Assembly: GCF_034479555.1 (NCBI RefSeq)
Contig: NZ_CP140151.1
Coordinates: 248,001-312,000 of the forward strand
Reading direction: 5' to 3'
Length of the DNA stretch: 64,000 nucleotides
Origin: Chromohalobacter canadensis
Lineage (GTDB): Bacteria; Pseudomonadota; Gammaproteobacteria; Pseudomonadales; Halomonadaceae
Position numbers and translations under genes: made by a program. The notes below the pieces were generated by a model that was given only the letters and a program-made list of their open reading frames with translations, ran no database searches and was not told the DNA's origin. Of this stretch, positions 1-64,000 are shown in pieces (the first letter of the stretch is position 1; the number at the start of each line of letters is the position of its first letter).

Positions 1-76
1 CTACATGAACTTCCATGAAATCGAAGAGTTCCAGAACGCGGCCGCGAACGTGATCCCGGTCGCCGAGGAAGCCTGA
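1..76 (+). CDS. 3' end of an unidentified protein-coding gene
   Basis: An open frame enters from the left edge (first whole codon at base 2) and stops with TGA at 74-76. Only about 24 residues are visible, ending in ...NVIPVAEEA. They are acidic and show no motif I can assign to a family. An intrinsic terminator follows 50 bases later, which supports this being a real gene end. Function unknown from what is visible. Confidence 0.6.
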   Translation, partial: YMNFHEIEEFQNAAANVIPVAEEA

Positions 77-123
77 CCACTCGTCTCCAATGCTCGCCTA
101 TTGAGAAAGAGTGCAGGTCACCG

Positions 124-152
124 AAACGCCCCGCCGATGCGGGGCGTTTTTT
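124..152 (+). terminator. Rho-independent terminator
   Basis: A perfect 8-bp GC stem (CGCCCCGC / GCGGGGCG) with a CGAT loop lies at 127-146, followed by six T. It ends the transcript of the gene entering from the left. Confidence 0.9.
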
Positions 153-203
153 ATGGTGTCGCCACATACCAACGTCCATGTACGTTTTTTAACACTGTTC
201 GCC

Positions 204-233
204 TTGTCAGTGAGCCAGACAGACGCTTAGATA
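204..233 (+). promoter_or_regulatory. Possible sigma-70 promoter for the outer membrane protein gene
   Basis: TTGTCA at 204-209 and TAGATA at 228-233 are separated by 18 bases, about 140 bases before the ATG at 372. The -10 match is only fair, so this is a candidate. The rest of the 77-371 gap shows no other feature apart from the terminator. Confidence 0.35.
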
Positions 234-371
234 TAAAACGCTTGTTCGCGTCCCCATTCCATACGGGTATGGGATGGGACGGCAGGATGCCATGACATTC
301 CGACCGCCCGGCGCCGCGCCTCGAGGCCGGCACATAAGGGTACGTCGTGATGACCAATCAAGGAGAACCCC

Positions 372-974
372 ATGAAACTCAAGGCTTTGATCACCGCTTC
401 CGTGGCCACGTCGAGTCTTCTCGCCCTCGCCCCCAACGCCATGGCTGCTCCCAGCCCCGAAGGCTTGTACTTCGGTGTCGGGACCGGCTTCAGCTCGCTG
501 GAAAACGATGATGACGACGTTGACGATTTTATCGAGTCGGGTAGCGAGGACTTCGATGTCGACGATGACGACAACAGCTTCAAGGGCTTCGTCGGCTACA
601 ACTTCAACCGCTACTTCGCAACAGAAGCGTTCTATGCGGACCTCGGACGTGTCGAGCTCAAGGGCAACGACACGGCCAATACCGACCTCGAGTCAGAAGC
701 TTATGGCGTCAGTCTCGTCGGCAAGCTGCCCATCACGAATTGGTTCGAGCTTTTCGCCAAGGCTGGCATGGCGAAGTGGGAAACCGATGTCGACGGCAAT
801 CTCGGCGGCGCCAGCACCGACCTGAAGGACAACGATGGCGTTGACCCGGTCTATGGCGCCGGCGCGCAATTCAACTTCACCCCTTTCCTGGTGCGCGCTG
901 AATACGAGCGCTACGACTTCGACAGCGACTACCAGGTGGACTCCTTCTCCGCATCCGTGGGCTGGCAGTTCTAA
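372..974 (+). CDS. Outer membrane beta-barrel protein (OmpA/opacity-type porin domain)
   Basis: A 200-residue precursor. A typical signal peptide (basic MKLK start, hydrophobic stretch, ANAMA-A cleavage region near residue 25) is followed by alternating aromatic beta strands and a C-terminal Trp-Gln-Phe, the hallmark of BAM-assembled barrels. The size and strand pattern fit an eight-stranded OmpA-like or OmpW-like barrel; a search would be needed to choose the subfamily. Two Asp-rich runs near residues 40-65 would sit in an early surface loop and could bind cations or reflect halophilic adaptation. AGGAGA lies before the ATG. Strong hairpins flank the gene, so it is probably a single-gene unit. 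Confidence 0.85.
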   Translation: MKLKALITASVATSSLLALAPNAMAAPSPEGLYFGVGTGFSSLENDDDDVDDFIESGSEDFDVDDDDNSFKGFVGYNFNRYFATEAFYADLGRVELKGNDTANTDLESEAYGVSLVGKLPITNWFELFAKAGMAKWETDVDGNLGGASTDLKDNDGVDPVYGAGAQFNFTPFLVRAEYERYDFDSDYQVDSFSASVGWQF

Positions 975-1001
975 ACAACGCCTCGTCATGCACCGCTGTA
1001 C

Positions 1002-1028
1002 AAGACGCCGGGCCTCGCCCGGCGTCTT
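1002..1028 (+). terminator. Hairpin terminator after the outer membrane protein gene
   Basis: A perfect 12-bp inverted repeat (AAGACGCCGGGC, loop CTC) starts 28 bases after the stop codon. The T tract behind it is weak, so termination may be only partial. Confidence 0.75.
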
Positions 1029-1136
1029 CCTGTCATTTTGCTAGTTCTTCTTCCCCCAAGGCCGCAATGGCGCGACGTTCAAGGCATGGCATGATGACAC
1101 CTGTTTCAGCGAACGCCGCACAGGCGAGGAGACTGC

Positions 1137-1625
1137 ATGCCCACTATCATCACCCCCGATATTTGTGACGCCTATCCCGACGTCAAGGTGATCGAGCCAT
1201 CGTTGGCCAATGTCGGCGGACACGACGCCTTCTATGGGCCGGTGCGCACGGTTAAATGCTTCGAGGACAACTCTCGCGTCAAGGAAGCGGTCAATGAACC
1301 CGGCGATGGCGCCGTCCTGGTCGTCGACGGCGGCGGCTCCTGGCGTTGCGCGCTGCTGGGCGACATGCTGGCGGCCAAGGCTGTCGACAATGGCTGGGCC
1401 GGTATCATCGTCTATGGTTGCGTGCGCGATATCGACATTCTCAACGAGACTCCAATCGGCATCCAGGCGCTTGGCACGCACCCCCGCAAGAGCGAGAAAC
1501 GTGGCGAAGGTCAGCGCGATATTCCCGTCACGTTTGGCGGCGTGACGATCGCACCGGGGCAGTGGCTTTACGCCGACAACAACGGAATCGTGATTACCCA
1601 TGAGCCATTAACGCTAGATGACTGA
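1137..1625 (+). CDS. rraA: RraA family protein (RNase E activity regulator / HMG-aldolase fold)
   Basis: 162 residues, the same length as E. coli RraA. The family signatures appear in order: TVKCFEDN near residue 38, [17 protein letters not shown] near 61-77, IVYGCVRD near 92-99 and [19 protein letters not shown] near 134-152. E. coli RraA inhibits RNase E, while related proteins act as 4-hydroxy-4-methyl-2-oxoglutarate aldolases. The VKCFEDN and DGGGS motifs favour the RraA branch, but either activity is possible. GAGGAGA precedes the ATG. It is followed by the phosphodiesterase gene after 74 bases on the same strand. Confidence 0.85.
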
Positions 1626-1699
1626 TAGCGCTGCTATTTGCCAGCGGCGAGCGACGATGCGAGGCTTGCAATGTCCTGATAGGAAACGAAGGAGTTGTC

Positions 1700-3514
1700 A
1701 TGCTCGCCACCCGCACGTTGCTGGGTGACATTGCGACCCAATTGCGCGCTCAGGGACGAGCGCTACTGGTTTTTCATCTATTCTTCACTGTCCTCGCCAC
1801 GGCCGTATTGGTCCCGCTGACGACTTGGACCCTGACCAGTCTGCTGCATGCCTTCCATCGTCAGGCGCTCAGCAATGCCCAGATCGCCGACATGGCGCTT
1901 TCCCCCTTGGGCCTTGCCTGGGGTCTCGTGGCGCTGGGCCTGAGTTTTCTGCTGATCTTCCTGCAGCAAAGCGGCATGATGCGGTTAGTCGCTGCGCCCG
2001 GACCGGGGCGCTACCTCGCGACGATGAACACACTGTGGCAAATCGGTCGCCGCTTTCCGAGTATCGCCGGGCTCACATTCCTTCAGGTCGGCGCCCACTT
2101 GCTGCTCGTCGCTCCGTTCGTGCTGCTGATCGCCTATTGCTACGACGCCTTGCTTGGCGATGCCGAGCTCTACGTCGTGATGCGCATGAAACCCCCGGCC
2201 TTATGGCACTTCGCCACACTCGGCGGTGGCCTAGCGCTCATCGCACTATGGTGTCAGGCATGGCTCTATGCGCGCTGGTTTTTGGCGCTACCCGCCCTGG
2301 TGCTGGACCGACTTCCCCCTCTCCAGGCGCTGGCACGCAGTCGTGCGCTCACAAGAGGGCGACACACACGCATCACGGCACTGGCACTGACATTCGCCTT
2401 GGGAGTCGCCGCACTGCCGGTCCTGTTCAGCATCCTGTTCAATAGTCTGGCGTCGCCGCTGATCAGCCATCTACCCGACCGCATTTCACTGCTGATTCCC
2501 GTCATGCTGGTCTACGTGGCGGCCTATACGCTTTCGATCATCGCCGTGACATTTCTCGGTGTCGCGGCCAACAGCCTGCTGGTAGCCAACCTCTACCGAC
2601 GGTTGGGGGGCAGCATGCTCGGTGTCACGGACTCGCCAGCACCTACGCAGTCGGGCTGGTGGGCCTGGACCGCCGAGGCCGTCTTGCTGGTCTTTGCGCT
2701 GCTCCAAGCGGGATGGGTGCTAAGTGACTTCCAACTGCGCGACGATGTCGCCGTCACCGCCCATCGCGGCAGTTCGATGGCGGCACCGGAGAACACCTTA
2801 GCGGCGATGCGCCAAGCCATCCAGGAAGGCGCCGACTATCTGGAACTGGACGTCAGGCTGTTGCGCGATGGCAATGTCGTCCTCTCTCACGACCGCACAT
2901 TGGAACGCCTCACCGGTCAGGCACTGGCGGTCAACGACCTGACGCTAGAAGAAACACGCGATATCGATATCGGCAGCTGGTTCGGTGATGACTTTTCCGA
3001 TGAACGCTTGGCCACGCTCGATCAGGTGATTGGCCTGGCGCATGGCAAGTCGCGCCTGTACGTCGAACTCAAGCCAAGCACCGGCAACGAGCAGGCGCTC
3101 ATCGAAGCGGTCGTCGAACGTTTGCGACGTTACGGCATCGCCGACAGCGCGGTCATCGCATCGTTATCGCCGACGATTATTCGCGACGTCGAGGACTATG
3201 CCCCCGATATCGATACCACGCTGTTCGTTCAATTCCTGCTCCCCGGCGCTCTGACCTCAACCCCGGCCGATATCATCGGCCTGCGTCACACCCGCGCCGA
3301 TGCCGGGACTGTCAACATGGTGCATGACAGCGGCCGCGAATTGCATATCTGGACCGTCAACAGCGCCCGTGACATGTCGCGCTACATCGATATGGGCGTC
3401 GACAATATCATCACCGACCGTCCTGCAACGCTGATCGACCTGCTCACCGAACGCGCCACCCTCAGCGATGGCGAACTGCTGTTGCTCAAACTGCGCAACT
3501 GGCTGCATCAGTAA
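1700..3514 (+). CDS. Membrane-anchored glycerophosphoryl diester phosphodiesterase
   Basis: 604 residues with two parts. Residues 1 to about 340 carry six to eight hydrophobic segments matching the membrane domain found in front of some GDPD enzymes. Residues 350-590 are a GDPD TIM barrel starting with the catalytic His-Arg-Gly at 355-357, then PENT, the metal-binding ELDVRLLRDG with HD, and the C-terminal HIWTVN and DNIITDRP strands. It should hydrolyse glycerophosphodiesters to glycerol-3-phosphate plus an alcohol, probably facing the periplasm. It could supply glycerol-3-phosphate to the glp genes near 42 kb. GAAGGAG precedes the ATG. Confidence 0.88.
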   Translation: MLATRTLLGDIATQLRAQGRALLVFHLFFTVLATAVLVPLTTWTLTSLLHAFHRQALSNAQIADMALSPLGLAWGLVALGLSFLLIFLQQSGMMRLVAAPGPGRYLATMNTLWQIGRRFPSIAGLTFLQVGAHLLLVAPFVLLIAYCYDALLGDAELYVVMRMKPPALWHFATLGGGLALIALWCQAWLYARWFLALPALVLDRLPPLQALARSRALTRGRHTRITALALTFALGVAALPVLFSILFNSLASPLISHLPDRISLLIPVMLVYVAAYTLSIIAVTFLGVAANSLLVANLYRRLGGSMLGVTDSPAPTQSGWWAWTAEAVLLVFALLQAGWVLSDFQLRDDVAVTAHRGSSMAAPENTLAAMRQAIQEGADYLELDVRLLRDGNVVLSHDRTLERLTGQALAVNDLTLEETRDIDIGSWFGDDFSDERLATLDQVIGLAHGKSRLYVELKPSTGNEQALIEAVVERLRRYGIADSAVIASLSPTIIRDVEDYAPDIDTTLFVQFLLPGALTSTPADIIGLRHTRADAGTVNMVHDSGRELHIWTVNSARDMSRYIDMGVDNIITDRPATLIDLLTERATLSDGELLLLKLRNWLHQ

Positions 3515-3527
3515 CGCACCGTCCGGA

Positions 3528-3600
3528 ATCGAGTAGGAGGGGGAGTCACCTCCCCCGTCCTCTCACACCACCGTACGTACCGTTCGGTATACGGCGGTTC
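3528..3600 (-). ncRNA. Group II intron domains V and VI
   Basis: On the minus strand, positions 3600-3567 fold as a domain V-type hairpin (GAACCGCCGTATACC paired with GGTACGTACGGTGGT). Positions 3562-3528 fold as domain VI (GGGGGAG, GTGA loop, CTCCCCC, then TCCT with an unpaired A and CTCGAT). They directly follow the maturase stop codon, as in class C introns. Confidence 0.75.
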
Positions 3601-4926
3601 ATGAAGAACGGCTAAGCCCTCTTGCCGTGTCGAGTACCGAAATCAGCCCCTGCTGCTCGAACCACTTCCGTGGCAGGGCCTGATTCATGTGCGCGGCTCC
3701 CGCATTCCACCAAGGACCTCGCCCATTCCCCGCTGATTTCCAGGCACGGGGCTCATCCAACCCTAGCGCCAGAAGTTTCCTACGCCGGGTGCCTGGACGT
3801 TTCCACTGTCGCCAGATCACGCAGCGCAATCGTCGGCGTACCCATTGATCCAGCGCTTCCAGGGGACGCTTCACATCGACGAGGCTGAAGTAGCTGGCCC
3901 AGCCGCGTAGGACGGGTGCCAACGCCTCAGTGACTCGCCGGATGTTGTGGCCCCTGCCACGCTTCAGGCTCTCGCGGACACGCTGCATCAAGCGCTGCAG
4001 GCTGGCCTTGGCCAGCGTCAGCTTCGGCAGTTTGTGCCGGGTCAGCGTGTAGCCCAGATACCCACGGCGCCACGGCCGGTCCACCGCGCTCTTGGCGCGA
4101 TTGACCGTGAGTCTAAGTGAGTTCTCGAGAAAATCACTCAGGCTGGCCATCACGCGCTCACCCGCTCGCCGGCTCCGTACATAAATCTGCATGTCGTCGG
4201 CGTAGCGGCAGAAGCGGTGGCCGCGGCGTTCCAGTTCTTTGTCCACGTCATCCAGCAGGATATTCGCCAGCAGCGGACTCAGCGGTCCGCCCTGGGGCGC
4301 TCCCTGCTTTCTTGGTGTGGTCAGGCCGTGCTGGAACATCCCAGCTTCCAGATAGCGACGGATCAAGCGCAGCACTCGCTTATCGTGAACGCGACGCGCG
4401 ACCCGCGCCATCAACAGGTCGTGGTTCACGCGGTCGAAGAAAGCTTCCAGATCGAGATCGACCACCCAGCGGTGGCCGACAGAAACGTGAGCCTTCATCG
4501 CCGAGACGGCCTGCTGGGCACTGCGCCCGGGGCGATAGCCGTAGCTCGATGCGGAAAAGCCCGGATCGAAGATCGGCGTCAGCACCTGCAGCAGCGCCTG
4601 CTGGATCAGCCGGTCGGTGACCGTGGGAATACCAAGCTGTCGTGTCCCGCCCTTGGGCTTGGGGATCTTGGCGGCTCGGATCGGGCTGGGGGTGGTACTC
4701 ACCGGCCAGCAGCCGCTCGCGCAGCGTCGGCCAGTACTGTTTCAGATGGTCGGTCAACTGGTCCACCGTCATGCCGTCGGCACCCGGTGCGCCTTTGTTG
4801 GCGACCACCCTACGGTAAGCCCGCGCCATGTTGGCCTTCTCTACCACGGCTTCCATGAGCGGGGCGGGCTCCGCTTTCGTCCACGATGACGACGCCGGGA
4901 CCGTCTCGACGCCCACCGGCTGGGAC

Positions 4927-4950
4927 TGAACTGCACCCCGAAAGTTGGAC
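4927..4950 (+). repeat. Left terminal inverted repeat of the IS3-family element
   Basis: Begins TGAACTG and ends GTTGGAC. It matches the inverted right end at both its outer seven and inner seven bases, with mismatches only in the middle. Confidence 0.88.
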
Positions 4951-4977
4951 ATCCAATCCAACCTTCGGGGTGTTTCT

Positions 4978-5517
4978 ATGAAGAACCAGTACAGCGACCA
5001 GTTTAAGCTGCAAGTGGTGCAGCAATACCTGAGTGGAGATGTCGGCCTAGAAGTGGTTGCCCATCAGTTGGGTCTGGACTATTCCATGGTCAGGCGATGG
5101 GTGGAGCAGTACCGGCAGCATGGGCCTTTGGGATGGCGCCAAACACGCCGTCACTACAGCCCAGCGTTCAAGCGTGAGGTGCTGGAAAGGAGGTGGCGCG
5201 ACGGCTTGTCGATCCGACAGACCGAGATCCTGTTTGATATCCGTGCTGCTGGCGCTATTGGCAGATGGGAGCGTCAGTACCATAGTGGTGGCCTAACTGC
5301 CTTGGAACCGAAACGTACGGGACGCCGCCCGATGCCCCAGAAGCCCCCATCGCCAACGCCTGAGCCTCCCGCCGATGGTGAGCGCTCCCATGAGGAGTTG
5401 CTCGAGGAGCTGGCCTATCTGCGGGCAGAGAATGCCTATCTAAAAAAGCTCGATGCCTTGGCCCGAGAGAAACGGGCGACGACACGGGGCAAAAAGCCCA
5501 AGCCGTCCAAGGGTTAA
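4978..5517 (+). CDS. IS3-family transposase OrfA (helix-turn-helix protein)
   Basis: 179 residues from the ATG at 4978, which I prefer because the open frame upstream runs into the terminal repeat. Two helix-turn-helix segments (near residues 15-40 and 60-90) bind the IS ends. A heptad pattern near residues 140-160 (LLEELAYLRAENAYLKKL) is the leucine zipper for multimerisation. Made alone, OrfA usually acts as a regulator. A -1 shift at 5442-5448 fuses it to OrfB to give the full transposase. Confidence 0.88.
   Translation: MKNQYSDQFKLQVVQQYLSGDVGLEVVAHQLGLDYSMVRRWVEQYRQHGPLGWRQTRRHYSPAFKREVLERRWRDGLSIRQTEILFDIRAAGAIGRWERQYHSGGLTALEPKRTGRRPMPQKPPSPTPEPPADGERSHEELLEELAYLRAENAYLKKLDALAREKRATTRGKKPKPSKG
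5442..5448 (+). promoter_or_regulatory. Programmed -1 ribosomal frameshift site (A AAA AAG)
   Basis: The slippery heptamer A-AAA-AAG lies in frame in orfA just after the zipper (codons CTA AAA AAG). After a -1 slip, the orfB frame is open without interruption to 6344, joining YLKK to the DDE domain. This is the classic IS3-family signal. Confidence 0.88.
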
Positions 5518-6344
5518 GGCATGAGCACCCCCTAGCGCTGCTGCTGCGTGCGGCATCGCTGCCGCGCAGCACGTTCTACTACCAGCTCAAGGCCCTGAGG
5601 GCTGACGATCTGTATGCGCCTCTGAAGGCGCGTATCCAGGCGATCTATGATCACCACAAGGGACGCTATGGCTATCGCCGTATCACCGCTGTGCTGCGCC
5701 AGGCAGGCGAGGCGGTCAACCACAAGACCGTCCAGCGGTTGATGCAGCAGCTGGGCTTGAAGTCCCGCGTTCGCCCCAAACGATATCGAGCTTATCGCGG
5801 CGTCGAGGGCTATGCCGCTCCCAATACGCTACAGCGTCGATTTCAAGCCCAAGGGCCGAATCAACGCTGGGTGACCGACATCACCGAATTCAAGGTCAAT
5901 GACCAGAAACTCTACCTGTCACCGGTCATGGATCTGTATAACGGCGAAATCATCGCCTTCCAGACTGGGCCACGACCGGTATTCGGCCTAGTGAAGCATA
6001 TGCTGAAGAGCGCCTTTGACCGGCTCAGGCCGGATGATCGGCCTCTATTGCACACGGATCAGGGGTGGCATTACCGCCACCCTAACTATCGTCGCCTGGT
6101 GGCGGAGAAGCGGATACTGCGCAGCATGTCACGGAAAGGGAATTGTCTGGACAATGCCGCTATGGAGAGTTTTTTCGGCACCCTGAAAGCGGAGTACTTC
6201 CATCTGAACCGGTTCGATACCGTTGAGCAGTTGCAGCAAGGCATTGCCGAGTACATCCACTACTACAACCATCAGCGGATCAAGCAGAGACTAAAAGGCC
6301 TGAGCCCCGTGCAATACAGGACTCAGGCCATGGCCGCCGGTTAA
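5448..6344 (+). CDS. IS3-family transposase OrfB (DDE catalytic domain), made by -1 frameshift
   Basis: About 298 residues in the -1 frame after the slippery site, with no convincing independent start (a GTG at 5691 would lose the N-terminal part). It contains an HTH_21-type segment (GRYGYRRITAVL) and the rve integrase core: first Asp in WVTDITEF, second in HTDQG and the Glu in NAAMESFFGTLK, then the conserved YIHYYNHQR. It ends in TAA 35 bases before the right end of the IS. All three catalytic residues are present. Confidence 0.9.
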   Translation, partial: ARCLGPRETGDDTGQKAQAVQGLRHEHPLALLLRAASLPRSTFYYQLKALRADDLYAPLKARIQAIYDHHKGRYGYRRITAVLRQAGEAVNHKTVQRLMQQLGLKSRVRPKRYRAYRGVEGYAAPNTLQRRFQAQGPNQRWVTDITEFKVNDQKLYLSPVMDLYNGEIIAFQTGPRPVFGLVKHMLKSAFDRLRPDDRPLLHTDQGWHYRHPNYRRLVAEKRILRSMSRKGNCLDNAAMESFFGTLKAEYFHLNRFDTVEQLQQGIAEYIHYYNHQRIKQRLKGLSPVQYRTQAMAAG

Positions 6345-6355
6345 GAGAACTAACC

Positions 6356-6379
6356 GTCCAACGATTGGGGGTCAGTTCA
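6356..6379 (-). repeat. Right terminal inverted repeat of the IS3-family element
   Basis: The inverted partner of the left end, ending in CAGTTCA. The GAC duplication follows immediately at 6380-6382. Confidence 0.88.
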
Positions 6380-6911
6380 GACGCGGGGTTCCACCCCGGC
6401 CCCTCTGGGTGGGTGGCGGTGTTAGCGCCCATTGCTGTCTTCACGATCAATCCTCGAGACGTCATCGCCTACTCGCGGTTCTTCATGTTCGGCCCTTGGT
6501 GCCGGGGTGAACCGGCACTTACTATGGCCTTGGCTGACGTCTGATGGTCCCTCCCGTCGCCTCTCGACGCCGGTAGCACCGTGGCAGACCACCAGACCTC
6601 CCAGGGTAAGACGCGCGACCTTCCCGCTTATGCCTGTCGGATTTACGTCATGGCGTTTCGTGCAAGTATCGGGCTTTGGTGATCGTTGCCACCTCACCCC
6701 GCCAGGACGCCTCATATCCGCTTCCTGTTCGTCAGGCCAGCGTTTTGCCTCGGGCTTCCTTCGGATTCTCCCTCGCAGAAGACACCCTTGCCGTCGGCTA
6801 GTACTTCCCCTTGCCGGGCGTACAGGGGACTTTCACCCCCCAGTCATCCCGAGGCACCACCCTCGGGAACAGCGCCAGTCTGGCGCTGCGCGCCATGCCT
6901 GGCGCACAACG

Positions 6912-6940
6912 AAAAAGGCGTGCCCGTCATTGGGCACGCC
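6912..6940 (-). terminator. ppsA intrinsic terminator, target site of the group II intron
   Basis: On the minus strand a perfect 9-bp stem (GGCGTGCCC / GGGCACGCC) with a 6-base loop is followed by TTTTT, 42 bases after the ppsA stop. The intron starts at 6907, right after TTTTTCGTT. Confidence 0.92.
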
Positions 6941-6981
6941 AGATACCGCATGGAGATGTATCGAGCCGATGAGGGACCGCG

Positions 6982-9372
6982 TCAGCCGACCTTTTCCCCC
7001 GCTAGCATGAACCAGGTTTCGAGCACCGCATCGGGGTTCAACGATACAGAGTCGATCCCCTGCTCCATCAGCCATTTAGCAAGCTCAGGGTGATCCGAAG
7101 GCCCCTGACCGCAGATGCCGACATACTTGCCCTGTTCCCGGCACGCCTGGATGGCCATGGACAGCAGTTTTTTGACCGCCGGATTACGCTCGTCGAAGAG
7201 ATGCGCCACGATACCCGAATCGCGATCCAGCCCTAGCGTCAACTGAGTCAGGTCATTGGAGCCGATGGAAAAGCCATCGAAATGCTCCAGGAATTCATCA
7301 GCCAAGAGCGCATTGGCCGGCAATTCGCACATCATGATGACCTTCAGGCCCTTGCCTTCGGGAGACGCCGCCTCGCCGCGCTTGAGCCCGTTGGCGGCCA
7401 TCAGCGACACGACTTCGCGCCCTTCGTCGGGCGTACGCACGAACGGCACCATAATCTCGACGTTATCGAATCCCATGACATCCCGAACCCGTTTCAGAGC
7501 GCGGCACTCCAGCTCGAAACATGGGCGGAAGGTCTCCGAGATATACCTCGAGGCGCCGCGGAAGCCCAGCATCGGGTTCTCTTCACCCGGCTCGTAAAGC
7601 TTGCCGCCGATGAGGTTCTCGTATTCGTTGGACTTGAAATCGGAGAGCCGCACGATGACACGCTTCGGATAGAACGCCGCCGCCAGCGTGGAGATACCTT
7701 CCACCAAGCGGTCGACATAGAAGCTCACCGGATCGTCATAACCCGCGGTACGCAGGTCGATGGTCTGCTGCAGATCGGCGGGCAGCGTCGCGTAATCGAT
7801 CAATGCCTTGGGATGCACGCCGATCATGCGATTGATGATGAACTCCAGGCGTGCCAGCCCGACACCCGCGTTGGGCAAGCTGGAAAAGCCAAAAGCACGA
7901 TCGGGATTGCCGACGTTCATCATGATATGGAAAGGCAGCGCCGGCATGTTGTCGACCGTCGTCGTCTTACAATCGTAATCGAGCAGCCCATCGTAGACAT
8001 GACCGGTATCACCCTCGGCGCAAGAGACGGTCACCTCGCGGCCATCGGCAAGCGCCTGGGTTGCGTCGCCACAACCCACCACGGCGGGAATGCCCAGTTC
8101 GCGCGCAATAATGGCCGCATGGCACGTACGTCCGCCACGATTGGTGACGATCGCGGAGGCGCGCTTCATGATCGGCTCCCAGTCGGGGTCGGTCATGTCG
8201 GTTACTAATACATCGCCGTCGTGCACCTTATCCATCTGCTCGGGACTGGCCACGATCTTGACCGCGCCCTGGCCAATACGCTGGCCGATGGCGCGACCAT
8301 CCACCAGTACGCGGCTTTTTTCCTTGAGCTGAAAACGCTCGAGCTTGCCACCCTCCACGTTGGAGACCACGGTTTCGGGACGTGCCTGAACGATGTACAG
8401 CTTGCCATCGTCGCCATCGCGCGCCCATTCGATGTCCATCGGGCGTCCATAGTGCGCCTCGATGGTCACCGCTTGCCAGGCCAACGCCATGACCTCGTCA
8501 TCGCCTAGACAAAAACGTTGACGGTCAACGTGCGGCACATCCACGGTCTGCACCGAACGGCCAGCGGCGCTTTCTTCGCCGTAGACCATCTTGATCAGCT
8601 TGGAGCCCAGTGTCCGACGCAGCACGGCCGGACGCCCTGCCGCCAGCGTCGGCTTGTGGACGTAGAACTCATCGGGATTGACCGCCCCCTGCACGACCGT
8701 CTCGCCCAGTCCCCAGGAACCCGTCACGAACACGGCGTCGCGGTAACCGGATTCGGTGTCGAGCGTGAACATCACGCCGCTGGCCGCCGTTTCGGAGCGC
8801 ACCATTTTCTGCACGCCAGCGGAAAGCGCCACGTTCTCGTGCGGATAACCGCGGTGCACACGGTAGGCAATGGCACGGTCGTTGAATAGTGACGCGAAGA
8901 CCTCGTGAACGGCGCGTTTGACGTTGTCGAAGCCCTCGATATTGAGGAAGGTTTCCTGCTGCCCCGCAAACGACGCGTCGGGTAGATCCTCCGCCGTCGC
9001 GGAAGAGCGTACCGCCGCCTTGAGATGCGGATGCTTGTCCTGCAGCTGGCCATACGCTTCGGCCAAGACCCGTTCGAAAGCCGGCGGCAATGGGGTATCG
9101 ATTACCCACTGACGGATCTGCGCCCCCGTCTCGGCCAGGGCCGTGACATCGTCGACATCCAGACGCGCCAACGCGTCGTTGATGCGCTCGTTGAGTCCCT
9201 CGTGCGCGAGGAATTCGCGATACGCGACGGCGGTGGTGGCAAAGCCGCCAGGCACAGTGACACCGGCATCCGCCAGATTGGAGATCATTTCCCCGAGCGA
9301 CGCATTCTTGCCGCCTACCCGCTCAACATCATCCATGCCAAGCTGATCGAACCAAACGATATACTCTTCCAA
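6982..9372 (-). CDS. ppsA: Phosphoenolpyruvate synthase
   Basis: 796 residues (E. coli enzyme 792). It converts pyruvate, ATP and water to PEP, AMP and phosphate for gluconeogenesis. The N-terminal ATP-grasp domain starts with the glycine loop ([13 protein letters not shown]). The phosphohistidine swivel domain holds [14 protein letters not shown] with the catalytic His at 418. The C-terminal PEP/pyruvate TIM barrel ends with [11 protein letters not shown], containing the conserved Cys. It is divergent from ppsR, the kinase/phosphorylase that controls it, with a 266-base shared promoter region. The intrinsic terminator at 6912-6940 closes the unit. Confidence 0.97.
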
Positions 9373-9638
9373 GAGAACCCCCTCGAGTCAGGACGGCCGC
9401 GATGGCGACGTCGTCACAGCCAGTACCGCGCGAGGCGCGGCGGATGTTCGTACCCTATCAAGGGGGCTGGCTATTCACCATTGGTCTAATAGCGAAGGGG
9501 TTGGAGTATTTTTACAACAACACGGCATTTTCGAGGTTTCTTGTAGTCGGCGTGCCAAGCGCGACGAATGCCTATTTGCGCTTGTCAGAAAGGGGCCAGA
9601 GAATAGACAGATCATTTTCGCCACGTTCGGACATTGCC

Positions 9639-10472
9639 ATGCCCCGCACCGCTTACTTCATCTCCGATGGTACCGGCATCACTGCGGAAACACTGGGCCG
9701 CAGCCTGCTCGCCCAATTCGAGGGCGTCGAGCTCAACCTGGTGGTCAAGCCCTATATCGATACGCTGGAAAAAGCCCACACCCTGGCGGCCATCATCGCC
9801 CAGACCGCCGAGCGTGACGGCGCCCGCCCCATCGTGATCGACACCATCGTCGATCAGTCGATTCGCGCCATCATTGCCGATGCGCCGGGCTTCAAGGTAG
9901 ACATCTTTTCGACGTTTCTGGCGCCGCTCGAAGAGGAACTTGCGACCCATTCCACGTATACGGTGGGACGTACCCACGCCATTGGCCGCGATGACATTTA
10001 CATGCATCGCATCGACGCCGTGCACTTCGCGCTCGACAACGACGATGGCGCACGCACGCACCAATACGATCAGGCCGATGTCATCCTGGTCGGCGTTTCA
10101 CGTTGCGGCAAGACGCCAACGTCACTCTACCTGGCCCTTCAATTTGGCATTCAAGCCGCCAACTATCCCCTGACCGAGGATGACCTGGATGAAGACGGCA
10201 CCCTGAGCATGCCCAAAGCGTTGGCGCCCTATCGTCACAAGCTGTTCGCCTTGACCATCGACCCACGCCGACTCGCGGCGATTCGCAGCGAACGTCGCCC
10301 CAATAGTCGGTACTGCTCGATGGATCAATGCATGCAGGAACTTCAGCAGGCCGAAGCACTGTTTCGTCGCTACCATATCCCCTATATCGACACCACACGC
10401 TTCTCCATCGAGGAGATTTCCACACGTATGATCGCCGAAACGAGCCTGACGCGTCGCTTCAGCCCGCGTTGA
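9639..10472 (+). CDS. ppsR: PEP synthase regulatory kinase/phosphorylase
   Basis: 277 residues, equal to the E. coli homologue (DUF299 family). This bifunctional enzyme inactivates PEP synthase by ADP-dependent phosphorylation of a Thr and reactivates it by phosphate-dependent removal. It shows the family start ([15 protein letters not shown]) and the nucleotide loop [15 protein letters not shown] near residues 151-165. I chose the ATG at 9639 because [13 protein letters not shown] is the conserved N-terminus; the open frame upstream to 9402 lies in the promoter region. Its position divergent from ppsA strongly supports the role. Confidence 0.95.
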
Positions 10473-10497
10473 TGCTCGACTCACCAGCTCGGACAGA

Positions 10498-11601
10498 TCA
10501 AAGGTCGGCCAGCGGATGCGTCTCGACATCCCACAGCGGCATGAAAAAGCCATCGATGTAGTTCGCTGGCACGTTGCCGACATCCGTATACGCCCATTGC
10601 GGCGCCCGGTCCTTGTCAATCAACAGCGCACGAATGCCCTCGGCGAGCTCCGTATGCCGACAACATTGCACCGAGAGCATCAACTCATCGCGAAACGTCT
10701 CCGCCAAGCTGCCATGCCGGTGCCGACACAGCATGCGCCACACCAAGTGCGCCGTGGCAGGACACCCCGCCGCCAGACGCGCACGATTGGCGGCCAGCCA
10801 AGCATCCTCACGGGGATCATCGAGAATACGACGTACGACCTGCGTAATATCCGCCGCATCGCTCAAGACCTGAAGGTGATCCAGGCGCGGCATGACCTCA
10901 GCCTCCGGTGCCAACGCGCGGTTCTCGAAACCACGCAAGACCTCCCTGACCGCCTGCTGTGGATGGCGATAATCGGCATCCTCCAGCGCCTTCAGCACGT
11001 CTTGCCGCGCCTCACTGGCGATGACGCGATCCGCCAGTCCCAGCTCAAGGGCATCGCGCGCATTGAGATGGGCGCCGGTTACACCTAGATAAAGCCCCAC
11101 GCCGCGAGGCATACGCTGGAAAAACCAGCTGGCGCCAACATCGGGGTATAGGCCGATGCTGATTTCCGGCATGGCCAGGCGACTGGTGTCGGTCACGATA
11201 CGGTGATCAGCGGCAACCAACAGGCCCAGACCGCCTCCCATGGCGACGCCGTCGCCCCAGACGACAAGGGGCTTAGGGTAATGATGCAGGAAATGATCGA
11301 GACGATACTCGGCCCCGAAGTAAGCCTGAGCGGCCTCTCCCTCGTCCCCGGGAGACGTCGTCATGGCGCGATACAGGGCCACCACATCGCCGCCCGCACA
11401 AAAGGCCTTGTCGCCAGCGCCTTGCAGCCACACCGCATGCACCGACATGTCATCCGCCCAGGCCTCGAGCTTGGCATGCAGCGAGGTGATCATCGCCAGT
11501 GACAAGGCATTGAGACTGCCGGGTGCATTCAGCGTGGCGACGCCGAGGCGTCCACCGTCACGTGTGGGCCGCTCTTCGAAGATTACCTCGGATTCTGTCA
11601 T
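10498..11601 (-). CDS. Enoyl-CoA hydratase/isomerase family, 3-hydroxyisobutyryl-CoA hydrolase type
   Basis: 367 residues from the ATG at 11601 (a GTG at 11607 is possible; AGGAGAAGGTGAGG fits the ATG better). It has the crotonase fold: LNAPGSLNALS near the start, oxyanion-hole residues in KAFCAGGDV and AMGGGLGLL, and MPEISIGLYPDVGASWFF, which is characteristic of the HIBYL-CoA hydrolase subgroup and contains the catalytic Glu. The likely role is thioester hydrolysis in valine catabolism. It converges on ppsR with 25 bases between stops and has no obvious pathway partner nearby. A general enoyl-CoA hydratase is less likely given the length and motif. Confidence 0.82.
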   Translation of the reverse strand: MTESEVIFEERPTRDGGRLGVATLNAPGSLNALSLAMITSLHAKLEAWADDMSVHAVWLQGAGDKAFCAGGDVVALYRAMTTSPGDEGEAAQAYFGAEYRLDHFLHHYPKPLVVWGDGVAMGGGLGLLVAADHRIVTDTSRLAMPEISIGLYPDVGASWFFQRMPRGVGLYLGVTGAHLNARDALELGLADRVIASEARQDVLKALEDADYRHPQQAVREVLRGFENRALAPEAEVMPRLDHLQVLSDAADITQVVRRILDDPREDAWLAANRARLAAGCPATAHLVWRMLCRHRHGSLAETFRDELMLSVQCCRHTELAEGIRALLIDKDRAPQWAYTDVGNVPANYIDGFFMPLWDVETHPLADL

Positions 11602-11682
11602 CACCACCCCTCACCTTCTCCTGCGAAAAGACGATACGAGCTAGCTGTCATGCGTACGGCTTCATTGTGGCAAAGCGCATGC

Positions 11683-12264
11683 TCACATACCGCGCGGTGC
11701 GAAGATCCCCGGTGCATTGCGCCAATAACCCTTGTAGTCCATACCGAAGCCGAACACATAGCGGTCGACGACCTCAAGGCTGCAATAATCCGCCTGAAGA
11801 CCCGGCACAGCCTTGCGGTCGTGACGCTTGTCGACCAGTACCGCTGTCGAAATACTCGCCGCGCCCGCCTGACGACAATAGTCCAGAATCGCCGCCAGCG
11901 TCGTACCTTCATCGAGAATGTCGTCGACGATCACCACATGGCGACCGGCCATGGGAATCTCGGGCGAAACACGCCAGAACAGTTCGCCCCCGCGCACGCC
12001 GCCGCGATAGCGTGTCGCATGTAAATAATCCACTTCCAGCGGGAAGCCAAGCCGTGTCAGCAGATGTCCTGTGGTGATCAGCCCACCGTTCATTACGCAG
12101 TAGAAAACCGGCAGTGTGTCGCCAAGATCGTGGGTGATCTCGTCGGCCATACGGTCGAGCGCGCGCTCGACTTCCTGCTGCGAGATGAGGCACTCGGCAT
12201 GCGCCATGACATCGCGCATGGTCGCCAGCGATTCCTGGCACACGGAAGTAGATTGGTTAGGCAT
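11683..12264 (-). CDS. hpt: Hypoxanthine-guanine phosphoribosyltransferase
   Basis: 193 residues from the ATG at 12264. It salvages hypoxanthine and guanine to IMP and GMP using PRPP. The PRPP-binding signature is HVVIVDDILDEGTTLAAIL, and the substrate loop and C-terminal YVFGFGMDYKGYWRN are typical of the type I PRTase class found next to nagZ in Pseudomonas-like genomes. The start overlaps the mscS stop by eight bases (ATGCCTAA), so translation is probably coupled. It is the last gene of the psrA-ldt-nagZ-mscS-hpt minus-strand run. Confidence 0.87.
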   Translation of the reverse strand: MPNQSTSVCQESLATMRDVMAHAECLISQQEVERALDRMADEITHDLGDTLPVFYCVMNGGLITTGHLLTRLGFPLEVDYLHATRYRGGVRGGELFWRVSPEIPMAGRHVVIVDDILDEGTTLAAILDYCRQAGAASISTAVLVDKRHDRKAVPGLQADYCSLEVVDRYVFGFGMDYKGYWRNAPGIFAPRGM

Positions 12265-13555
12265 CGGATTCCTGATCGTGATCCTGGGAAGCATCGTTTA
12301 CTTCGCCTCGTCCGGCATTGCGCGAACGCTGGCGAGACGACGTATAGGGAGCCTCGCGGTCGGACGCCGCCCGCGAGTGTGTATCGCTCTGATCGTCATC
12401 GGCGTTTTCGTCGTTGTCAGCATCGCCCTGAGCGTTATCGCCGCTCGTCTCGCCGGTGATCTCCACCGGACCGGCAATATGCAATTCGGAGGCCGGCAAC
12501 GCCAGGCGCGCGTCATGCTCGCGCACGATATCGTAGACACGCAGCAGGATGTCCTGCTTCATCGACTGGAATTCAGCCCAGTCAGTGGTCTTGGCAAAAG
12601 CATATACGATCAGCTCCAGCGCATGTTCGCCATAGCTCTGGAAGTACACCAGGGTTTGCTCATTGGTCTCGACGTCATCATGCGCATCGAGCATCGCGCG
12701 GGTCGCCTTGACGATGTCCGACACACGCTCGATATCGGTATAACGCACCCGGATGGTTTCGAAAAGGCGCCGGTTCCACATCCGCGAGGGGTTCTCGAGC
12801 ACCAGGCTACTGAAGGCGGAGTTGGGAATATAGATCGGGCGCGACGCAAAGGTGCGAATGCGCGTCAAGCGCCAGCCGATATCTTCCACGACCCCTTCGA
12901 TATCGCGATCTGGAGATTTGATCCAGTCGCCAACGCGAAACGGCTTGTCCAGGTGAATCATTAATCCACCCAAGAAATTGGCCAGCATATCTTTGGCAGC
13001 GAAGCCGATTATCAGCCCGCCGGCCCCACCGAAGGCGGCCACTCCCGAGGGTGAGACACCCAAGCTCGAAAGAATCAACAACCCGATGATGACGACCACC
13101 ACCGCCCCCAGTATCTTGGACACAGCCGATGCCGTATCGGCATCCATAGACTTGGCGCGATGTCCGCCCGGTGGAAACACCAAGCGTTTTTCGAGAAGCT
13201 TCACGGCCCTGAGCCCTGCCCAGGCCAGCAAGAGCAACGTAATGACGGCACGTGCCTGGGCCAGATGTCCCTCCGCCCACTCGATGTCCCAATGATAACG
13301 AACGACGGTCAGGCAGAGAGTGACGCCCATCAGCCAGATCCAGAGGCGCAACGGTCGCCGCAGTGCCTTGATCAGGATATCCGCCCAGCGGTTGCTGGTT
13401 TTCTCCAGCAACGGCCCCACACGCCAGATGACAACCCAGCTCACCAGGTCGACGATCAGCGTCAGGGCGATGACCAAGCCCATCGCCGCCACCCACAGCG
13501 GCATGCCCAGGGTGGTTTGAATCCAATCCATCACGGGAGAGAAAAAATCGAACAC
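12257..13555 (-). CDS. MscS-family mechanosensitive channel
   Basis: 432 residues. Four hydrophobic helices span about residues 15-190, the last being the pore helix (GVAAFGGAGGLIIGFAAKDMLANFLGG, with the Gly/Ala packing pattern). A beta domain (RVGDWIKSPDRDIEGVVEDIGWRLTRIRT, IPNSAF) and an alpha/beta C-terminal domain to about residue 370 follow. The last 60 residues are a low-complexity acidic tail not found in MscS itself. The architecture resembles the YnaI/YbdG size class. It should release solutes on hypo-osmotic shock, relevant for a halophile. It overlaps hpt by eight bases and follows nagZ by 55 bases. Confidence 0.88.
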   Translation of the reverse strand: MFDFFSPVMDWIQTTLGMPLWVAAMGLVIALTLIVDLVSWVVIWRVGPLLEKTSNRWADILIKALRRPLRLWIWLMGVTLCLTVVRYHWDIEWAEGHLAQARAVITLLLLAWAGLRAVKLLEKRLVFPPGGHRAKSMDADTASAVSKILGAVVVVIIGLLILSSLGVSPSGVAAFGGAGGLIIGFAAKDMLANFLGGLMIHLDKPFRVGDWIKSPDRDIEGVVEDIGWRLTRIRTFASRPIYIPNSAFSSLVLENPSRMWNRRLFETIRVRYTDIERVSDIVKATRAMLDAHDDVETNEQTLVYFQSYGEHALELIVYAFAKTTDWAEFQSMKQDILLRVYDIVREHDARLALPASELHIAGPVEITGETSGDNAQGDADNDENADDDQSDTHSRAASDREAPYTSSRQRSRNAGRGEVNDASQDHDQESDA

Positions 13556-13610
13556 GAGGCTCTTTCCTTCTAGCTAGTACAGGTAGCTATGTCGATAACC
13601 AGTGGCGAGG

Positions 13611-14633
13611 TCAGTGCGTGGGCGTTTCCGAGAGCGCCTCGAGGCGCGCATGAGCACGACGCCAACGCGCCAGCGCCGGCAGCGTTTCAAGTTCAGGGCG
13701 GGCCCGGCCATAACGCAACTTACCCAAACGCTTGGAAGAGTGCCCCGCCGCCGCGTCGAGAATCTCGAGCGCCGCCGGGCGATCGTTGCATACCAGTACC
13801 ATGTCACATCCCGCCGCCCAGGCGGCCTCGGCACGCGCCGAGGGCGATCCGGCCACATGCGCACCGGCCATGCTCAGATCATCGGAGAACACCACGCCCT
13901 TGAACGCCAATTCTTCGCGCAACATGCCAAGCCAGGAAGGGGAAAAGCCCGCCGGGCGCGAATCGAACGCGGTATACACCACATGCGCCGGCATCACGGC
14001 GTCCAGCTTTCCGGAGAGCTTCTTGAAGGGCACCAGATCATGCTCGCGCAACGCTGAGAGTGAGCGCGTGTCCTCAGGCAAGGCATGATGCGAGTCGAGG
14101 CTGACGCCGCCATGCCCAGGGAAGTGCTTGCCCACGGCGATCATGCCAGCCTCGTGCAACCCGTCAATGAAGGCCTCACCCAGCACCGTGACGACCTCGG
14201 GATCGGCAGAAAAGCTGCGATCGCCGATGGCCGGCGAGCGCTGGTCATCGACGTCGAGCACCGGGGCGAAGGTGATATCGAAACCGCAGGCCGCCATCTC
14301 CATGCCCAGCAGCCAGCCGGCTTCGTGGACCAGGGTGCGAGTCGCTTCGGGGGTCTCGGCATACCCAGCTGCCAGCGTCGCCATGGGCGGCAGCCGCGTC
14401 ACACCGTCCTGCAGGCGCTGGACACGTCCGCCTTCCTGGTCGATCGCCAGCAGCACATCAGGGCGCACGTCACGAATCGCGCGGGTCAAGGCTCGCACTT
14501 GCTCGGCATCATGCGTATTGCGCTGGAAGAGGATCACCCCACCGATCTCGGGACGTGCCAGAAGACGGCGTTCATCGTCGCTGATTTGGGTACCTTCGAT
14601 GTCCAGCATGACCGGGCCGAGAGGTTGGGTCAT
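13611..14633 (-). CDS. nagZ: Beta-N-acetylhexosaminidase (cell wall recycling)
   Basis: 340 residues, GH3 family without the C-terminal domain, as in E. coli NagZ (341). It removes GlcNAc from anhydro-muropeptides in the cytoplasm. The diagnostic loop AVGKHFPGHGGVSLDSHH holds the catalytic His, and the nucleophile Asp lies in VFSDDLSMAGAHV. QEGGRVQRL and GDRSFSADPEVV are also conserved. Neighbours support a cell-wall context: an L,D-transpeptidase gene starts upstream and psrA is next, matching the Pseudomonas nagZ-psrA-lexA order. Confidence 0.95.
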   Translation of the reverse strand: MTQPLGPVMLDIEGTQISDDERRLLARPEIGGVILFQRNTHDAEQVRALTRAIRDVRPDVLLAIDQEGGRVQRLQDGVTRLPPMATLAAGYAETPEATRTLVHEAGWLLGMEMAACGFDITFAPVLDVDDQRSPAIGDRSFSADPEVVTVLGEAFIDGLHEAGMIAVGKHFPGHGGVSLDSHHALPEDTRSLSALREHDLVPFKKLSGKLDAVMPAHVVYTAFDSRPAGFSPSWLGMLREELAFKGVVFSDDLSMAGAHVAGSPSARAEAAWAAGCDMVLVCNDRPAALEILDAAAGHSSKRLGKLRYGRARPELETLPALARWRRAHARLEALSETPTH

Positions 14634-14715
14634 CGTCGCACTCCTGGCAAATGGAGGAAGGATTCTAGGCGGTGAGCAGCACTACGTCGAGCGCAGCCCT
14701 TGTGTAAAAACCCTC

Positions 14716-15237
14716 TCAGTCATGCAGCCAGACCGGCGTACCGGCCGGTGCGGCCTCCAATACGGCCAGCAACGCTTCGTCGCGCAGCCGAATACAACCG
14801 TGCGAGGCCGGCGTTCCCATCGGCTGCTCGGCAGGCGTGCCATGCAGGTATATATAGCGGCGCTGGCTATCGACATCGCCCCCGCGGTTGAAGCCCCGTT
14901 CCAGGCCACACAACCACAGGATACGCGTCAATATCCAATCCCGCTCGGGATGAGCACGGGCCAGCTCAGGCGAAAACACCTCGCCGGTGGGGCGCCGCCC
15001 GCGAAAGACACTGCCGGGTGGCAGTCCATCACCGATAACTGCGCGCACGTAATGCCACCCCACAGGCGTCTGCCCACTGCCTTCGTGCTGCCCGATACCG
15101 TGAGCGCCCGAGGAAATCGCGAACGTCTCGCGGCACATCTCGCCCTCGCGGATCGTCAGCGACTGCGTACCGAGATCGATTTCCAGCCAGACGCCCTGTT
15201 CGGGGGGTAGATGGGAGAGTTGCGGCTTTCGCATCAT
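14716..15237 (-). CDS. L,D-transpeptidase family protein without an export signal
   Basis: 173 residues with a YkuD domain. The catalytic signature is IYLHGTPAEQPMGTPASHGCIRL near residues 128-150, with the nucleophile Cys in SHGC. The N-terminus (MMRKPQLSHLPPEQGVWLEIDL) has no signal peptide or transmembrane stretch, unlike E. coli Ldt enzymes. It may act on cytosolic muropeptides or leave by another route. Its start overlaps the psrA stop by four bases (ATGA) and it is followed by nagZ, so it is probably co-transcribed with a cell-wall recycling enzyme. Confidence 0.83.
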   Translation of the reverse strand: MMRKPQLSHLPPEQGVWLEIDLGTQSLTIREGEMCRETFAISSGAHGIGQHEGSGQTPVGWHYVRAVIGDGLPPGSVFRGRRPTGEVFSPELARAHPERDWILTRILWLCGLERGFNRGGDVDSQRRYIYLHGTPAEQPMGTPASHGCIRLRDEALLAVLEAAPAGTPVWLHD

Positions 15238-15893
15238 CCCGCCACCTTGAGAGCATCATCGGGCAGTGGGGCCTGCATGCCGGCCACAACTACCGGGCGC
15301 AGACGCCGAATCAAATCGCGAACGCTGACATGTTCGTGATAATCCTTGTCGGCGATATCGCGCAACGCATCAAGGCCCGACAACGTGAAGATCACCGTGC
15401 CCAGCATGAAGTGTAACCGCCAAAAGCGTTCCGCCTCGGGCAGTTCCGGCGTCGCGCGGCGTACCAAGTCGCTGAAGCGTGAGAACACATTGCCATAGTG
15501 CTCCTGAATGTAACGGCGCAAGTGGCCCTGAGCCTGAGTATAGGCCAGCCCCAACAAGCGCATGAACACCTTGAGGCTATTGCGCTCGGCAGGAACTTCC
15601 AACACGGTGCGTGCCAATGTCTCCAACAACACCTCGAGGGGAATGACCTCACCCCGATATTGCACCTCGAGTTCATCCAGGGCTTGGTGAAAGCGCTCGG
15701 AAAAGGGATCCAGATAGCGCGCGAAGACCGCCTGAATTAGCGCCTTCTTGGACCCGAAATGGTAATTGACCGCCGCCAGATTGACCTTGGCCTTGCTGGT
15801 GATGGTACGCAGCGAGGTCTCGGCAAACCCCCGTTCGGCGAACAGGACCTCGGCGGTATCGAGAATGCGCGTCACTGTATCTGTCTGAGCCAT
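15234..15893 (-). CDS. psrA: TetR-family regulator PsrA
   Basis: 219 residues. The N-terminal HTH (RILDTAEVLFAERGFAETSLRTITSKAKVNLAAVNYHFGSKKALIQAVF) is nearly identical in pattern to Pseudomonas PsrA, and the effector domain keeps FMRLLGLAYTQAQGHLRRY and FWRLHFMLG. Pseudomonas PsrA senses long-chain fatty acids, represses beta-oxidation genes and itself, and activates rpoS. The position divergent from lexA and near nagZ is conserved with Pseudomonas. A palindrome matching the PsrA half-sites lies 18 bases before its start, suggesting autorepression. Confidence 0.88.
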   Translation of the reverse strand: MAQTDTVTRILDTAEVLFAERGFAETSLRTITSKAKVNLAAVNYHFGSKKALIQAVFARYLDPFSERFHQALDELEVQYRGEVIPLEVLLETLARTVLEVPAERNSLKVFMRLLGLAYTQAQGHLRRYIQEHYGNVFSRFSDLVRRATPELPEAERFWRLHFMLGTVIFTLSGLDALRDIADKDYHEHVSVRDLIRRLRPVVVAGMQAPLPDDALKVAG

Positions 15894-15911
15894 GGGGCGC
15901 CCCGCGTGGAA

Positions 15912-15925
15912 TAAACGAATGTTTA
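15912..15925. promoter_or_regulatory. Candidate PsrA operator
   Basis: TAAAC-GAAT-GTTTA is a perfect 5-bp inverted repeat with a 4-base spacer, 18 bases upstream of psrA. Published PsrA sites follow G/CAAAC-N2to4-GTTTG/C; this one differs only at the outermost bases. Assignment to PsrA is inference. Confidence 0.55.
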
Positions 15926-16014
15926 AAACATGTCGATTCTAAGCCTTGATGTCGATAACGACAAATCTCCACGTTTGAAACGCCATCTCCCTGGGCGAAT
16001 GATTGCGCGAATGG

Positions 16015-16042
16015 TTGCACCGCGCCAAAGACTGGATACAAT
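16015..16042 (+). promoter_or_regulatory. lexA promoter (sigma-70)
   Basis: TTGCAC at 16015-16020 and TACAAT at 16037-16042 with a 16-base spacer, followed at once by a LexA-like box. The expected transcript start would be near 16049, inside the box, which fits autorepression. Confidence 0.7.
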
Positions 16043-16046
16043 CACA

Positions 16047-16066
16047 TACTGTATACTTGAACACGT
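16047..16066 (+). promoter_or_regulatory. Candidate LexA (SOS) box in front of lexA
   Basis: The left half TACTGTATA matches the gammaproteobacterial SOS box perfectly. The right half (ACAC for ACAG) is degenerate, giving CTG-N10-CAC in place of CTG-N10-CAG. Its location just after the -10 element supports it. Confidence 0.6.
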
Positions 16067-16086
16067 CAGTGCCTGCCGGAGGCCCC

Positions 16087-16725
16087 ATGTCTCGCTCGTT
16101 AACTTCGCGCCAACAACACGTCTTTGATTTTATCGTCAAGACAATGAATGAGCTTGGCTACCCGCCGACGCGCGCCGAAATTGCCCGGGCCTTGGGCTTT
16201 CGCTCGCCGAACGCCGCCGAGGAACATCTTCGCGCGCTCGACCGCAAGGGGGTCATTCGCATGATCCCCGGCACCTCACGTGGCATTCGCCTCACCGGTG
16301 AAGACGATACCACCTTGACCAACGGCGACGGTCTGCCAGTCGTCGGTGAGGTCGCCGCCGGTAGCCCGATCCTCGCCGCAGCGCATATCGACCGGCACTG
16401 CCCTCTCGCGCCGGACTATTTCACCCCCCGCGCCGATTACCTGCTGCGTGTCCGCGGACTCTCGATGAAAAATGCCGGCATTCTCGATGGCGACCTGCTC
16501 GCCGTGCATCGCACCCAGCAGATTCGCGACGGCCAAATCGTCGTTGCCCGCCTGGAAGACGAAGTCACCGTCAAGCGCTTCAAGCGTCAAGGCCATCATG
16601 TCTGGTTGCTCGCCGAAAACGAGGATTTTTCGCCCATCGAGGTCGATCTACGTCATCAGGAACTCGAGATCGAAGGCCTCGGCGTTGGCGTGATTCGTGG
16701 CGGTGGCGGTAACGGCCTGCATTAA
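16087..16725 (+). CDS. lexA: LexA repressor of the SOS response
   Basis: 212 residues from the ATG at 16087 ([10 protein letters not shown]); the longer open frame would read through the promoter and operator. The winged HTH spans residues 1-70 ([24 protein letters not shown]). The self-cleavage bond is Ala91-Gly92. The catalytic Ser126 (GLSMKNAGI) and Lys163 (EVTVKRF) are at the expected spacing. RecA-stimulated autocleavage derepresses SOS genes. dinB follows after 18 bases, so polymerase IV is probably co-regulated on the same transcript. Confidence 0.96.
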
Positions 16726-16743
16726 GCCGATACGCCGTTCATC

Positions 16744-17790
16744 ATGCGCAAGATCCTTCACGCCGATTGCGACTGTTTTTATGCCGCCGTGGAAATGCGC
16801 GACGACCCAGCGTTACGCGACATTCCCCTGGCGATCGGCGGCAGCCCTGAGACGCGCGGCGTTGTCGCCACCTGCAATTATCCCGCACGTGCCTTCGGCA
16901 TCCATTCGGCGATGCCCATGGCGCGTGCCATGCGCCTGTGCCCGCACCTGACGCGACTCTCCCCGGACTTCGAAAAATACCGTGCTGTCTCGGCATACAT
17001 CCAGGCACTGTTCAATGAGCTGACGCCACTGGTGGAGCCCTTGTCCCTCGACGAAGCATATCTGGATGTCAGCGAGGTCACACGCTTTCAGGGGAGTGCG
17101 ACCTGGATGGCCAGATGGCTCAAGCAGGAGGCGCTAGCGCGGACGGGTATCGTTATCTCGGTGGGTGCGGCTCCCAGCAAGTTCCTCGCCAAGCTGGCCA
17201 GCGACTGGGATAAGCCCGATGGGCTATGCGTGATCGCGCCGGATGAGGTCGAGCCTTTTCTCCTCGCCTTGCCCGTCAAGCAGCTGCACGGCGTGGGCCC
17301 AGCGACGGCAGCCAAGCTCGAGGCACTAGAGATCGTCACCTGCCGCGACCTGCGCGAATGGCCGCTCGAATCTCTGGTCGAGCGCTTCGGCAAATTTGGG
17401 CGTCGGCTATTCGAGCTGGCGCGTGGCATCGACGAGCGCCCGGTACAGATCGAGCGAGAGCGCAAGTCCGTCAGCGTCGAGACGACTTATCATCGCGATC
17501 TGCCCGACTTGGCCAGCTGCCAAGACGCACTCGCACCGCTCGTTGAGCGCTTGATGGCACGTCTAACGCGGCACGGCACGCCGGCCATTCAAAAATTGTT
17601 CGTCAAGGTTCGCTTCGATGATTTCAGCAGCACGACCCTGGAAGCGGCGGGTAGCGAGGCGCTTGCTGCACGCTTTCAAGCCTTGTTGGACGGCGCCTGG
17701 GCACGCGGCGAGCGCCCCGTGCGCCTGCTTGGGGTCGGCGTGCGCCTGACGCCAGAGGCGCAGCGACGGCAGATGACACTCTTCGACTGA
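16744..17790 (+). CDS. dinB: DNA polymerase IV (Y family)
   Basis: 348 residues (E. coli 351). The palm carries the metal-binding HADCDCFYAAVE and the SLDEAYLDVS signature with catalytic Asp and Glu. The helix-hairpin-helix thumb is near LPVKQLHGVGPATAAKLEAL, and a little-finger domain follows. The C-terminus ends in QMTLFD, a clamp-binding motif of the QxxLF type. It performs error-prone translesion synthesis. The 18-base gap after lexA implies an SOS-controlled lexA-dinB unit. Confidence 0.95.
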   Translation: MRKILHADCDCFYAAVEMRDDPALRDIPLAIGGSPETRGVVATCNYPARAFGIHSAMPMARAMRLCPHLTRLSPDFEKYRAVSAYIQALFNELTPLVEPLSLDEAYLDVSEVTRFQGSATWMARWLKQEALARTGIVISVGAAPSKFLAKLASDWDKPDGLCVIAPDEVEPFLLALPVKQLHGVGPATAAKLEALEIVTCRDLREWPLESLVERFGKFGRRLFELARGIDERPVQIERERKSVSVETTYHRDLPDLASCQDALAPLVERLMARLTRHGTPAIQKLFVKVRFDDFSSTTLEAAGSEALAARFQALLDGAWARGERPVRLLGVGVRLTPEAQRRQMTLFD

Positions 17791-17799
17791 GCCTCGCGC

Positions 17800-18654
17800 T
17801 CAAGCAAAGACGACCGTCTTGTTGCCATGGATCAGGACCCGGTCCTGCAGATGCCAACGTAGCCCCCGTGCCAGCACGGCTTTTTCGACGTCACGCCCCA
17901 GACGTACCAGGTCCTCGGCAGTATGGCAGTGCGTCACGCGCTGTATGTCCTGCTCGATGATGGGCCCCGCATCGAGTTCTTCGGTGACATAGTGACACGT
18001 CGCGCCAATCAGCTTGACGCCCCGCGCGTAGGCCTGATGATACGGTTTGGCGCCAGCGAAAGAGGGCAAGAAACTGTGGTGGATATTAATGATCCGCCCG
18101 GCGTATCGCTGGCACAGGTTGGGCGGCAGAATCTGCATGTAGCGCGCCAGCACTACTGTATCCGCCCGGGCCTCTTCGACCAGTGCCTCGACCCGCGAAA
18201 ATGCTGCCGCCTTATCGTCCGCATCGACCGGCACATGATGAAACGGAATGCCATGCCATTCGACCAGATCCCGCAGCGCTTCATGATTGGAAATTACGCA
18301 GGGGATCTCGCAATCGAGCTCACCCGCGGTCCAGCGGTACAGCAGATCGACCAAGCAATGCGAAGCACGCGAGGCCATCAAGACGACACGCTTGGGCTTG
18401 GTGGTATCGCTCAGCGCCCAATCCATCGAGAACTCACTGGCAATGGCGGAAAAATCATCGCGCATCGCATCGATACTCAGCGGCAAAGACTCAGCCTTGA
18501 TTTCGTAGCGCATGAAAAAGCGCCCGGTGGCCAGGTCCGAGTGCTGGTTGGCCTCGGTGATCCAACCTCCATGACCGGCGATGTAACTGGATACGCGAGA
18601 AACGATGCCCACGCGGTCGGGGCACGAGACGATAAGACGATACGAATGAGACAT
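17800..18654 (-). CDS. purU: Formyltetrahydrofolate deformylase
   Basis: 284 residues from the ATG at 18654 (MSHSYRLIVSCPDRVGIVSRV). An N-terminal ACT domain (about 1-80, regulation by Met/Gly in E. coli) precedes a formyltransferase-fold catalytic domain with NIHHSFLPSF and ATCHYVTEELDAGPIIEQD, holding the conserved Asn-His-Asp set. It hydrolyses 10-formyl-THF to THF and formate, balancing one-carbon units for purine and Met synthesis. It converges on dinB with nine bases between stops. Confidence 0.94.
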   Translation of the reverse strand: MSHSYRLIVSCPDRVGIVSRVSSYIAGHGGWITEANQHSDLATGRFFMRYEIKAESLPLSIDAMRDDFSAIASEFSMDWALSDTTKPKRVVLMASRASHCLVDLLYRWTAGELDCEIPCVISNHEALRDLVEWHGIPFHHVPVDADDKAAAFSRVEALVEEARADTVVLARYMQILPPNLCQRYAGRIINIHHSFLPSFAGAKPYHQAYARGVKLIGATCHYVTEELDAGPIIEQDIQRVTHCHTAEDLVRLGRDVEKAVLARGLRWHLQDRVLIHGNKTVVFA

Positions 18655-18825
18655 GCGCGCTACCATCAATCCTGAAATGAGGCGGTGATCGGTGCTCTCT
18701 CGAGAGAGCCACCTCTCACCAAAGGGCGCCCATTGTAGCGAATTCGATCATGACAAGAAGCCTCGATTGTGGCCGCGCCGGGGCATCCCGTATAGTAATG
18801 GGCATCTTCACGTTAAGGGATAACG

Positions 18826-20508
18826 ATGTCCCAACCACGCATCCAGATACGCGCCCGCCGCAAGCCGCCCCTTCAGATACTGCCCCTCGGCGGCTGCGGT
18901 GAAATCGGCATGAACTTCACCCTTTACGGGCACCGTGATCACTGGATCGTGGTCGACTGCGGCATGATGATTCGCCAGGACCTCCCGCAGGCGCCCTTGC
19001 AAGTCCCCAATGTCGACCTCTTGGCTTCTAAGGGCATCGTTCCTCAGGCAATCCTCGTCACGCACGGACATGAAGATCACATCGGCGCGATTGCCTGGCT
19101 GTGGCCCCGTTGGCAGTGCCCCATCCATGCAACACCACTGGCCGCCGGCTTGTTGCGTCTGCGCTTCGCCGAGCAGCAACTGCCCACCGATGCGATTCAC
19201 GTCATAACGCCCGACGAGGCCATGCAAAGCGGTCCTTTCGATGTACGCTTTTTGCCGCTGCCGCACTCGATACCCGAAAGCTGTGCCCTGCTATTGGCGA
19301 CACCTGACCACCGTATCCTGCACACCGGCGACTGGAAGCTCGATCCCGAACCCTTGATCGGTGACCCCGTATGCCCGCAGCGTTTCCAGGCGCTGGCACC
19401 TATCGATCTTGTCGTCGGCGACTCCACCAATGCCCCCGTCCCCGGGCACTCACGCAGCGAAGGGGACGTCGCGCGTGCGCTTGAAACAACGATCGGCGCC
19501 TGCCACGGCCGTGTGATCGTCAGCTGCTTTGCCAGCAACCTGGCACGCATCCTGGCACTGGGCCGTGCCGCCAAGGCATGCGGGCGACGCGTCAGCCTCA
19601 TGGGACGTTCGATGGAGCGTATGGTAAATATTGCCCGGGGGCTTGGCTATCTCGAGGACTTCCCCTCCCTGGTCCCCGTTCGCGACCTTGGCTATTTGCC
19701 GCCCGAAGAGGTGCTGGTCATCGCCACCGGCAGTCAGGGTGAGCCACGTTCCGCCCTGTCTCGCCTAGCCCAGGGACAGCACGCCGATTTCGAACTCCAG
19801 CCCGGCGACAGCGTTATTTTCTCGGCCAAAGCGATCCCGGGTAACGAATTGCTGATCGAGCGGTTACAGGCCGGACTCAAGCGTGCCAGGGTCACCCTTT
19901 ACGATGAACGCAATCATCCCGAACTACATGCCTCAGGGCATCCCGCACAGGAAGAATTGCAGCGCCTTTATGGCTGGCTCGCCCCCCAGCGTTTGCTGCC
20001 CGTGCATGGCGAATTCCAGCACCAACAAGCGCATCGTGTCCTGGCAGAATCGCTTGGCATCGAGGTGCCCTGGATTCCGCGAAACGGCGATATGCTTCGC
20101 CTCGATAATGAGGGTCTAAGCTGCCTTGAGCGCCACTCGCTGGCACCGCATATCGTCACCCAGAACCGCATTCATCCCCTTGAAGGGTTGCGTGCTCCCG
20201 CCATGTCGAGCATGCATCGCCGCAGCGGCATCTTGAGTTTGACGCTTCCGGTCGTGCGACAAGCGTCGGGGTGGGCACGCGTGGGACGCTTGTTGTGGGA
20301 TACGAGCCATGACCTGGCACTGGACGACACCGCCTTCGCCGATTGGCTCGATGATCAGTTGGCCGTTCACGAGGCGGACACCATCGCCAAGTTACGTCAA
20401 CAATTACACGCCCCTTTGATGCACTGGCTCGGTGAGCACCTGCGTCATCTTCCCGACGTCCATCTGCATATCATGGCCGCGGAAGAGACCTCGCCTCTCG
20501 ACTCATGA
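18826..20508 (+). CDS. RNase J-type ribonuclease (metallo-beta-lactamase, beta-CASP)
   Basis: 560 residues. The metallo-beta-lactamase core shows LPLGGCGEIGMN, the zinc motif THGHEDHIGAI near residues 80-90, PHSIPES and HTGDWKLD. The beta-CASP part shows SCFASNLARI, GRSMERMVN and ATGSQGEP, with a late HASGH and LLPVHGEFQH. This order is typical of RNase J, including most of the dimerisation domain. RNase J is a 5' exo/endonuclease central in Firmicutes and uncommon in Gammaproteobacteria, where RNase E dominates. It is a single-gene unit ending in a strong terminator. A house-keeping role here is not established. Confidence 0.87.
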   Translation: MSQPRIQIRARRKPPLQILPLGGCGEIGMNFTLYGHRDHWIVVDCGMMIRQDLPQAPLQVPNVDLLASKGIVPQAILVTHGHEDHIGAIAWLWPRWQCPIHATPLAAGLLRLRFAEQQLPTDAIHVITPDEAMQSGPFDVRFLPLPHSIPESCALLLATPDHRILHTGDWKLDPEPLIGDPVCPQRFQALAPIDLVVGDSTNAPVPGHSRSEGDVARALETTIGACHGRVIVSCFASNLARILALGRAAKACGRRVSLMGRSMERMVNIARGLGYLEDFPSLVPVRDLGYLPPEEVLVIATGSQGEPRSALSRLAQGQHADFELQPGDSVIFSAKAIPGNELLIERLQAGLKRARVTLYDERNHPELHASGHPAQEELQRLYGWLAPQRLLPVHGEFQHQQAHRVLAESLGIEVPWIPRNGDMLRLDNEGLSCLERHSLAPHIVTQNRIHPLEGLRAPAMSSMHRRSGILSLTLPVVRQASGWARVGRLLWDTSHDLALDDTAFADWLDDQLAVHEADTIAKLRQQLHAPLMHWLGEHLRHLPDVHLHIMAAEETSPLDS

Positions 20509-20513
20509 CCCAA

Positions 20514-20547
20514 GATAAAAAACGGACCCTGCGGTCCGTTTTTTATC
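20514..20547. terminator. Bidirectional Rho-independent terminator
   Basis: GATAAAAAACGGACC, loop CTGC, GGTCCGTTTTTTATC: a perfect 15-bp stem with A and T tracts on each side. It serves the RNase J gene on the plus strand and the H-NS-like gene on the minus strand. Confidence 0.93.
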
Positions 20548-20563
20548 TTTCTACGCGCAACAC

Positions 20564-20860
20564 TTACTGCTTGCGTTCCTTATCTTTCTTCGGTGGACGC
20601 CCCCGACGCTTGCGCGGCTGTTCGGACATCAAGTCGTCCAGAGAAAGGCCGGCATCACTCATCGCTTCACGGATTTCCGCCAACTTGCGCTCTTTAGCAG
20701 CTTCTTCGGCTTGACGCTTATGATCTTCCTGCTGCTTCTGTTCGATCACTTCACCGATGACTTCCGACAGCTTGTGGAGCTGCTCCATGCTGAGCTGTCG
20801 CGCGGCAGCGCGAGCCACGTTTTTATTTCGCGCAATGCGCTCCAGAGTATCAGTGGACAT
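20564..20860 (-). CDS. Small H-NS-like protein with an AT-hook tail
   Basis: 98 residues from the ATG at 20860, chosen for the strong GGAGG six bases upstream. Residues 1-75 are a charged helical coiled coil (LERIARNKNVARAAARQLSMEQLHKLSEVIGEV) resembling the H-NS oligomerisation region, ending in AMSDAGLSLDDLM like the H-NS linker. The usual H-NS C-terminal DNA-binding motif is absent. In its place are RKRRGRPPKK and lysines, an AT-hook core (GRP). I infer a nucleoid-associated protein or xenogeneic silencer. A good sigma-70 promoter lies at 20918-20945. The exact family is unconfirmed. Confidence 0.7.
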   Translation of the reverse strand: MSTDTLERIARNKNVARAAARQLSMEQLHKLSEVIGEVIEQKQQEDHKRQAEEAAKERKLAEIREAMSDAGLSLDDLMSEQPRKRRGRPPKKDKERKQ

Positions 20861-20917
20861 TCGCCTCCTCCATTTAAAATAACCAACCTGCAGCATAACG
20901 CTTGGGCGTTTCTGAAA

Positions 20918-20945
20918 AGTATATGACTCGAACTTGGTTTAGCAA
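20918..20945 (-). promoter_or_regulatory. Sigma-70 promoter for the H-NS-like gene
   Basis: On the minus strand TTGCTA (20945-20940), a 16-base spacer and TATACT (20923-20918), 58 bases before the ATG, within an AT-rich gap. Confidence 0.65.
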
Positions 20946-21036
20946 GAAAATAATGTCCTCAAGCCAAGTCGAACCTTATAGCTTTATGGCCAGGAGACGC
21001 ATCACGCTACCGCGAATAAAGGGCACGCACAAAACA

Positions 21037-22026
21037 TTATCCGCCCGTCATATTCATGAAGCGCACGATGTCGACATCACCGTCCGTGCGGAAATGATGG
21101 CGCTCGGGTTTCAATGGCATGGCCTCGACGATGCGCTGCTTGAGGCGCTCCATATCACCAGGATAACGCCGTAACACCTCGCGTAGATCGACCGAATGCT
21201 CGTTGCCGAGACACAGTAACAAACGCCCTTCCACCGTGACCCTTACCCGGTTACAGGTGTCGCAGAAATTATGGCTGTGCGGTGAAATGAAACCGATACG
21301 CGAATCGCTATCCGGCATACGGAAATAACGCGACGGCCCCAAGGTATTCTCGGTGGTCGGCAACAGCGGATAACGCGATGCGATGGCCTCATGCACGTCA
21401 TCGCTGGAATAAAAGGTTTCTTCACGCGAATGATCGGAGACATCGCCCAGCGGCATTTCCTCGATAAAGCTGATATCCACGCCTTCTTGACGAGCGAAGT
21501 CGACCAAATCGAGAACTTCATCGTCGTTACGCCCCTTGAGCACGACGGCATTGAGCTTGATACGCTCGAACCCAGCATCACGCGCGGCACGAATACCGGC
21601 GATGACATTCTCGAGATTGCCGGTGCGCGTCAAGCTGCGAAAACGCTCGGGGTCGAGGGAATCAATGCTGATATTGAGGCGCTGCATACCGCCTTCCCGC
21701 AATGCCTTGGCATGCTTGACCAATCCCGCGCCATTAGTGGTCATGGCGAAGTCCTTGAGACCCGGAAGCGCGCCGACACGCGACACCAGGTCGTCGATGC
21801 CACGTCGCACTAGCGGCTCACCGCCCGTCAAGCGAATCTTTTCCACGCCTAGCTCGACGAACGCACGCGCTATTTGCTCGATCTCTTCAAGCGTCAGTAT
21901 CTGTGCACGCGGCAGAAACGTCATGTCCTCGCTCATGCAATAGACGCAGCGAAAATCACAGCGATCCGTCACCGAGATACGCACATAGCGAATCTGGCGC
22001 TGAAAGTTGTCGATCAGCTCGGTCAT
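21037..22026 (-). CDS. moaA: GTP 3',8-cyclase (first step of Moco synthesis)
   Basis: 329 residues from the ATG at 22026 (GGAGGAAGC before it). It is a radical SAM enzyme: the N-terminal CDFRCVYC motif binds the SAM cluster, [11 protein letters not shown] follows, and the C-terminal cluster ligands lie in [21 protein letters not shown]. The conserved Gly-Gly tail (NMTGG) that activates the enzyme is present. With MoaC it makes cPMP from GTP. The start overlaps the moaE stop (ATGA), so it is the last gene of the cofactor operon. Confidence 0.96.
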
Positions 22027-22481
22027 GCTTCCTCCCAACGGTCCGCGTCCCGCGCGTCACTGTCACGCGCCGAGACCCAATACGTCCCGCTTGCAGTGTG
22101 TTCTTTCTTCCAGAATGGCGCACGTGTCTTGAGGTAGTCCATAAGAAAATCGCACGCATCGAATGCCGCGCGGCGATGGGCGCTCGCGACCATGACCATG
22201 ACGATGGGGTCACTTGGCGACAAGCGGCCGACACGATGCACGATACGTACCCCATCGAGCGGCCAACGCGACGTCGCCTGCTCGGCAATATCATGAAGCG
22301 CCGCCTCGGTCATGCCGGGGTAATGCTCCAGCGACAGGGCCTGCACATCCGGGCGCTCATTGAAATCGCGCACCAGACCGGTGAAGGTCACCACGGCACC
22401 GATATCGTGACGCCCCGCCAGTAATTGGCGCTGCTCCTCACCCACATCGAAGACCGGCGACTGCACACGCACATCGATCAT
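22023..22481 (-). CDS. moaE: Molybdopterin synthase large subunit
   Basis: 152 residues from the ATG at 22481, preferred over an upstream in-frame start because GAGGAGG lies five bases before it. Family features: [14 protein letters not shown] near 28-41, LEHYPGMTE, the [37 protein letters not shown] block, and the active-site Lys region PFWKKE. It pairs with the MoaD part of the fusion encoded just upstream to sulfurate cPMP to molybdopterin. It overlaps moaA by four bases. Confidence 0.95.
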
Positions 22482-22491
22482 GACGGCCTCC

Positions 22492-23271
22492 TCACCCACC
22501 GGTTACCGGCGGAAAAAACGCCACTTCATCCCCATCGGAGAGCGACGTTTCCTCATGTGCCATGGCATGGTTAACGGCACATAGAATGCGCGCGGCGGAC
22601 AATGCCGCGAAGCGGGGATCCTGTTTCTCAAGCGCGGCCTTGAGACTCGCGACATCGAGGCTTTTCAGCGATGCAACCGGCACCTCTACCTCTTCAACAT
22701 CCAGTCGCTCGCGCAATTCGGCGAGAAACTTGACGCGTATTGCGGCGATTCCGACGGGTGGAGATTCGAAGGCTTCGCGCGTCGCAGATTCATCCTCTGA
22801 GTCGCGATGCCAATCACCGGATTTGCCGCCCGTCTTGTGCTCCAAGCGCACGCCTTCGACCGTCATGTCCTTGTCGACCGCCTTGCACATATCGTAGAGA
22901 GTCAGGCACGCAACCGAGACTGCGGTCAATGCCTCCATTTCCACACCGGTGCGGCCCGCCAGACGGCAGCGTGACTCCACATGCACGCAGGAAGCCGCTT
23001 CATCGAGGCGAAAATCGACACTCACCTTGGACAGCAGCAACGCATGACACAAGGGGATCAGTTCATGCGTGCGCTTGGCGGCCTGAATGCCGGCGATACG
23101 CGCTGTGGCCAGCACATCGCCTTTGGGCAAGCCACCCTCGGCCAGCAAGGCAAGCGTTTCTGGGCGCATAACGATGCGTCCGCTTGCCACGGCCTCGCGC
23201 TGCGTTTCGGCTTTGTCGCCGACATCCACCATGTGGGCTTCACCACGCGCATTGAGATGGGTCAAACTCAT
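22492..23271 (-). CDS. moaCD: MoaC-MoaD fusion: cPMP synthase plus molybdopterin synthase sulfur carrier
   Basis: 259 residues. Residues 1-155 are complete Moa[19 protein letters not shown] (66-83) and the [28 protein letters not shown] core, ending KTGGKSG. A charged linker of about 17 residues follows. Residues 173-259 are complete Moa[27 protein letters not shown], with the Gly-Gly C-terminus that is adenylated and thiocarboxylated. In E. coli these are separate genes. The first base pairs overlap the moeA stop (ATGA) and moaE follows after ten bases, so the fused MoaD is made beside its partner. The free Gly-Gly end means the fusion can still work as a sulfur carrier. Confidence 0.92.
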
Positions 23272-24539
23272 GTCAGGTCACCGAACGGTTGTATCGTCAC
23301 CGGCGCACCCGCCTCGACGGCGGCACATCCGTCACCGATTTCAATAAGGCAATTGGCCACCACCATCGAGCTAAGAATGCCCGACCCCTGACGGCCCGTG
23401 GTACGCACCCAGAGCTGGCCAGCGTCATCCCCGGTATAGATACCGCGATGGAAGTCGACACGTTCCTCGCGGCTTTTCAATGGCTCGGCAGCCAGCGCCG
23501 TGAGACGTGACGGTTGCCAGTCGTGCTCTCCTTGCATGCGTCGTAACATTGGTTGAACGAACTGCAAGAACGTCACCATGACCGCCACGGGATTGCCGGG
23601 CAGTCCAAAGAAAGGCACCATCACGCCACCCGTTTGGTGGATAAGACCGAATGCCAAGGGTCTTCCGGGACGCATGGCGATCCGCCATAACCCCAGCTCG
23701 CCGAGAGCCGTCAGCGCGGGCTTGACCCAATCGGCCTGACCGACCGAGACGCCCCCGCTGGTCACGACCACATCCGCCTCGCGGGCCGCCGTCGCGAGGG
23801 AGGCACGTATGCTGTCCAGATCATCCTGCAGAATGCCAAGATCGATGACCTCGCAGCCCAGACGGCTCAGCAGGCCCTGTAACGAAAAACGGTTGGTATC
23901 GTAAATGCCGGCGGGCGGTAGCGCCTCGCCCGGTGCCGTGACTTCATCGCCGGTGGAAAACACGGCCACGCGTAGCGGGCGAAACACCTCGACCTCAGCA
24001 TACCCCAGCGAGGCCAGCAGCCCCATGTGTTGAGGCCGCAACCGTTTCCCTGCACCCAGCACGCGCTGGCCGCGTGCGATGTCTTCGCCGGCCTGGCGAA
24101 CGTTCTGCCCACGCTGCACCCGCTCGGGATGTTCGACACGGATGCGATCGGGGATGCCAATGTCGACGAGCTGCTCGCTCATGACGACGGTATCTGCGCC
24201 GGCCGGCAGCGGCGCTCCGGTGGTGATCCTCACCGCTTCACCTGGTGCCAGCGATGTCGGTAACCGCATGCCCGCCAGGACATCACCGACCACGTCCACG
24301 CGCAAGTCGTTTCCCGGCACGTCATCCGGCCACGCCAGCGCGATGCCATCCATGGCGGCGTTGGTATTCTGCGGCACGTCGATCGGCGACACGACATCCA
24401 CCGCCAGCACCCCGCCACAGGCCGACGCCAGGCTGACCCGATGCGTGGCGACCGGCGGCGGCGTCATCGCCGACAGGGCCTCGAGCGTCTCATCGACACT
24501 GAGCATGCGCTCGCCCAACTCAAAGCAGGATAAGGTCAT
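23268..24539 (-). CDS. moeA: Molybdopterin molybdenumtransferase
   Basis: 423 residues from the ATG at 24539, which overlaps the mobB stop as ATGA. It inserts molybdate (or tungstate) into adenylated molybdopterin. Features: [16 protein letters not shown] near 55-70, [33 protein letters not shown], the MPT-binding [14 protein letters not shown] and [10 protein letters not shown], and [18 protein letters not shown]. The catalytic-loop Asp residues are present. Its place between mobB and moaCD, plus the tup transporter upstream, ties metal uptake to insertion. Confidence 0.95.
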
Positions 24540-25102
24540 GACGTCTCCCGGGGACCGCGACGCATCTCGGGCCAACGTTGTGGCCAGGCCTGCAGCCAGT
24601 CAACCAAGGCGTCATGATTGTCTAGCGACAAGCGTTCGACACCGGCCGGCAGCGCGATATTGTCGGGAGTCGCCACTGCCCGCACCCAGGGGTCATCGGC
24701 TGCCATCAGCGGCTTTTCCAAGGCCTGGCGATGCAGCTCCAGCTTGGGCAGGGGCCAGGCTTTGAAGCCTTCTACCAAAATCAAATCCGGCGCCAAGGGC
24801 AGGACATGGGGGATCAGCGCCGCGAGATCGGCTTCCTCGCGTTCAGGCGTTTCCATCATCAAGGCAAAACGCTTGCCCGAAGCCACCAGCATCGGCGTCG
24901 CGCCTGCCTGACGCAGACGGTAGCTATCCTTGCCAGGGCGGTCGATGTCGAAGGCGTGATGGGCATGCTTGATCACGGCCACTTGCATCCCCGCATCGGC
25001 TAGCCTGGGCAAAAGTGCCTCGAGCAGTGTCGTCTTGCCGGTCCCGCTCCAGGCGGCGATACCCAGCAGTGGCGTGTCTAGCGCATCAAGCGATAACGTC
25101 AT
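24536..25102 (-). CDS. mobB: Molybdopterin-guanine dinucleotide adapter protein
   Basis: 188 residues. A P-loop GTPase: LGIAAWSGTGKTTLLEALLPRL near residues 13-34, then VAVIKHAHHAFDIDRPGKDSYRLRQAGA, the conserved MobB block, and LILVEGFK. It is thought to assist MobA in forming the guanine dinucleotide cofactor. It starts 145 bases after mobA, a gap that could hold an internal promoter, and overlaps moeA by four bases. Confidence 0.93.
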   Translation of the reverse strand: MTLSLDALDTPLLGIAAWSGTGKTTLLEALLPRLADAGMQVAVIKHAHHAFDIDRPGKDSYRLRQAGATPMLVASGKRFALMMETPEREEADLAALIPHVLPLAPDLILVEGFKAWPLPKLELHRQALEKPLMAADDPWVRAVATPDNIALPAGVERLSLDNHDALVDWLQAWPQRWPEMRRGPRETS

Positions 25103-25247
25103 CGCGTCTTGTCGTCCTCATGCCAAGTCGTCGAAGGATAACCACCCATGGGTAACAGGAGGCAACAAACATGCCGAGCGAACGCCATTGATGTGATGGC
25201 GAATCGCCCTGGCTCTCCAAAAATCTCAAAGGAAGGCAGCTACCAGG

Positions 25248-25847
25248 TCAAAACGACCCATCAGAGCGCCAGTGTCGCTCCATAACGTCACGGTCCTCGG
25301 GAGAATTGAGGTTGGCGAACGCCTCGGGCTGATCGGAAAAGTCGACATGACACCAAGGGTGGCGCGCATACCAGCGATCTATCTTGCGCTCGCCATCACG
25401 CAGGGCAGCCCCGAGATCGTTGCGCAGCGTGGTATCGATCAAGGCCACCACGGGATGCGCCCGCTGACCATCGTGCGCGACCGCGATACGCTGCTCGCCG
25501 AGCCCTTGCCGCAAGCGCAGCACCAGATCCGCCGGCAGTGCCGGAGAATCACAAGGCACGAACAGCGCCCATGGCGTGTCCACGGCACATAACGCACTCC
25601 ACATGCCCATGAGCGGCCCGTGATAGCCGGTCTCGCGGTCGCTGATGAGCGGGTATCCCAGCGCACGATAACGCTCAAGGCTGCGATTGGCATTGATCAC
25701 GATGCGACCGACCTGAGGCGCCAGACGGTTCACCACGTGCGCGATCAATGGCTCGCCCGCAAACGACTCCCAGCCTTTATCGCGGCCACCCATGCGACGC
25801 CCTTCTCCTCCCGCCAATACCACGGCGGTTACTTCATCCTCGTGCAT
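25248..25847 (-). CDS. mobA: Molybdenum cofactor guanylyltransferase
   Basis: 199 residues from the ATG at 25847 (in-frame ATGs further up to 25886 are possible). The nucleotidyltransferase signature VTAVVLAGGEGRRMGGRDKGWE is at the N-terminus, with LISDRETGYHGPLMGM and the metal-binding PCDSPALP. It joins GMP to Mo-molybdopterin, making the bis-MGD cofactor of DMSO reductase-type enzymes. This implies the genome encodes such enzymes outside the window. It lies 96 bases downstream of tupC on the same strand. Confidence 0.94.
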   Translation of the reverse strand: MHEDEVTAVVLAGGEGRRMGGRDKGWESFAGEPLIAHVVNRLAPQVGRIVINANRSLERYRALGYPLISDRETGYHGPLMGMWSALCAVDTPWALFVPCDSPALPADLVLRLRQGLGEQRIAVAHDGQRAHPVVALIDTTLRNDLGAALRDGERKIDRWYARHPWCHVDFSDQPEAFANLNSPEDRDVMERHWRSDGSF

Positions 25848-25943
25848 GCCTATCGCTCCCGCGCTGGGTATCACTTCCACCATCATACGCGGCTTCGATG
25901 CACACGCCGAGCCACTTACCCAATGCGTGCGACAATGACCGAA

Positions 25944-26615
25944 TCACACCGCCACTACTCCCTGCTTGAAGGCACTTACCTGTAGGCATCGTTGTGCAAG
26001 GCACCAGTACTCGTCACAGCGCTCGGTCAACACGCTAGGTTGATGAGCACTGAGTACGATGGCACAGCCCGCTTCATGCAGCGACGAGATCAAGGTACTG
26101 ACATCAGCAATCGCCTGACGGTCCAGGCTGGCGGTGGGCTCATCGAGCAGCAACACGCGTGGCGACAACAGCCAGGCCCGTGCCAACGCCAAGCGCATGC
26201 GCTCACCGCCAGACAGCGACCGGGCCCTCTGTTCTGCATGTGCGTCCAAGCCACAGCGTTCCAGCATCGCCGCCACGCGATCGCGTGCCATGTCCCCGCG
26301 CCAACCATGCCAACGAGCAACATAGCGCAGATTACCGGCGACACTGGTATCGAAGAGATAGGGCTGTTGGTGAAGGTAGAGCACGCGCCCGGGGCATGGC
26401 GGCGAGGCGGCAGGCATCGCACCCGCCAATGTCCAGCGTATGGTGCCTTGACGGGGCGCCTCCAACCCCGCCAGAAGACGCAGCAATGTCGTCTTGCCAC
26501 TGCCATTATCGCCACGCAAGTGCACCAGCGAGCGCCCCTGCCAATGCAAATGGGGGATTTCCCATAGCGCCGGCTGGCGGTCGAAACCATGGGCAAGCTG
26601 GCTCACCTCGAGCAT
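25944..26615 (-). CDS. tupC: Tungstate/molybdate-type ABC transporter, ATP-binding protein
   Basis: 223 residues from the ATG at 26615, chosen because GAGAGGG is six bases upstream (an ATG at 26621 abuts it). Walker A is GDNGSGKTTLLR, the signature is LSGGERMRLALARAW, Walker B is RVLLLDEPTASLD and the switch His is in LSAHQPS. It energises the TupB permease. The C-terminal regulatory domain typical of ModC is absent, fitting the Tup type. It is 29 bases downstream of tupB. Confidence 0.87.
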   Translation of the reverse strand: MLEVSQLAHGFDRQPALWEIPHLHWQGRSLVHLRGDNGSGKTTLLRLLAGLEAPRQGTIRWTLAGAMPAASPPCPGRVLYLHQQPYLFDTSVAGNLRYVARWHGWRGDMARDRVAAMLERCGLDAHAEQRARSLSGGERMRLALARAWLLSPRVLLLDEPTASLDRQAIADVSTLISSLHEAGCAIVLSAHQPSVLTERCDEYWCLAQRCLQVSAFKQGVVAV

Positions 26616-26644
26616 GAACATCCCTCTCGATGGACGATACGCAA

Positions 26645-27352
26645 TCAGACGCTCACGGTTTGATGGCCGCGTCCGCGCATTACGCCCAGTAGTACATTGA
26701 GCACCAACGCCAGCAGCAACAGTACGAGCCCTAGGGCCAGTCCCTGAGCGAACTCACCCTTGAGCGTTTCCAGGGCGATCGCCGTGGTGATGGTGCGCGT
26801 GAAATGCTCGATATTGCCCCCGATCATCACCGCGCTACCGACCTCGGCAATGATGCGTCCGAACGCGGCCAGCACGGCAGCAATGACCCCGAAGCGGGCT
26901 TCGCGGAGCAACACCCACAGAGATTGCCACCATCCGGCGCCTAATTGCCGTGCCGTTTCCCAGGCACGCTGATCGATGCTTTGCAGCGTGCTGTGCAACA
27001 TCGCGGTCAATACCGGCATCGCCAGTAGGATCTGACCGAGGATCATGGCGCGTTGAGTGAACAGCAGACGCAACTCCCCCAGCGGGCCGCTACGCGACAG
27101 CAGCATGAACAGCACCAACCCCACCACCACGGTCGGCACGGCCATGAACGTATTGACCAGCGATATCGCGAACCAGCGCCCCGGAAAGGCAACACGCGCC
27201 AGCAGCAAAGCAATCAACAACGAAGGCGGCAAAGCCACGAGTATCGCCGTCAGCGAGACCCGAAACGAGACGCCGATGATTTCCCACAAGGCTGGATCGA
27301 GGGAAAGCAGCAGGTACAACGCCTCCCTCGTCGTATTCATGAGCTCGTGCAT
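26645..27352 (-). CDS. tupB: Tungstate-type ABC transporter, permease
   Basis: 235 residues from the ATG at 27352 (GTGGAGG is correctly spaced; a GTG at 27364 would include that site). About six transmembrane helices and the inner-membrane component loop ETARQLGAGWWQSLWVLLREARFGVIAAVLAAFGRIIAEVG, the EAA motif that contacts TupC. FMAVPTVVVGLVLFMLLSRSGPLG is typical of the TupB branch as opposed to ModB. It starts 15 bases after the tupA stop. Confidence 0.87.
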   Translation of the reverse strand: MHELMNTTREALYLLLSLDPALWEIIGVSFRVSLTAILVALPPSLLIALLLARVAFPGRWFAISLVNTFMAVPTVVVGLVLFMLLSRSGPLGELRLLFTQRAMILGQILLAMPVLTAMLHSTLQSIDQRAWETARQLGAGWWQSLWVLLREARFGVIAAVLAAFGRIIAEVGSAVMIGGNIEHFTRTITTAIALETLKGEFAQGLALGLVLLLLALVLNVLLGVMRGRGHQTVSV

Positions 27353-27367
27353 CGACGCCTCCACACG

Positions 27368-28216
27368 TCAGTCACTTTCATGGACAGCGCTCGTAGGATC
27401 GACTTTCTCACCGGCGCTGGCATGGAACAAGGCCTTGTCATTGAGCCGGAAAGCGTCGATCAGGTCTTGCCCTTCATCGGAAATCAGCCACTCGGCCAAG
27501 GCCCGCGCGCCCTGCGTATTGAGGCCGTCATAGCGCTCGGGGTTGACCAGGATGACCTGATACGGGTTGAACAACCCAGTATCGCCTTCGACCATGATCT
27601 TGAGATCGAGCTTATCCTTCATTGCCAGCCAAGTGCCGCGGTCCGTCAGCGTATAGCCTTGCAGTTCGCTAGCCATTTTCAGCACCTCCCCCATGCCTTG
27701 CCCTGCAGCGCGAAAGCCCTCGAAATCAGGCGTTACGCCCGCCTCTTCCCAGAGATGCTTTTCTTTCTTGTCGGTGCCGGAGTCATCGCCACGCGAAATG
27801 AACGTCGCGCCCTGACCAGCCAGTGTCGCAAACGCACTAGTGGCATCATCACCGCCATCGATCCCGGCGGGATCGCCAGACGGCCCCACAATCACGAAAT
27901 CGTTGTACATCACACCATGTGGTTCGACGCCGTAATCGGCATCGACGAAGGCCTTCTCCGCAGCGGGCGCGTGCGTCAACACCAAGTCGACATCGCCGTC
28001 ACGCCCAAGGCGTAGCGCCTTGCCGGTACCTACGGGGATGACCTGGATCTGATAGGGGTGGTCTTCTTCGAACTTGGGCAACAGGTAATCGAGCAACCCG
28101 GAATTATAGGTGCTGGTAGTAGTGGCCAAACGAACGGTATCGGCCGCCTGCGCCCCGGATACCAACAGAAACGATAGCGCCAGGGTGGCGAACAGCGAGA
28201 GACGGCGTGTCAACAT
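27368..28216 (-). CDS. tupA: Tungstate-type ABC transporter, periplasmic binding protein
   Basis: 282 residues with a signal peptide (cleavage near ASGAQA-ADTV... region, residues 20-25). The mature start VRLATTTSTYNSGLLDYLLPKFE contains TTTS, the oxyanion-binding signature of TupA that differs from ModA. ATFISRGDDSGTDKKEKHLW gives the second half of the pocket. Tungstate is the preferred ligand in studied TupA proteins; molybdate cannot be excluded. It is the first gene of the tup-mob-moe-moa run, with GAGGGG before the ATG and a sigma-54 type element upstream. Confidence 0.9.
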   Translation of the reverse strand: MLTRRLSLFATLALSFLLVSGAQAADTVRLATTTSTYNSGLLDYLLPKFEEDHPYQIQVIPVGTGKALRLGRDGDVDLVLTHAPAAEKAFVDADYGVEPHGVMYNDFVIVGPSGDPAGIDGGDDATSAFATLAGQGATFISRGDDSGTDKKEKHLWEEAGVTPDFEGFRAAGQGMGEVLKMASELQGYTLTDRGTWLAMKDKLDLKIMVEGDTGLFNPYQVILVNPERYDGLNTQGARALAEWLISDEGQDLIDAFRLNDKALFHASAGEKVDPTSAVHESD

Positions 28217-28262
28217 GGGAACCCCTCATTATTGTCGAGTTTTGAACGTGCCCGACTCTCCT

Positions 28263-28278
28263 TGCAATTGGCATGCCT
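28263..28278 (-). promoter_or_regulatory. Sigma-54 (RpoN) type promoter of the tup-moa operon
   Basis: On the minus strand AGGCATGCCAATTGCA has GG and GC exactly ten bases apart and the full TTGCA -12 block. Against the consensus TGGCACG-N4-TTGCA only two bases differ. Transcription would start near 28252, about 36 bases before the tupA ATG. A sigma-54-dependent activator gene is divergent 200 bases away. Confidence 0.75.
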
Positions 28279-28384
28279 GACGTGACCACGCGGCCAAAAA
28301 CGGTGACAATTGCCGGATTGCATCGCGCCTTTTACCATGAAAATAATCTAGGTGCGCAACGAATGTAACAAATTGACCCAATGA

Positions 28385-28401
28385 CGGGACACTATGTCCC
28401 G
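28385..28401. promoter_or_regulatory. Perfect 17-bp palindrome, candidate activator site of the divergent response regulator
   Basis: CGGGACA-CTA-TGTCCCG is a perfect 7-bp inverted repeat. Its centre is about 140 bases upstream of the predicted tupA start, a usual distance for NtrC-type enhancer sites, and 29 bases before the regulator ATG at 28422, where it could also mediate autoregulation. Confidence 0.65.
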
Positions 28402-28421
28402 CCACTCAGGGAACGTCGCTC

Positions 28422-29783
28422 ATGACCGCATCCACCGAACTGCCAACCGCCTCAGTGTTGATCGTCGATGACGAGCCCGGCATGCGCAGCTATCTAGCCA
28501 AGGCTTTGGCATCGCGCTTCGCGCTGGTCGAGGTCGCCGACTCACTCAGCGCCGCGGAAGCCTTGCGTCAGCGGCTGCACTTCGACCTGCTGTTGGTCGA
28601 TATCCGCCTGCCAGACCGCTCGGGCATCGAATGGCACGAGGCGCTCGGTCCCGAACGGCGCAGCGATATCATCTTCATGACCGCCTACGCCGACCTCGAC
28701 ATGGCGGTCAAGGCACTGCGCGCCGGGGCCAGCGACTTCATCATCAAGCCGTTTCGTCTCGAGCAGTTGCAAAGCGCCGTCGACCGTTGCCTGGCCCAGC
28801 GTCGCTTAGCGCGCGAGAATTTCGTGCTCAAGCGCGAGACTCAGCGCCTGCACCGCCCCGACGAAAGCATGATCGGGGATAGCCACGCCATGGCTCAGGT
28901 CAGAACGATCACCGAGCGCGTCGCACCGACCCCCTCGGCCGTCTTGATCCATGGCGAATCGGGCACCGGCAAGGAACTCGTGGCGCGCGACCTGCACCGC
29001 CTCTCAGGGCGATTCGGCGCCTTCGTGCCCCTCAATTGCGGCGCCATCGCCGGCGACCTGCTGGAATCGGAGCTCTTCGGTCACGTCAAGGGCGCCTTCA
29101 CCGGCGCGGTCAAGGCCCGCGAAGGGCTGTTCACCTATGCCGATGGCGGCACGTTGTTCCTCGATGAAATCGCCGAGATGCCGTTGGCAATGCAGGCCAA
29201 GCTGCTGCGCGTGCTCGAAAGCAAGCGCATTCGCCCGGTGGGCAGCGAGCAAGAGCAGCCCGTGGATGTGCGTATCCTCGCCGCCACCCACCGCAACCTG
29301 CAGCACGAGGTCAGCGAGGGGCGTTTCCGCGAGGATCTCTATTTTCGCCTCAACGTTCTCACCTTGACGCTCCCCGCGTTGCGCGAACACCCTGAAGACA
29401 TACCGGCCTTGGCCCACCATTTCTCGCGACAGCTGTCTCGCGACCTGGGGCTCGCCGCCCTGCCCTGGCAGCATGCCGACCTTGAGCGTCTGACGCATTA
29501 CCCTTGGCCCGGCAATATCCGCGAGCTCAAGAATTTCATCGAACGCTGTATTCTCCTCGGCCAACTCCCGAGCGACATGCTCGATGAGACGACTACCGCG
29601 CCCAGTGCCGTTGCCACGCATGGCTACCCCAGCGACTGGTCGCTGGAAGCCGTCGAGCGTGCGCATATATTGGGTGTACTCGAATCCCACGGTCATAATA
29701 AATCCAGCGCCGCCCGCGCGTTGGGCGTATCGCGCAAGACCCTCGACCGCAAGCTCAATGCCTGGCAAGACCTGAACGCATGA
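28422..29783 (+). CDS. Sigma-54-dependent response regulator (NtrC family)
   Basis: 453 residues. The receiver domain (1-125) has VDDE, the phosphoacceptor Asp60 in [10 protein letters not shown], and FIIKPF. The AAA+ domain (about 150-375) has Walker [16 protein letters not shown], the sigma-54 contact loop GAFTGA at 224-229 and Walker [14 protein letters not shown] Fis-type HTH lies at the C-terminus ([20 protein letters not shown]). It activates RpoN promoters by ATP hydrolysis. It overlaps the kinase gene by four bases. The only sigma-54-like promoter I see nearby is that of tupA, making the tup-moa operon the likely target. Confidence 0.92.
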
Positions 29784-31876
29784 GAGCCCTACGCCGCTGG
29801 TTGCGCGCCTCGATTCGACGCCGGCTGTTGTGGCTCGCTTTCGCCCCCCTGGCCTTGCTGATACTTGCTCTGGCGGGACTCACTGCGTATTGGACCTCGA
29901 CATACAACGACCGCCAGCTGTACATGAAAGTGCGTGCCGACTTGGCCGTCGCCTCGCGCGTGCTGGACGGCGTGAGCCAGCAACAGCAAGCGCGTCTCGA
30001 AGAATTGGCGCGCAGCCACGCGCTCGCCTCGGCACTGCAGGGCGAAGGATCTCAGTCACTCGAGGCACTGCTCGACGAAACGCAAAACGCGATGCAACTG
30101 GACTGGCTGCGCGTGGTGCCGCTCGAGGCGCTGAACGAGCCCCCTGAATTGCAACGCCGATTGCAGGCGACAGGCGATACACAGGGCGTATCCGGCCTGG
30201 ATGTGCTCGAGGCATCCCAGCTCGAGATGCTGGCCCCCGAACTGGCCCGACGGGCACGCCTGCCACTGCGTGACACACCGCAGGCAGCTCCCAGCGATCG
30301 TCGACGCGAAACACGTGGCATGGTCTTGCGCACCCTCTACCCCATCCATGATGAACAAGGAAACCTGCGTCTTCTCCTTGATGGCGGTCGCTTGCTCAAC
30401 GGCGATGCCGAGCCCGTGGATGAGATTCGTGACCTGGTCTACGGCCCGGGGACGCTCCCCGAAGGCAGCACCGGCAGCGTCACCTTGTTTCTCGATGACG
30501 TGCGCATCGCCACCAATGTACGCCTGGCCAACGGCGAGCGCGCCCTCGGCACGCGTGTCTCCGAGCCCGTTAGTCGCCAGGTTCTAGGGCGCGGCGAGCG
30601 CTTCATCGACAACGCCTTTGTGGTCAGTGGTTGGTACGTCGCCGCCTACGCCCCGCTCGAGTCACTGACCGGTCAACGCATCGGCATGATCTACGCCGGT
30701 TTCCCCCTGGCACCATATGAAGCCCTCTACCGAGACACACTGCTGCAGGTCGGCGCCGTCTTACTCGTCATCATCCTGATCTCAGGCTTGATGGTGATTC
30801 GCGGCGTCGACGCACTCGCCAGTCCGGTGCGCCGGATGCATCGCGTGATACACGGCATCCGCGATGGCCGGCACTTACGTATCGGCCATCTCGACAGCCA
30901 GGACGAACTGGCCGAACTAGCACATGAATTCGATGCCATGCTCGACCGTCTGGACGCCCATCAGGATGCCTTGCAACGTGCGGCCCAAACCCTCGAGCGG
31001 CGCGTCGAAACCCGCACCCAGTCACTGACCGAGAAAACACGTGCACTCGAGGAGCATGTCGCCTTGCTCAAGCAGGCTCGCGCCAGCCTGATGACCCAGG
31101 AAAAGCTCGCCGCCCTGGGCGAGATGACCGCCGGTATCGCGCATGAAATCAACAATCCCGCCGCCGTGATCCTCGGCCACGTGGAGTTACTGGCCGATAA
31201 CCTTGGCTCCGATGTCGCCCCCGTACGCGACGAAGTCGACACTATCATCGCCCAGGTCGAGCGTATTCGTGCGCTGATAGACAACCTGCTGCAGTACTCC
31301 CGTGCCGGCGGTCATGAGCCCGCCTTCGTCCCCGAAGACATCAACACCATCGCCGCCGGCACCGAGCTCTTGATCCGACACGCCCTCGACAAGCACGGCC
31401 ATCGCCTGATCAGTTCGCTACACGCCACCAGGCGCGCCGAGTGCCACCGCGGTCAATTGCAACAGGTGCTGATCAACGTGTTGCTCAATGCCACCCAAGC
31501 CAGCACCTCCCCGATGAGCATTCATCTGGCGACACGCGACGCCGTGCGCGAGATTCCCGGACATGGGCTCCTCGACGGCGTGGAAATTCGCGTCGCCGAT
31601 CGAGGACCAGGCATTCCGCCCGAACTACGCGACCGGATTTTCGACCCGTTCTTCACCACGCGCGAAGCGGGCTCCGGGCTTGGGCTGGCCATCAGCGCGG
31701 GCATCGTACGACGAAGCGGCGGCGAGATGTGGGCCGTTTCGGCGCGCGGTCGCGGCACGATCTTCCACGTCTGGCTCCCCTGCCGGGCATTCCCCAGCGG
31801 CGCCGAGGAAGCCACCACGCGCAAACTGATCGCGTCGCTCAGCGACATGACCTCACCTTCCTCACGTGGCGGTTAA
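29780..31876 (+). CDS. Sensor histidine kinase with a periplasmic sensing domain
   Basis: 698 residues. A first transmembrane helix (about 18-40) is followed by a 290-residue extracytoplasmic double Cache-like domain, a second helix near 325-345 (VGAVLLVIILISGLMVI), HAMP, a coiled coil, HisKA with the phospho-His at 455 (GEMTAGIAHEINNPAAV) and a HATPase (NTIAAG, DRGPGIPPELRDRIFDPFFTTREAGSGLGLAIS). This matches kinases paired with NtrC-type regulators. The ligand is unknown; from the divergent tup genes, an oxyanion or a signal of cofactor need is possible. It may be co-transcribed with the regulator. Confidence 0.92.
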   Translation: MRALRRWLRASIRRRLLWLAFAPLALLILALAGLTAYWTSTYNDRQLYMKVRADLAVASRVLDGVSQQQQARLEELARSHALASALQGEGSQSLEALLDETQNAMQLDWLRVVPLEALNEPPELQRRLQATGDTQGVSGLDVLEASQLEMLAPELARRARLPLRDTPQAAPSDRRRETRGMVLRTLYPIHDEQGNLRLLLDGGRLLNGDAEPVDEIRDLVYGPGTLPEGSTGSVTLFLDDVRIATNVRLANGERALGTRVSEPVSRQVLGRGERFIDNAFVVSGWYVAAYAPLESLTGQRIGMIYAGFPLAPYEALYRDTLLQVGAVLLVIILISGLMVIRGVDALASPVRRMHRVIHGIRDGRHLRIGHLDSQDELAELAHEFDAMLDRLDAHQDALQRAAQTLERRVETRTQSLTEKTRALEEHVALLKQARASLMTQEKLAALGEMTAGIAHEINNPAAVILGHVELLADNLGSDVAPVRDEVDTIIAQVERIRALIDNLLQYSRAGGHEPAFVPEDINTIAAGTELLIRHALDKHGHRLISSLHATRRAECHRGQLQQVLINVLLNATQASTSPMSIHLATRDAVREIPGHGLLDGVEIRVADRGPGIPPELRDRIFDPFFTTREAGSGLGLAISAGIVRRSGGEMWAVSARGRGTIFHVWLPCRAFPSGAEEATTRKLIASLSDMTSPSSRGG

Positions 31877-31934
31877 GATCGCCGCGCCGAGGCGCTATCA
31901 TGACCCGATAACGTCTTATCACAAAGGATCATTC

Positions 31935-32522
31935 ATGAGCGGATTCGACGTCGGCGCACGTCTCAAGCAATTGCGCAAGCTGCGCGACTTATCGCAACGC
32001 GAGCTGGCGAAACGTGCCGGCGTGACCAACAGCACGATTTCACTCATCGAGCAGAATAGCGTGAGTCCTTCGGTGAGCTCGCTGAAGAAGATCCTCGACG
32101 CCATGCCGGTCTCGATCAGCGAATTCTTCGCCGGTGAGGAAACCAGCCCTCAAGAGAAGTTCTTCTATCGTGCCGAGGAACTCACCGAAATCGGCGACGG
32201 CAACCTATCCTGGCGCCTGGTCGCCGCGCGACATCCTAGCCGTGGCATGTCGATCATCCATGAGCACTATCCACCAGGCGCAGATACCGGCGAAGACATG
32301 CTCGAACACGAGGGCGAGGAAGGTGGTGTCGTCATTAACGGGATGATAGAGCTCACCGTCAATGGCGACACGCAATGCCTTCATGCGGGCGACGCTTACT
32401 ATTTCGATTCGCGCCTGCCGCATCGCTTTCGCAACAGCGGCGACACGGACTGCGTCATCGTCAGCGCCAACACCCCGCCAGGCTTCTCAGAGGGTGGCGC
32501 GAGCACGCACCATCGCCGCTAG
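31935..32522 (+). CDS. XRE-family regulator with cupin domain (PuuR/PauR-like)
   Basis: 195 residues from the ATG at 31935 (AAAGGA before it). The HTH_3 domain covers 1-65 (LSQRELAKRAGVTNSTISLIEQNSVSPSVSSLKKIL). A C-terminal cupin (about 110-185) has GEEGGVVINGMIELTVNG and DSRLPHRFRNSG. The pattern matches E. coli PuuR and Pseudomonas PauR, repressors of polyamine catabolism. No polyamine genes are near, so its target is elsewhere or it senses another small molecule. It lies 58 bases after the kinase gene and converges on uraA. Confidence 0.83.
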   Translation: MSGFDVGARLKQLRKLRDLSQRELAKRAGVTNSTISLIEQNSVSPSVSSLKKILDAMPVSISEFFAGEETSPQEKFFYRAEELTEIGDGNLSWRLVAARHPSRGMSIIHEHYPPGADTGEDMLEHEGEEGGVVINGMIELTVNGDTQCLHAGDAYYFDSRLPHRFRNSGDTDCVIVSANTPPGFSEGGASTHHRR

Positions 32523-32525
32523 GCA

Positions 32526-33773
32526 TCATTCATGTTCGGCGGCCGGCGGCAAGATCCAGTTGAGAACGATACCGACCAAGGCGGCTAGACTCACGCCCTG
32601 CAAGGCGTATTCGCCACTGCCAAGCTGCATGCCGCCGATCCCGAAGACCAGAATCAACGATACCACCACGAGATTGCGCGGCGCGGTCAAGGACTGCCCC
32701 CCACGCACCAGGGAGTTCATCCCTACCACCGCGATGGAACCGAACAACAGCGTCATGATACCGCCCATCACCGGCGTGGGAATGGTCTGCAGTAACATCC
32801 CGAGCTTGGAGACGAACGCCAGCACGATGGCGGTACAGGCCGCGACGATCATGATCGCCGGATTGAAATTGCGGGTCAGCGTCACCGCCCCGGTGACCTC
32901 CGAATAAGTCGTGTTGGGTGGCCCTCCCAAAAGCGCCGCCGCGGAGGTTGCCAAGCCGTCTCCAAGCAAGGTGCGCTTCAACCCCGGCTTATCCAGATAG
33001 TTGCGTCCTGTCACCGAGCCGATCGCCACCATGTCGCCAATGTGCTCGATCACCGGCGCAATGGCCACCGGGATCATGAACAGGATCGCCGCCATGCTGA
33101 ACGTTGGCGCCACGAAATCGGGCCACGCCAGCCAGGCAGCGGTATGTACCGGCGCCAGATCGACCACGCCCATAGCCAACCCCAGCGCATAGCCCACGAC
33201 AACCCCGCCCATGATCGGAATCAAGCGAATCAAGCCACGCCCGAAGACCGCCAATACCAGCGTCACCAACAGGCTGGCCATCGACAGCGTGACCGCCTGT
33301 GCGTACCCCATGTCGCTGTTCTCGCCCGTGGCCATATCCACCGCGACGGGCGCCAATGCCAGACCGATGACCATGATCACTGGCCCCACCACCACTGACG
33401 GCAGCAGGCGATGCAGCCAGGCGGTGCCTTTCAAACGCACGATCTGCGAAATCACTACATAAACGAGCCCCGCAACGAACAGTCCGCCCAACGTGGCGGG
33501 GATGCCATAGCTGGCCACCGACCCCTGAATGGGCGCGATGAAGGCAAACGAGGAGGCCAGGAACACCGGGATGCTGCGTTTTGTCACGAACTGGAAAATC
33601 AAGGTGCCGATGCCCGCCGTGAACAACGCCACACTTGGGTCCAGCCCCGTCAACAGCGGCACCAGCACCAAGGCCCCGAACGCCACGAATAGCATCTGTG
33701 CGCCTGTGAGCAGAGTACGAGGCCAAGACGACCCTGACGAGGAGGTGGCGAGCGAAGGATCGGCATCCGACAT
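32526..33773 (-). CDS. uraA: Uracil permease (NCS2 family)
   Basis: 415 residues from the ATG at 33773. It is an NCS2 nucleobase transporter with about 14 hydrophobic segments. Motifs include SFAFIAPI near the start, PVAIAPVIEHIGDMVAIGSVTG holding the substrate-site Glu and His, GLATSAAALLGGPPNTTYSEVTGAV and PTPVMGGIMTLLFG. Its position 3' of upp supports uracil rather than xanthine. An intrinsic terminator stands between the two genes, so its expression may be lower than upp or depend on read-through. Confidence 0.92.
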   Translation of the reverse strand: MSDADPSLATSSSGSSWPRTLLTGAQMLFVAFGALVLVPLLTGLDPSVALFTAGIGTLIFQFVTKRSIPVFLASSFAFIAPIQGSVASYGIPATLGGLFVAGLVYVVISQIVRLKGTAWLHRLLPSVVVGPVIMVIGLALAPVAVDMATGENSDMGYAQAVTLSMASLLVTLVLAVFGRGLIRLIPIMGGVVVGYALGLAMGVVDLAPVHTAAWLAWPDFVAPTFSMAAILFMIPVAIAPVIEHIGDMVAIGSVTGRNYLDKPGLKRTLLGDGLATSAAALLGGPPNTTYSEVTGAVTLTRNFNPAIMIVAACTAIVLAFVSKLGMLLQTIPTPVMGGIMTLLFGSIAVVGMNSLVRGGQSLTAPRNLVVVSLILVFGIGGMQLGSGEYALQGVSLAALVGIVLNWILPPAAEHE

Positions 33774-33838
33774 GAAAAAGACTCTCCGAACTAGGGAACG
33801 AGACGAACGCAAGCGCCTTGCACATGGGCGCGGGATTC

Positions 33839-33871
33839 AAAAAAGCCCCTGAGTCCAAGACATCAGGGGCT
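33839..33871 (-). terminator. Intrinsic terminator between upp and uraA
   Basis: On the minus strand AGCCCCTGA and TCAGGGGCT form a 9-bp stem with a 10-base loop followed by six T. It starts 17 bases after the upp stop and 66 bases before the uraA start, so it either ends upp or acts as an attenuator. Confidence 0.88.
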
Positions 33872-33887
33872 GCGTAGCCGATGGCGT

Positions 33888-34517
33888 TTAGCGCGTGCCG
33901 AATATTTTATCGCCGGCATCGCCAAGGCCGGGGACGATGTACCCATTCTCGTCGAGGCGCTCATCGACGGAGGCGGTATAGATCTCCACCTCGGGGTACG
34001 CCTCCTGCACCCGGGCGATGCCCTCCGGCGCCGCGACCAGAACAATGACTTTCACCAGCGGGCAGCCACGCGCCTTGAGCATATCCAGCGTCGCCACCAT
34101 GGAGCCGCCGGTGGCCAACATGGGATCAATGACGATCGCCAGGCGCTCGTCGAGATCGCCGACGAACTTCTCGAAATACGGCACCGGTTCCAGTGTTTCT
34201 TCGTTGCGATAAAGCCCCACTACACTGACGCGCGCGCTAGGGATGAGATCGGTAACGCCATCCAGCATGCCCAGACCGGCGCGCAGAATGGGAACCACCG
34301 TGACTTTCTTACCCTTGAGCAGTTCAACCTCGAGCAAGCCACCGCTCCATCCCGGAATCTCGGTCTTCTGAGTCTCGAGATCCTGCGTCGCTTCATAGGT
34401 CAACAACTTGGCGACTTCGCTGGCCAACTCACGGAAGTTCTTGGTGCTGATACCGGCTTCGCGCATCAGGCCCAACTTATGCTTGACCAGGGGATGCTGA
34501 ATGGCATGAACGCTCAT
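33888..34517 (-). CDS. upp: Uracil phosphoribosyltransferase
   Basis: 209 residues from the ATG at 34517 ([21 protein letters not shown] is the canonical start; E. coli 208). The PRPP motif is [21 protein letters not shown], and the uracil-binding end is [29 protein letters not shown]. It makes UMP from uracil and PRPP. It is paired with uraA for uptake and salvage. Confidence 0.97.
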
Positions 34518-34644
34518 GTCGGGGGATATCCTTTCGGCGATGACGAGCCGAACCGCACTCCACGCCGGCCATGCGGGCACCTCACGGATGCGGCCGGAAA
34601 GCGGTTCGGATTGGCACGTATTCTAGCGTGCCAGGGAGCGCGGG

Positions 34645-35346
34645 TTAAGGGGACTGGATGAACTCGGGCTGTGCCGGCAATTGCCAGTCGATGCCCTCTC
34701 GGCCCCGGGCGGCCAGAAAGGCATTGGCTTGAGAGAAGTGACGCTGACCGAAGAAGCCTCGATGCGCCGACAAAGGCGAGGGATGCGGGGCATGCAATAC
34801 CAGATGTTTTTGACGGTCGACGAACGATGCCTTCTTCTGGGCGTAACTCCCCCATAGCAAGAAAACCACTCCATCGCATTGCTCGTTGACCACCTGAATT
34901 GCACGATCGGTGAAGGCCTCCCAGCCCTGCCCCCGATGCGCACCCGCGTTGCCTTGCTCGACGGTCAACACGCTATTGAGCAGCAACACGCCCTGCCGTG
35001 CCCAAGACTCGAGAAAACCGTGCGAGACCGGTGTCGTGCCCACGTCCTGCGCCAGTTCCTTGTAGATGTTCTGTAACGAAGGCGGCGCAGGAATGCCGGG
35101 GCGCACCGAGAAGCACAGCCCATGCGCCTGGTATGGCCCGTGATACGGGTCCTGCCCCAGAACCACTACGCGAACCTGATCCAGCGGCGTCAGCTCAAAG
35201 GCACGAAACCAATGATCAGAATGCGGATAGATCACCTTGCGCGCATCTTTTTCGCGCGCTAGAAACGCACGCAGCGACTGCATGTAGGGCGCCTCGAATT
35301 CCGGGCCCAGATGACGCTGCCAACTATCCGGCAAGACTTGAGACAT
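34645..35346 (-). CDS. ung: Uracil-DNA glycosylase
   Basis: 233 residues from the ATG at 35346 (AAGGAAGG six bases upstream). Family 1 UDG: the water-activating loop [50 protein letters not shown], and the DNA-intercalating [13 protein letters not shown] with the catalytic His. It removes uracil from DNA to start base excision repair. Its neighbours are unrelated nucleobase salvage genes, thematically linked by uracil. Confidence 0.97.
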
Positions 35347-35387
35347 CACGCACCTTCCTTACTTGCGCTTACGTTTGGCGACGGGGC

Positions 35388-35876
35388 TCATGAATCGCGC
35401 GAACGCACCTGGTCAACCAGCGGCTCGACATACGCAATGCCCATGTCCCAGGGGAACTGAATCCAGCAATCCTGTGCGACCTCGGTCAAGCACTGATCGA
35501 CCAACGGGCGGCCTTCCGGCTTGGCATAGATGGTCACGAAATGCGCCTTGGGCAGCATCTCACGCACCGCCCGCGCTGTATTGCCAGTATCGACCAGATC
35601 GTCGACCAACAACCAGCCGTCGCCATCATGATCGACGCCCTTCATGACGTTCAAGCCGCCCTGTTCCTTGTGCTCGTAACTCTTGATGCAAACGGTATCG
35701 ATCAGGCGCACGTTGAGTTCACGCGCAATCAATGCAGCGGGAATCAAGCCGCCACGGGTAATCGCGACGATGCCCTTGAAGTCTCGCTCGACAAGTTGGT
35801 GACACAGAACACGCACATCGCGATGCAACTGGTCCCAGGAAACGGTGAACTGCTGGTGATAGCGATCAGTACTCAT
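35388..35876 (-). CDS. gpt: Xanthine(-guanine) phosphoribosyltransferase
   Basis: 162 residues (E. coli Gpt 152). SWDQLHRDVRVLCHQL at the start, GIVAITRGGLIPAALIARELN, IKSYEHKEQ and the PRPP loop WLLVDDLVDTGNTARAVREMLPKA all match Gpt. The C-terminal DCWIQFPWDMGIAYVEPL contains the Trp that stacks on the base. It salvages xanthine and guanine. It lies between apt and ung on the same strand. Confidence 0.94.
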   Translation of the reverse strand: MSTDRYHQQFTVSWDQLHRDVRVLCHQLVERDFKGIVAITRGGLIPAALIARELNVRLIDTVCIKSYEHKEQGGLNVMKGVDHDGDGWLLVDDLVDTGNTARAVREMLPKAHFVTIYAKPEGRPLVDQCLTEVAQDCWIQFPWDMGIAYVEPLVDQVRSRDS

Positions 35877-35941
35877 GGGAAGACCACACGGAGGAATAAT
35901 AAGGGGCTATCGGGCGCGCGACAGCCACGCGCCCACGCTCG

Positions 35942-36487
35942 TCATTCGTGTTCGGTAAAAGTGCAAACGGCGAACACGCCATGGCCGGCATCGCGGATCT
36001 TCTGCGCGCCGCCGAGCTCGGGAAGGTCGATGATGGTCGCCGTCTCGACGACTTGGCCACCACTGCGCTGGATCAGTGACGCCGCTGCCAGCATGGTGCC
36101 GCCGGTGGCGATCAGGTCATCCATCACCAGGATACGATCACCTTCGCGAAAAGCATCGGAATGCAATTCGACGGTGGATTCACCGTATTCCAGCGTATAG
36201 GTCTCGCTGATGGTCTTGAACGGTAACTTTCCCTTCTTGCGTACCGGTACGAAACTACAGCCGAGCTCATAGGCGACCGGCGCCCCGATGATGAAACCGC
36301 GCGCATCGATAGCGGCAATCGCATCCAGATTGAGCTCCTGATAACGGTGCACGAAGCTATCGATGAGCTTGCGGAATGCGGCACTGTTCTGCAGCACCGG
36401 CGTAATGTCACGGAAGTTGACGCCCGGCTGGGGCCAATCGGGGACGGTGCGAATGACCGACTTTATATAATCGCCATAAATGCTCAT
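35942..36487 (-). CDS. apt: Adenine phosphoribosyltransferase
   Basis: 181 residues from the ATG at 36487 ([32 protein letters not shown] is the canonical N-terminus; GGAGCC before it). The [29 protein letters not shown] and PRPP-binding [18 protein letters not shown] motifs are present. It converts adenine to AMP. It lies 65 bases upstream of gpt, so the two may share a transcript. Confidence 0.96.
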
Positions 36488-36610
36488 CTGAGGCTCCATC
36501 AGCAATGCACGCGGTTTAGCCGCGACGGGCAGCGGACAAAGCCGCAAATGGTACCCAATGCAACGCCAGGAATCGAGGGTGCGCGTCAGAACCTCGATCC
36601 CTGTGCAGTT

Positions 36611-37225
36611 TTATACCGCGCCACGCGCCGCCATGACCCGCTCGACCGTCTCGACAATGGCCTGGGTCTGCGGGTCGATCTCGATATTGACCCGGTCTCC
36701 CAGCATGCGCTCACCCAATGTTGTCCGCGACAATGTCTCGGGTATTAGGTCGACACAGAAACGCCCACCTTCGAGCGCACCAATCGTCAAACTGATGCCA
36801 TCGACGCCAATATAACCTTTTTCGAACAAGAACCGCGCATGCTCGTCGGGCAACGCAAACCACAGACGACGATTGTTCGGGGCCTCCTCGAGCTCTTCCA
36901 GGGCCGCTTGGCAGATGACGTGGCCGGACATCGCATGGCCGCCGATCTCGTCCCCAATGCGTGCAGCACGCTCGAGGTTGACGTGATCGCCGACGCCCAG
37001 CGCGCCCAAGTTGGTGAGGCGCAATGTTTCACGCATCAGATCGAAGGACACTCGATCCCCCTCGATGGAAGTCACCGACAAGCAGCATCCGTTGTGCGAC
37101 ACCGAGGCACCGGTCTCGAGCCCCTCCGTCATGCCGTCGGGAAACGCCACGACATGGCGCCGGAACTGCGTTTCCTCTTCCACGGCCACCACCGTCCCCA
37201 CGCCTTGCACGATACCGGTAAACAT
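36611..37225 (-). CDS. ribE: Riboflavin synthase, alpha subunit
   Basis: 204 residues from the ATG at 37225 (AGGAG seven bases before; MFTGIVQGVGTV is the canonical start). The two lumazine-binding barrels are visible as repeats: SVSHNGCCLSVTSI in the first half and IGVDGISLTIGAL in the second, each followed by an LIPETL/LMRETL strand. It joins two lumazine molecules to give riboflavin. No FMN riboswitch is visible in front of it and no other rib genes are near. Confidence 0.96.
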   Translation of the reverse strand: MFTGIVQGVGTVVAVEEETQFRRHVVAFPDGMTEGLETGASVSHNGCCLSVTSIEGDRVSFDLMRETLRLTNLGALGVGDHVNLERAARIGDEIGGHAMSGHVICQAALEELEEAPNNRRLWFALPDEHARFLFEKGYIGVDGISLTIGALEGGRFCVDLIPETLSRTTLGERMLGDRVNIEIDPQTQAIVETVERVMAARGAV

Positions 37226-37419
37226 CTCGACTCCTTGACCAATCCTGTCACGCTCGACAGCCATCATTCTAACATGACCCATAGGCACCCATCGTCAGGC
37301 ACCTATACCTTTCAAAGCCTCAAAAACAGGCGATCTTTCTCAATCAAGCCCTTGAATGCCAGCACTTGGCCTAGAGACATTGACAGGTATCGAAGCGCTC
37401 ACTAGAATCCGCGGCTTCT

Positions 37420-37487
37420 TGAGCGCCGATTTGTACCCAGATTGCGGGCGCGCCCGGGCCTGTCCCGGGGAAATACCGCTAAAAGGG
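37420..37487 (+). ncRNA. SAM-II-type riboswitch aptamer upstream of metNIQ
   Basis: The conserved SAM-II order is present: stem arm GCGCC (37423-37427), GATTT, CCC, ATTGC, the closing arm GGCGC (37447-37451), an inserted CCCGGG/CCCGGG hairpin (37453-37469), then AAAT and GCTAAAAGGG ending at 37487. ACCC at 37435-37438 can pair with GGGT at 37485-37488 to form the H-type pseudoknot. The element sits 207 bases before the methionine ABC transporter, the expected kind of target. SAM-II is known mainly from Alphaproteobacteria. Assigned by eye from the remembered consensus, not by a covariance search. Confidence 0.8.
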
Positions 37488-37503
37488 TGTGTCCAGCGTT
37501 GAT

Positions 37504-37530
37504 GGCCACCCGCCTGGGTGGCCTTTTTTT
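37504..37530 (+). terminator. Intrinsic terminator, expression platform of the SAM-II element
   Basis: A perfect 8-bp stem (GGCCACCC / GGGTGGCC), loop GCCT and seven T, 17 bases after the aptamer and well before metN. There is no gene upstream for it to end, so it probably works as an attenuator. GGGTG at 37485-37489 (part of the pseudoknot) could alternatively pair with CACCC at 37507-37511 and act as an antiterminator. The remaining DNA from 37531 to 37694 shows nothing else I can name. Confidence 0.88.
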
Positions 37531-37694
37531 ATGGCCACAGCCTACAAATCCCGCCACACAGGCAGTCCAGCCTCGTTATAATGCTGGGCTTTGCCACATG
37601 CGACGCCACTCCAGGCATGACCCGCTTCGACCACCCATGGTCGCCGGCGTGCCACTGGCCATGACGTCCCAACGCATCGACCCAAACGAAGACG

Positions 37695-38738
37695 ATGATC
37701 AAACTCGAAGGTGTCTCCAAAACTTATGGGGCCGGCCCCACAGCGGTCCATGCCCTCAAAAATATCGACCTGGAAGTCCCGAAGGGTGCCATCCATGGCG
37801 TAATCGGGCTGTCCGGCGCGGGTAAGTCGACGCTGATTCGCTGCGTCAACCTTCTCGAGCGCCCGACCGAGGGCAATGTCATCGTCGACGGCCAGGACTT
37901 GACCCGGCAGGACAGCGAAGCCCTGCGTCAGTCACGCCACCAGCTCGGCATGATTTTCCAGCATTTCAACCTGCTTGCCTCGCGCACGGTTTTCGACAAC
38001 GTGGCGCTGCCGCTGGAGCTGATGGGTGTCTCGAAAGGCGAGATTCGCGAGCGCGTCGAGCCGCTGCTCGACCTCACGGGCCTGACCGACAAGGCTACAC
38101 AATACCCGGCGCAACTCTCGGGCGGGCAGAAGCAACGTGTGGCCATCGCGCGTGCACTCGCTAGCCGCCCCAAGGTACTCCTGTGCGACGAGGCGACTTC
38201 CGCCCTCGACCCACAGACGACGGCCTCGATCCTCGAACTGTTGCAGGACATCAACCGTAAGCTGGGGCTGACCATCTTGCTCATTACCCATGAGATGGAA
38301 GTGGTCAAGAGCATCTGCCACCGCGTCGGCCTGATCTCGGATGGCGAACTGGTGGAAGAAGCCGACGTCGGCGACTTTTTCACTGCACCGGCTACACGAC
38401 TAGGGCGCGATTTTCTCAACGCCTTTCTCGAACTCGAGCCACCGCAGGCGCTGGTCGAGCGTCTCGAGGAAACACCAGGCGAGCATACGCACCCCGTGGT
38501 ACGCCTGGCGTTTTCTGGTGCCAATGTCGCCACGCCGCTCATCTCGCGTCTGGCACGCGATAGCGGCGTCGATGTCAGCATCCTGCAAGCCAAGGTGGAG
38601 TCGATTCAGGGCCGCACGCTGGGCCTGATGATCGCCGAGCTCGTCGGCACGCCCGAGACGACGTCACAAGCACTCAAGCAACTCGAATCCCACGACATCA
38701 ATGTAGAGGTACTCGGCCATGTCCAGCGCAATGCTTGA
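37695..38738 (+). CDS. metN: Methionine ABC transporter, ATP-binding protein
   Basis: 347 residues (E. coli 343). Walker A GLSGAGKSTLIRCVNLLERP near 39-58, signature LSGGQKQRVAIARAL, Walker B VLLCDEATSALDP and switch THEMEVVKSI. A C-terminal ACT-like C2 domain (about 265-343) binds methionine and feeds back on transport. It powers uptake of D- and L-methionine through MetI. The gene overlaps metI by 20 bases. Control by the upstream SAM-II element and terminator is expected. Confidence 0.96.
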   Translation: MIKLEGVSKTYGAGPTAVHALKNIDLEVPKGAIHGVIGLSGAGKSTLIRCVNLLERPTEGNVIVDGQDLTRQDSEALRQSRHQLGMIFQHFNLLASRTVFDNVALPLELMGVSKGEIRERVEPLLDLTGLTDKATQYPAQLSGGQKQRVAIARALASRPKVLLCDEATSALDPQTTASILELLQDINRKLGLTILLITHEMEVVKSICHRVGLISDGELVEEADVGDFFTAPATRLGRDFLNAFLELEPPQALVERLEETPGEHTHPVVRLAFSGANVATPLISRLARDSGVDVSILQAKVESIQGRTLGLMIAELVGTPETTSQALKQLESHDINVEVLGHVQRNA

Positions 38739-39372
38739 ACTGATTCTCGAGGCCACGCTCGATACACTCTATATGGTCGCTCTGTCGGGTGCGGTCTCGG
38801 CCGTGATCGGCATTCCTCTCGGGGTTCTGCTTTACGTCACGCGGCCGGGGCAGATCCTCGCGCAACCAGTCGCCCAGCGCGTACTGGGCGTCGTCACCAA
38901 TATCGGGCGTTCGATTCCCTTCATCATTCTGATGGTAGCGATCATCCCTTTCACGCGCCTCGTCGTCGGCAGCTCCATCGGCACCAACGCCGCCATAGTG
39001 CCACTCATCATCGCCGCGATTCCCTTCGTCGCGCGCCTGGTCGAAGGCGCCCTCAACGAGATTCCTCCGGGACTCATCGAAGCCGCTCAGGCGATGGGCG
39101 CCACCCCGCTGCAGATCATCACCAAGGTGCTTCTGCCGGAAGCCAAGGGCGGCATCATCAACGGCCTGACCATCACTGTGGTCACGCTGGTCAGCTACTC
39201 GGCCATGGCCGGTGCCGTTGGCGGTGGCGGTCTAGGTGACCTGGGCATCCGTTACGGCTACAACCGTTTCGAGCCGCTGATCATGCTCATCACGGTGGCG
39301 ATACTGGTGGTCATGGTGCAGGGCTTTCAAAGCCTTGGCGATCGTCTCGTGCGCAAGGCCGACCACAAATGA
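38719..39372 (+). CDS. metI: Methionine ABC transporter, permease
   Basis: 217 residues (E. coli 217). Five hydrophobic helices and the ATPase-contact loop GLIEAAQAMGATPLQIITKVLLPEA, followed by GLTITVVTLVSYSAMAGAVGGGGLGDLGIRYGYNRF, the typical MetI C-terminal block. It shares 20 bases with metN, so translation is coupled. A separate promoter-like element for metQ follows 29 bases after its stop. Confidence 0.95.
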   Translation: MSSAMLELILEATLDTLYMVALSGAVSAVIGIPLGVLLYVTRPGQILAQPVAQRVLGVVTNIGRSIPFIILMVAIIPFTRLVVGSSIGTNAAIVPLIIAAIPFVARLVEGALNEIPPGLIEAAQAMGATPLQIITKVLLPEAKGGIINGLTITVVTLVSYSAMAGAVGGGGLGDLGIRYGYNRFEPLIMLITVAILVVMVQGFQSLGDRLVRKADHK

Positions 39373-39377
39373 GTGCG

Positions 39378-39406
39378 TGGTCAGAGGGTAAACGCAAAGC
39401 TATAAT
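39378..39406 (+). promoter_or_regulatory. Possible internal promoter for metQ
   Basis: TGGTCA (39378-39383), a 17-base spacer and a perfect TATAAT (39401-39406), about 92 bases before metQ. It would let the binding protein be made in excess and independent of the riboswitch. Confidence 0.5.
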
Positions 39407-39497
39407 AGGCAGCACTTTTATACTCAAAAAAGCATAAATGCTTTCGGGAGCCGGCACTCCCTGCCGGCAGCACCATCTCGCTCAAGGAGAACATACG

Positions 39498-40325
39498 ATG
39501 AACAACGCCCTGGCTCACGTTCTACGCCCCGCTCGCCTGTTCGGCGCCGCGGCACTGCTCGGCGCCGGCCTGATTGCCGGCTGCGGCAGCGACGATGCCG
39601 AGACGCAGTCGATCAAGGTAGGCACCGTGGCCGGCCCGGAAACGGACGTCATGCAAGTCGCCAAGCAGATCGCCAAGGACGAATACAATCTCGATATCGA
39701 AATCGTCGAGTTCACCGACTACGTCTCGCCCAATGCCGCCCTCGCCGACGGCAGCCTGGATGCCAATGCCTTCCAGCATGAGCCGTACCTGAACAGCATG
39801 GTCGAGGATCGCGGTTACGACTTCGTCATCGCTGGCAAGACCTTCGTCTACCCGATCGGTGCGTATTCCGAGCGCTACGACGACATCTCCAACGTCCCCG
39901 ACGGGGCAACCATCGCACTGCCTAACGACCCTTCCAACGAGGGACGCTCGCTCATCTTGATGCACAACGAAGGGCTGCTCGAGCTCGACGACCCGGAGAA
40001 TCTCGAAGCAACACCGGTGGATATCAGCAACAACCCGCATGACTACGAATTCCGTGAAATCGAAGCCGCCCAGCTGCCGCGCGTGCTGCCCGATGTCGAC
40101 CTGGCCTTCATCAACAATACCTTCGCTCAGCCGGCAGGTCTCAGTCTCGACGACGCGTTGATCAAGGAAGGACCGGAGTCGCCCTACGTCAATTTGATCG
40201 TGACGAGTGAAGACAAGCAGGACGACGAAGCGATCCAGAATCTGGTCAAGGCGTATCAGTCGCAGGCCGTCATCGACAAGGCCAACGAACTGTTCAAGGG
40301 CGCAGCGGTTCCCGGCTGGGAGTAA
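39498..40325 (+). CDS. metQ: Methionine-binding lipoprotein
   Basis: 275 residues from the ATG at 39498 (AAGGAGA before it). The lipobox LIAGC places the lipidated Cys at 29. The NlpA/MetQ fold shows VGTVAGPETDVMQVAKQIAKDEY, DYVSPNAALADGSLDANAFQHEPYL, the VYPIGAYSERY strand and ALPNDPSNEGRSLILMHNEGL. Periplasmic, anchored to the inner membrane. It completes the metN-metI-metQ importer and is closed by a hairpin at 40348-40378. Confidence 0.95.
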   Translation: MNNALAHVLRPARLFGAAALLGAGLIAGCGSDDAETQSIKVGTVAGPETDVMQVAKQIAKDEYNLDIEIVEFTDYVSPNAALADGSLDANAFQHEPYLNSMVEDRGYDFVIAGKTFVYPIGAYSERYDDISNVPDGATIALPNDPSNEGRSLILMHNEGLLELDDPENLEATPVDISNNPHDYEFREIEAAQLPRVLPDVDLAFINNTFAQPAGLSLDDALIKEGPESPYVNLIVTSEDKQDDEAIQNLVKAYQSQAVIDKANELFKGAAVPGWE

Positions 40326-40347
40326 TCGCTCTCCGCCATTTCGTTCG

Positions 40348-40378
40348 ACAGGCCGGCCCTACGGGGTCGGCCTGTTTC
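40348..40378 (+). terminator. Terminator after metQ
   Basis: A 12-bp stem ACAGGCCGGCCC / GGGTCGGCCTGT with one G-U pair and a TACG tetraloop, followed by a short T-rich stretch. It separates metQ from msrC, though read-through is possible because msrC starts only 30 bases later. Confidence 0.8.
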
Positions 40379-40407
40379 GTTATCATCCTCATTCGTTTGG
40401 AGACATC

Positions 40408-40881
40408 ATGAGTGACTACGCCCTGCTCGCCCGCCAGCTCGAAACCCTGCTGGACACGCGCGACTGGCTGACCAATACGGCCCAGACCTGTGCCTTCTTG
40501 ATGCATGAAATCCCCGACCTCAACTGGGCCGGCTTTTATCTGCAACGCCAGCCCGGCACGCTCATCCTCGGGCCCTTCCAAGGCATGCCGGCTTGCAACC
40601 CCATCCCTTTCGAGAAAGGTGTCTGCGGCGCTGCCGCGACCTCCCGGCAAACGCAGCGCGTCGCGGACGTCCACGCGTTTCCGGGCCATATCGCCTGCGA
40701 TGCCGCGTCGCGCTCGGAACTGGTGGTGCCCATCGTGCACGACGGCGAACTCTGGGGCGTGCTGGATCTCGACAGCCCACGCCCTGAGCGCTTCAGCGAA
40801 GACGACCAACACGGGATCGAGCGACTGGTCGAAATCCTCATCAACGCCAGCGACCTCTCCACACCCACAGTGACTGGATAA
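40408..40881 (+). CDS. msrC: Free methionine-(R)-sulfoxide reductase (GAF domain)
   Basis: 157 residues from the ATG at 40408. The whole protein is a GAF domain of the fRMsr type: INWAGFYL-like DLNWAGFYL, LGPFQGMPAC, GVCGAAA, HIACDAASRSELVVPI and VLDLDSP. The three redox Cys are at 63, 73 and 97, matching the E. coli YebR/MsrC set. It reduces free Met-R-sulfoxide to Met with thioredoxin. Its position right behind the Met importer fits recovery of oxidised methionine taken up by MetNIQ. Confidence 0.9.
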   Translation: MSDYALLARQLETLLDTRDWLTNTAQTCAFLMHEIPDLNWAGFYLQRQPGTLILGPFQGMPACNPIPFEKGVCGAAATSRQTQRVADVHAFPGHIACDAASRSELVVPIVHDGELWGVLDLDSPRPERFSEDDQHGIERLVEILINASDLSTPTVTG

Positions 40882-40907
40882 GCTCCGCGGCACGAAGCCC
40901 TAACGCA

Positions 40908-40938
40908 AACGCCCCCGCTGCAAGACAGCGGGGGCGTT
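40908..40938. terminator. Strong hairpin terminator between msrC and the tRNA genes
   Basis: A perfect 12- to 13-bp stem (AACGCCCCCGCTG and its complement) with a 5-base loop. It can serve msrC on the plus strand and the tRNA-Val transcript on the minus strand. Confidence 0.85.
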
Positions 40939-40946
40939 CAATATTC

Positions 40947-41023
40947 TGGTAGGACCGAGCGGATTTGAACCGCTGACCTCCACGATGTCAACGTGGCGCT
41001 CTAACCAACTGAGCTACGGTCCT
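40947..41023 (-). tRNA. tRNA-Val (anticodon GAC), copy 2
   Basis: 77 bases including encoded CCA. Acceptor AGGACCG/CGGTCCT, D arm TAGCTCAGTTGGTTAGAGC, anticodon stem CCACG/CGTGG around TTGACAT (anticodon GAC) and T loop GGTTCGAATCC all fold normally. It decodes GUC and GUU. It is identical to the copy at 41080-41156. Confidence 0.95.
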
Positions 41024-41079
41024 GCAAATCGATTGTTGGCAGCTTTTCAACGCTAAGTACCGCGGGCATCAAGTAGTGC

Positions 41080-41156
41080 TGGTAGGACCGAGCGGATTTG
41101 AACCGCTGACCTCCACGATGTCAACGTGGCGCTCTAACCAACTGAGCTACGGTCCT
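41080..41156 (-). tRNA. tRNA-Val (anticodon GAC), copy 1
   Basis: Sequence identical to the gene at 40947-41023, with encoded CCA. A 56-base spacer separates the two; both probably come from one transcript starting at the promoter at 41223-41250. Confidence 0.95.
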
Positions 41157-41222
41157 ATTCTACATTAGCTGTGGCAATGCCATGACTGCCGTTGCCGACT
41201 CTCACCTCGGCAACGGATGCGT

Positions 41223-41250
41223 ATTTTACGCAGGCCGTAGAAAAATGCAA
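41223..41250 (-). promoter_or_regulatory. Sigma-70 promoter for the tRNA-Val pair
   Basis: On the minus strand TTGCAT (41250-41245), a 16-base spacer and TAAAAT (41228-41223), about 70 bases before the first tRNA. Confidence 0.7.
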
Positions 41251-41514
41251 GACCCGACCCAAAAATTCGCCAAGGTTCAAACGCTTGACGCGAACACCTT
41301 GTCATTTACGTGTCTGCTTATAAAAGTTCGTTTTAGCGGACAACATCTTTGCGTGCTTTCGTTTTACAACAATTCATAATGCCTTTTTCCGCACTAATTC
41401 ATGGTTTAACATAGCTTTCCAGCCCGCACTGCACCGTCTGTGCAACGTTCGCGTCTACCCAAAAGACATGGCTCATTCATCGGCCGTTTTACTCGCCAGG
41501 TAACGGAACATCCC
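41251..41514. other. Gene-free stretch between the tRNA promoter and glpR
   Basis: Part of a 358-base gap. It is AT-rich compared with its surroundings (tracts such as TTATAAAAG and TTTTACAACAATTC near 41320-41375). It must hold the glpR promoter, but I see no pair of -35/-10 hexamers good enough to call. The short open frames here show no protein character. Confidence 0.5.
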
Positions 41515-42279
41515 ATGACACAACAAGACCGCCACGAGGCCATCGTCACCCTGGTCAAGCATCAGGGCTACGCCTCTATCGAGCAGCTCACACAGCATTT
41601 CTCCGTCACGCCACAGACAATTCGCCGCGACCTCAACCAATTGGCCGACGAAGGCATTATCAAGCGCGTGCACGGAGGAGCCGGCCTCGAATCGAGCACC
41701 GTCAACACCGCCTATCATACGCGCAAGACACTCAATGCCGATGCCAAGCAGCACATCGCTGAATGCGTCGCCGCACAGATTCCCGACTCCGCCTCCCTAT
41801 TCATCAATATCGGCACCAGCAATGAAATGGTCGCCGAGGCGCTACGCGAACATCAGGGCCTCGAGGTCATCACCAACAATCTCAACGTGGCGGCAATCCT
41901 TCAGCACAAGGAAGACTTCAACGTCATCCTCGCCGGCGGTCAGGTACGCTCACGCGACGGCGGCATCATTGGCGAGGCCACGATCGACTTCATCAATCAG
42001 TTCAAGGTCGACTACGGCATCATCGGCATCAGCGGCATCGACGATGACGGCTCGTTGCTCGAATTCGACTATCAGGAAGTCCGTGTCGCCCAGGCGATCA
42101 TCCGCAACTCGCGCCAGGTCTTCCTGACCGCCGATCACTCCAAATTCCAGCGCAATGCCGTGGTACGCCAGGGCAACATTTCACAGATCGATGCATTGTT
42201 CACCGACCGCCAACCACCCGACGGCATCCTGCGCTTGCTACGCGAACATGGTGTAACACTGCATATCGCCGACGCTTGA
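41515..42279 (+). CDS. glpR: DeoR-family repressor of glycerol-3-phosphate metabolism
   Basis: 254 residues from the ATG at 41515 (E. coli GlpR 252). The N-terminal DeoR HTH is QGYASIEQLTQHFSVTPQTIRRDLNQLADEGIIKRVHGGA. The sugar-phosphate domain has FINIGTSNEMVAEALREH, ITNNLNVA, VILAGGQVRSRDGGIIGE, and the TADHSKF end. Glycerol-3-phosphate would relieve repression. It is immediately upstream of glpD, its classical target. Confidence 0.92.
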   Translation: MTQQDRHEAIVTLVKHQGYASIEQLTQHFSVTPQTIRRDLNQLADEGIIKRVHGGAGLESSTVNTAYHTRKTLNADAKQHIAECVAAQIPDSASLFINIGTSNEMVAEALREHQGLEVITNNLNVAAILQHKEDFNVILAGGQVRSRDGGIIGEATIDFINQFKVDYGIIGISGIDDDGSLLEFDYQEVRVAQAIIRNSRQVFLTADHSKFQRNAVVRQGNISQIDALFTDRQPPDGILRLLREHGVTLHIADA

Positions 42280-42295
42280 CCGCCCCGCCCCGCTT

Positions 42296-42318
42296 ACGGC
42301 GTCACTGAGTGACGCCGT
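42296..42318 (+). terminator. Hairpin after glpR
   Basis: A perfect 10-bp stem ACGGCGTCAC / GTGACGCCGT with loop TGA, 17 bases after the glpR stop. No long T run, so it may only stabilise or partly terminate the glpR message. Confidence 0.65.
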
Positions 42319-42336
42319 GTTCGTTTCGCCGGCTTG

Positions 42337-42354
42337 ATGTTCGTTTTCGATTAC
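42337..42354 (+). promoter_or_regulatory. Candidate GlpR operator in front of glpD
   Basis: ATGTTCG-TTTT-CGATTAC matches the E. coli GlpR half-site ATGTTCG exactly on the left and partly on the right (CGA shared). It lies 55 bases before the glpD ATG. Confidence 0.5.
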
Positions 42355-42408
42355 GCTATTTTCATATCCGAACAATCGATTTGCGAAACCAACCTTGCGG
42401 AGCTTGCC

Positions 42409-43914
42409 ATGAACGCCTCCCCCCGACAGGACATACTCGATCTCTTCGTCATCGGCGGTGGCATCAACGGTACCGGTATCGCCAATGATGCTGCAGGCCG
42501 AGGCTTGCGCGTTGCCCTGAGCGAACAAAACGACCTTGCCAGCGCGACCTCCTCGGCGAGCAGCAAATTGATCCATGGTGGCCTGCGCTACCTGGAGCAT
42601 CGGGAATTTCGCCTGGTACGCGAAGCGCTGCATGAGCGTGAAGTGCTGTTACGCAAGGCACCGCATATCGTCTGGCCATTGCGCTTCATTCTTCCGCACC
42701 AGCCGCATTTACGTCCGGCCTGGATGATCCGCACGGGCCTGTTCCTTTACGATCACCTCAGTCAGCGTGCCAGCCTTCCTGCCTCTAAAGGGTTGCGCTT
42801 CGACGCCCAAAGCCCCCTCAAACCAGAGATCAAGCGCGGTTTTGAATATTCCGATTGCTGGGTCGATGATGCCCGGCTAGTCGTGCTAAACGCCATGCAG
42901 GCGCGCGAACACGGCGCCGACATCCAAGTGGGAAGCCGCTGCGTCGGGGCTCAGGAAGAAGACGGCCTCTGGCACATCACGCTGGAAGATGTCAGCACTG
43001 GCAAGCGCCACACACGATACGCGCACACTCTGGTCAACGCCGCCGGGCCTTGGGTGGAGCAGGTGGTACGCGAAAACGCTCAGCGCGATTCGCGTTACGG
43101 GGTGCGCATGATTCAAGGCAGCCATATTGTCGTGCCACGCCTCAATACCGACGAGCGCGCCTATATCCTGCAGAACCAGGATCGGCGTATCGTCTTCGTC
43201 TTGCCCTATCAGCAGGACTACAGCCTGATCGGCACGACCGACGTACGCTACCAAGGCGATCCTGCCCAGGTCAGCGCCAGCGGTCAGGAAATCGACTATC
43301 TACTCGACGTGGTCAATCAGCATTTCACCCAGACGCTCGCTCGCACGGACATCGTCACCACCTTCTCTGGTGTGCGGCCGTTGTGCGATGACGAATCCGC
43401 TGATCCCTCGGCGATGACGCGCGACTATACGCTCGATCTCGACGCACGCGGCGCACCGCTGCTGTCAGTCTTCGGCGGCAAGATCACCACGTACCGCAAG
43501 CTGGCCGAAGCCGCCCTCGAGCAATTGAAGCCCTACTTCAACGAGACAGGAACGCCCTGGACCGCCGAGAAATCGCTCCCCGGCGGAGACATCGACTCGC
43601 GCGAGGCATTTACCATGCAACTCGTTCGCGATTATCCGTTTTTGGGAGAAGCCCGGGCGCGGCGTCTCGCCTCGAGCTATGGCACACTATGCTTGCGCTT
43701 CCTGCACGGCGTCAGCCGCGAAGATCAGCTTGGCGAGGCCTTCGGCGCCGGCCTCACGCAGGCCGAAGTCGACTATTTGATGCATGAGGAATGGGCGCGT
43801 TCACCGGACGATATCCTGTGGCGACGCACCAAACTGGGCCTGCGTTTCACGCCCGAACAACATCAGCGCCTGACCGCCTATCTCAATCGTCATTGCCAAG
43901 GGCATGCGGCCTGA
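42409..43914 (+). CDS. glpD: Aerobic glycerol-3-phosphate dehydrogenase
   Basis: 501 residues from the ATG at 42409 (E. coli GlpD 501). The FAD-binding N-terminus is DLFVIGGGINGTGIANDAAGRGLRVALSEQNDLASATSSASSKLIHGGLRYLEH. TLVNAAGPWVEQV, IQGSHIVVPRL, YSLIGTTDVRY and FGGKITTYRKLAEAAL follow, with a C-terminal DAO_C domain. It oxidises glycerol-3-phosphate to DHAP at the inner membrane and passes electrons to quinone. Control by GlpR next door is expected. Confidence 0.97.
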   Translation: MNASPRQDILDLFVIGGGINGTGIANDAAGRGLRVALSEQNDLASATSSASSKLIHGGLRYLEHREFRLVREALHEREVLLRKAPHIVWPLRFILPHQPHLRPAWMIRTGLFLYDHLSQRASLPASKGLRFDAQSPLKPEIKRGFEYSDCWVDDARLVVLNAMQAREHGADIQVGSRCVGAQEEDGLWHITLEDVSTGKRHTRYAHTLVNAAGPWVEQVVRENAQRDSRYGVRMIQGSHIVVPRLNTDERAYILQNQDRRIVFVLPYQQDYSLIGTTDVRYQGDPAQVSASGQEIDYLLDVVNQHFTQTLARTDIVTTFSGVRPLCDDESADPSAMTRDYTLDLDARGAPLLSVFGGKITTYRKLAEAALEQLKPYFNETGTPWTAEKSLPGGDIDSREAFTMQLVRDYPFLGEARARRLASSYGTLCLRFLHGVSREDQLGEAFGAGLTQAEVDYLMHEEWARSPDDILWRRTKLGLRFTPEQHQRLTAYLNRHCQGHAA

Positions 43915-44041
43915 CGCGGCCATGTAATGACGCGGTTGCTTGGCGCCATCACCGTTTAGCCTGCTACCCTCAATCTCAACGCTGACCATGGACGGTAACG
44001 CCCCGGCATGGAGCCAGGGCCGGCGCCGCCTAAACGAGGCC

Positions 44042-45145
44042 ATGATGATTGAGTATATCGCTGAGATAGCGCTTGCCCTGCTCGCGTTTGTAGCGTTTAT
44101 CGCCACCGCCATTCCGTGGCTGGATTTACGCTACTGGTGGGTGCGCGGTTTCGACTTTCCCCGCATGCAACTGGCGGCATTCGCCGTCGTGATTTTCATT
44201 GCCTTGCTGTGTGTGCTGCCATGGTCGCCACTGGGCTGGCTTGGCGCAATCGCGAGTTTGATCGTACTTGGCGTGCAAGGCACGCGTATTTTTCCCTGGA
44301 CACCAATGGCGGCACGCCAGGTAGTGGATGCCGAAGGCGAGGACGCCTCACGTCAATTCTCGTTGCTGGTCGCTAACGTTCTCACGCCCAACCGCCAGGC
44401 TGCGTCGCTGATGCGCCAGATTCACGAGGTCGACCCCGACATCGTGCTGACCCTGGAGTCGGACGCCTGGTGGGAAGAGCGCCTCGACGAGGCGCTGAGC
44501 GCGAGCCACCCTCATACCGTCAAGATTCCCCTCGACAACCTCTACGGCATGCACCTGTATTCGCGTCTCGCGCTGCATGAGCCGCATATCGAGTGGCTGA
44601 TCCAGGACGACATCCCGTCGATACACGGCTGGTTCGAGCTGCCTGGTGGCGAGCGTGTGCGTTTCCATGCCGTACATCCTCGGCCACCCGCACCCGGCGA
44701 AAGCGATGAATCGCTATGGCGCGATGCCGAGCTGTTGCTCGTCGGCCAGACGGTCCGTGACTCGGATCAACCCACGCTGGTCGCCGGCGATCTCAACGAC
44801 GTGGCATGGTCGAAGACGACACGCCTGTTCTGCCGCATCAGTGGCATGCTGGACCCTCGTCGCGGACGTGGCCTGTACAGCACCTTCCACGCCGAATATC
44901 GTTGGCTGCGCTGGCCGCTGGATCACGTCTTCGTCAGCGAGCACTTCACCTTGGTCGCACTACGCCGCCTCTCGGCGTTCGGTTCCGATCATTTTCCCAT
45001 TCTCGCGACCTTCCGTTATCGACCGGCACGCGCCGATGAAAACGACAGCCCGGAGGCGGACCGCGAAGAACGACAGGATGCCGAGGAAACCGTCGAGGAA
45101 GCCCACGACCGGCGCGGCGAGGAGCCCGTCAAGAACGACGATTGA
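44042..45145 (+). CDS. Membrane-anchored endonuclease/exonuclease/phosphatase family protein
   Basis: 367 residues from the ATG at 44042 (44045 also possible). Two to three transmembrane helices at residues 5-80 are followed by an EEP domain: VANVLTPNR, PDIVLTLESDAWW, HAVHPRPP, VAGDLNDVAWS and the C-terminal SDHFPILATF with the catalytic His. The last 35 residues are very charged (Glu/Asp/Arg). Family members are nucleases, phosphodiesterases or lipid phosphatases, and the membrane anchor suggests a periplasmic or lipid substrate. No functional hint comes from glpD or fumC next to it. Confidence 0.83.
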   Translation: MMIEYIAEIALALLAFVAFIATAIPWLDLRYWWVRGFDFPRMQLAAFAVVIFIALLCVLPWSPLGWLGAIASLIVLGVQGTRIFPWTPMAARQVVDAEGEDASRQFSLLVANVLTPNRQAASLMRQIHEVDPDIVLTLESDAWWEERLDEALSASHPHTVKIPLDNLYGMHLYSRLALHEPHIEWLIQDDIPSIHGWFELPGGERVRFHAVHPRPPAPGESDESLWRDAELLLVGQTVRDSDQPTLVAGDLNDVAWSKTTRLFCRISGMLDPRRGRGLYSTFHAEYRWLRWPLDHVFVSEHFTLVALRRLSAFGSDHFPILATFRYRPARADENDSPEADREERQDAEETVEEAHDRRGEEPVKNDD

Positions 45146-45195
45146 GCTCATCGTTGCCTAAAGCCGAGACAGCAAAGTGCAATGAACCACATAAA

Positions 45196-45219
45196 TTGGG
45201 CGCCCGTGAGGACGCCCAA
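45196..45219. terminator. Convergent terminator between the EEP gene and fumC
   Basis: TTGGGCG and CGCCCAA form a 7-bp stem with a 10-base loop. On the minus strand it is followed by TTTAT, 28 bases after the fumC stop. Confidence 0.65.
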
Positions 45220-45247
45220 GAAAGGCAACATCTGCCGTTTTGTTACG

Positions 45248-46627
<1,380 letters not shown>

Positions 46628-46808
46628 CACACCCTCCTGATCGGTTGAGACCACCGTGCACGCGCCCCATCATGGCGATACCCCGTCGCTATCGACGATC
46701 ATGACGGTCGCCCCTCTGGCGCACACGAGCCCGGCGACTATCAATGTGAAATTGTGCTGCCGATAGCGCCTTTCAAGGCATCGTCACTACCTCTCGGGAG
46801 AATCCATC

Positions 46809-47234
46809 ATGTGGCATCGCACCACGCTCACTCTGAGTCCACGCCATCAGGGCTTCCATCTCGTCACCGACGAGATCATCGACCAGCTTCCGGCACTCGC
46901 CTCCGTGCGTCTCGGACTCTTGCATCTCCAACTGCTGCATACGTCCGCATCGCTCACCCTCAATGAAAACGCCGATCCCGACGTGCGTCACGACATGGCT
47001 CTTTACGCCGAACGGCTCGCGCCTCAAGGTATCGACGGCATGCGCCACACGCTGGAAGGGCCGGACGACATGCCGGCACACGTTCTGGCCAGTCTCTTCG
47101 GCACGCAATTGACGCTCGCCGTCGAGTCGGGGCGACTCGCCACCGGCACCTGGCAAGGCATCTGGCTAGGGGAGCATCGTCAGCACGGCGGGCCGCGCCG
47201 CATTCTCGCCACCCTCAACGGAGACGATACGTGA
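46809..47234 (+). CDS. yjbQ: YjbQ/UPF0047 family protein
   Basis: 141 residues, the typical length. Features: [26 protein letters not shown] with the conserved His and Asn-Glu-Asn-Ala-Asp, and [28 protein letters not shown] near the end. Members form trimers with a metal-like site, and E. coli YjbQ shows weak thiamine-phosphate synthase activity; the true role is uncertain. It converges on hda with nine bases between stops. Confidence 0.9.
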
Positions 47235-47243
47235 CGCGGCTCA

Positions 47244-47942
47244 TTACCAGCCCAGCGCCTGCTTGACGAAGGGAATGGTCAACTTCCGCTGAGCGGAAAG
47301 CGAGGCGTGATCGAGACGCGCAAGGGCATCGAATAGCGCAGCAAGCTGTCTCGGGCCTCGATGCAGAATATAGCGCGCGACTTCGTCGGGGAGCTGCATA
47401 CCACGCACCCGTGCCCGCAGTTGCAAAGCCTCGAAGCGTCCGCTGTCGTCCAGGGACTGCACATGGAAGGTCACTCCCCAGCTCAAGCGCGAGGAAAGAT
47501 CGGGCAGCACGGTGGGCAACTGGCGTGGCGCGGCCTCGGCGGCGATCACTAGGCGCTTGTTGGCATCGCGCATACGGTTGAAGAAATGAAACAGCCCCTC
47601 TTCCCAGCGCTTGCGCCCGAGTACCGCAGAGAGATCGTCGATCGCCACCAGGTCCAGGCGTTCGAGGTCCTCTAGCATATGCGGCGGAAAGTGGCCCAAG
47701 TCGCGCAAGGGAAGGTACAAGGCACGCCCGCCCCGGTCGCCGGCTTCGTGGCAGGCGGCTTGCAGCAGATGGCTGCGACCGCTGCCGGGGGCGCCCCATA
47801 GAAACAGAAAAGGTTCGCCATCCGTGTCGAGCTGGCTACGCAGGCGTTCGAGCAATGGCGCATTGCTCGACGCATGGAAGTTGGCAAACGTTGCATCGTC
47901 ACTCAGCCCCACTCCCAGTGGCAACTGCGCGGACCCGGTCAT
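47244..47942 (-). CDS. hda: DnaA regulatory inactivator Hda
   Basis: 232 residues. The N-terminal clamp-binding motif (SAQLPLGV, Q-L-x-L type) recruits the sliding clamp. The AAA+ domain has FLFLWGAPGSGRSHLLQAA (P-loop variant Gly-Ser-Gly-Arg-Ser), LVAIDDLSAVLG and SRLSWGVTFHVQSL. The Arg in place of the P-loop Lys is worth noting as a variation found in Hda-like proteins. With the clamp it stimulates ATP hydrolysis on DnaA after initiation. It overlaps the upstream permease gene by four bases. Confidence 0.93.
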   Translation of the reverse strand: MTGSAQLPLGVGLSDDATFANFHASSNAPLLERLRSQLDTDGEPFLFLWGAPGSGRSHLLQAACHEAGDRGGRALYLPLRDLGHFPPHMLEDLERLDLVAIDDLSAVLGRKRWEEGLFHFFNRMRDANKRLVIAAEAAPRQLPTVLPDLSSRLSWGVTFHVQSLDDSGRFEALQLRARVRGMQLPDEVARYILHRGPRQLAALFDALARLDHASLSAQRKLTIPFVKQALGW

Positions 47943-49030
47943 GACCTTTCCTCATCGCCTTCGTGCGAGGCGCCATCGTGGCGGGAAGTATCGTATAAGC
48001 GACTGTTTTTATAGCGCTCATGAAGGTAACGCAATACTACCATGACGATAGCGGCAACCGGCAACGCCAGCAGAATGCCGGTGAAGCCAAACAGCTGCCC
48101 CCCCGCCAGGACCGCGAAGATGACCGCAATCGGATGAAGGCCGATCTTGTCCCCCAGCAGGACGGGCTGGAGTAACGTACTTTCGACGACCTGGCCGACA
48201 CCGAACACCACGGCCACGCCCAGCAAGGGCAGCCATTCGCCGAACTGAAAGAACGCTACCAGAGCCGCAATGCTGATCCCCACGATCACGCCGAGATACG
48301 GCACGATGCTGGCCAGCCCGGCCACCAGTCCGATCAGTAGTCCGAAACGCAGGCCGAGCAGACTCAGCCCCGTCGCGTAGATCACCGCCAGACTAAGCAT
48401 CACCAGCAACTGCCCGCGCAGAAAGGCCGACAACACCTCGTCGCATTCATGGCTCAGGCGCGTGATCGTTGGCTCGACATGACGCGGCAGCAAATCGCGC
48501 AGGCGTGCCTTGAGCCGATCCCAGTCGAGTAGAAAGTAAAAGGTCGTCACGGGAATCAGCGCCAGATTGCCCATCCACACGGCGAACGCCATGCCTGACT
48601 TGGACGCCTGGGCCAAAATCGCAGCCGCCACTGTGCCGGTCTCGCGCCAGTTCTCCATCAAGGTGCTGCGCAGTTGATCGAAATCAGCGCTGAGATCCAC
48701 GCCTGTCACGGCTTGGACCTCCGGTAGCACCACCGACTGCACCCAGTTGAAGATGGCCGGGAAGGATTCGACCAGCTGCGCCAGCTGGCGTCCCAGCAAG
48801 GGAATCAGAATCAGGCACGCCAAGACCATGGACAGCGCCAACACGAGGAAGACTACGCTTACCGAGAGCCGGCGCGACAAGCCGCGCGCCTCCAGCCAGT
48901 CAGTCACTGGGTCACCTAGATAGGCCAAAATCATGCCGACGAAAAACGGCATCAAGATGGGCTCCAGCAAGACGAGCAACCAGATCAATCCCGCCGCGCC
49001 CAGAAGGCTCCACACTTGTATGCGTGTCAT
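47939..49030 (-). CDS. AI-2E/PerM family permease
   Basis: 363 residues with about eight transmembrane helices. The family features are [31 protein letters not shown] at the start, [10 protein letters not shown] in the cytoplasmic part, and the C-terminal [44 protein letters not shown] block. Substrates of such proteins are mostly unknown. A stop/start overlap (ATGA) couples it to hda, an order also seen in other Gammaproteobacteria next to purM. Confidence 0.88.
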
Positions 49031-49105
49031 TGCGATACGTATCTCCCGGCTCGTTTGGTTTCGATTCTACACGCCTGCGCGGGCGATGCGCCTCCCGTGG
49101 GGCAA

Positions 49106-49114
49106 TGCTACAAT
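49106..49114 (+). promoter_or_regulatory. Extended -10 promoter for purMN
   Basis: TGC-TACAAT gives an extended -10 element about 100 bases before purM. The -35 region is poor, as is common for extended -10 promoters. No PurR box is recognisable here. Confidence 0.5.
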
Positions 49115-49212
49115 GCTGGCTTCCCTTATACCGCCCTGGCCTCGGGCGCCAGGCGGCGCCATCGGCTTCGCTCGATCGCCCCGCGATCGGCACACTGTTG
49201 ACAGGAATGCCC

Positions 49213-50292
49213 ATGACTCGCAGTTCGGACACGCCCACCTCTTCCCGCGCATCCCTCAGCTACAAGGATGCCGGCGTGGACATCGACGCCGGCAACGCGC
49301 TCGTCGAACGCATCAAGGGAGTCGCCAAACGCACCTCCCGCCCTGAAGTAATGGGCGGCTTGGGCGGCTTCGGCGCGTTGTGCCAATTGCCCAGCGGTTA
49401 CCGCGAACCGGTGCTGGTCTCCGGCACCGACGGCGTAGGTACCAAGCTCCGTTTGGCCATGGACCTTGAGCGCCATGACACCATCGGTATCGACCTGGTC
49501 GCCATGTGCGTCAACGACCTGGTCGTCGCCGGCGCCGAGCCGCTGTTCTTCCTCGACTACTATGCCACTGGCAAGCTGGATGTCGAGATTGCCGCCGATG
49601 TCGTCACCGGTATCGGCGAAGGTTGCGCCCAGGCAGGCTGCTCACTGATCGGCGGCGAGACCGCCGAAATGCCCGGCATGTACGCGGGCAGCGACTACGA
49701 CTTGGCCGGCTTCTGCGTCGGCGTGGTCGAGAAATCCGAAATCCTCGATGGCAGCCGTGTTGCTGAGGGTGATGTGCTACTCGGGCTCGCCGCCTCCGGC
49801 CCGCACTCCAATGGCTACTCGCTTATCCGCAAGATTCTCGACGTCAGCCAGGCCGACCTTGACACCGAGATCGACGGCGTGACCTTGCGTGACGCCTTGC
49901 TGGCGCCGACACGCATTTACGTGAAGCCGCTGTTGTCGTTGATCAAGGACAGCGACGTGGCCGTGCACGCCCTCTCGCACATCACTGGTGGCGGCCTGCT
50001 CGAGAACGTGCCTCGCGTGCTGCCCGATACACTCACCGCGCGCATCGACGCCGCAAGCTGGACACGACCTGCGGTCTTCGACTGGCTGCAACGTGAAGGC
50101 AACGTCGACGAACACGAGATGCATCGCGTGCTCAATTGCGGCATTGGCATGGTCGTGGTGGTACCTGCGGCGCAGGCCGAACACGCCCAGGCCACGCTAG
50201 AAGCCGCCGGCGAAACGGTACATCGTCTCGGCGACATCGTCGCGCGCCAGGATGAGGAAGAACAAGTTCGTCTGGAGAACGTCCGCTCATGA
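49213..50292 (+). CDS. purM: Phosphoribosylformylglycinamidine cyclo-ligase
   Basis: 359 residues from the ATG at 49213 (AGGA six bases upstream; an ATG at 49207 is the alternative). AIR synthetase motifs: [79 protein letters not shown] and [16 protein letters not shown]. It closes the imidazole ring in step five of purine synthesis. It overlaps purN by four bases as in E. coli purMN. Confidence 0.97.
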
Positions 50293-51026
50293 ATGCTACG
50301 ACTCAAGCCGACACCCCCGACGGCAACGACTTCGAAGCGGAACCGGCCGAGAAGCGTCGCGTCGTGGTGTTGATCTCCGGCAATGGCAGCAATCTGCAGG
50401 CGCTACTCGACGCGCAGCAACACGACGAGCTAGGCGGCGAGATCGTTGCCGTGATCTCCAATCAAGGCGATGCCTACGGCCTGATTCGTGCCAAGGAAGC
50501 CGGTGTCGACTCCGTCGTGCTGCCGCATCGGGAGTACGACGATCGCGAAGCTTACGACCGCGCCTTGATCAAGGTGATCGACCGCCATACGCCGGATCTG
50601 ATCGTACTCGCAGGGTTCATGCGCATTCTGACCCCGACATTCGTGCATCGCTATGCCGGCCGCATGCTCAACATCCACCCTTCGCTATTGCCGGACTACC
50701 CGGGGCTGGACACGCATAGCCGTGCTCTGGCCGATGGCGTGTCGGAGCATGGCGCCAGCGTGCACTTCGTCACCGAAGAACTCGATGGCGGACCGGTGGC
50801 CTTGCAGGCCGCTCTCAGGGTCGATCCCGATGCTACCGCCGAGCAAGTGATAGAAAAAGTCCACGCCCGCGAGCATCTGATCTACCCCATCGCCGTGCGC
50901 TGGTTTCTCGAAGGCCGCTTGCGCCTGGGTGCAGAAGGCGCTCAATTCGACGGTATGCCGCTGCCGCCCACCGGACTGCGGATGTCGCATGAAGACGCCG
51001 CGGAAGAACTCGACGAAGAAGGATAG
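50289..51026 (+). CDS. purN: Phosphoribosylglycinamide formyltransferase
   Basis: 245 residues. [29 protein letters not shown] [14 protein letters not shown], the catalytic [16 protein letters not shown] and [11 protein letters not shown] hold the Asn-His-Asp set. The protein is about 30 residues longer than E. coli PurN, with an acidic N-terminal extension of some 20 residues and an acidic tail, fitting a halophile. It uses 10-formyl-THF, the substrate that PurU (17800) hydrolyses. It overlaps purM (ATGA). Confidence 0.96.
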
Positions 51027-51032
51027 AACACA

Positions 51033-51067
51033 GCTTCGGGCTTCGGGCTTCGGGCTTCGGGCTTCGG
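51033..51067. repeat. Five tandem copies of a 7-bp unit (GCTTCGG)
   Basis: Five perfect copies in a row immediately after purN, followed by related GCTCGCTGCTCG-like sequence to about 51117. A simple-sequence repeat in the purN-dcd intergenic gap. No hairpin or coding role is apparent. Confidence 0.9.
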
Positions 51068-51114
51068 CAGCATTTTGGCTCGCTGCTCGTGGCCCGTTGC
51101 CCGTAGCTCGCTGC

Positions 51115-51681
51115 TTACGTCCTCGGTAGCGTCACACCTCTCTGCCCCATGTACTTGCCGCCACGGTCCTTGTAAGAAACGTCACAGACCTCGTCGGACT
51201 CCAGGAACAGCATCTGCGCCACGCCTTCATTGGCATAGATGCGTGCGGGCAGGTTGGTGGTGTTGGAAAATTCGAGCGTGACGTGGCCTTCCCACTCGGG
51301 TTCCAGCGGCGTGACATTGACGATGATGCCGCAACGCGCGTAAGTCGACTTGCCCAGACAGATGGTCAACACGCTGCGCGGAATCCGGAAATATTCCACG
51401 GTGCGCGCCAAGGCAAAGGAGTTGGGCGGGATCACGCAGACATCGCCCTTGACGTCGACGAAGCTCTTCTCATCGAACCCCTTGGGGTCGACCACGGCCG
51501 AATGAATATTGGTGAACACCTTGAATTCATCGGCGCAGCGCACGTCATAGCCGTAGCTGGAGGTGCCATAAGAAATCACCCGCTGCTCATTCACGTAACG
51601 AACCTGGTCCGCCTCGAACGGCTCGATCATGCCCTGGCCCTCGGCCATGCGCCGAATCCATTTGTCGGATTTGATGCTCAT
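51115..51681 (-). CDS. dcd: dCTP deaminase
   Basis: 188 residues from the ATG at 51681 (AGGAAAC before it; E. coli 193). [22 protein letters not shown] is the canonical start. [66 protein letters not shown] contains the catalytic Glu and trimer contacts. It makes dUTP from dCTP for thymidylate synthesis. It is downstream of apbC on the same strand with a terminator between. Confidence 0.96.
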
Positions 51682-51735
51682 TGAAGTTTCCTGCTCAGTG
51701 CGCTTTCGCGATGAAATCGGGTCGTCTCCGCGAAC

Positions 51736-51780
51736 GCTGGGTCTGTGAACACTCGGTCCGTGAAAACTCGGTCCTTGAAA
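51736..51780. repeat. Three tandem copies of a 15-bp unit upstream of dcd
   Basis: ACTCGGTCCGTGAAA at 51751-51765 and ACTCGGTCCTTGAAA at 51766-51780 differ by one base; 51736-51750 is a more diverged copy. They lie between the apbC terminator and the dcd start, where the dcd promoter should be. Confidence 0.8.
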
Positions 51781-51786
51781 ACAAAG

Positions 51787-51809
51787 GGGGCCGTTATGAT
51801 AACGGCCCC
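51787..51809 (-). terminator. Terminator after apbC
   Basis: A perfect 10-bp stem GGGGCCGTTA / TAACGGCCCC with a 3-base loop, 31 bases after the apbC stop, followed on the minus strand by CTTTGTTTT. Confidence 0.82.
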
Positions 51810-51840
51810 ATCGCGTCACGCAAACGTTACGTGGCGAACG

Positions 51841-52644
51841 TCACTCGCCGAAGCTGATGGTCGGCGACTCATCGGATTGCGCGTCGATCCCCTCGGCCAC
51901 GGAACGCGCCACCTGACGGAAGGTCTGCGCGACGCTTCCTTCCGGGTCAGCGATCACACTGGGCTTGCCGCCGTCGACCTGCTCGCGAATCGTGCCGTCG
52001 AGGGGCAGTTGGCCCAATAGCCGAGTCTGGTACTGCTCTGCGATACGCTCACCGCCCCCGCTACCGAAGATCGGCTCCTGGTGGCCGCACTGCGAGCAGA
52101 TATGCTGGCTCATGTTCTCGACGACCCCCAGCACCGGCACGTTGACCTTGCGGAACATCTCGATACCCTTCTTGGCATCGAGCAGCGCAATGTCCTGAGG
52201 CGTGGTCACGATCACCGCACCGCTGACCGGCACTTTCTGCGCCAGGGTCAACTGCACGTCGCCGGTGCCCGGTGGCATGTCGACGAACAGGTAATCCAGG
52301 TCCTGCCAGGCGGTCTGGTTGAGCAACTGCTGGAAGGCGCCGGCCACCATTGGACCGCGCCAGACCATGGGTTCGTCGACATCCACCATGAACGCCATGG
52401 ACATGGCCTGCAGACCATGGGCCTCCAGCGGCTTGAAGGCATTTTCGCCCGCCGGCTGCGGCCGCACACCTGGCGCGATTCCCAGCATCTGCGCCTGACT
52501 GGGACCGTAAATATCGGCATCGAGCAGCCCCACTCGGTACCCCTCGGCGGCCATCGCCAGGGCCAGATTGACGGTCACGGTGGACTTGCCTACGCCCCCC
52601 TTGCCCGACGCCACGGCGACGATATGCTTCACGCCTTCGATCAC
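51841..52644 (-). CDS. apbC: Iron-sulfur cluster carrier protein ApbC (Mrp)
   Basis: 267 residues from a GTG at 52644 (GGAGAG five bases upstream). In-frame sequence to 52734 exists but looks non-coding. The deviant Walker A is ASGKGGVGKSTVTVNLALAM, followed by DADIYGPSQAQMLG, the FVDMPPGTGDVQL block, and CSQC (Cys-x2-Cys) that binds the bridging cluster. The N-terminal DUF59 domain of longer Mrp proteins is missing. It delivers Fe-S clusters to targets such as those encoded nearby (nth, rnfB-like, moaA). Confidence 0.92.
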   Translation of the reverse strand: MIEGVKHIVAVASGKGGVGKSTVTVNLALAMAAEGYRVGLLDADIYGPSQAQMLGIAPGVRPQPAGENAFKPLEAHGLQAMSMAFMVDVDEPMVWRGPMVAGAFQQLLNQTAWQDLDYLFVDMPPGTGDVQLTLAQKVPVSGAVIVTTPQDIALLDAKKGIEMFRKVNVPVLGVVENMSQHICSQCGHQEPIFGSGGGERIAEQYQTRLLGQLPLDGTIREQVDGGKPSVIADPEGSVAQTFRQVARSVAEGIDAQSDESPTISFGE

Positions 52645-52809
52645 AGCAACTCTCCTTTCCACGGTATGCTCATCTGCAGTGCGCCAGCCAGGCTGGCAGC
52701 TCGATACACCCAGTATAACGTCCCGCGATGGCACTTACCCAAGCGTTTCAGTCAACTTTTCGCCAGGCACCTTCCGAGTTCTCGACACACGCAGACGAAC
52801 CGTGACGTC

Positions 52810-53262
52810 TCAACTCTCAGGCATGACCGCGAGTTTGGTGCGGATGAAATCGCTGTGACTGACATAAAGGAGATCGGCGAGACGCCGAACACGGTGTTCT
52901 TCCAAGGCATCGAGTTCGCCGTCGGCAAAAGCCAGCTGCCACATCTGCGCTACCAGCGCCACGCGATCCTCGTAGTCGTATTGCTCGCGAATCAGGCTGA
53001 CGAATTCATAGTGGTCGACAGCCTGCTCGACTTCGGTTTCGGCCAACGACATCAGTTCATCGACGTCATCCGGGGCAATCGTAAGGCGCGTGGTCAAAAG
53101 CTCCCGCAGCATTGCCCTTTCGCGTGGGTCATGTTCGTAATCGGCACGCATGATCTCGCACAACAAGGCTGCCACCGCCAATTCCAGCGTCACCTGGCGA
53201 CGCTCCGATTGCGGGGACTCCAACATGCGTTGAAAGAATTGCTGAATGCCTTCGATACTCAA
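52810..53262 (-). CDS. TerB-like domain protein
   Basis: 150 residues from a TTG at 53262 with GGGAG eight bases upstream; an ATG at 53310 in the same frame is the alternative. An all-helical, acidic protein with two TerB-type repeats: AALLCEIMRADYEHDPRERAMLRELL in the first half and MWQLAFADGELDALEEHRVRRLADLL in the second, each with an ADxxxxxxE metal-binding pattern. Members are found in tellurite and stress loci, but single TerB proteins are widespread and of unknown role. No other ter genes are present. Confidence 0.8.
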   Translation of the reverse strand: MSIEGIQQFFQRMLESPQSERRQVTLELAVAALLCEIMRADYEHDPRERAMLRELLTTRLTIAPDDVDELMSLAETEVEQAVDHYEFVSLIREQYDYEDRVALVAQMWQLAFADGELDALEEHRVRRLADLLYVSHSDFIRTKLAVMPES

Positions 53263-53357
53263 GGGTTTCTCTCCCGTGACCAAGTGGTGACACAAAGTGT
53301 GACAAGCCACACGCTCAGGGGTTGCATCTGCACAACACGATATGAGATCCGCCCCAC

Positions 53358-54071
53358 TTAATCGGCGGTGGCGTAATGCTCCTTGAGGTTCATGAACTTT
53401 TCGACGAAGGCATCCATCACCGGCGGGTCATACTCGCGAAGCCCGCTGACCACCAACTTCTTGGAGCCATGGCCAATGACCGTTTCGCCATCGGTCATCT
53501 TGAATTGCAGCAAGGCGTCGCCCCGCTTGCCACTGACGTCCAGCGTCGCGCCGGCGAAGGCCACGCCGGCTTCGGCGACATCCAGCCGCGACAACGAAAA
53601 GCCCATGCTGTCGTAGATCACCAACGGCCGCTGTGGATTGAACATGACCCCCTGCTCTTCCATCAGCGGTTTGAGATAATGCGGGAAGTTACGCCCTGAA
53701 AAGGCCACGTAGCGGCGCGTAAAGGCCTCGATGATGCCAGCGTCGTGGGTGACATCGCCGCCGCGTTCAACCTCGAGATATACCTTGCCGTTGGCGTCGG
53801 TCACCTGAACGGTGTCGTCGTCATGCTGCACGAAGCACAGTGGCACGCTATCGCCGACCATGCCCTTGAAGTGGAAGGTCATGCGTTGCGCCAGACCAAA
53901 ACGCGCCATCACCAGGGCGAACAGCAGATCGCCCGGCACACAGAAGCGGCGTGCATCCGCATCGTGAATGGGATTGTAATCGCCAGCGATACACTTGGCG
54001 AAACGGCTTGCCTGCTCGGCCGTAATGCATAGCCGGCCATCGGTCACGGTGTGAAAATCGTCGAGAAACAT
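53358..54071 (-). CDS. DUF3581 family protein
   Basis: 237 residues from the ATG at 54071 (AGGGATAA before it). I recognise the family pattern rather than a function. The N-terminal half has FAKCIAGDYNPIHDADARRFCVPGDLLFALVMARFGL, which resembles a MaoC-type hotdog hydratase site (Asp-x4-His), followed by a second beta-rich half ending LVVSGLREYDPPVMDAFVEKFMNLKEHY. It may bind a thioester or fatty acyl ligand; this is inference. It is upstream of the TerB-like gene on the same strand with a 95-base gap. Confidence 0.72.
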   Translation of the reverse strand: MFLDDFHTVTDGRLCITAEQASRFAKCIAGDYNPIHDADARRFCVPGDLLFALVMARFGLAQRMTFHFKGMVGDSVPLCFVQHDDDTVQVTDANGKVYLEVERGGDVTHDAGIIEAFTRRYVAFSGRNFPHYLKPLMEEQGVMFNPQRPLVIYDSMGFSLSRLDVAEAGVAFAGATLDVSGKRGDALLQFKMTDGETVIGHGSKKLVVSGLREYDPPVMDAFVEKFMNLKEHYATAD

Positions 54072-54338
54072 GCGCTTATCCCTGCCCATCAAGAAGCGCC
54101 CACCACGGCGCGGATCACGAACGCCAAGATGGTATCAAATTCATTGGCGCTCGGGCGCGGCCCCCGCACACATTTCTCAACATAGCGCCACCGGACGATA
54201 ACATCGAGCGCTCAATCCGCATCCAGCTCAAGATAATGGCGAAAAATGCCGTCTTCGTTGAACGCCGGAAGAGTGACTGGCGAGGCAAGTGCCGGATTGC
54301 TACCATGCGCGCCTTCACTAGCACTCGACACGAGACAT

Positions 54339-55829
54339 ATGCGGTATCGCGTCAAGCTTTTCCCCGAGATCACCATCAAGTCCCGCCCCGTGCGCAAGCA
54401 GATGGTTCGTTGTCTGCGCACCAACCTGCGCAACACCCTGACGCCGCTGGTCCCCGATGTGCGGATCGCCGACTGCTGGGATGCGCTGGAGGTGCGGGTC
54501 CGCCACGCTATCGACGATGCTACCCGCGAACGCCTGGAAGCAACGCTATCGCGCGTACCCGGCATCCACGAGGTGCTGGTGATCGACGTGCACACCTTCG
54601 TCTCCTTCGCCGATACCGCCGAGCGCCTGGTAGCACTATGGCGGGCACCGCTGGCCGGCCGCCGGTTTCGCGTCAGCGCCAAGCGCCGCGGGCAGCACGA
54701 CTTCACCTCGGCAGACCTCGAACGTTACCTGGGCGGTGCACTGCTCGAGGCCAGCCCGGATGCCAAGGTGGATCTCTCCCACCCCGAGGTAAACGTCACG
54801 CTCGAGCTGCAGGACCAGTACCTGCGTCTGGTGACCCGCCGTTTGCCCGGCCTGGGCGGTTATCCGATCGGTACCCAAGGCCAGGCACTGGCACTCATCT
54901 CGGGCGGCTACGATTCGCCGGTGGCGGCCTGGCGCTTGATCCGGCGCGGGCTCAAGACGCATTACCTGTTCTTCAATCTCGGCGGACCGGAACATGAGCA
55001 GGCCGTACGCGAGGTGGTGCACCGGGTGTGGCAGGGCTACAGTGCATCGCACCATGCCCATTTCATCAGCGTGCCTTTCGACGGCGTACTCGATGAAATC
55101 CAGCGCCGTGTGCCCGCCGGCCTGGCAGGCGTCGTGCTCAAGCGCATGATGCTGCGGGTCGCCAATCGCGTCGCGGCACGCGCACGCCTCTCGGCTCTCG
55201 TCACCGGCGATGCCTTGGCACAGGTCTCCAGTCAGAGCCTGGTCAACCTGGGACTGATCGACACGGTCAGCGAGCGGCCCGTCCTGCGCCCGCTCATCGC
55301 CGACGACAAGCAAACCATCATTGAGGATGCACGCCGCATCGGTACCGCCGCCCATGCCGAGCGCTTGCCGGAATACTGCGGCACGATCTCGCAACGCCCC
55401 AATACACGCCCTAGACCCGATCAGATCGACGCCGCCGAGGCTGACTTCGATATGGGTGTGCTCGACGCCGCACTCGAGGCCACCAGCCAAACGCGGGTGG
55501 ACCGTCTACTCGACACGCCAGCGCCGCGGACGCTCGATGTGCCCGTAATCGAAAGTGCCGAGGCTCTGCACGAGGCCGATGACGTCACGGTAATCGACAT
55601 CCGCCACCCCGATGAGCGCGACGCCGCCCCGTTGGAACTGCCACGAGGCGAGCCACTGGCGATTCCGTTCTTCGAGCTCGGAGAACGCGCCGCGCACCTG
55701 CCGTCGCACCAGCGCTACGCGCTATATTGCGATCAGGGCATCATGAGCAAGATGCAGGCACTTAGGCTCGCCGACCAGGGACTGACGAACTTCGTCGTCT
55801 ATCGTGGCAACCGCCACGCTGAGCGCTGA
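54339..55829 (+). CDS. thiI: tRNA 4-thiouridine synthase / thiamine sulfurtransferase
   Basis: 496 residues from the ATG at 54339. Domains: ferredoxin-like and THUMP (1-165, MRYRVKLFPEITIKSRPVRKQMV), PP-loop ATPase (LISGGYDSPVAAWRLIRRG near 180-200), and a C-terminal rhodanese (about 400-496) with the active Cys in YCDQG. The long form with rhodanese matches E. coli ThiI (482). It makes s4U8 in tRNA and can supply sulfur for thiamine. An upstream in-frame extension to 54246 has no start support. Confidence 0.96.
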   Translation: MRYRVKLFPEITIKSRPVRKQMVRCLRTNLRNTLTPLVPDVRIADCWDALEVRVRHAIDDATRERLEATLSRVPGIHEVLVIDVHTFVSFADTAERLVALWRAPLAGRRFRVSAKRRGQHDFTSADLERYLGGALLEASPDAKVDLSHPEVNVTLELQDQYLRLVTRRLPGLGGYPIGTQGQALALISGGYDSPVAAWRLIRRGLKTHYLFFNLGGPEHEQAVREVVHRVWQGYSASHHAHFISVPFDGVLDEIQRRVPAGLAGVVLKRMMLRVANRVAARARLSALVTGDALAQVSSQSLVNLGLIDTVSERPVLRPLIADDKQTIIEDARRIGTAAHAERLPEYCGTISQRPNTRPRPDQIDAAEADFDMGVLDAALEATSQTRVDRLLDTPAPRTLDVPVIESAEALHEADDVTVIDIRHPDERDAAPLELPRGEPLAIPFFELGERAAHLPSHQRYALYCDQGIMSKMQALRLADQGLTNFVVYRGNRHAER

Positions 55830-55859
55830 ACGCCATTCGTCGTTAACCCAGGGGGCTCC

Positions 55860-56252
55860 ATGCATTCACCCGCTCTCGCCATTCGCCGCACGCCGCTGGT
55901 CGCCGTGTACGGCACGCTCAAGCGTGGCCTGCGCAATCACCATTGGCTCACAGACGCCGAGTTCATCGGCGCGGATACGCTCCGTGACGTCACTCTTTAC
56001 GATCTAGGGCATTGCCCCGGCGCCAAGGCGGAGCCCTCCCACGGCATCGACGTGGAACTCTATCGGGTCGATGCGCAAGGGCTACGCGATCTCGACCAAC
56101 TCGAGGATTATCGCGTGCGCGCGCCGCACAACGGCACCTACGACCGCATCATTCATCGCACCACCTTCGGCCCCGCATGGCTTTATCTCTACAATCTCGA
56201 TGTCACGGGGTGTCCAGCCATCCGCACCGGCGGCTGGCCAAGCACGCCCTGA
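55860..56252 (+). CDS. Gamma-glutamylcyclotransferase-like (YtfP/GGCT) protein
   Basis: 130 residues. The GGCT fold is marked by VAVYGTLKRGLRNHHWL near residues 14-30, the usual YGTLKxG substrate loop, then DLGHCPGAKAEPSHGIDVELYRVDAQGLRDLDQLEDY with the expected acidic residue. It could act on gamma-glutamyl amines or be a non-catalytic relative. It lies 30 bases after thiI, probably on the same transcript. Confidence 0.87.
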   Translation: MHSPALAIRRTPLVAVYGTLKRGLRNHHWLTDAEFIGADTLRDVTLYDLGHCPGAKAEPSHGIDVELYRVDAQGLRDLDQLEDYRVRAPHNGTYDRIIHRTTFGPAWLYLYNLDVTGCPAIRTGGWPSTP

Positions 56253-56408
56253 GCGTTACCCTTACCGAGGTGTTACAAGCACCGGCCGCGTGGATGTTGT
56301 CTTCCGCATCACGGATGCAGCCAAGCGCCAAGCGGGCTACAATCGCCTTTTCGTCGATGTCGTTCGCGACGCCTTCTTTCGTTTCCGACTTTCGTCACTA
56401 GAGCCGCC

Positions 56409-58454
56409 ATGCCGACTACCGCCAACGCCAAGCGCAAGATCCTGGTTACCAGTGCCCTGCCCTATGCCAACGGCTCGATCCATCTGGGCCATTTGCTCGA
56501 GTATATCCAGACCGATATCTGGGTGCGCTTCCAGAAAAGCCGCGGCCACGAGTGCCATTATGTCTGTGCCGACGATGCCCATGGCACCGCCATCATGTTG
56601 CGCGCGGAGCAGGAAGGCATCACCTCCGAGCAGTTGATCAGCAACGTCAGCGCCGAGCATCAGGCCGATTTCGCCCGCTTCGGAGTGGCGTTCGACAACT
56701 ATCATTCGACGCACTCGGAAGAGAACCGCCAGCACAGCGAGCGCATCTATAAAGCGCTACGCGACGCCGGGCATATCTCCACGCGCGACATCGAGCAGAT
56801 GTACGACCCGATCAAGGGCTTGTTCCTCGCCGACCGCTTCATCAAGGGCACTTGCCCCAAGTGTCATAGCGACGATCAGTACGGCGATAACTGCGAAGCG
56901 TGCGGTGCGACCTACACGCCGGCTGAACTGATCAATCCGGTCTCGGCGATCAGCGGCGCTACGCCGGAAGTTCGCACGTCCACTCACTATTTCTTCAAGC
57001 TGCCCGACTTCGCCGACTTCATGCAGGGCTGGATCAATGCCGGCCATGTGCAACCGCAGATCCGCAACAAGCTGTTGGAATGGTTCGAGTCAGGCTTCAA
57101 CGAATGGGATATCTCTCGCGACGCCCCTTACTTCGGCTTCGAGATTCCGGACGCGCCAGGCAAGTATTTCTACGTGTGGCTGGACGCGCCGATCGGTTAT
57201 CTGGCCAGCTTCCAGAACCTCTGCGAGCGTGAAGGCATCGACTTCGACAGCTACTGGAAGAAGGACTCCGACGCTGAGGTCTATCATTTCATCGGCAAGG
57301 ACATCGTCTACTTCCACGCCTTGTTCTGGCCGGCGATGCTGGAAGGCGCAGGGCTGCGCACGCCGACTGGCGTCAATTGCCACGGCTTCGTTACCGTCAA
57401 CGGCGCCAAGATGTCCAAGTCACGCGGCACCTTCATCAAGGCGCAGACCTACGCCGAGTATCTCAATCCCGAATATCTGCGCTACTACTTCGCAGCCAAG
57501 CTCACCGCCGGGGTCGACGATCTCGATCTCAATCTTGAGGACTTCGCCTCGCGCGTGAACTCGGATCTGGTCGGCAAGGTCGTCAACATCGCCAGCCGCT
57601 GCGCAGGCTTCGTGAAGAAGCTCAATGGCAACCAACTCGCCACACGTTGCACAGAGCCCGAACTGGTCGCGCGATTCGTGGACGCCGGCGAGGCGATAGC
57701 CGCCGATTACGAGGCACGCGAATTCGCCCGCGCCATGCGCAAGATCATGGAGCTCGCTGACGAGGCCAATGCCTATATCGCCGACAAGGCGCCCTGGGTA
57801 CTGGCCAAGGAAGAAGGCCGCGAGCAAGAAGTGCTCGATATCTGCTCAGTGGGGATCAACCTGTTCCACGTGCTGATGGTCTACTTGCAGCCCGTGGTGC
57901 CGACCATGGCCGAGCAGGCACGCGTCTTTCTACAGGTCGACTCTCTCGACTGGGAAAGCCGCCATCATGTGCTCGAAGACCATGCCATCGCCAAGTTCAA
58001 GCCGCTGATGACCCGCGTCGATACCGACAAGATCGCGCAGATGACCGAGGCATCCAAGGAAGTGCTTGCCGAGGAGCAAAAGCTCAAGGAACGCGCCACG
58101 GGCCCGCTGGCCGACGATCCAATCGCCGATGAGATCAGCTTCGACAATTTCGCCAAGCTCGATATGCGCATCGTGCGTATTGCCAAGGCCGAGTACGTCG
58201 AGGGCGCCAAAAAACTCCTCAAGTTGACGCTCGACTTGGGCGGTGAGACACGCACCGTGTTCTCGGGCATCCGTGCCGTCTACGCGCCCGAAGCACTGGA
58301 GGGGCGACTGACCGTGATGGTCGCCAACCTGGCGCCGCACAAGATGCGCTTCGGTGTTTCGGAAGGCATGGTGCTGGCCGCTGGTGACAAGGAGGGCGGC
58401 ATCTATCTGCTGTCGCCGGATAGCGGTGCGGAACCCGGCCAGCGCGTGACCTGA
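56409..58454 (+). CDS. metG: Methionyl-tRNA synthetase
   Basis: 681 residues (E. coli 677). Class I: the HIGH-type motif in [16 protein letters not shown], zinc knuckle [18 protein letters not shown] near 150-167, KMSKSRGTF near 338, and a C-terminal EMAP/Trbp111-type tRNA-binding dimerisation domain from about 575 ([40 protein letters not shown]). It is followed after nine bases by the RnfB-like gene, so they are probably co-transcribed. Confidence 0.98.
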
Positions 58455-58463
58455 GGAGGTAAG

Positions 58464-59471
58464 GTGTCCGCTAACGCCGCGCTCATCGAGATGCTGGACG
58501 CCGAACTGCCGCAGACCCAATGCGGCAAGTGCGGTCATCCTGGCTGTCGTCCCTATGCCGAAGGCATCGCGGCGGGCGACGAGGCCATCAACAAGTGCCC
58601 GCCCGGCGGCGAGGCGACCGTGGCGCGTCTGGCCGAGTTGACCGGTCAGCCTCGCCAGCCCCTCGCGCAGCCCGCGGAGTCTCCCAAGGTGGCATATATT
58701 CGCGAGGCGGAATGTATCGGCTGCACCAAGTGCATCCAAGCTTGCCCGGTGGATGCTATCCTCGGCGCGGCCAAGCAGATGCATACCGTCATCGCCGGGG
58801 AATGCACCGGCTGCGAACTGTGTGTCGCACCCTGCCCGGTCGACTGCATCGATATCCTGCCGCATCCCGAATGGGTCGCGGCACGCACCCAGGCCCAGCA
58901 AGATACCTACCTGGCCAAGCGTGCCGAACTGGGACGACAGCGCTACGAGGCGCGTCAGCAGCGCCTCGACCGTCAGGCCGAGGAGAAACGCCGCAAGCGT
59001 GAACGTCGCCAGGCAGCCGTGGCGGCAAAGACCAAACGCGAGACAGCCCCTGCTCAGCCGACGCAACAGGACGCTGCAGCCAGCGTGGATACCACGTCAC
59101 TCAAGGCGACGCGTGCCACGTTGGTCGCCGGACTCAAGCGTGTGGAACGTCAACGTCAGCGCGACGGGCTAGATCCCGAGGCACGCCGAGCGCTCGATGA
59201 ACGCGCCGAGACGCTGACCTCGCGCCTGGCGGACGTCGACCGGCAACTCGGCAACGCCCAGGCACCGCGCGCCGACTCCTCTACTACGCACCATCGGCGC
59301 ATGGCCGTCAAAGCCGCCGAGCAGTCATTGCGCAAGGCTCGCCAACAAGTCACACATGCCCAGCGCCATGGCGATGCCGCCAGCCTCGAGGCTGCACATA
59401 GCCAGGTCGACGAAGCCCAGCGCATGCTCGACACCGCACGCTCCGCGCTCGATTCTCCCTCATCGACTTGA
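58464..59471 (+). CDS. Soluble RnfB-like iron-sulfur protein with long coiled-coil tail
   Basis: 335 residues from a GTG at 58464 (GAGGAGG before it). Residues 15-50 are the RnfB four-Cys domain (Cys 20, 23, 28, 45). Residues 80-130 are two ferredoxin clusters (Cys 84-87-90-94 and 114-117-120-124). The N-terminal transmembrane helix of true RnfB is missing. Residues 140-335 are a charged, Arg/Gln/Ala-rich helical tail of no known domain. No other rnf genes are in the window apart from nth, which sits in rnf operons of Pseudomonas and E. coli. It may be a stand-alone electron carrier. Confidence 0.82.
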
Positions 59472-59478
59472 TTCGCCC

Positions 59479-60117
59479 ATGAACGCTCAAAAACGCTACG
59501 AGATTTTTTCGCGCCTGCGCGATCACAACCCCACGCCGACGACAGAGCTCCAATGGCAAACGCCTTTCGAGCTGCTGACGGCAGTGTTGCTTTCCGCCCA
59601 AGCCACGGATGTCGGCGTCAACAAGGCCACCGCGCGCTTGTTCCCCGTGGCCAATACGCCGCAGGGGATCCTCGATTTGGGCCTGGATGGGCTCAAGGAC
59701 AAGATCAAGACCATCGGCCTGTACAACAGCAAGGCCGACAACCTGATGAAAACCTGCCACCTACTGCTCGAACGGCACGGTGGCGAGGTGCCGGACACCC
59801 GCGAGGCACTGGAAGCCCTGCCTGGTGTCGGCCGCAAGACTGCCAACGTGATTCTCAATACCGCCTTTGGCCAGCCGACCATGGCGGTGGACACGCATAT
59901 CTTCCGCGTCGCCAACCGCACGCGTATCGCGCCCGGCAAGAACGTGCTCGAGGTCGAGCAGAAACTGATGCGCCACGTGCCCAAGGACTTTCTGCACGAC
60001 GCGCATCACTGGCTGATCCTCCACGGGCGCTACACTTGCGTGGCGCGCAAGCCGCGCTGCGGAAGCTGTGTGATCGAGGATCTGTGCGAGTACAAGGACA
60101 AGACAGAACTGGGCTGA
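59479..60117 (+). CDS. nth: Endonuclease III (base excision repair glycosylase/AP lyase)
   Basis: 212 residues from the ATG at 59479 (E. coli 211). The helix-hairpin-helix LEALPGVGRKTANVIL carries the catalytic Lys, and VDTHIFRVANR the catalytic Asp. The C-terminal 4Fe-4S loop is CVARKPRCGSCVIEDLC (Cys-x7-Cys-x2-Cys-x5-Cys region). It excises oxidised pyrimidines. It starts seven bases after the RnfB-like gene, retaining the rnf-nth association. Confidence 0.97.
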   Translation: MNAQKRYEIFSRLRDHNPTPTTELQWQTPFELLTAVLLSAQATDVGVNKATARLFPVANTPQGILDLGLDGLKDKIKTIGLYNSKADNLMKTCHLLLERHGGEVPDTREALEALPGVGRKTANVILNTAFGQPTMAVDTHIFRVANRTRIAPGKNVLEVEQKLMRHVPKDFLHDAHHWLILHGRYTCVARKPRCGSCVIEDLCEYKDKTELG

Positions 60118-60121
60118 CCCC

Positions 60122-61174
60122 TTACACACCGCACAACACGTCGCGATACGCCGCTCGCCACGCCGGCCATTGCCAGGCTCGCGCGTCGGGCAGCGCCGGG
60201 CGTGACGCCGGCTGAGTCAGCCATTCCGCCAGAGTGGCCTCGAGCGTCGTTTGATCGCCCGCGTAGCGATACGCCGACGCGTAATACTCGGGAAAGCACA
60301 GGCGGTCCGGAACCAGCGGTACGCAGCCATGGGTCACTGCCTCCATGACCGACAGCCCCTGGAATTCATGATCGGTCGTAGATACCACGATATCGGCGCT
60401 ATCAAGCATATCCCGATAGACATCACCAGGCTGCTCGCCCCAGCACACGACGCGCTCACCCAGCCACGCACGCGACGCCTCGAAGACGGGGGGCTGATCG
60501 CGGAACTGCTGCCCCATTACCGCTACCTCGAAGTCGAGGCCACGGCCCGCCAATGCCTGCAGCGCGGCGAAAAACGCCTCAGGATTCTTGTCGTATTCCC
60601 AGCGATGATTCCACAGAATTCGCTGCCCCGAGCACGTCGGCTTGGGTGTCTCCTCGGACAAGGGCACTGGGAGCACCACGGCCTTATCGGCGACGCGGGA
60701 CAACACGGTGTCGAGCGGCAGACGCTCAGGCATGCGCTTGAGGAAGTCACGCGCCCCGCGCAATAGGCTGTCGCGGTTGTAGGCACTGTTGAAGACGACG
60801 ACATCCGCCGCCAGGGCCGCGTAGAGATTGACCATTAGCGGCTCGGCGCGGATGCGTTGGCCCTTGGGAAGCGGATAGGCGAACTGGTTTTCATGGAAGT
60901 ACACGACCTTGCGCGCACGCGCCAGCGAGGGGTAAAGGCCCACCAAGGTCGCCAAATCGACCATCGAGGTGGCGACGACCAGATCGTAGTCCTCCTGGAG
61001 ACAGTTACTCTCCTGGCCCAGCCAGGTCAGGGGGTTGCCGCGGATTCGCCAGGGAAAATGCCGTGGTGGCAGTTCCAATCGCCGCCAGTCGATCTCGGGG
61101 AACTGCTGCTGCAGCCCATCCGCCCAATGGCGATGACTCATGGCTGCGTAGGCGGAAAGCAATAAGGCCTTCAC
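60122..61174 (-). CDS. Glycosyltransferase of the DUF3524 / tRNA-queuosine mannosyltransferase (QTMAN) type
   Basis: 350 residues. The N-terminal DUF3524 domain (1-170) shows LLLSAYAAMSHRHWADGL, the LELPPRHFPWRIRGN block, FHENQFAYPLP and VVFNSAYNRDS, all diagnostic of the QTMAN family. A GT-B C-terminal half follows with RILWNHRWEYDKNPEAFF and STTDHEFQGLSVMEAVTHGCVPLVPDRLCFPEYY. The human relative (GTDC1) mannosylates queuosine in tRNA-Asp. Whether bacterial members do the same is uncertain. It converges on nth with four bases between stops. Confidence 0.83.
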   Translation of the reverse strand: MKALLLSAYAAMSHRHWADGLQQQFPEIDWRRLELPPRHFPWRIRGNPLTWLGQESNCLQEDYDLVVATSMVDLATLVGLYPSLARARKVVYFHENQFAYPLPKGQRIRAEPLMVNLYAALAADVVVFNSAYNRDSLLRGARDFLKRMPERLPLDTVLSRVADKAVVLPVPLSEETPKPTCSGQRILWNHRWEYDKNPEAFFAALQALAGRGLDFEVAVMGQQFRDQPPVFEASRAWLGERVVCWGEQPGDVYRDMLDSADIVVSTTDHEFQGLSVMEAVTHGCVPLVPDRLCFPEYYASAYRYAGDQTTLEATLAEWLTQPASRPALPDARAWQWPAWRAAYRDVLCGV

Positions 61175-61271
61175 GCGCGCCTCCTGAGAGGGTGTTTACA
61201 AAAAAGGCGCCATGGTAACCAAGCCCGGAGACTGACGGAAGCGGACCGCCAAAAGGCGGGAGTAGAATCCG

Positions 61272-61709
61272 CTAGTGCCCGGCCTCCTCGCTTTCGGAGT
61301 CTTCGCTCAGCGTCTCATCGGTCGTGTTTCTACCTGGCTCAGCACTCGCGTCAGACGGTGGCAGCGAAGCATCCGAGGACGACATGGCCCCGCTCCCTTG
61401 AGAGCCGCGTCGATAGATCACCTTACGCGTACCGCCATTGCAACTTCCCACAACTTCACCCCCGGCGAGAGCGTCGTCCTCACGGACTCCCTCCTCGTCG
61501 ACGCGTTCGCTGGAGATAATATCGAGCGCGAAGTCCTCGACGCCATTGGCACGAATCTTGGCTTCGATCTCATCCTGCAGAACATCGCAGGCCATCACGC
61601 CGGAGACATCGTCACCTCCGTCATCGTGCGGTTCCTCCTGAGCGCTGGCGATGATCGGCAACGCCATCATTCCCAGTGCCAGCCCTTTTACCCACCAATG
61701 ATTCATCAT
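61272..61709 (-). CDS. Secreted DUF1161-family protein with acidic tail
   Basis: 145 residues with a clear signal peptide (cleavage at IIASA-QEE near 23). The DUF1161 core is CDVLQDEIEAKIRANGVEDFALDIIS...VVGSCNGGTRKVIYRR (Cys 41 and the later Cys likely paired). The last 40 residues are Ser/Asp/Glu-rich and unlike most family members. Periplasmic, function unknown. Gaps on both sides (61175-61271, 61710-61863) show no other gene; the latter is AT-rich. Confidence 0.8.
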   Translation of the reverse strand: MMNHWWVKGLALGMMALPIIASAQEEPHDDGGDDVSGVMACDVLQDEIEAKIRANGVEDFALDIISSERVDEEGVREDDALAGGEVVGSCNGGTRKVIYRRGSQGSGAMSSSDASLPPSDASAEPGRNTTDETLSEDSESEEAGH

Positions 61710-61863
61710 GACCGCCTCCTCTACGCTTTATCTGAAAAATGCCTGCGCTCGCCCATACGGCGTTAAAAATCAACTCAAAATGCTCATTTACCCGCGTAAA
61801 CTCCGCTTTTTTCGCCGATTTTTGCCTTGTCTGGCCATCGCTCGTCGATTTTTCAAACAGAGC

Positions 61864-62538
61864 TTAGCGTGACGCACTCAGGTTCAACTCACCGGTCTGC
61901 GCCACGGCACGCTGATAGTCCGGCCGCTCACGTACCCGCGCCAACCAATCGACAATGGCGGGGAAATCCTTGATGCCACGTCGTGATTCGACCGCCAACA
62001 CGGGGAAACTCATCTGAATATCTGCCGCCGTGAAGTCGGGGCCGGCAAACCATGCATGCTCGCCGAGCGTCGTCTCCCAGAAAGCTAGATGGCGCTCGAT
62101 CTCGGGGTCGAGAAACTTGGCTTGCACACCTTGGCCCAACTTGCCTGCCATCGGGCGCAGCAACGCCGGCATCGGCGGTTTACCCAGGCGTGAAAAGACT
62201 AGATGCATCACCAACGGGGGCATGGCGGAGCCCTCGGCGTAATGCAGCCAGTAACGGTAGTCGCGGTGCTCGGGCGTCCCCACCGCCGGCGCCAGATGGC
62301 CATCGTCGTAACGCTCGATCAAGTAGTCGATGATCGCCCCCGACTCGGCCACGGTCAGCCCCTCGTCGACGATCAGTGGCGCCTTGCCGAGCGGATGAAG
62401 ACGCTTGAGACTCTCCGGCGCCAGCAATGTCTGCGGATCGCGATGATGGGTCACGAGCTCATAGGCCTGCTGCAGGGCTTCAAGTAACCAGACGATGCGT
62501 AGCGAACGAGAGTTGTCGAGATGATGCACAGTAATCAT
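61864..62538 (-). CDS. Glutathione S-transferase
   Basis: 224 residues from the ATG at 62538 (GGAGCC before it). The thioredoxin-like domain (1-80) has VHHLDNSRSLRIVWLLEAL, NPLGKAPLI-type HPLGKAPLIVDEG and the glutathione-binding ESGAIIDYLIERY. The helical domain has ADIQMSFPVLAVESR. The active Ser/Tyr is near residue 9-11. The subclass resembles bacterial GstB-like enzymes; substrate unknown. Confidence 0.9.
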   Translation of the reverse strand: MITVHHLDNSRSLRIVWLLEALQQAYELVTHHRDPQTLLAPESLKRLHPLGKAPLIVDEGLTVAESGAIIDYLIERYDDGHLAPAVGTPEHRDYRYWLHYAEGSAMPPLVMHLVFSRLGKPPMPALLRPMAGKLGQGVQAKFLDPEIERHLAFWETTLGEHAWFAGPDFTAADIQMSFPVLAVESRRGIKDFPAIVDWLARVRERPDYQRAVAQTGELNLSASR

Positions 62539-62631
62539 GTGCGGCTCCATCGGGATGATAAAAGGTTGGGCCCACTCTATGCGGTAAGAGTTCCCGGGTC
62601 TCACTGCCCTAGGCTAAGGCGTCGTGGCAAT

Positions 62632-62679
62632 AAAAAACGCCACTCCTCCAGAGACCATAGCTCCAAAGGTAGTGGCGTT
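62632..62679 (-). terminator. Terminator after the HlyU-family gene
   Basis: On the minus strand AACGCCACT and AGTGGCGTT form a 9-bp stem with a long 26-base loop that can pair internally, followed by TTTT. It starts 37 bases after the gene stop. Confidence 0.7.
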
Positions 62680-62715
62680 GGCAGTCGCATGCGCGAGAGC
62701 GATGGATAGGAACGC

Positions 62716-63006
62716 TCAGCGATCCTCGAACATCTCGTCGCCGATATCATCGATATAGCGCTGGGCCTTGCGCAGCGTCAACTCGATACAGTCTTCGCGG
62801 CTGGAGACGATATCCGAACGCTCGAAGCGGTATTCATGTGTCTCGCCGCCTTCGACGGGCTTGCGAATCCACCCGCTGACCCGGTACTGACCACCGACAT
62901 CCTGCGGATCCGGTGTGATCAGATAACCTTCGTAGTCTGTCGCGGGTATTTCCTCGTCATTGGCATCGCTGCTGCCAAACAAGCCCTCGATGAGTCGTTT
63001 CAGCAT
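62716..63006 (-). CDS. HlyU family protein
   Basis: 96 residues. The family pattern is MLKRLIEGLFG, YEGYLITPDPQDVGGQYRVSGWIRK and FERSDIVSSREDCIELTLRKAQRYIDDIGDEMF. Named after a Vibrio locus regulator, but this PF10115 family is a small cytosolic protein without an HTH, and its function is not known with confidence. It lies 72 bases after argG on the same strand, with a good AGGAGGC before the ATG. Confidence 0.85.
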   Translation of the reverse strand: MLKRLIEGLFGSSDANDEEIPATDYEGYLITPDPQDVGGQYRVSGWIRKPVEGGETHEYRFERSDIVSSREDCIELTLRKAQRYIDDIGDEMFEDR

Positions 63007-63078
63007 GAAGCCTCCTGCGCACTGGCTATGCGTTGAACGCCGCCCGGCGGGGAGACGTTCGACGCGAGTGGATGCGGA

Positions 63079-64000
63079 TCAATTCGCATTGCGGCCTTTT
63101 GCCGCCGCGATGCGCAAACGCAAGGCATTGAGCTTGATGAAGCCTTCGGCGTCTTTCTGATCGTAGGCGCCTGCATCGTCCTCGAAGGTCGCGATGGAAG
63201 CATCGAACAGCGATTCCTCGGACTTGCGCCCGACCACGGTGGCACTGCCCTTGTAGAGCTTCATGCGTACCACGCCGTTGACGTTGCCCTGGGTCTCGTC
63301 GATGGCAGCCTGCAGCATCTTGCGCTCCGGGCTCCACCAGTAGCCGTTGTAGATGACTTCGGCGTACTTGGGCATCATCTCGTCCTTGAGGTGCGCGGCT
63401 TCGCGGTCGAGTGTCAGTGACTCGATAGCACGATGGGCGCGCAGCATGATGGTGCCACCCGGGGTTTCGTAGCAGCCACGCGACTTCATGCCCACATAGC
63501 GGTTCTCGACGATATCCAGACGCCCGATGCCATTGTCACCGCCGAGCTTGTTGAGCTTGGAAAGCACTTCATGGGGCTTGAGCGGCTCGCCGTCGATAGC
63601 CACGACATCGCCTTTCTCGAAGGTCAATTCGATATATGTCGGCGTCTCCGGCGCGGCCTCCGGCGACACGCTCCAACGCCACATGTCCTCTTCGGCTTCC
63701 GCCCACGGATCCTCGAGGATGCCGCCTTCGTAAGAAATATGCAGCAGGTTGGCGTCCATGGAATACGGCGATTTCTTCTTGCTCTTGGAGAAGTCGACCG
63801 GAATGTCGTGCTTCTCGCAATAATCCATCAACTTCTCACGGGAGTTGAGATCCCACTCACGCCACGGAGCAATCACCTGGACGCCGGGCTTCAATGCATA
63901 GGCACCGAGCTCGAAGCGTACCTGATCGTTGCCCTTGCCGGTGGCGCCGTGGGAAATGGCATCGGCCCCGGTTTCGTTGGCGATCTCGATCAAACGCTTG
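63079..64000 (-). CDS. argG: Argininosuccinate synthase, C-terminal part (runs off the right edge)
   Basis: The visible 307 codons lack the N-terminal ATP loop (SGGLDTS), which lies beyond 64000. Present are [58 protein letters not shown], and [25 protein letters not shown], all typical of the type I enzyme (about 400 residues in full). It condenses citrulline and aspartate in arginine synthesis. The TTG near 63993 is an internal codon, not the start. Confidence 0.96.

Follow-up and report, generated by a model that had tools for sequence, protein, structure and literature searches.

The window, as we call the whole 64-kb stretch of DNA analyzed here, is part of a 3.6-Mb genome in one contig. 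The genome is assigned to Chromohalobacter, as the kinase described below is 88-94% identical to those in named records of that genus. On its minus strand lies an operon for tungstate uptake (Tup) and Moco synthesis, headed by tupA (27368..28216), which encodes a periplasmic tungstate-binding protein with a TTTS motif (in LATTTSTYNSG) and with 3muq, 3lr1, and 5my5 among its solved relatives. The operon continues with the permease gene tupB (26645..27364, domain scan), the ATPase gene tupC (25944..26621, assigned by its ABC_tran domain and place in the operon), mobA (25248..25886, MobA-like NTP transferase domain), mobB (24536..25102) and moeA (23268..24575), both assigned by domain scan, and a moaC-moaD fusion (22492..23271) that carries MoaC and ThiS/MoaD-type domains in a single ORF. 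The ORF at 22023..22499 (−), which adjoins moaCD and moaA in relatives too, we take from position and recall to be moaE; the last gene of the operon examined (21037..22038, −), whose operon-end position is kept in relatives, is presumably moaA, a name given from recall. The fused MoaC-MoaD protein aligns over its full length in most relatives read. TupA scores 219.6 bits against an NCBIfam equivalog cut-off of 400 and TupB 181.2 bits against 320, below the cut-off; judging by its sequence, the Tup cargo is likely to be tungstate rather than molybdate.

Divergent to tupA are genes for a 453-aa NtrC-type response regulator (28422..29783, +) and a 698-aa membrane histidine kinase (29780..31876, +), which overlap by 4 bp. 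The 205-bp region that separates the ATG start codons of tupA (28216, −) and the regulator gene (28422, +), at 28217-28421, had been singled out in a first-pass annotation for a sigma-54 promoter, a palindrome about 140 bp upstream of the predicted start, and the divergent NtrC-type regulator and kinase. All three are present. The sigma-54-type (−24/−12) element AGGCATGCCAATTGCA, a candidate promoter of the tup-Moco operon, reads from 28278 down to 28263 on the minus strand, agrees with the consensus at 10/12 positions, and has the GG-N10-GC arrangement with a complete TTGCA block. With the tupA +1 predicted at ~28252 (placed by eye), the palindrome CGGGACA-CTA-TGTCCCG (CGGGACACTATGTCCCG, 28385..28401), a putative response-regulator site that was also recovered as a de novo palindromic motif, is a perfect 7-3-7 dyad whose centre (28393) lies ~141 bp 5′ of the start and 116 bp from the −24 element. 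A second, weaker dyad, TGTAACAAATTGACCCA (28364..28380), is 21 bp away from it (centre to centre), with its own centre 95 bp from the −24 element and a motif score of 14.1, the second best in the window.

Both strands of the window hold 12 GG-N10-GC sites with at least 10/12 matches, the tupA site included, and thus the tupA −24/−12 element alone is weak evidence. CGGGACA-N3-TGTCCCG occurs exactly (0 mismatches) once in the 3.6-Mb genome; with up to two mismatches there are 18 occurrences, barely more than the 14 of a reversed control. One rpoN-type gene was matched in the genome, and no Moco riboswitch was detected at Rfam gathering thresholds in window positions 20000-34000. For the regulator gene, a promoter scanner returned no sigma-70 promoter. 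By eye, a possible regulator promoter (TTGCCG-17-TACCAT, then ATGAAAA) can be made out at 28310-28338 (+), where the scanner was silent, and similar sequence occurs in g1 loci and several g19 loci (we number the genera of the family g1, g2, and so on). If this promoter is real, both dyads would fall within the regulator leader and autoregulation would also be possible.

Conservation of the promoter and dyad

Searching 151 genomes of the family with the kinase identified proteins of at least 45% identity in 30 genomes of five genera (g1 9, g19 7, g6 6, g4 6, and g2 2), so the pair named in the first-pass annotation is kept across all five. Four more genomes, all g20, have a kinase relative of 38-40% identity with no tup genes adjoining (L064-L067). 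Of 80 loci collected with the kinase, L068-L070 come from genomes already in the set, L071, L072, and L079 were taken further, and most of the others align to the kinase core only (tblastn). The regulator gene is divergent to tupA in 30/30 loci, and on the tupA side the tup, mob, and moe genes continue to the limit of the sequence read. A GG-N10-GC element with 9-11/12 matches is present on the tupA strand in all 30 intergenic regions (the window and 29 other genomes). It is chiefly this conservation that supports the tupA promoter, since the match in the lone sequence is weak.

A Gibbs search for a 17-bp palindrome, run on 18 of these 30 regions, found YGGGWCA-N3-TGWCCCR de novo, and its pick in the window was the palindrome already noted. 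The best of ten starts reached 326 bits (the next three 269, 248, and 237), compared with 182-196 bits for six mononucleotide-shuffled sets, each represented by the better of two starts. A score matrix was built from 15 of the 18 sites, after three poor ones (L050, L059, and L060, all g6) had been dropped. With it, the best dyad scores at least 12 bits in 24/30 loci and below 12 bits in the other six (L050 and L058-L062; five of the six g6 loci and one g2), and a second dyad accompanies the best one in Chromohalobacter (spacing 21 bp) and in five of six g4 loci (~30 bp).

We then compared distances in 14 representatives of the 24 loci at or above 12 bits (L050 and L058-L062 thus excluded). The dyad centre lies 94-132 bp from the tupA −24 element in 13 of them and 293 bp away in the other (272 and 293 bp in L043/L044), while the distance from dyad to regulator start ranges from 30 to 422 bp. 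The former distances agree with the ~100-200 bp at which sigma-54 enhancer dyads are expected. Dyad spacing therefore follows the tupA promoter and not the regulator gene, the reverse of the outcome that the first-pass annotation had named as refuting its proposal, conservation of the palindrome with the regulator gene alone. The same figures weigh against the view that the dyads serve the regulator-kinase genes themselves, as an operator for autoregulation, with tupA expressed independently of them. That view draws on the position of the main dyad, whose 3′ edge is 20 bp short of the regulator ATG in Chromohalobacter and possibly within the leader, but it does not account for the same motif at a formate dehydrogenase (FDH) operon that has no regulator gene next to it (see below); we regard it as very improbable. 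Autoregulation in addition to control of tupA is possible.

We also searched a class-wide sample of 369 genomes, that of the window among them, for kinase relatives, and found one at E 1e-60 or better in 20 other genomes. The pair is adjoined by tup or mob genes in 8/20 (L234, L235, L239, L241, L243, L248, L253, and, with mobA only, L247), so that its linkage to these genes extends to other gammaproteobacterial families. In L249, fdhABC and fdhD are divergent to the regulator, with no tup gene in the stretch read, and fdhD is near the pair in L235, L237, L239, L240, and L253. Eighteen of the 20 outside loci, the four g20 loci, L072, and L079 made up a test set of 24, none of which had contributed to the matrix. 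In 8/24 loci, a dyad scoring at least 12 bits is accompanied, 50-200 bp away, by a divergent-strand sigma-54 site that matches at 10/12 positions or more; 100 dinucleotide shuffles of all 24 gave no such combination. The thresholds were fixed after a first look at these loci. Among the eight, L249 has a dyad and an 11/12 sigma-54 site ahead of its FDH operon, and L253 carries a pair of dyads spaced by 31 bp, together with a 10/12 site, ahead of a tupBCA operon of another gene order. No tup, mob, or close fdhABC genes are present in 15 of the 24 loci in the stretch read, several of these being on short contigs.

That promoter and palindrome are both functionless and arose by chance could be argued from the 12 sites in the window that match as well as the tupA element; this is scarcely credible in view of the conservation in 30/30 loci, the motif controls, and the outside loci. 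Instead, the 30 conserved promoters, the tie of the motif to the tupA promoter, and the 8/24 outside loci make a predicted sigma-54 two-component circuit for the Tup and Moco genes well supported.

The regulator, the kinase, and a candidate signal

The regulator has a receiver, an AAA+ domain, and a Fis-type HTH (PF00072, PF00158 [Sigma54_activat], and PF02954, all above the Pfam cut-off), with GAFTGA at residue 224, and its solved relatives are named NtrC family and ZraR. The kinase combines a periplasmic Cache sensor with HAMP, HisKA (H455, with the H-box present), and HATPase domains (Pfam); database names call it only a sensor or Cache-domain histidine kinase. Among the matches listed, neither protein reached an NCBIfam cut-off.

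By both sequence and fold, the best matches of the kinase sensor are the formate-bound chemoreceptor domains 8py0 and 8py1, with which it shares the Cache fold. Residues R142, T145, and T158 of the chemoreceptor PacF are reported to affect formate binding (Monteagudo-Cascales 2025, as cited elsewhere). In an alignment made to 8py0/8py1 and not to PacF, the kinase has R242, T245, and T258, with the same spacing of 3 and 13, and this pattern is kept in 14/14 and in 49/54 kinases. Thus, the kinase is a probable formate sensor. Because the sensor best matches formate-bound domains and keeps the Arg/Thr pattern, the signal of the circuit is probably not a metal.

The formate dehydrogenase region

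The motif YGGGWCANNNTGWCCCR has, with up to one mismatch, the tup site and 12 others in the genome, one of which (TGCGTCAACTTGACCCA, one mismatch, genome position 93662) falls in a formate dehydrogenase region. Its genes are, in order, fdhD, DUF3305, DUF3306, a ferredoxin-like gene, torD, fdhA, fdhB, fdhC, a moaB-like gene, and a second moeA, where fdhB and moeA are what we take them to be from position and recall. TGCGTCAACTTGACCCA straddles the stop codon of DUF3306, and the regulator gene is not adjacent to this dyad. A genome-wide regulon based on the motif alone was considered and dropped, as there was little enrichment (151 places with up to two mismatches vs. 122 for the reversed control).

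Thirty fdhD loci, from 36 genomes searched, were read. A dyad of at least 17 bits lies within 1.5 kb of fdhD in 12 of them, namely all nine Chromohalobacter and three g19 loci. For 11 of the 30 genomes that carry the regulator (one g1, six g19, two g6, and two g4), we tested the stretch from DUF3305 to the ferredoxin-like gene. In all 11 the best dyad is followed, 86-87 bp downstream, by a GG-N10-GC, an offset first spotted in five of these loci and new in the other six. These elements match only 6-8/12 consensus positions, and two of the 11 loci have a dyad that scores under 12 bits. In two FDH loci without the regulator (G124 and G088) there is no dyad of at least 8 bits. In g4, fdhD is on the kinase contig, within ~10 kb, in five of six genomes, with fdhA farther away or on another contig.

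This second set of sites bears on the view, suggested by the first-pass annotation, that the circuit answers metal limitation, with the kinase sensing a shortage of tungstate or molybdate, perhaps through TupA, and the regulator turning on uptake and cofactor genes. In its favor, the pair lies divergent to tupABC and the Moco genes in 30/30 family loci, and a TOBE-domain search found no ModE in the genome. It is opposed by the sensor, which is nearest to formate-bound domains and keeps the residue pattern, by the sites at the FDH operon, and by L249, where a like pair diverges from an FDH operon and the stretch read contains no tup gene. We therefore consider metal limitation an unlikely signal, although less so than the other alternatives. 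Of the original proposal, the sigma-54 two-component circuit for tup and Moco genes stands on the 30/30 promoters, the dyad, and the pair; metal limitation as its primary signal does not agree with the formate-type sensor and the FDH sites.

Across the 151 genomes, tupA (any type, E 1e-3) and fdhA (E 1e-200) are both present in 79 and both absent in 71, with tup only in one and fdhA only in none (Fisher 5e-43, a value that overstates independence because the genomes are related). The one exception, G038, has kept the tup-Moco operon and lacks both the regulator and kinase beside it and fdhABC (L178 and L307). Its tupA upstream region lacks a dyad (the best score is 3.5) and has a single GG-N10-GC, with only 8/12 matches. 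As a counterpoint, a 16-bit dyad-like match persists near the fdhD region (L307:2842). Sigma-54 sites do not reveal which activator acts on them, so the −24/−12 site could be real and be served by another enhancer-binding protein, with the adjacent pair controlling other genes. We think this about as improbable as a purely autoregulatory role, given that promoter, dyad, and pair are jointly missing in G038 and recur jointly outside the family. In 49 of the 80 genomes with tupA the gene is more distant (at most 47% identity), and the 12 of these whose surroundings were read all have the order tupB-tupC-tupA with no such pair adjoining; FDH can therefore live without such a switch.

Some further sites were seen near fdhD. 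In the own genome, a sigma-54-like site of 11/12, AGGCACGCGGCTTGCT, stands before DUF3305 (L254:4578, +) with no dyad adjoining. It is kept in nine Chromohalobacter, two g19, and six g6 loci (in g6 as variants), with no such site of at least 9/12 near fdhD in the other g19 loci and none at the corresponding position in those g2/g4 loci that were read; it is a possible additional promoter for the FDH region. A 20.6-bit dyad, TGGGACAAAATGTCCCA, lies ~350 bp from fdhD in a g4 genome (G044, L291:7533). Three g4 genomes have GGGGACA-N3-TGTCCCA near the end of the regulator gene (L293:3443, L294:2755, and L295:2707) and, 169 bp on, a 10/12 sigma-54-like site ahead of the kinase; the motif at this place may be a coding coincidence.

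A proposed formate switch and known systems

We consider it fairly likely that a formate-linked, sigma-54-dependent two-component regulon is controlled from the tupA-regulator region. With somewhat less assurance, we favor a fuller reading in which a formate-sensing two-component system, via sigma-54, would co-induce formate dehydrogenase together with the metal uptake and cofactor pathway, such that substrate and not metal sets tungsten acquisition. What the sequences themselves show is the two sets of sites, how these are conserved and spaced, the tup/fdh linkage, and the sensor similarity. In the proposed sequence of events, periplasmic formate would be bound by the Cache domain of the kinase (29780-31876), which would phosphorylate the NtrC-type regulator (28422-29783). 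The regulator would occupy the tandem dyads at 28364-28401, and DNA looping would lead to an open complex by RNA polymerase-sigma-54 at 28263-28278, in an RpoN-dependent manner, with tupABC-mobA-mobB-moeA-moaCD-moaE-moaA turned on, by activation and not repression. The same regulator may activate the FDH operon (ferredoxin-like, torD, fdhABC, moaB-like, and second moeA) from that operon's own dyads. Acting on both operons, it would let substrate sensing feed forward to enzyme, metal, and cofactor.

Intracellular metal or cofactor is generally taken to govern Mo/W uptake in bacteria. If the feed-forward reading is true, a trace-metal transporter and a cofactor pathway are ruled by the substrate of the enzyme that they serve, via a periplasmic sensor. 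Such a reading would fit the joint retention or loss of tupA and fdhA in 150 of the 151 family genomes, gives a concrete candidate signal for a kinase so far named only in general terms, and offers a direct route to testing whether aerobic salt-tolerant bacteria use tungsten. The motif could be used to look for formate-induced genes across many genomes, and the components are possible parts for formate biosensors.

A close functional parallel is FhlA of Escherichia coli, which responds to formate and, as a sigma-54 activator, induces formate dehydrogenase genes. In FhlA, sensor and activator are a single protein that binds formate with its N-terminal part, where it has GAF domains, and lacks a receiver. 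The combination of formate, sigma-54, and formate dehydrogenase is alike in both. Here, in contrast, sensing would be divided between two proteins, a kinase with a periplasmic Cache domain and a regulator with a receiver, and the target would be an fdhABC-type enzyme, with metal uptake and Moco synthesis included. In Pfam, the regulator shows a receiver but matches no GAF domain, and it falls far below the cut-off of the FhlA NCBIfam model PRK15429. Thus, the proposed switch would work like FhlA but is not FhlA, as it would have two proteins, a receiver, a periplasmic sensor, and metal and cofactor supply among its targets. The formate chemoreceptors (PacF, McpF, and Atu0526; 8py0 and 8py1) share the Cache fold and the R-x2-T-x12-T pattern with the kinase but serve chemotaxis, whereas here the Cache domain is on a histidine kinase. 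Systems of the ZraSR/AtoSC/NtrBC type have a like domain plan in regulator and kinase and differ from the pair here in sensor type and target genes.

ModE, a regulator with TOBE domains, also controls tungstate/molybdate uptake genes. Neither ModE nor TupR is known to be a two-component sigma-54 system; control of uptake genes is what they would have in common with the pair described here. No TOBE domain was detected in the regulator or the kinase (Pfam). The three TOBE matches of the genome are ORFs of 369-383 aa that we read as ABC ATPases (two NCBIfam-named and one by sequence only). One of them is ModC and adjoins ModB, and hence molybdate is probably served by a separate transporter of its own. 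The part consulted of one report names TupR as a regulator of tungstate/molybdate uptake genes in Desulfovibrio vulgaris (PMC10102598; original Rajeev 2019). Among the titles and abstract openings listed from the open-licence literature, none reports that tup, alone or together with formate dehydrogenase, is under two-component or sigma-54 control; related papers, likewise consulted in part, are PMC4641369, PMC12316311, PMC12226641, PMC8233155, PMC12501870, PMC12415202, PMC8698456, PMC13215616, PMC11540253, and PMC6147048.

Two other regulator-like genes were noted beside the loci. A protein with HTH_17 and PBP_like domains (L254:2678-3601, −; ~90.7-91.6 kb in the own genome) adjoins fdhD here and in many relatives as well, and is possibly a TupR-like metal- or cofactor-sensing regulator, which we offer as a lead only. 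At the other end of the pair, a gene for a regulator with Cro/C1-HTH and cupin domains (31866-32522, +) overlaps the end of the kinase gene, and it adjoins the kinase in g1, most g19, and (partly aligned) g6 loci.
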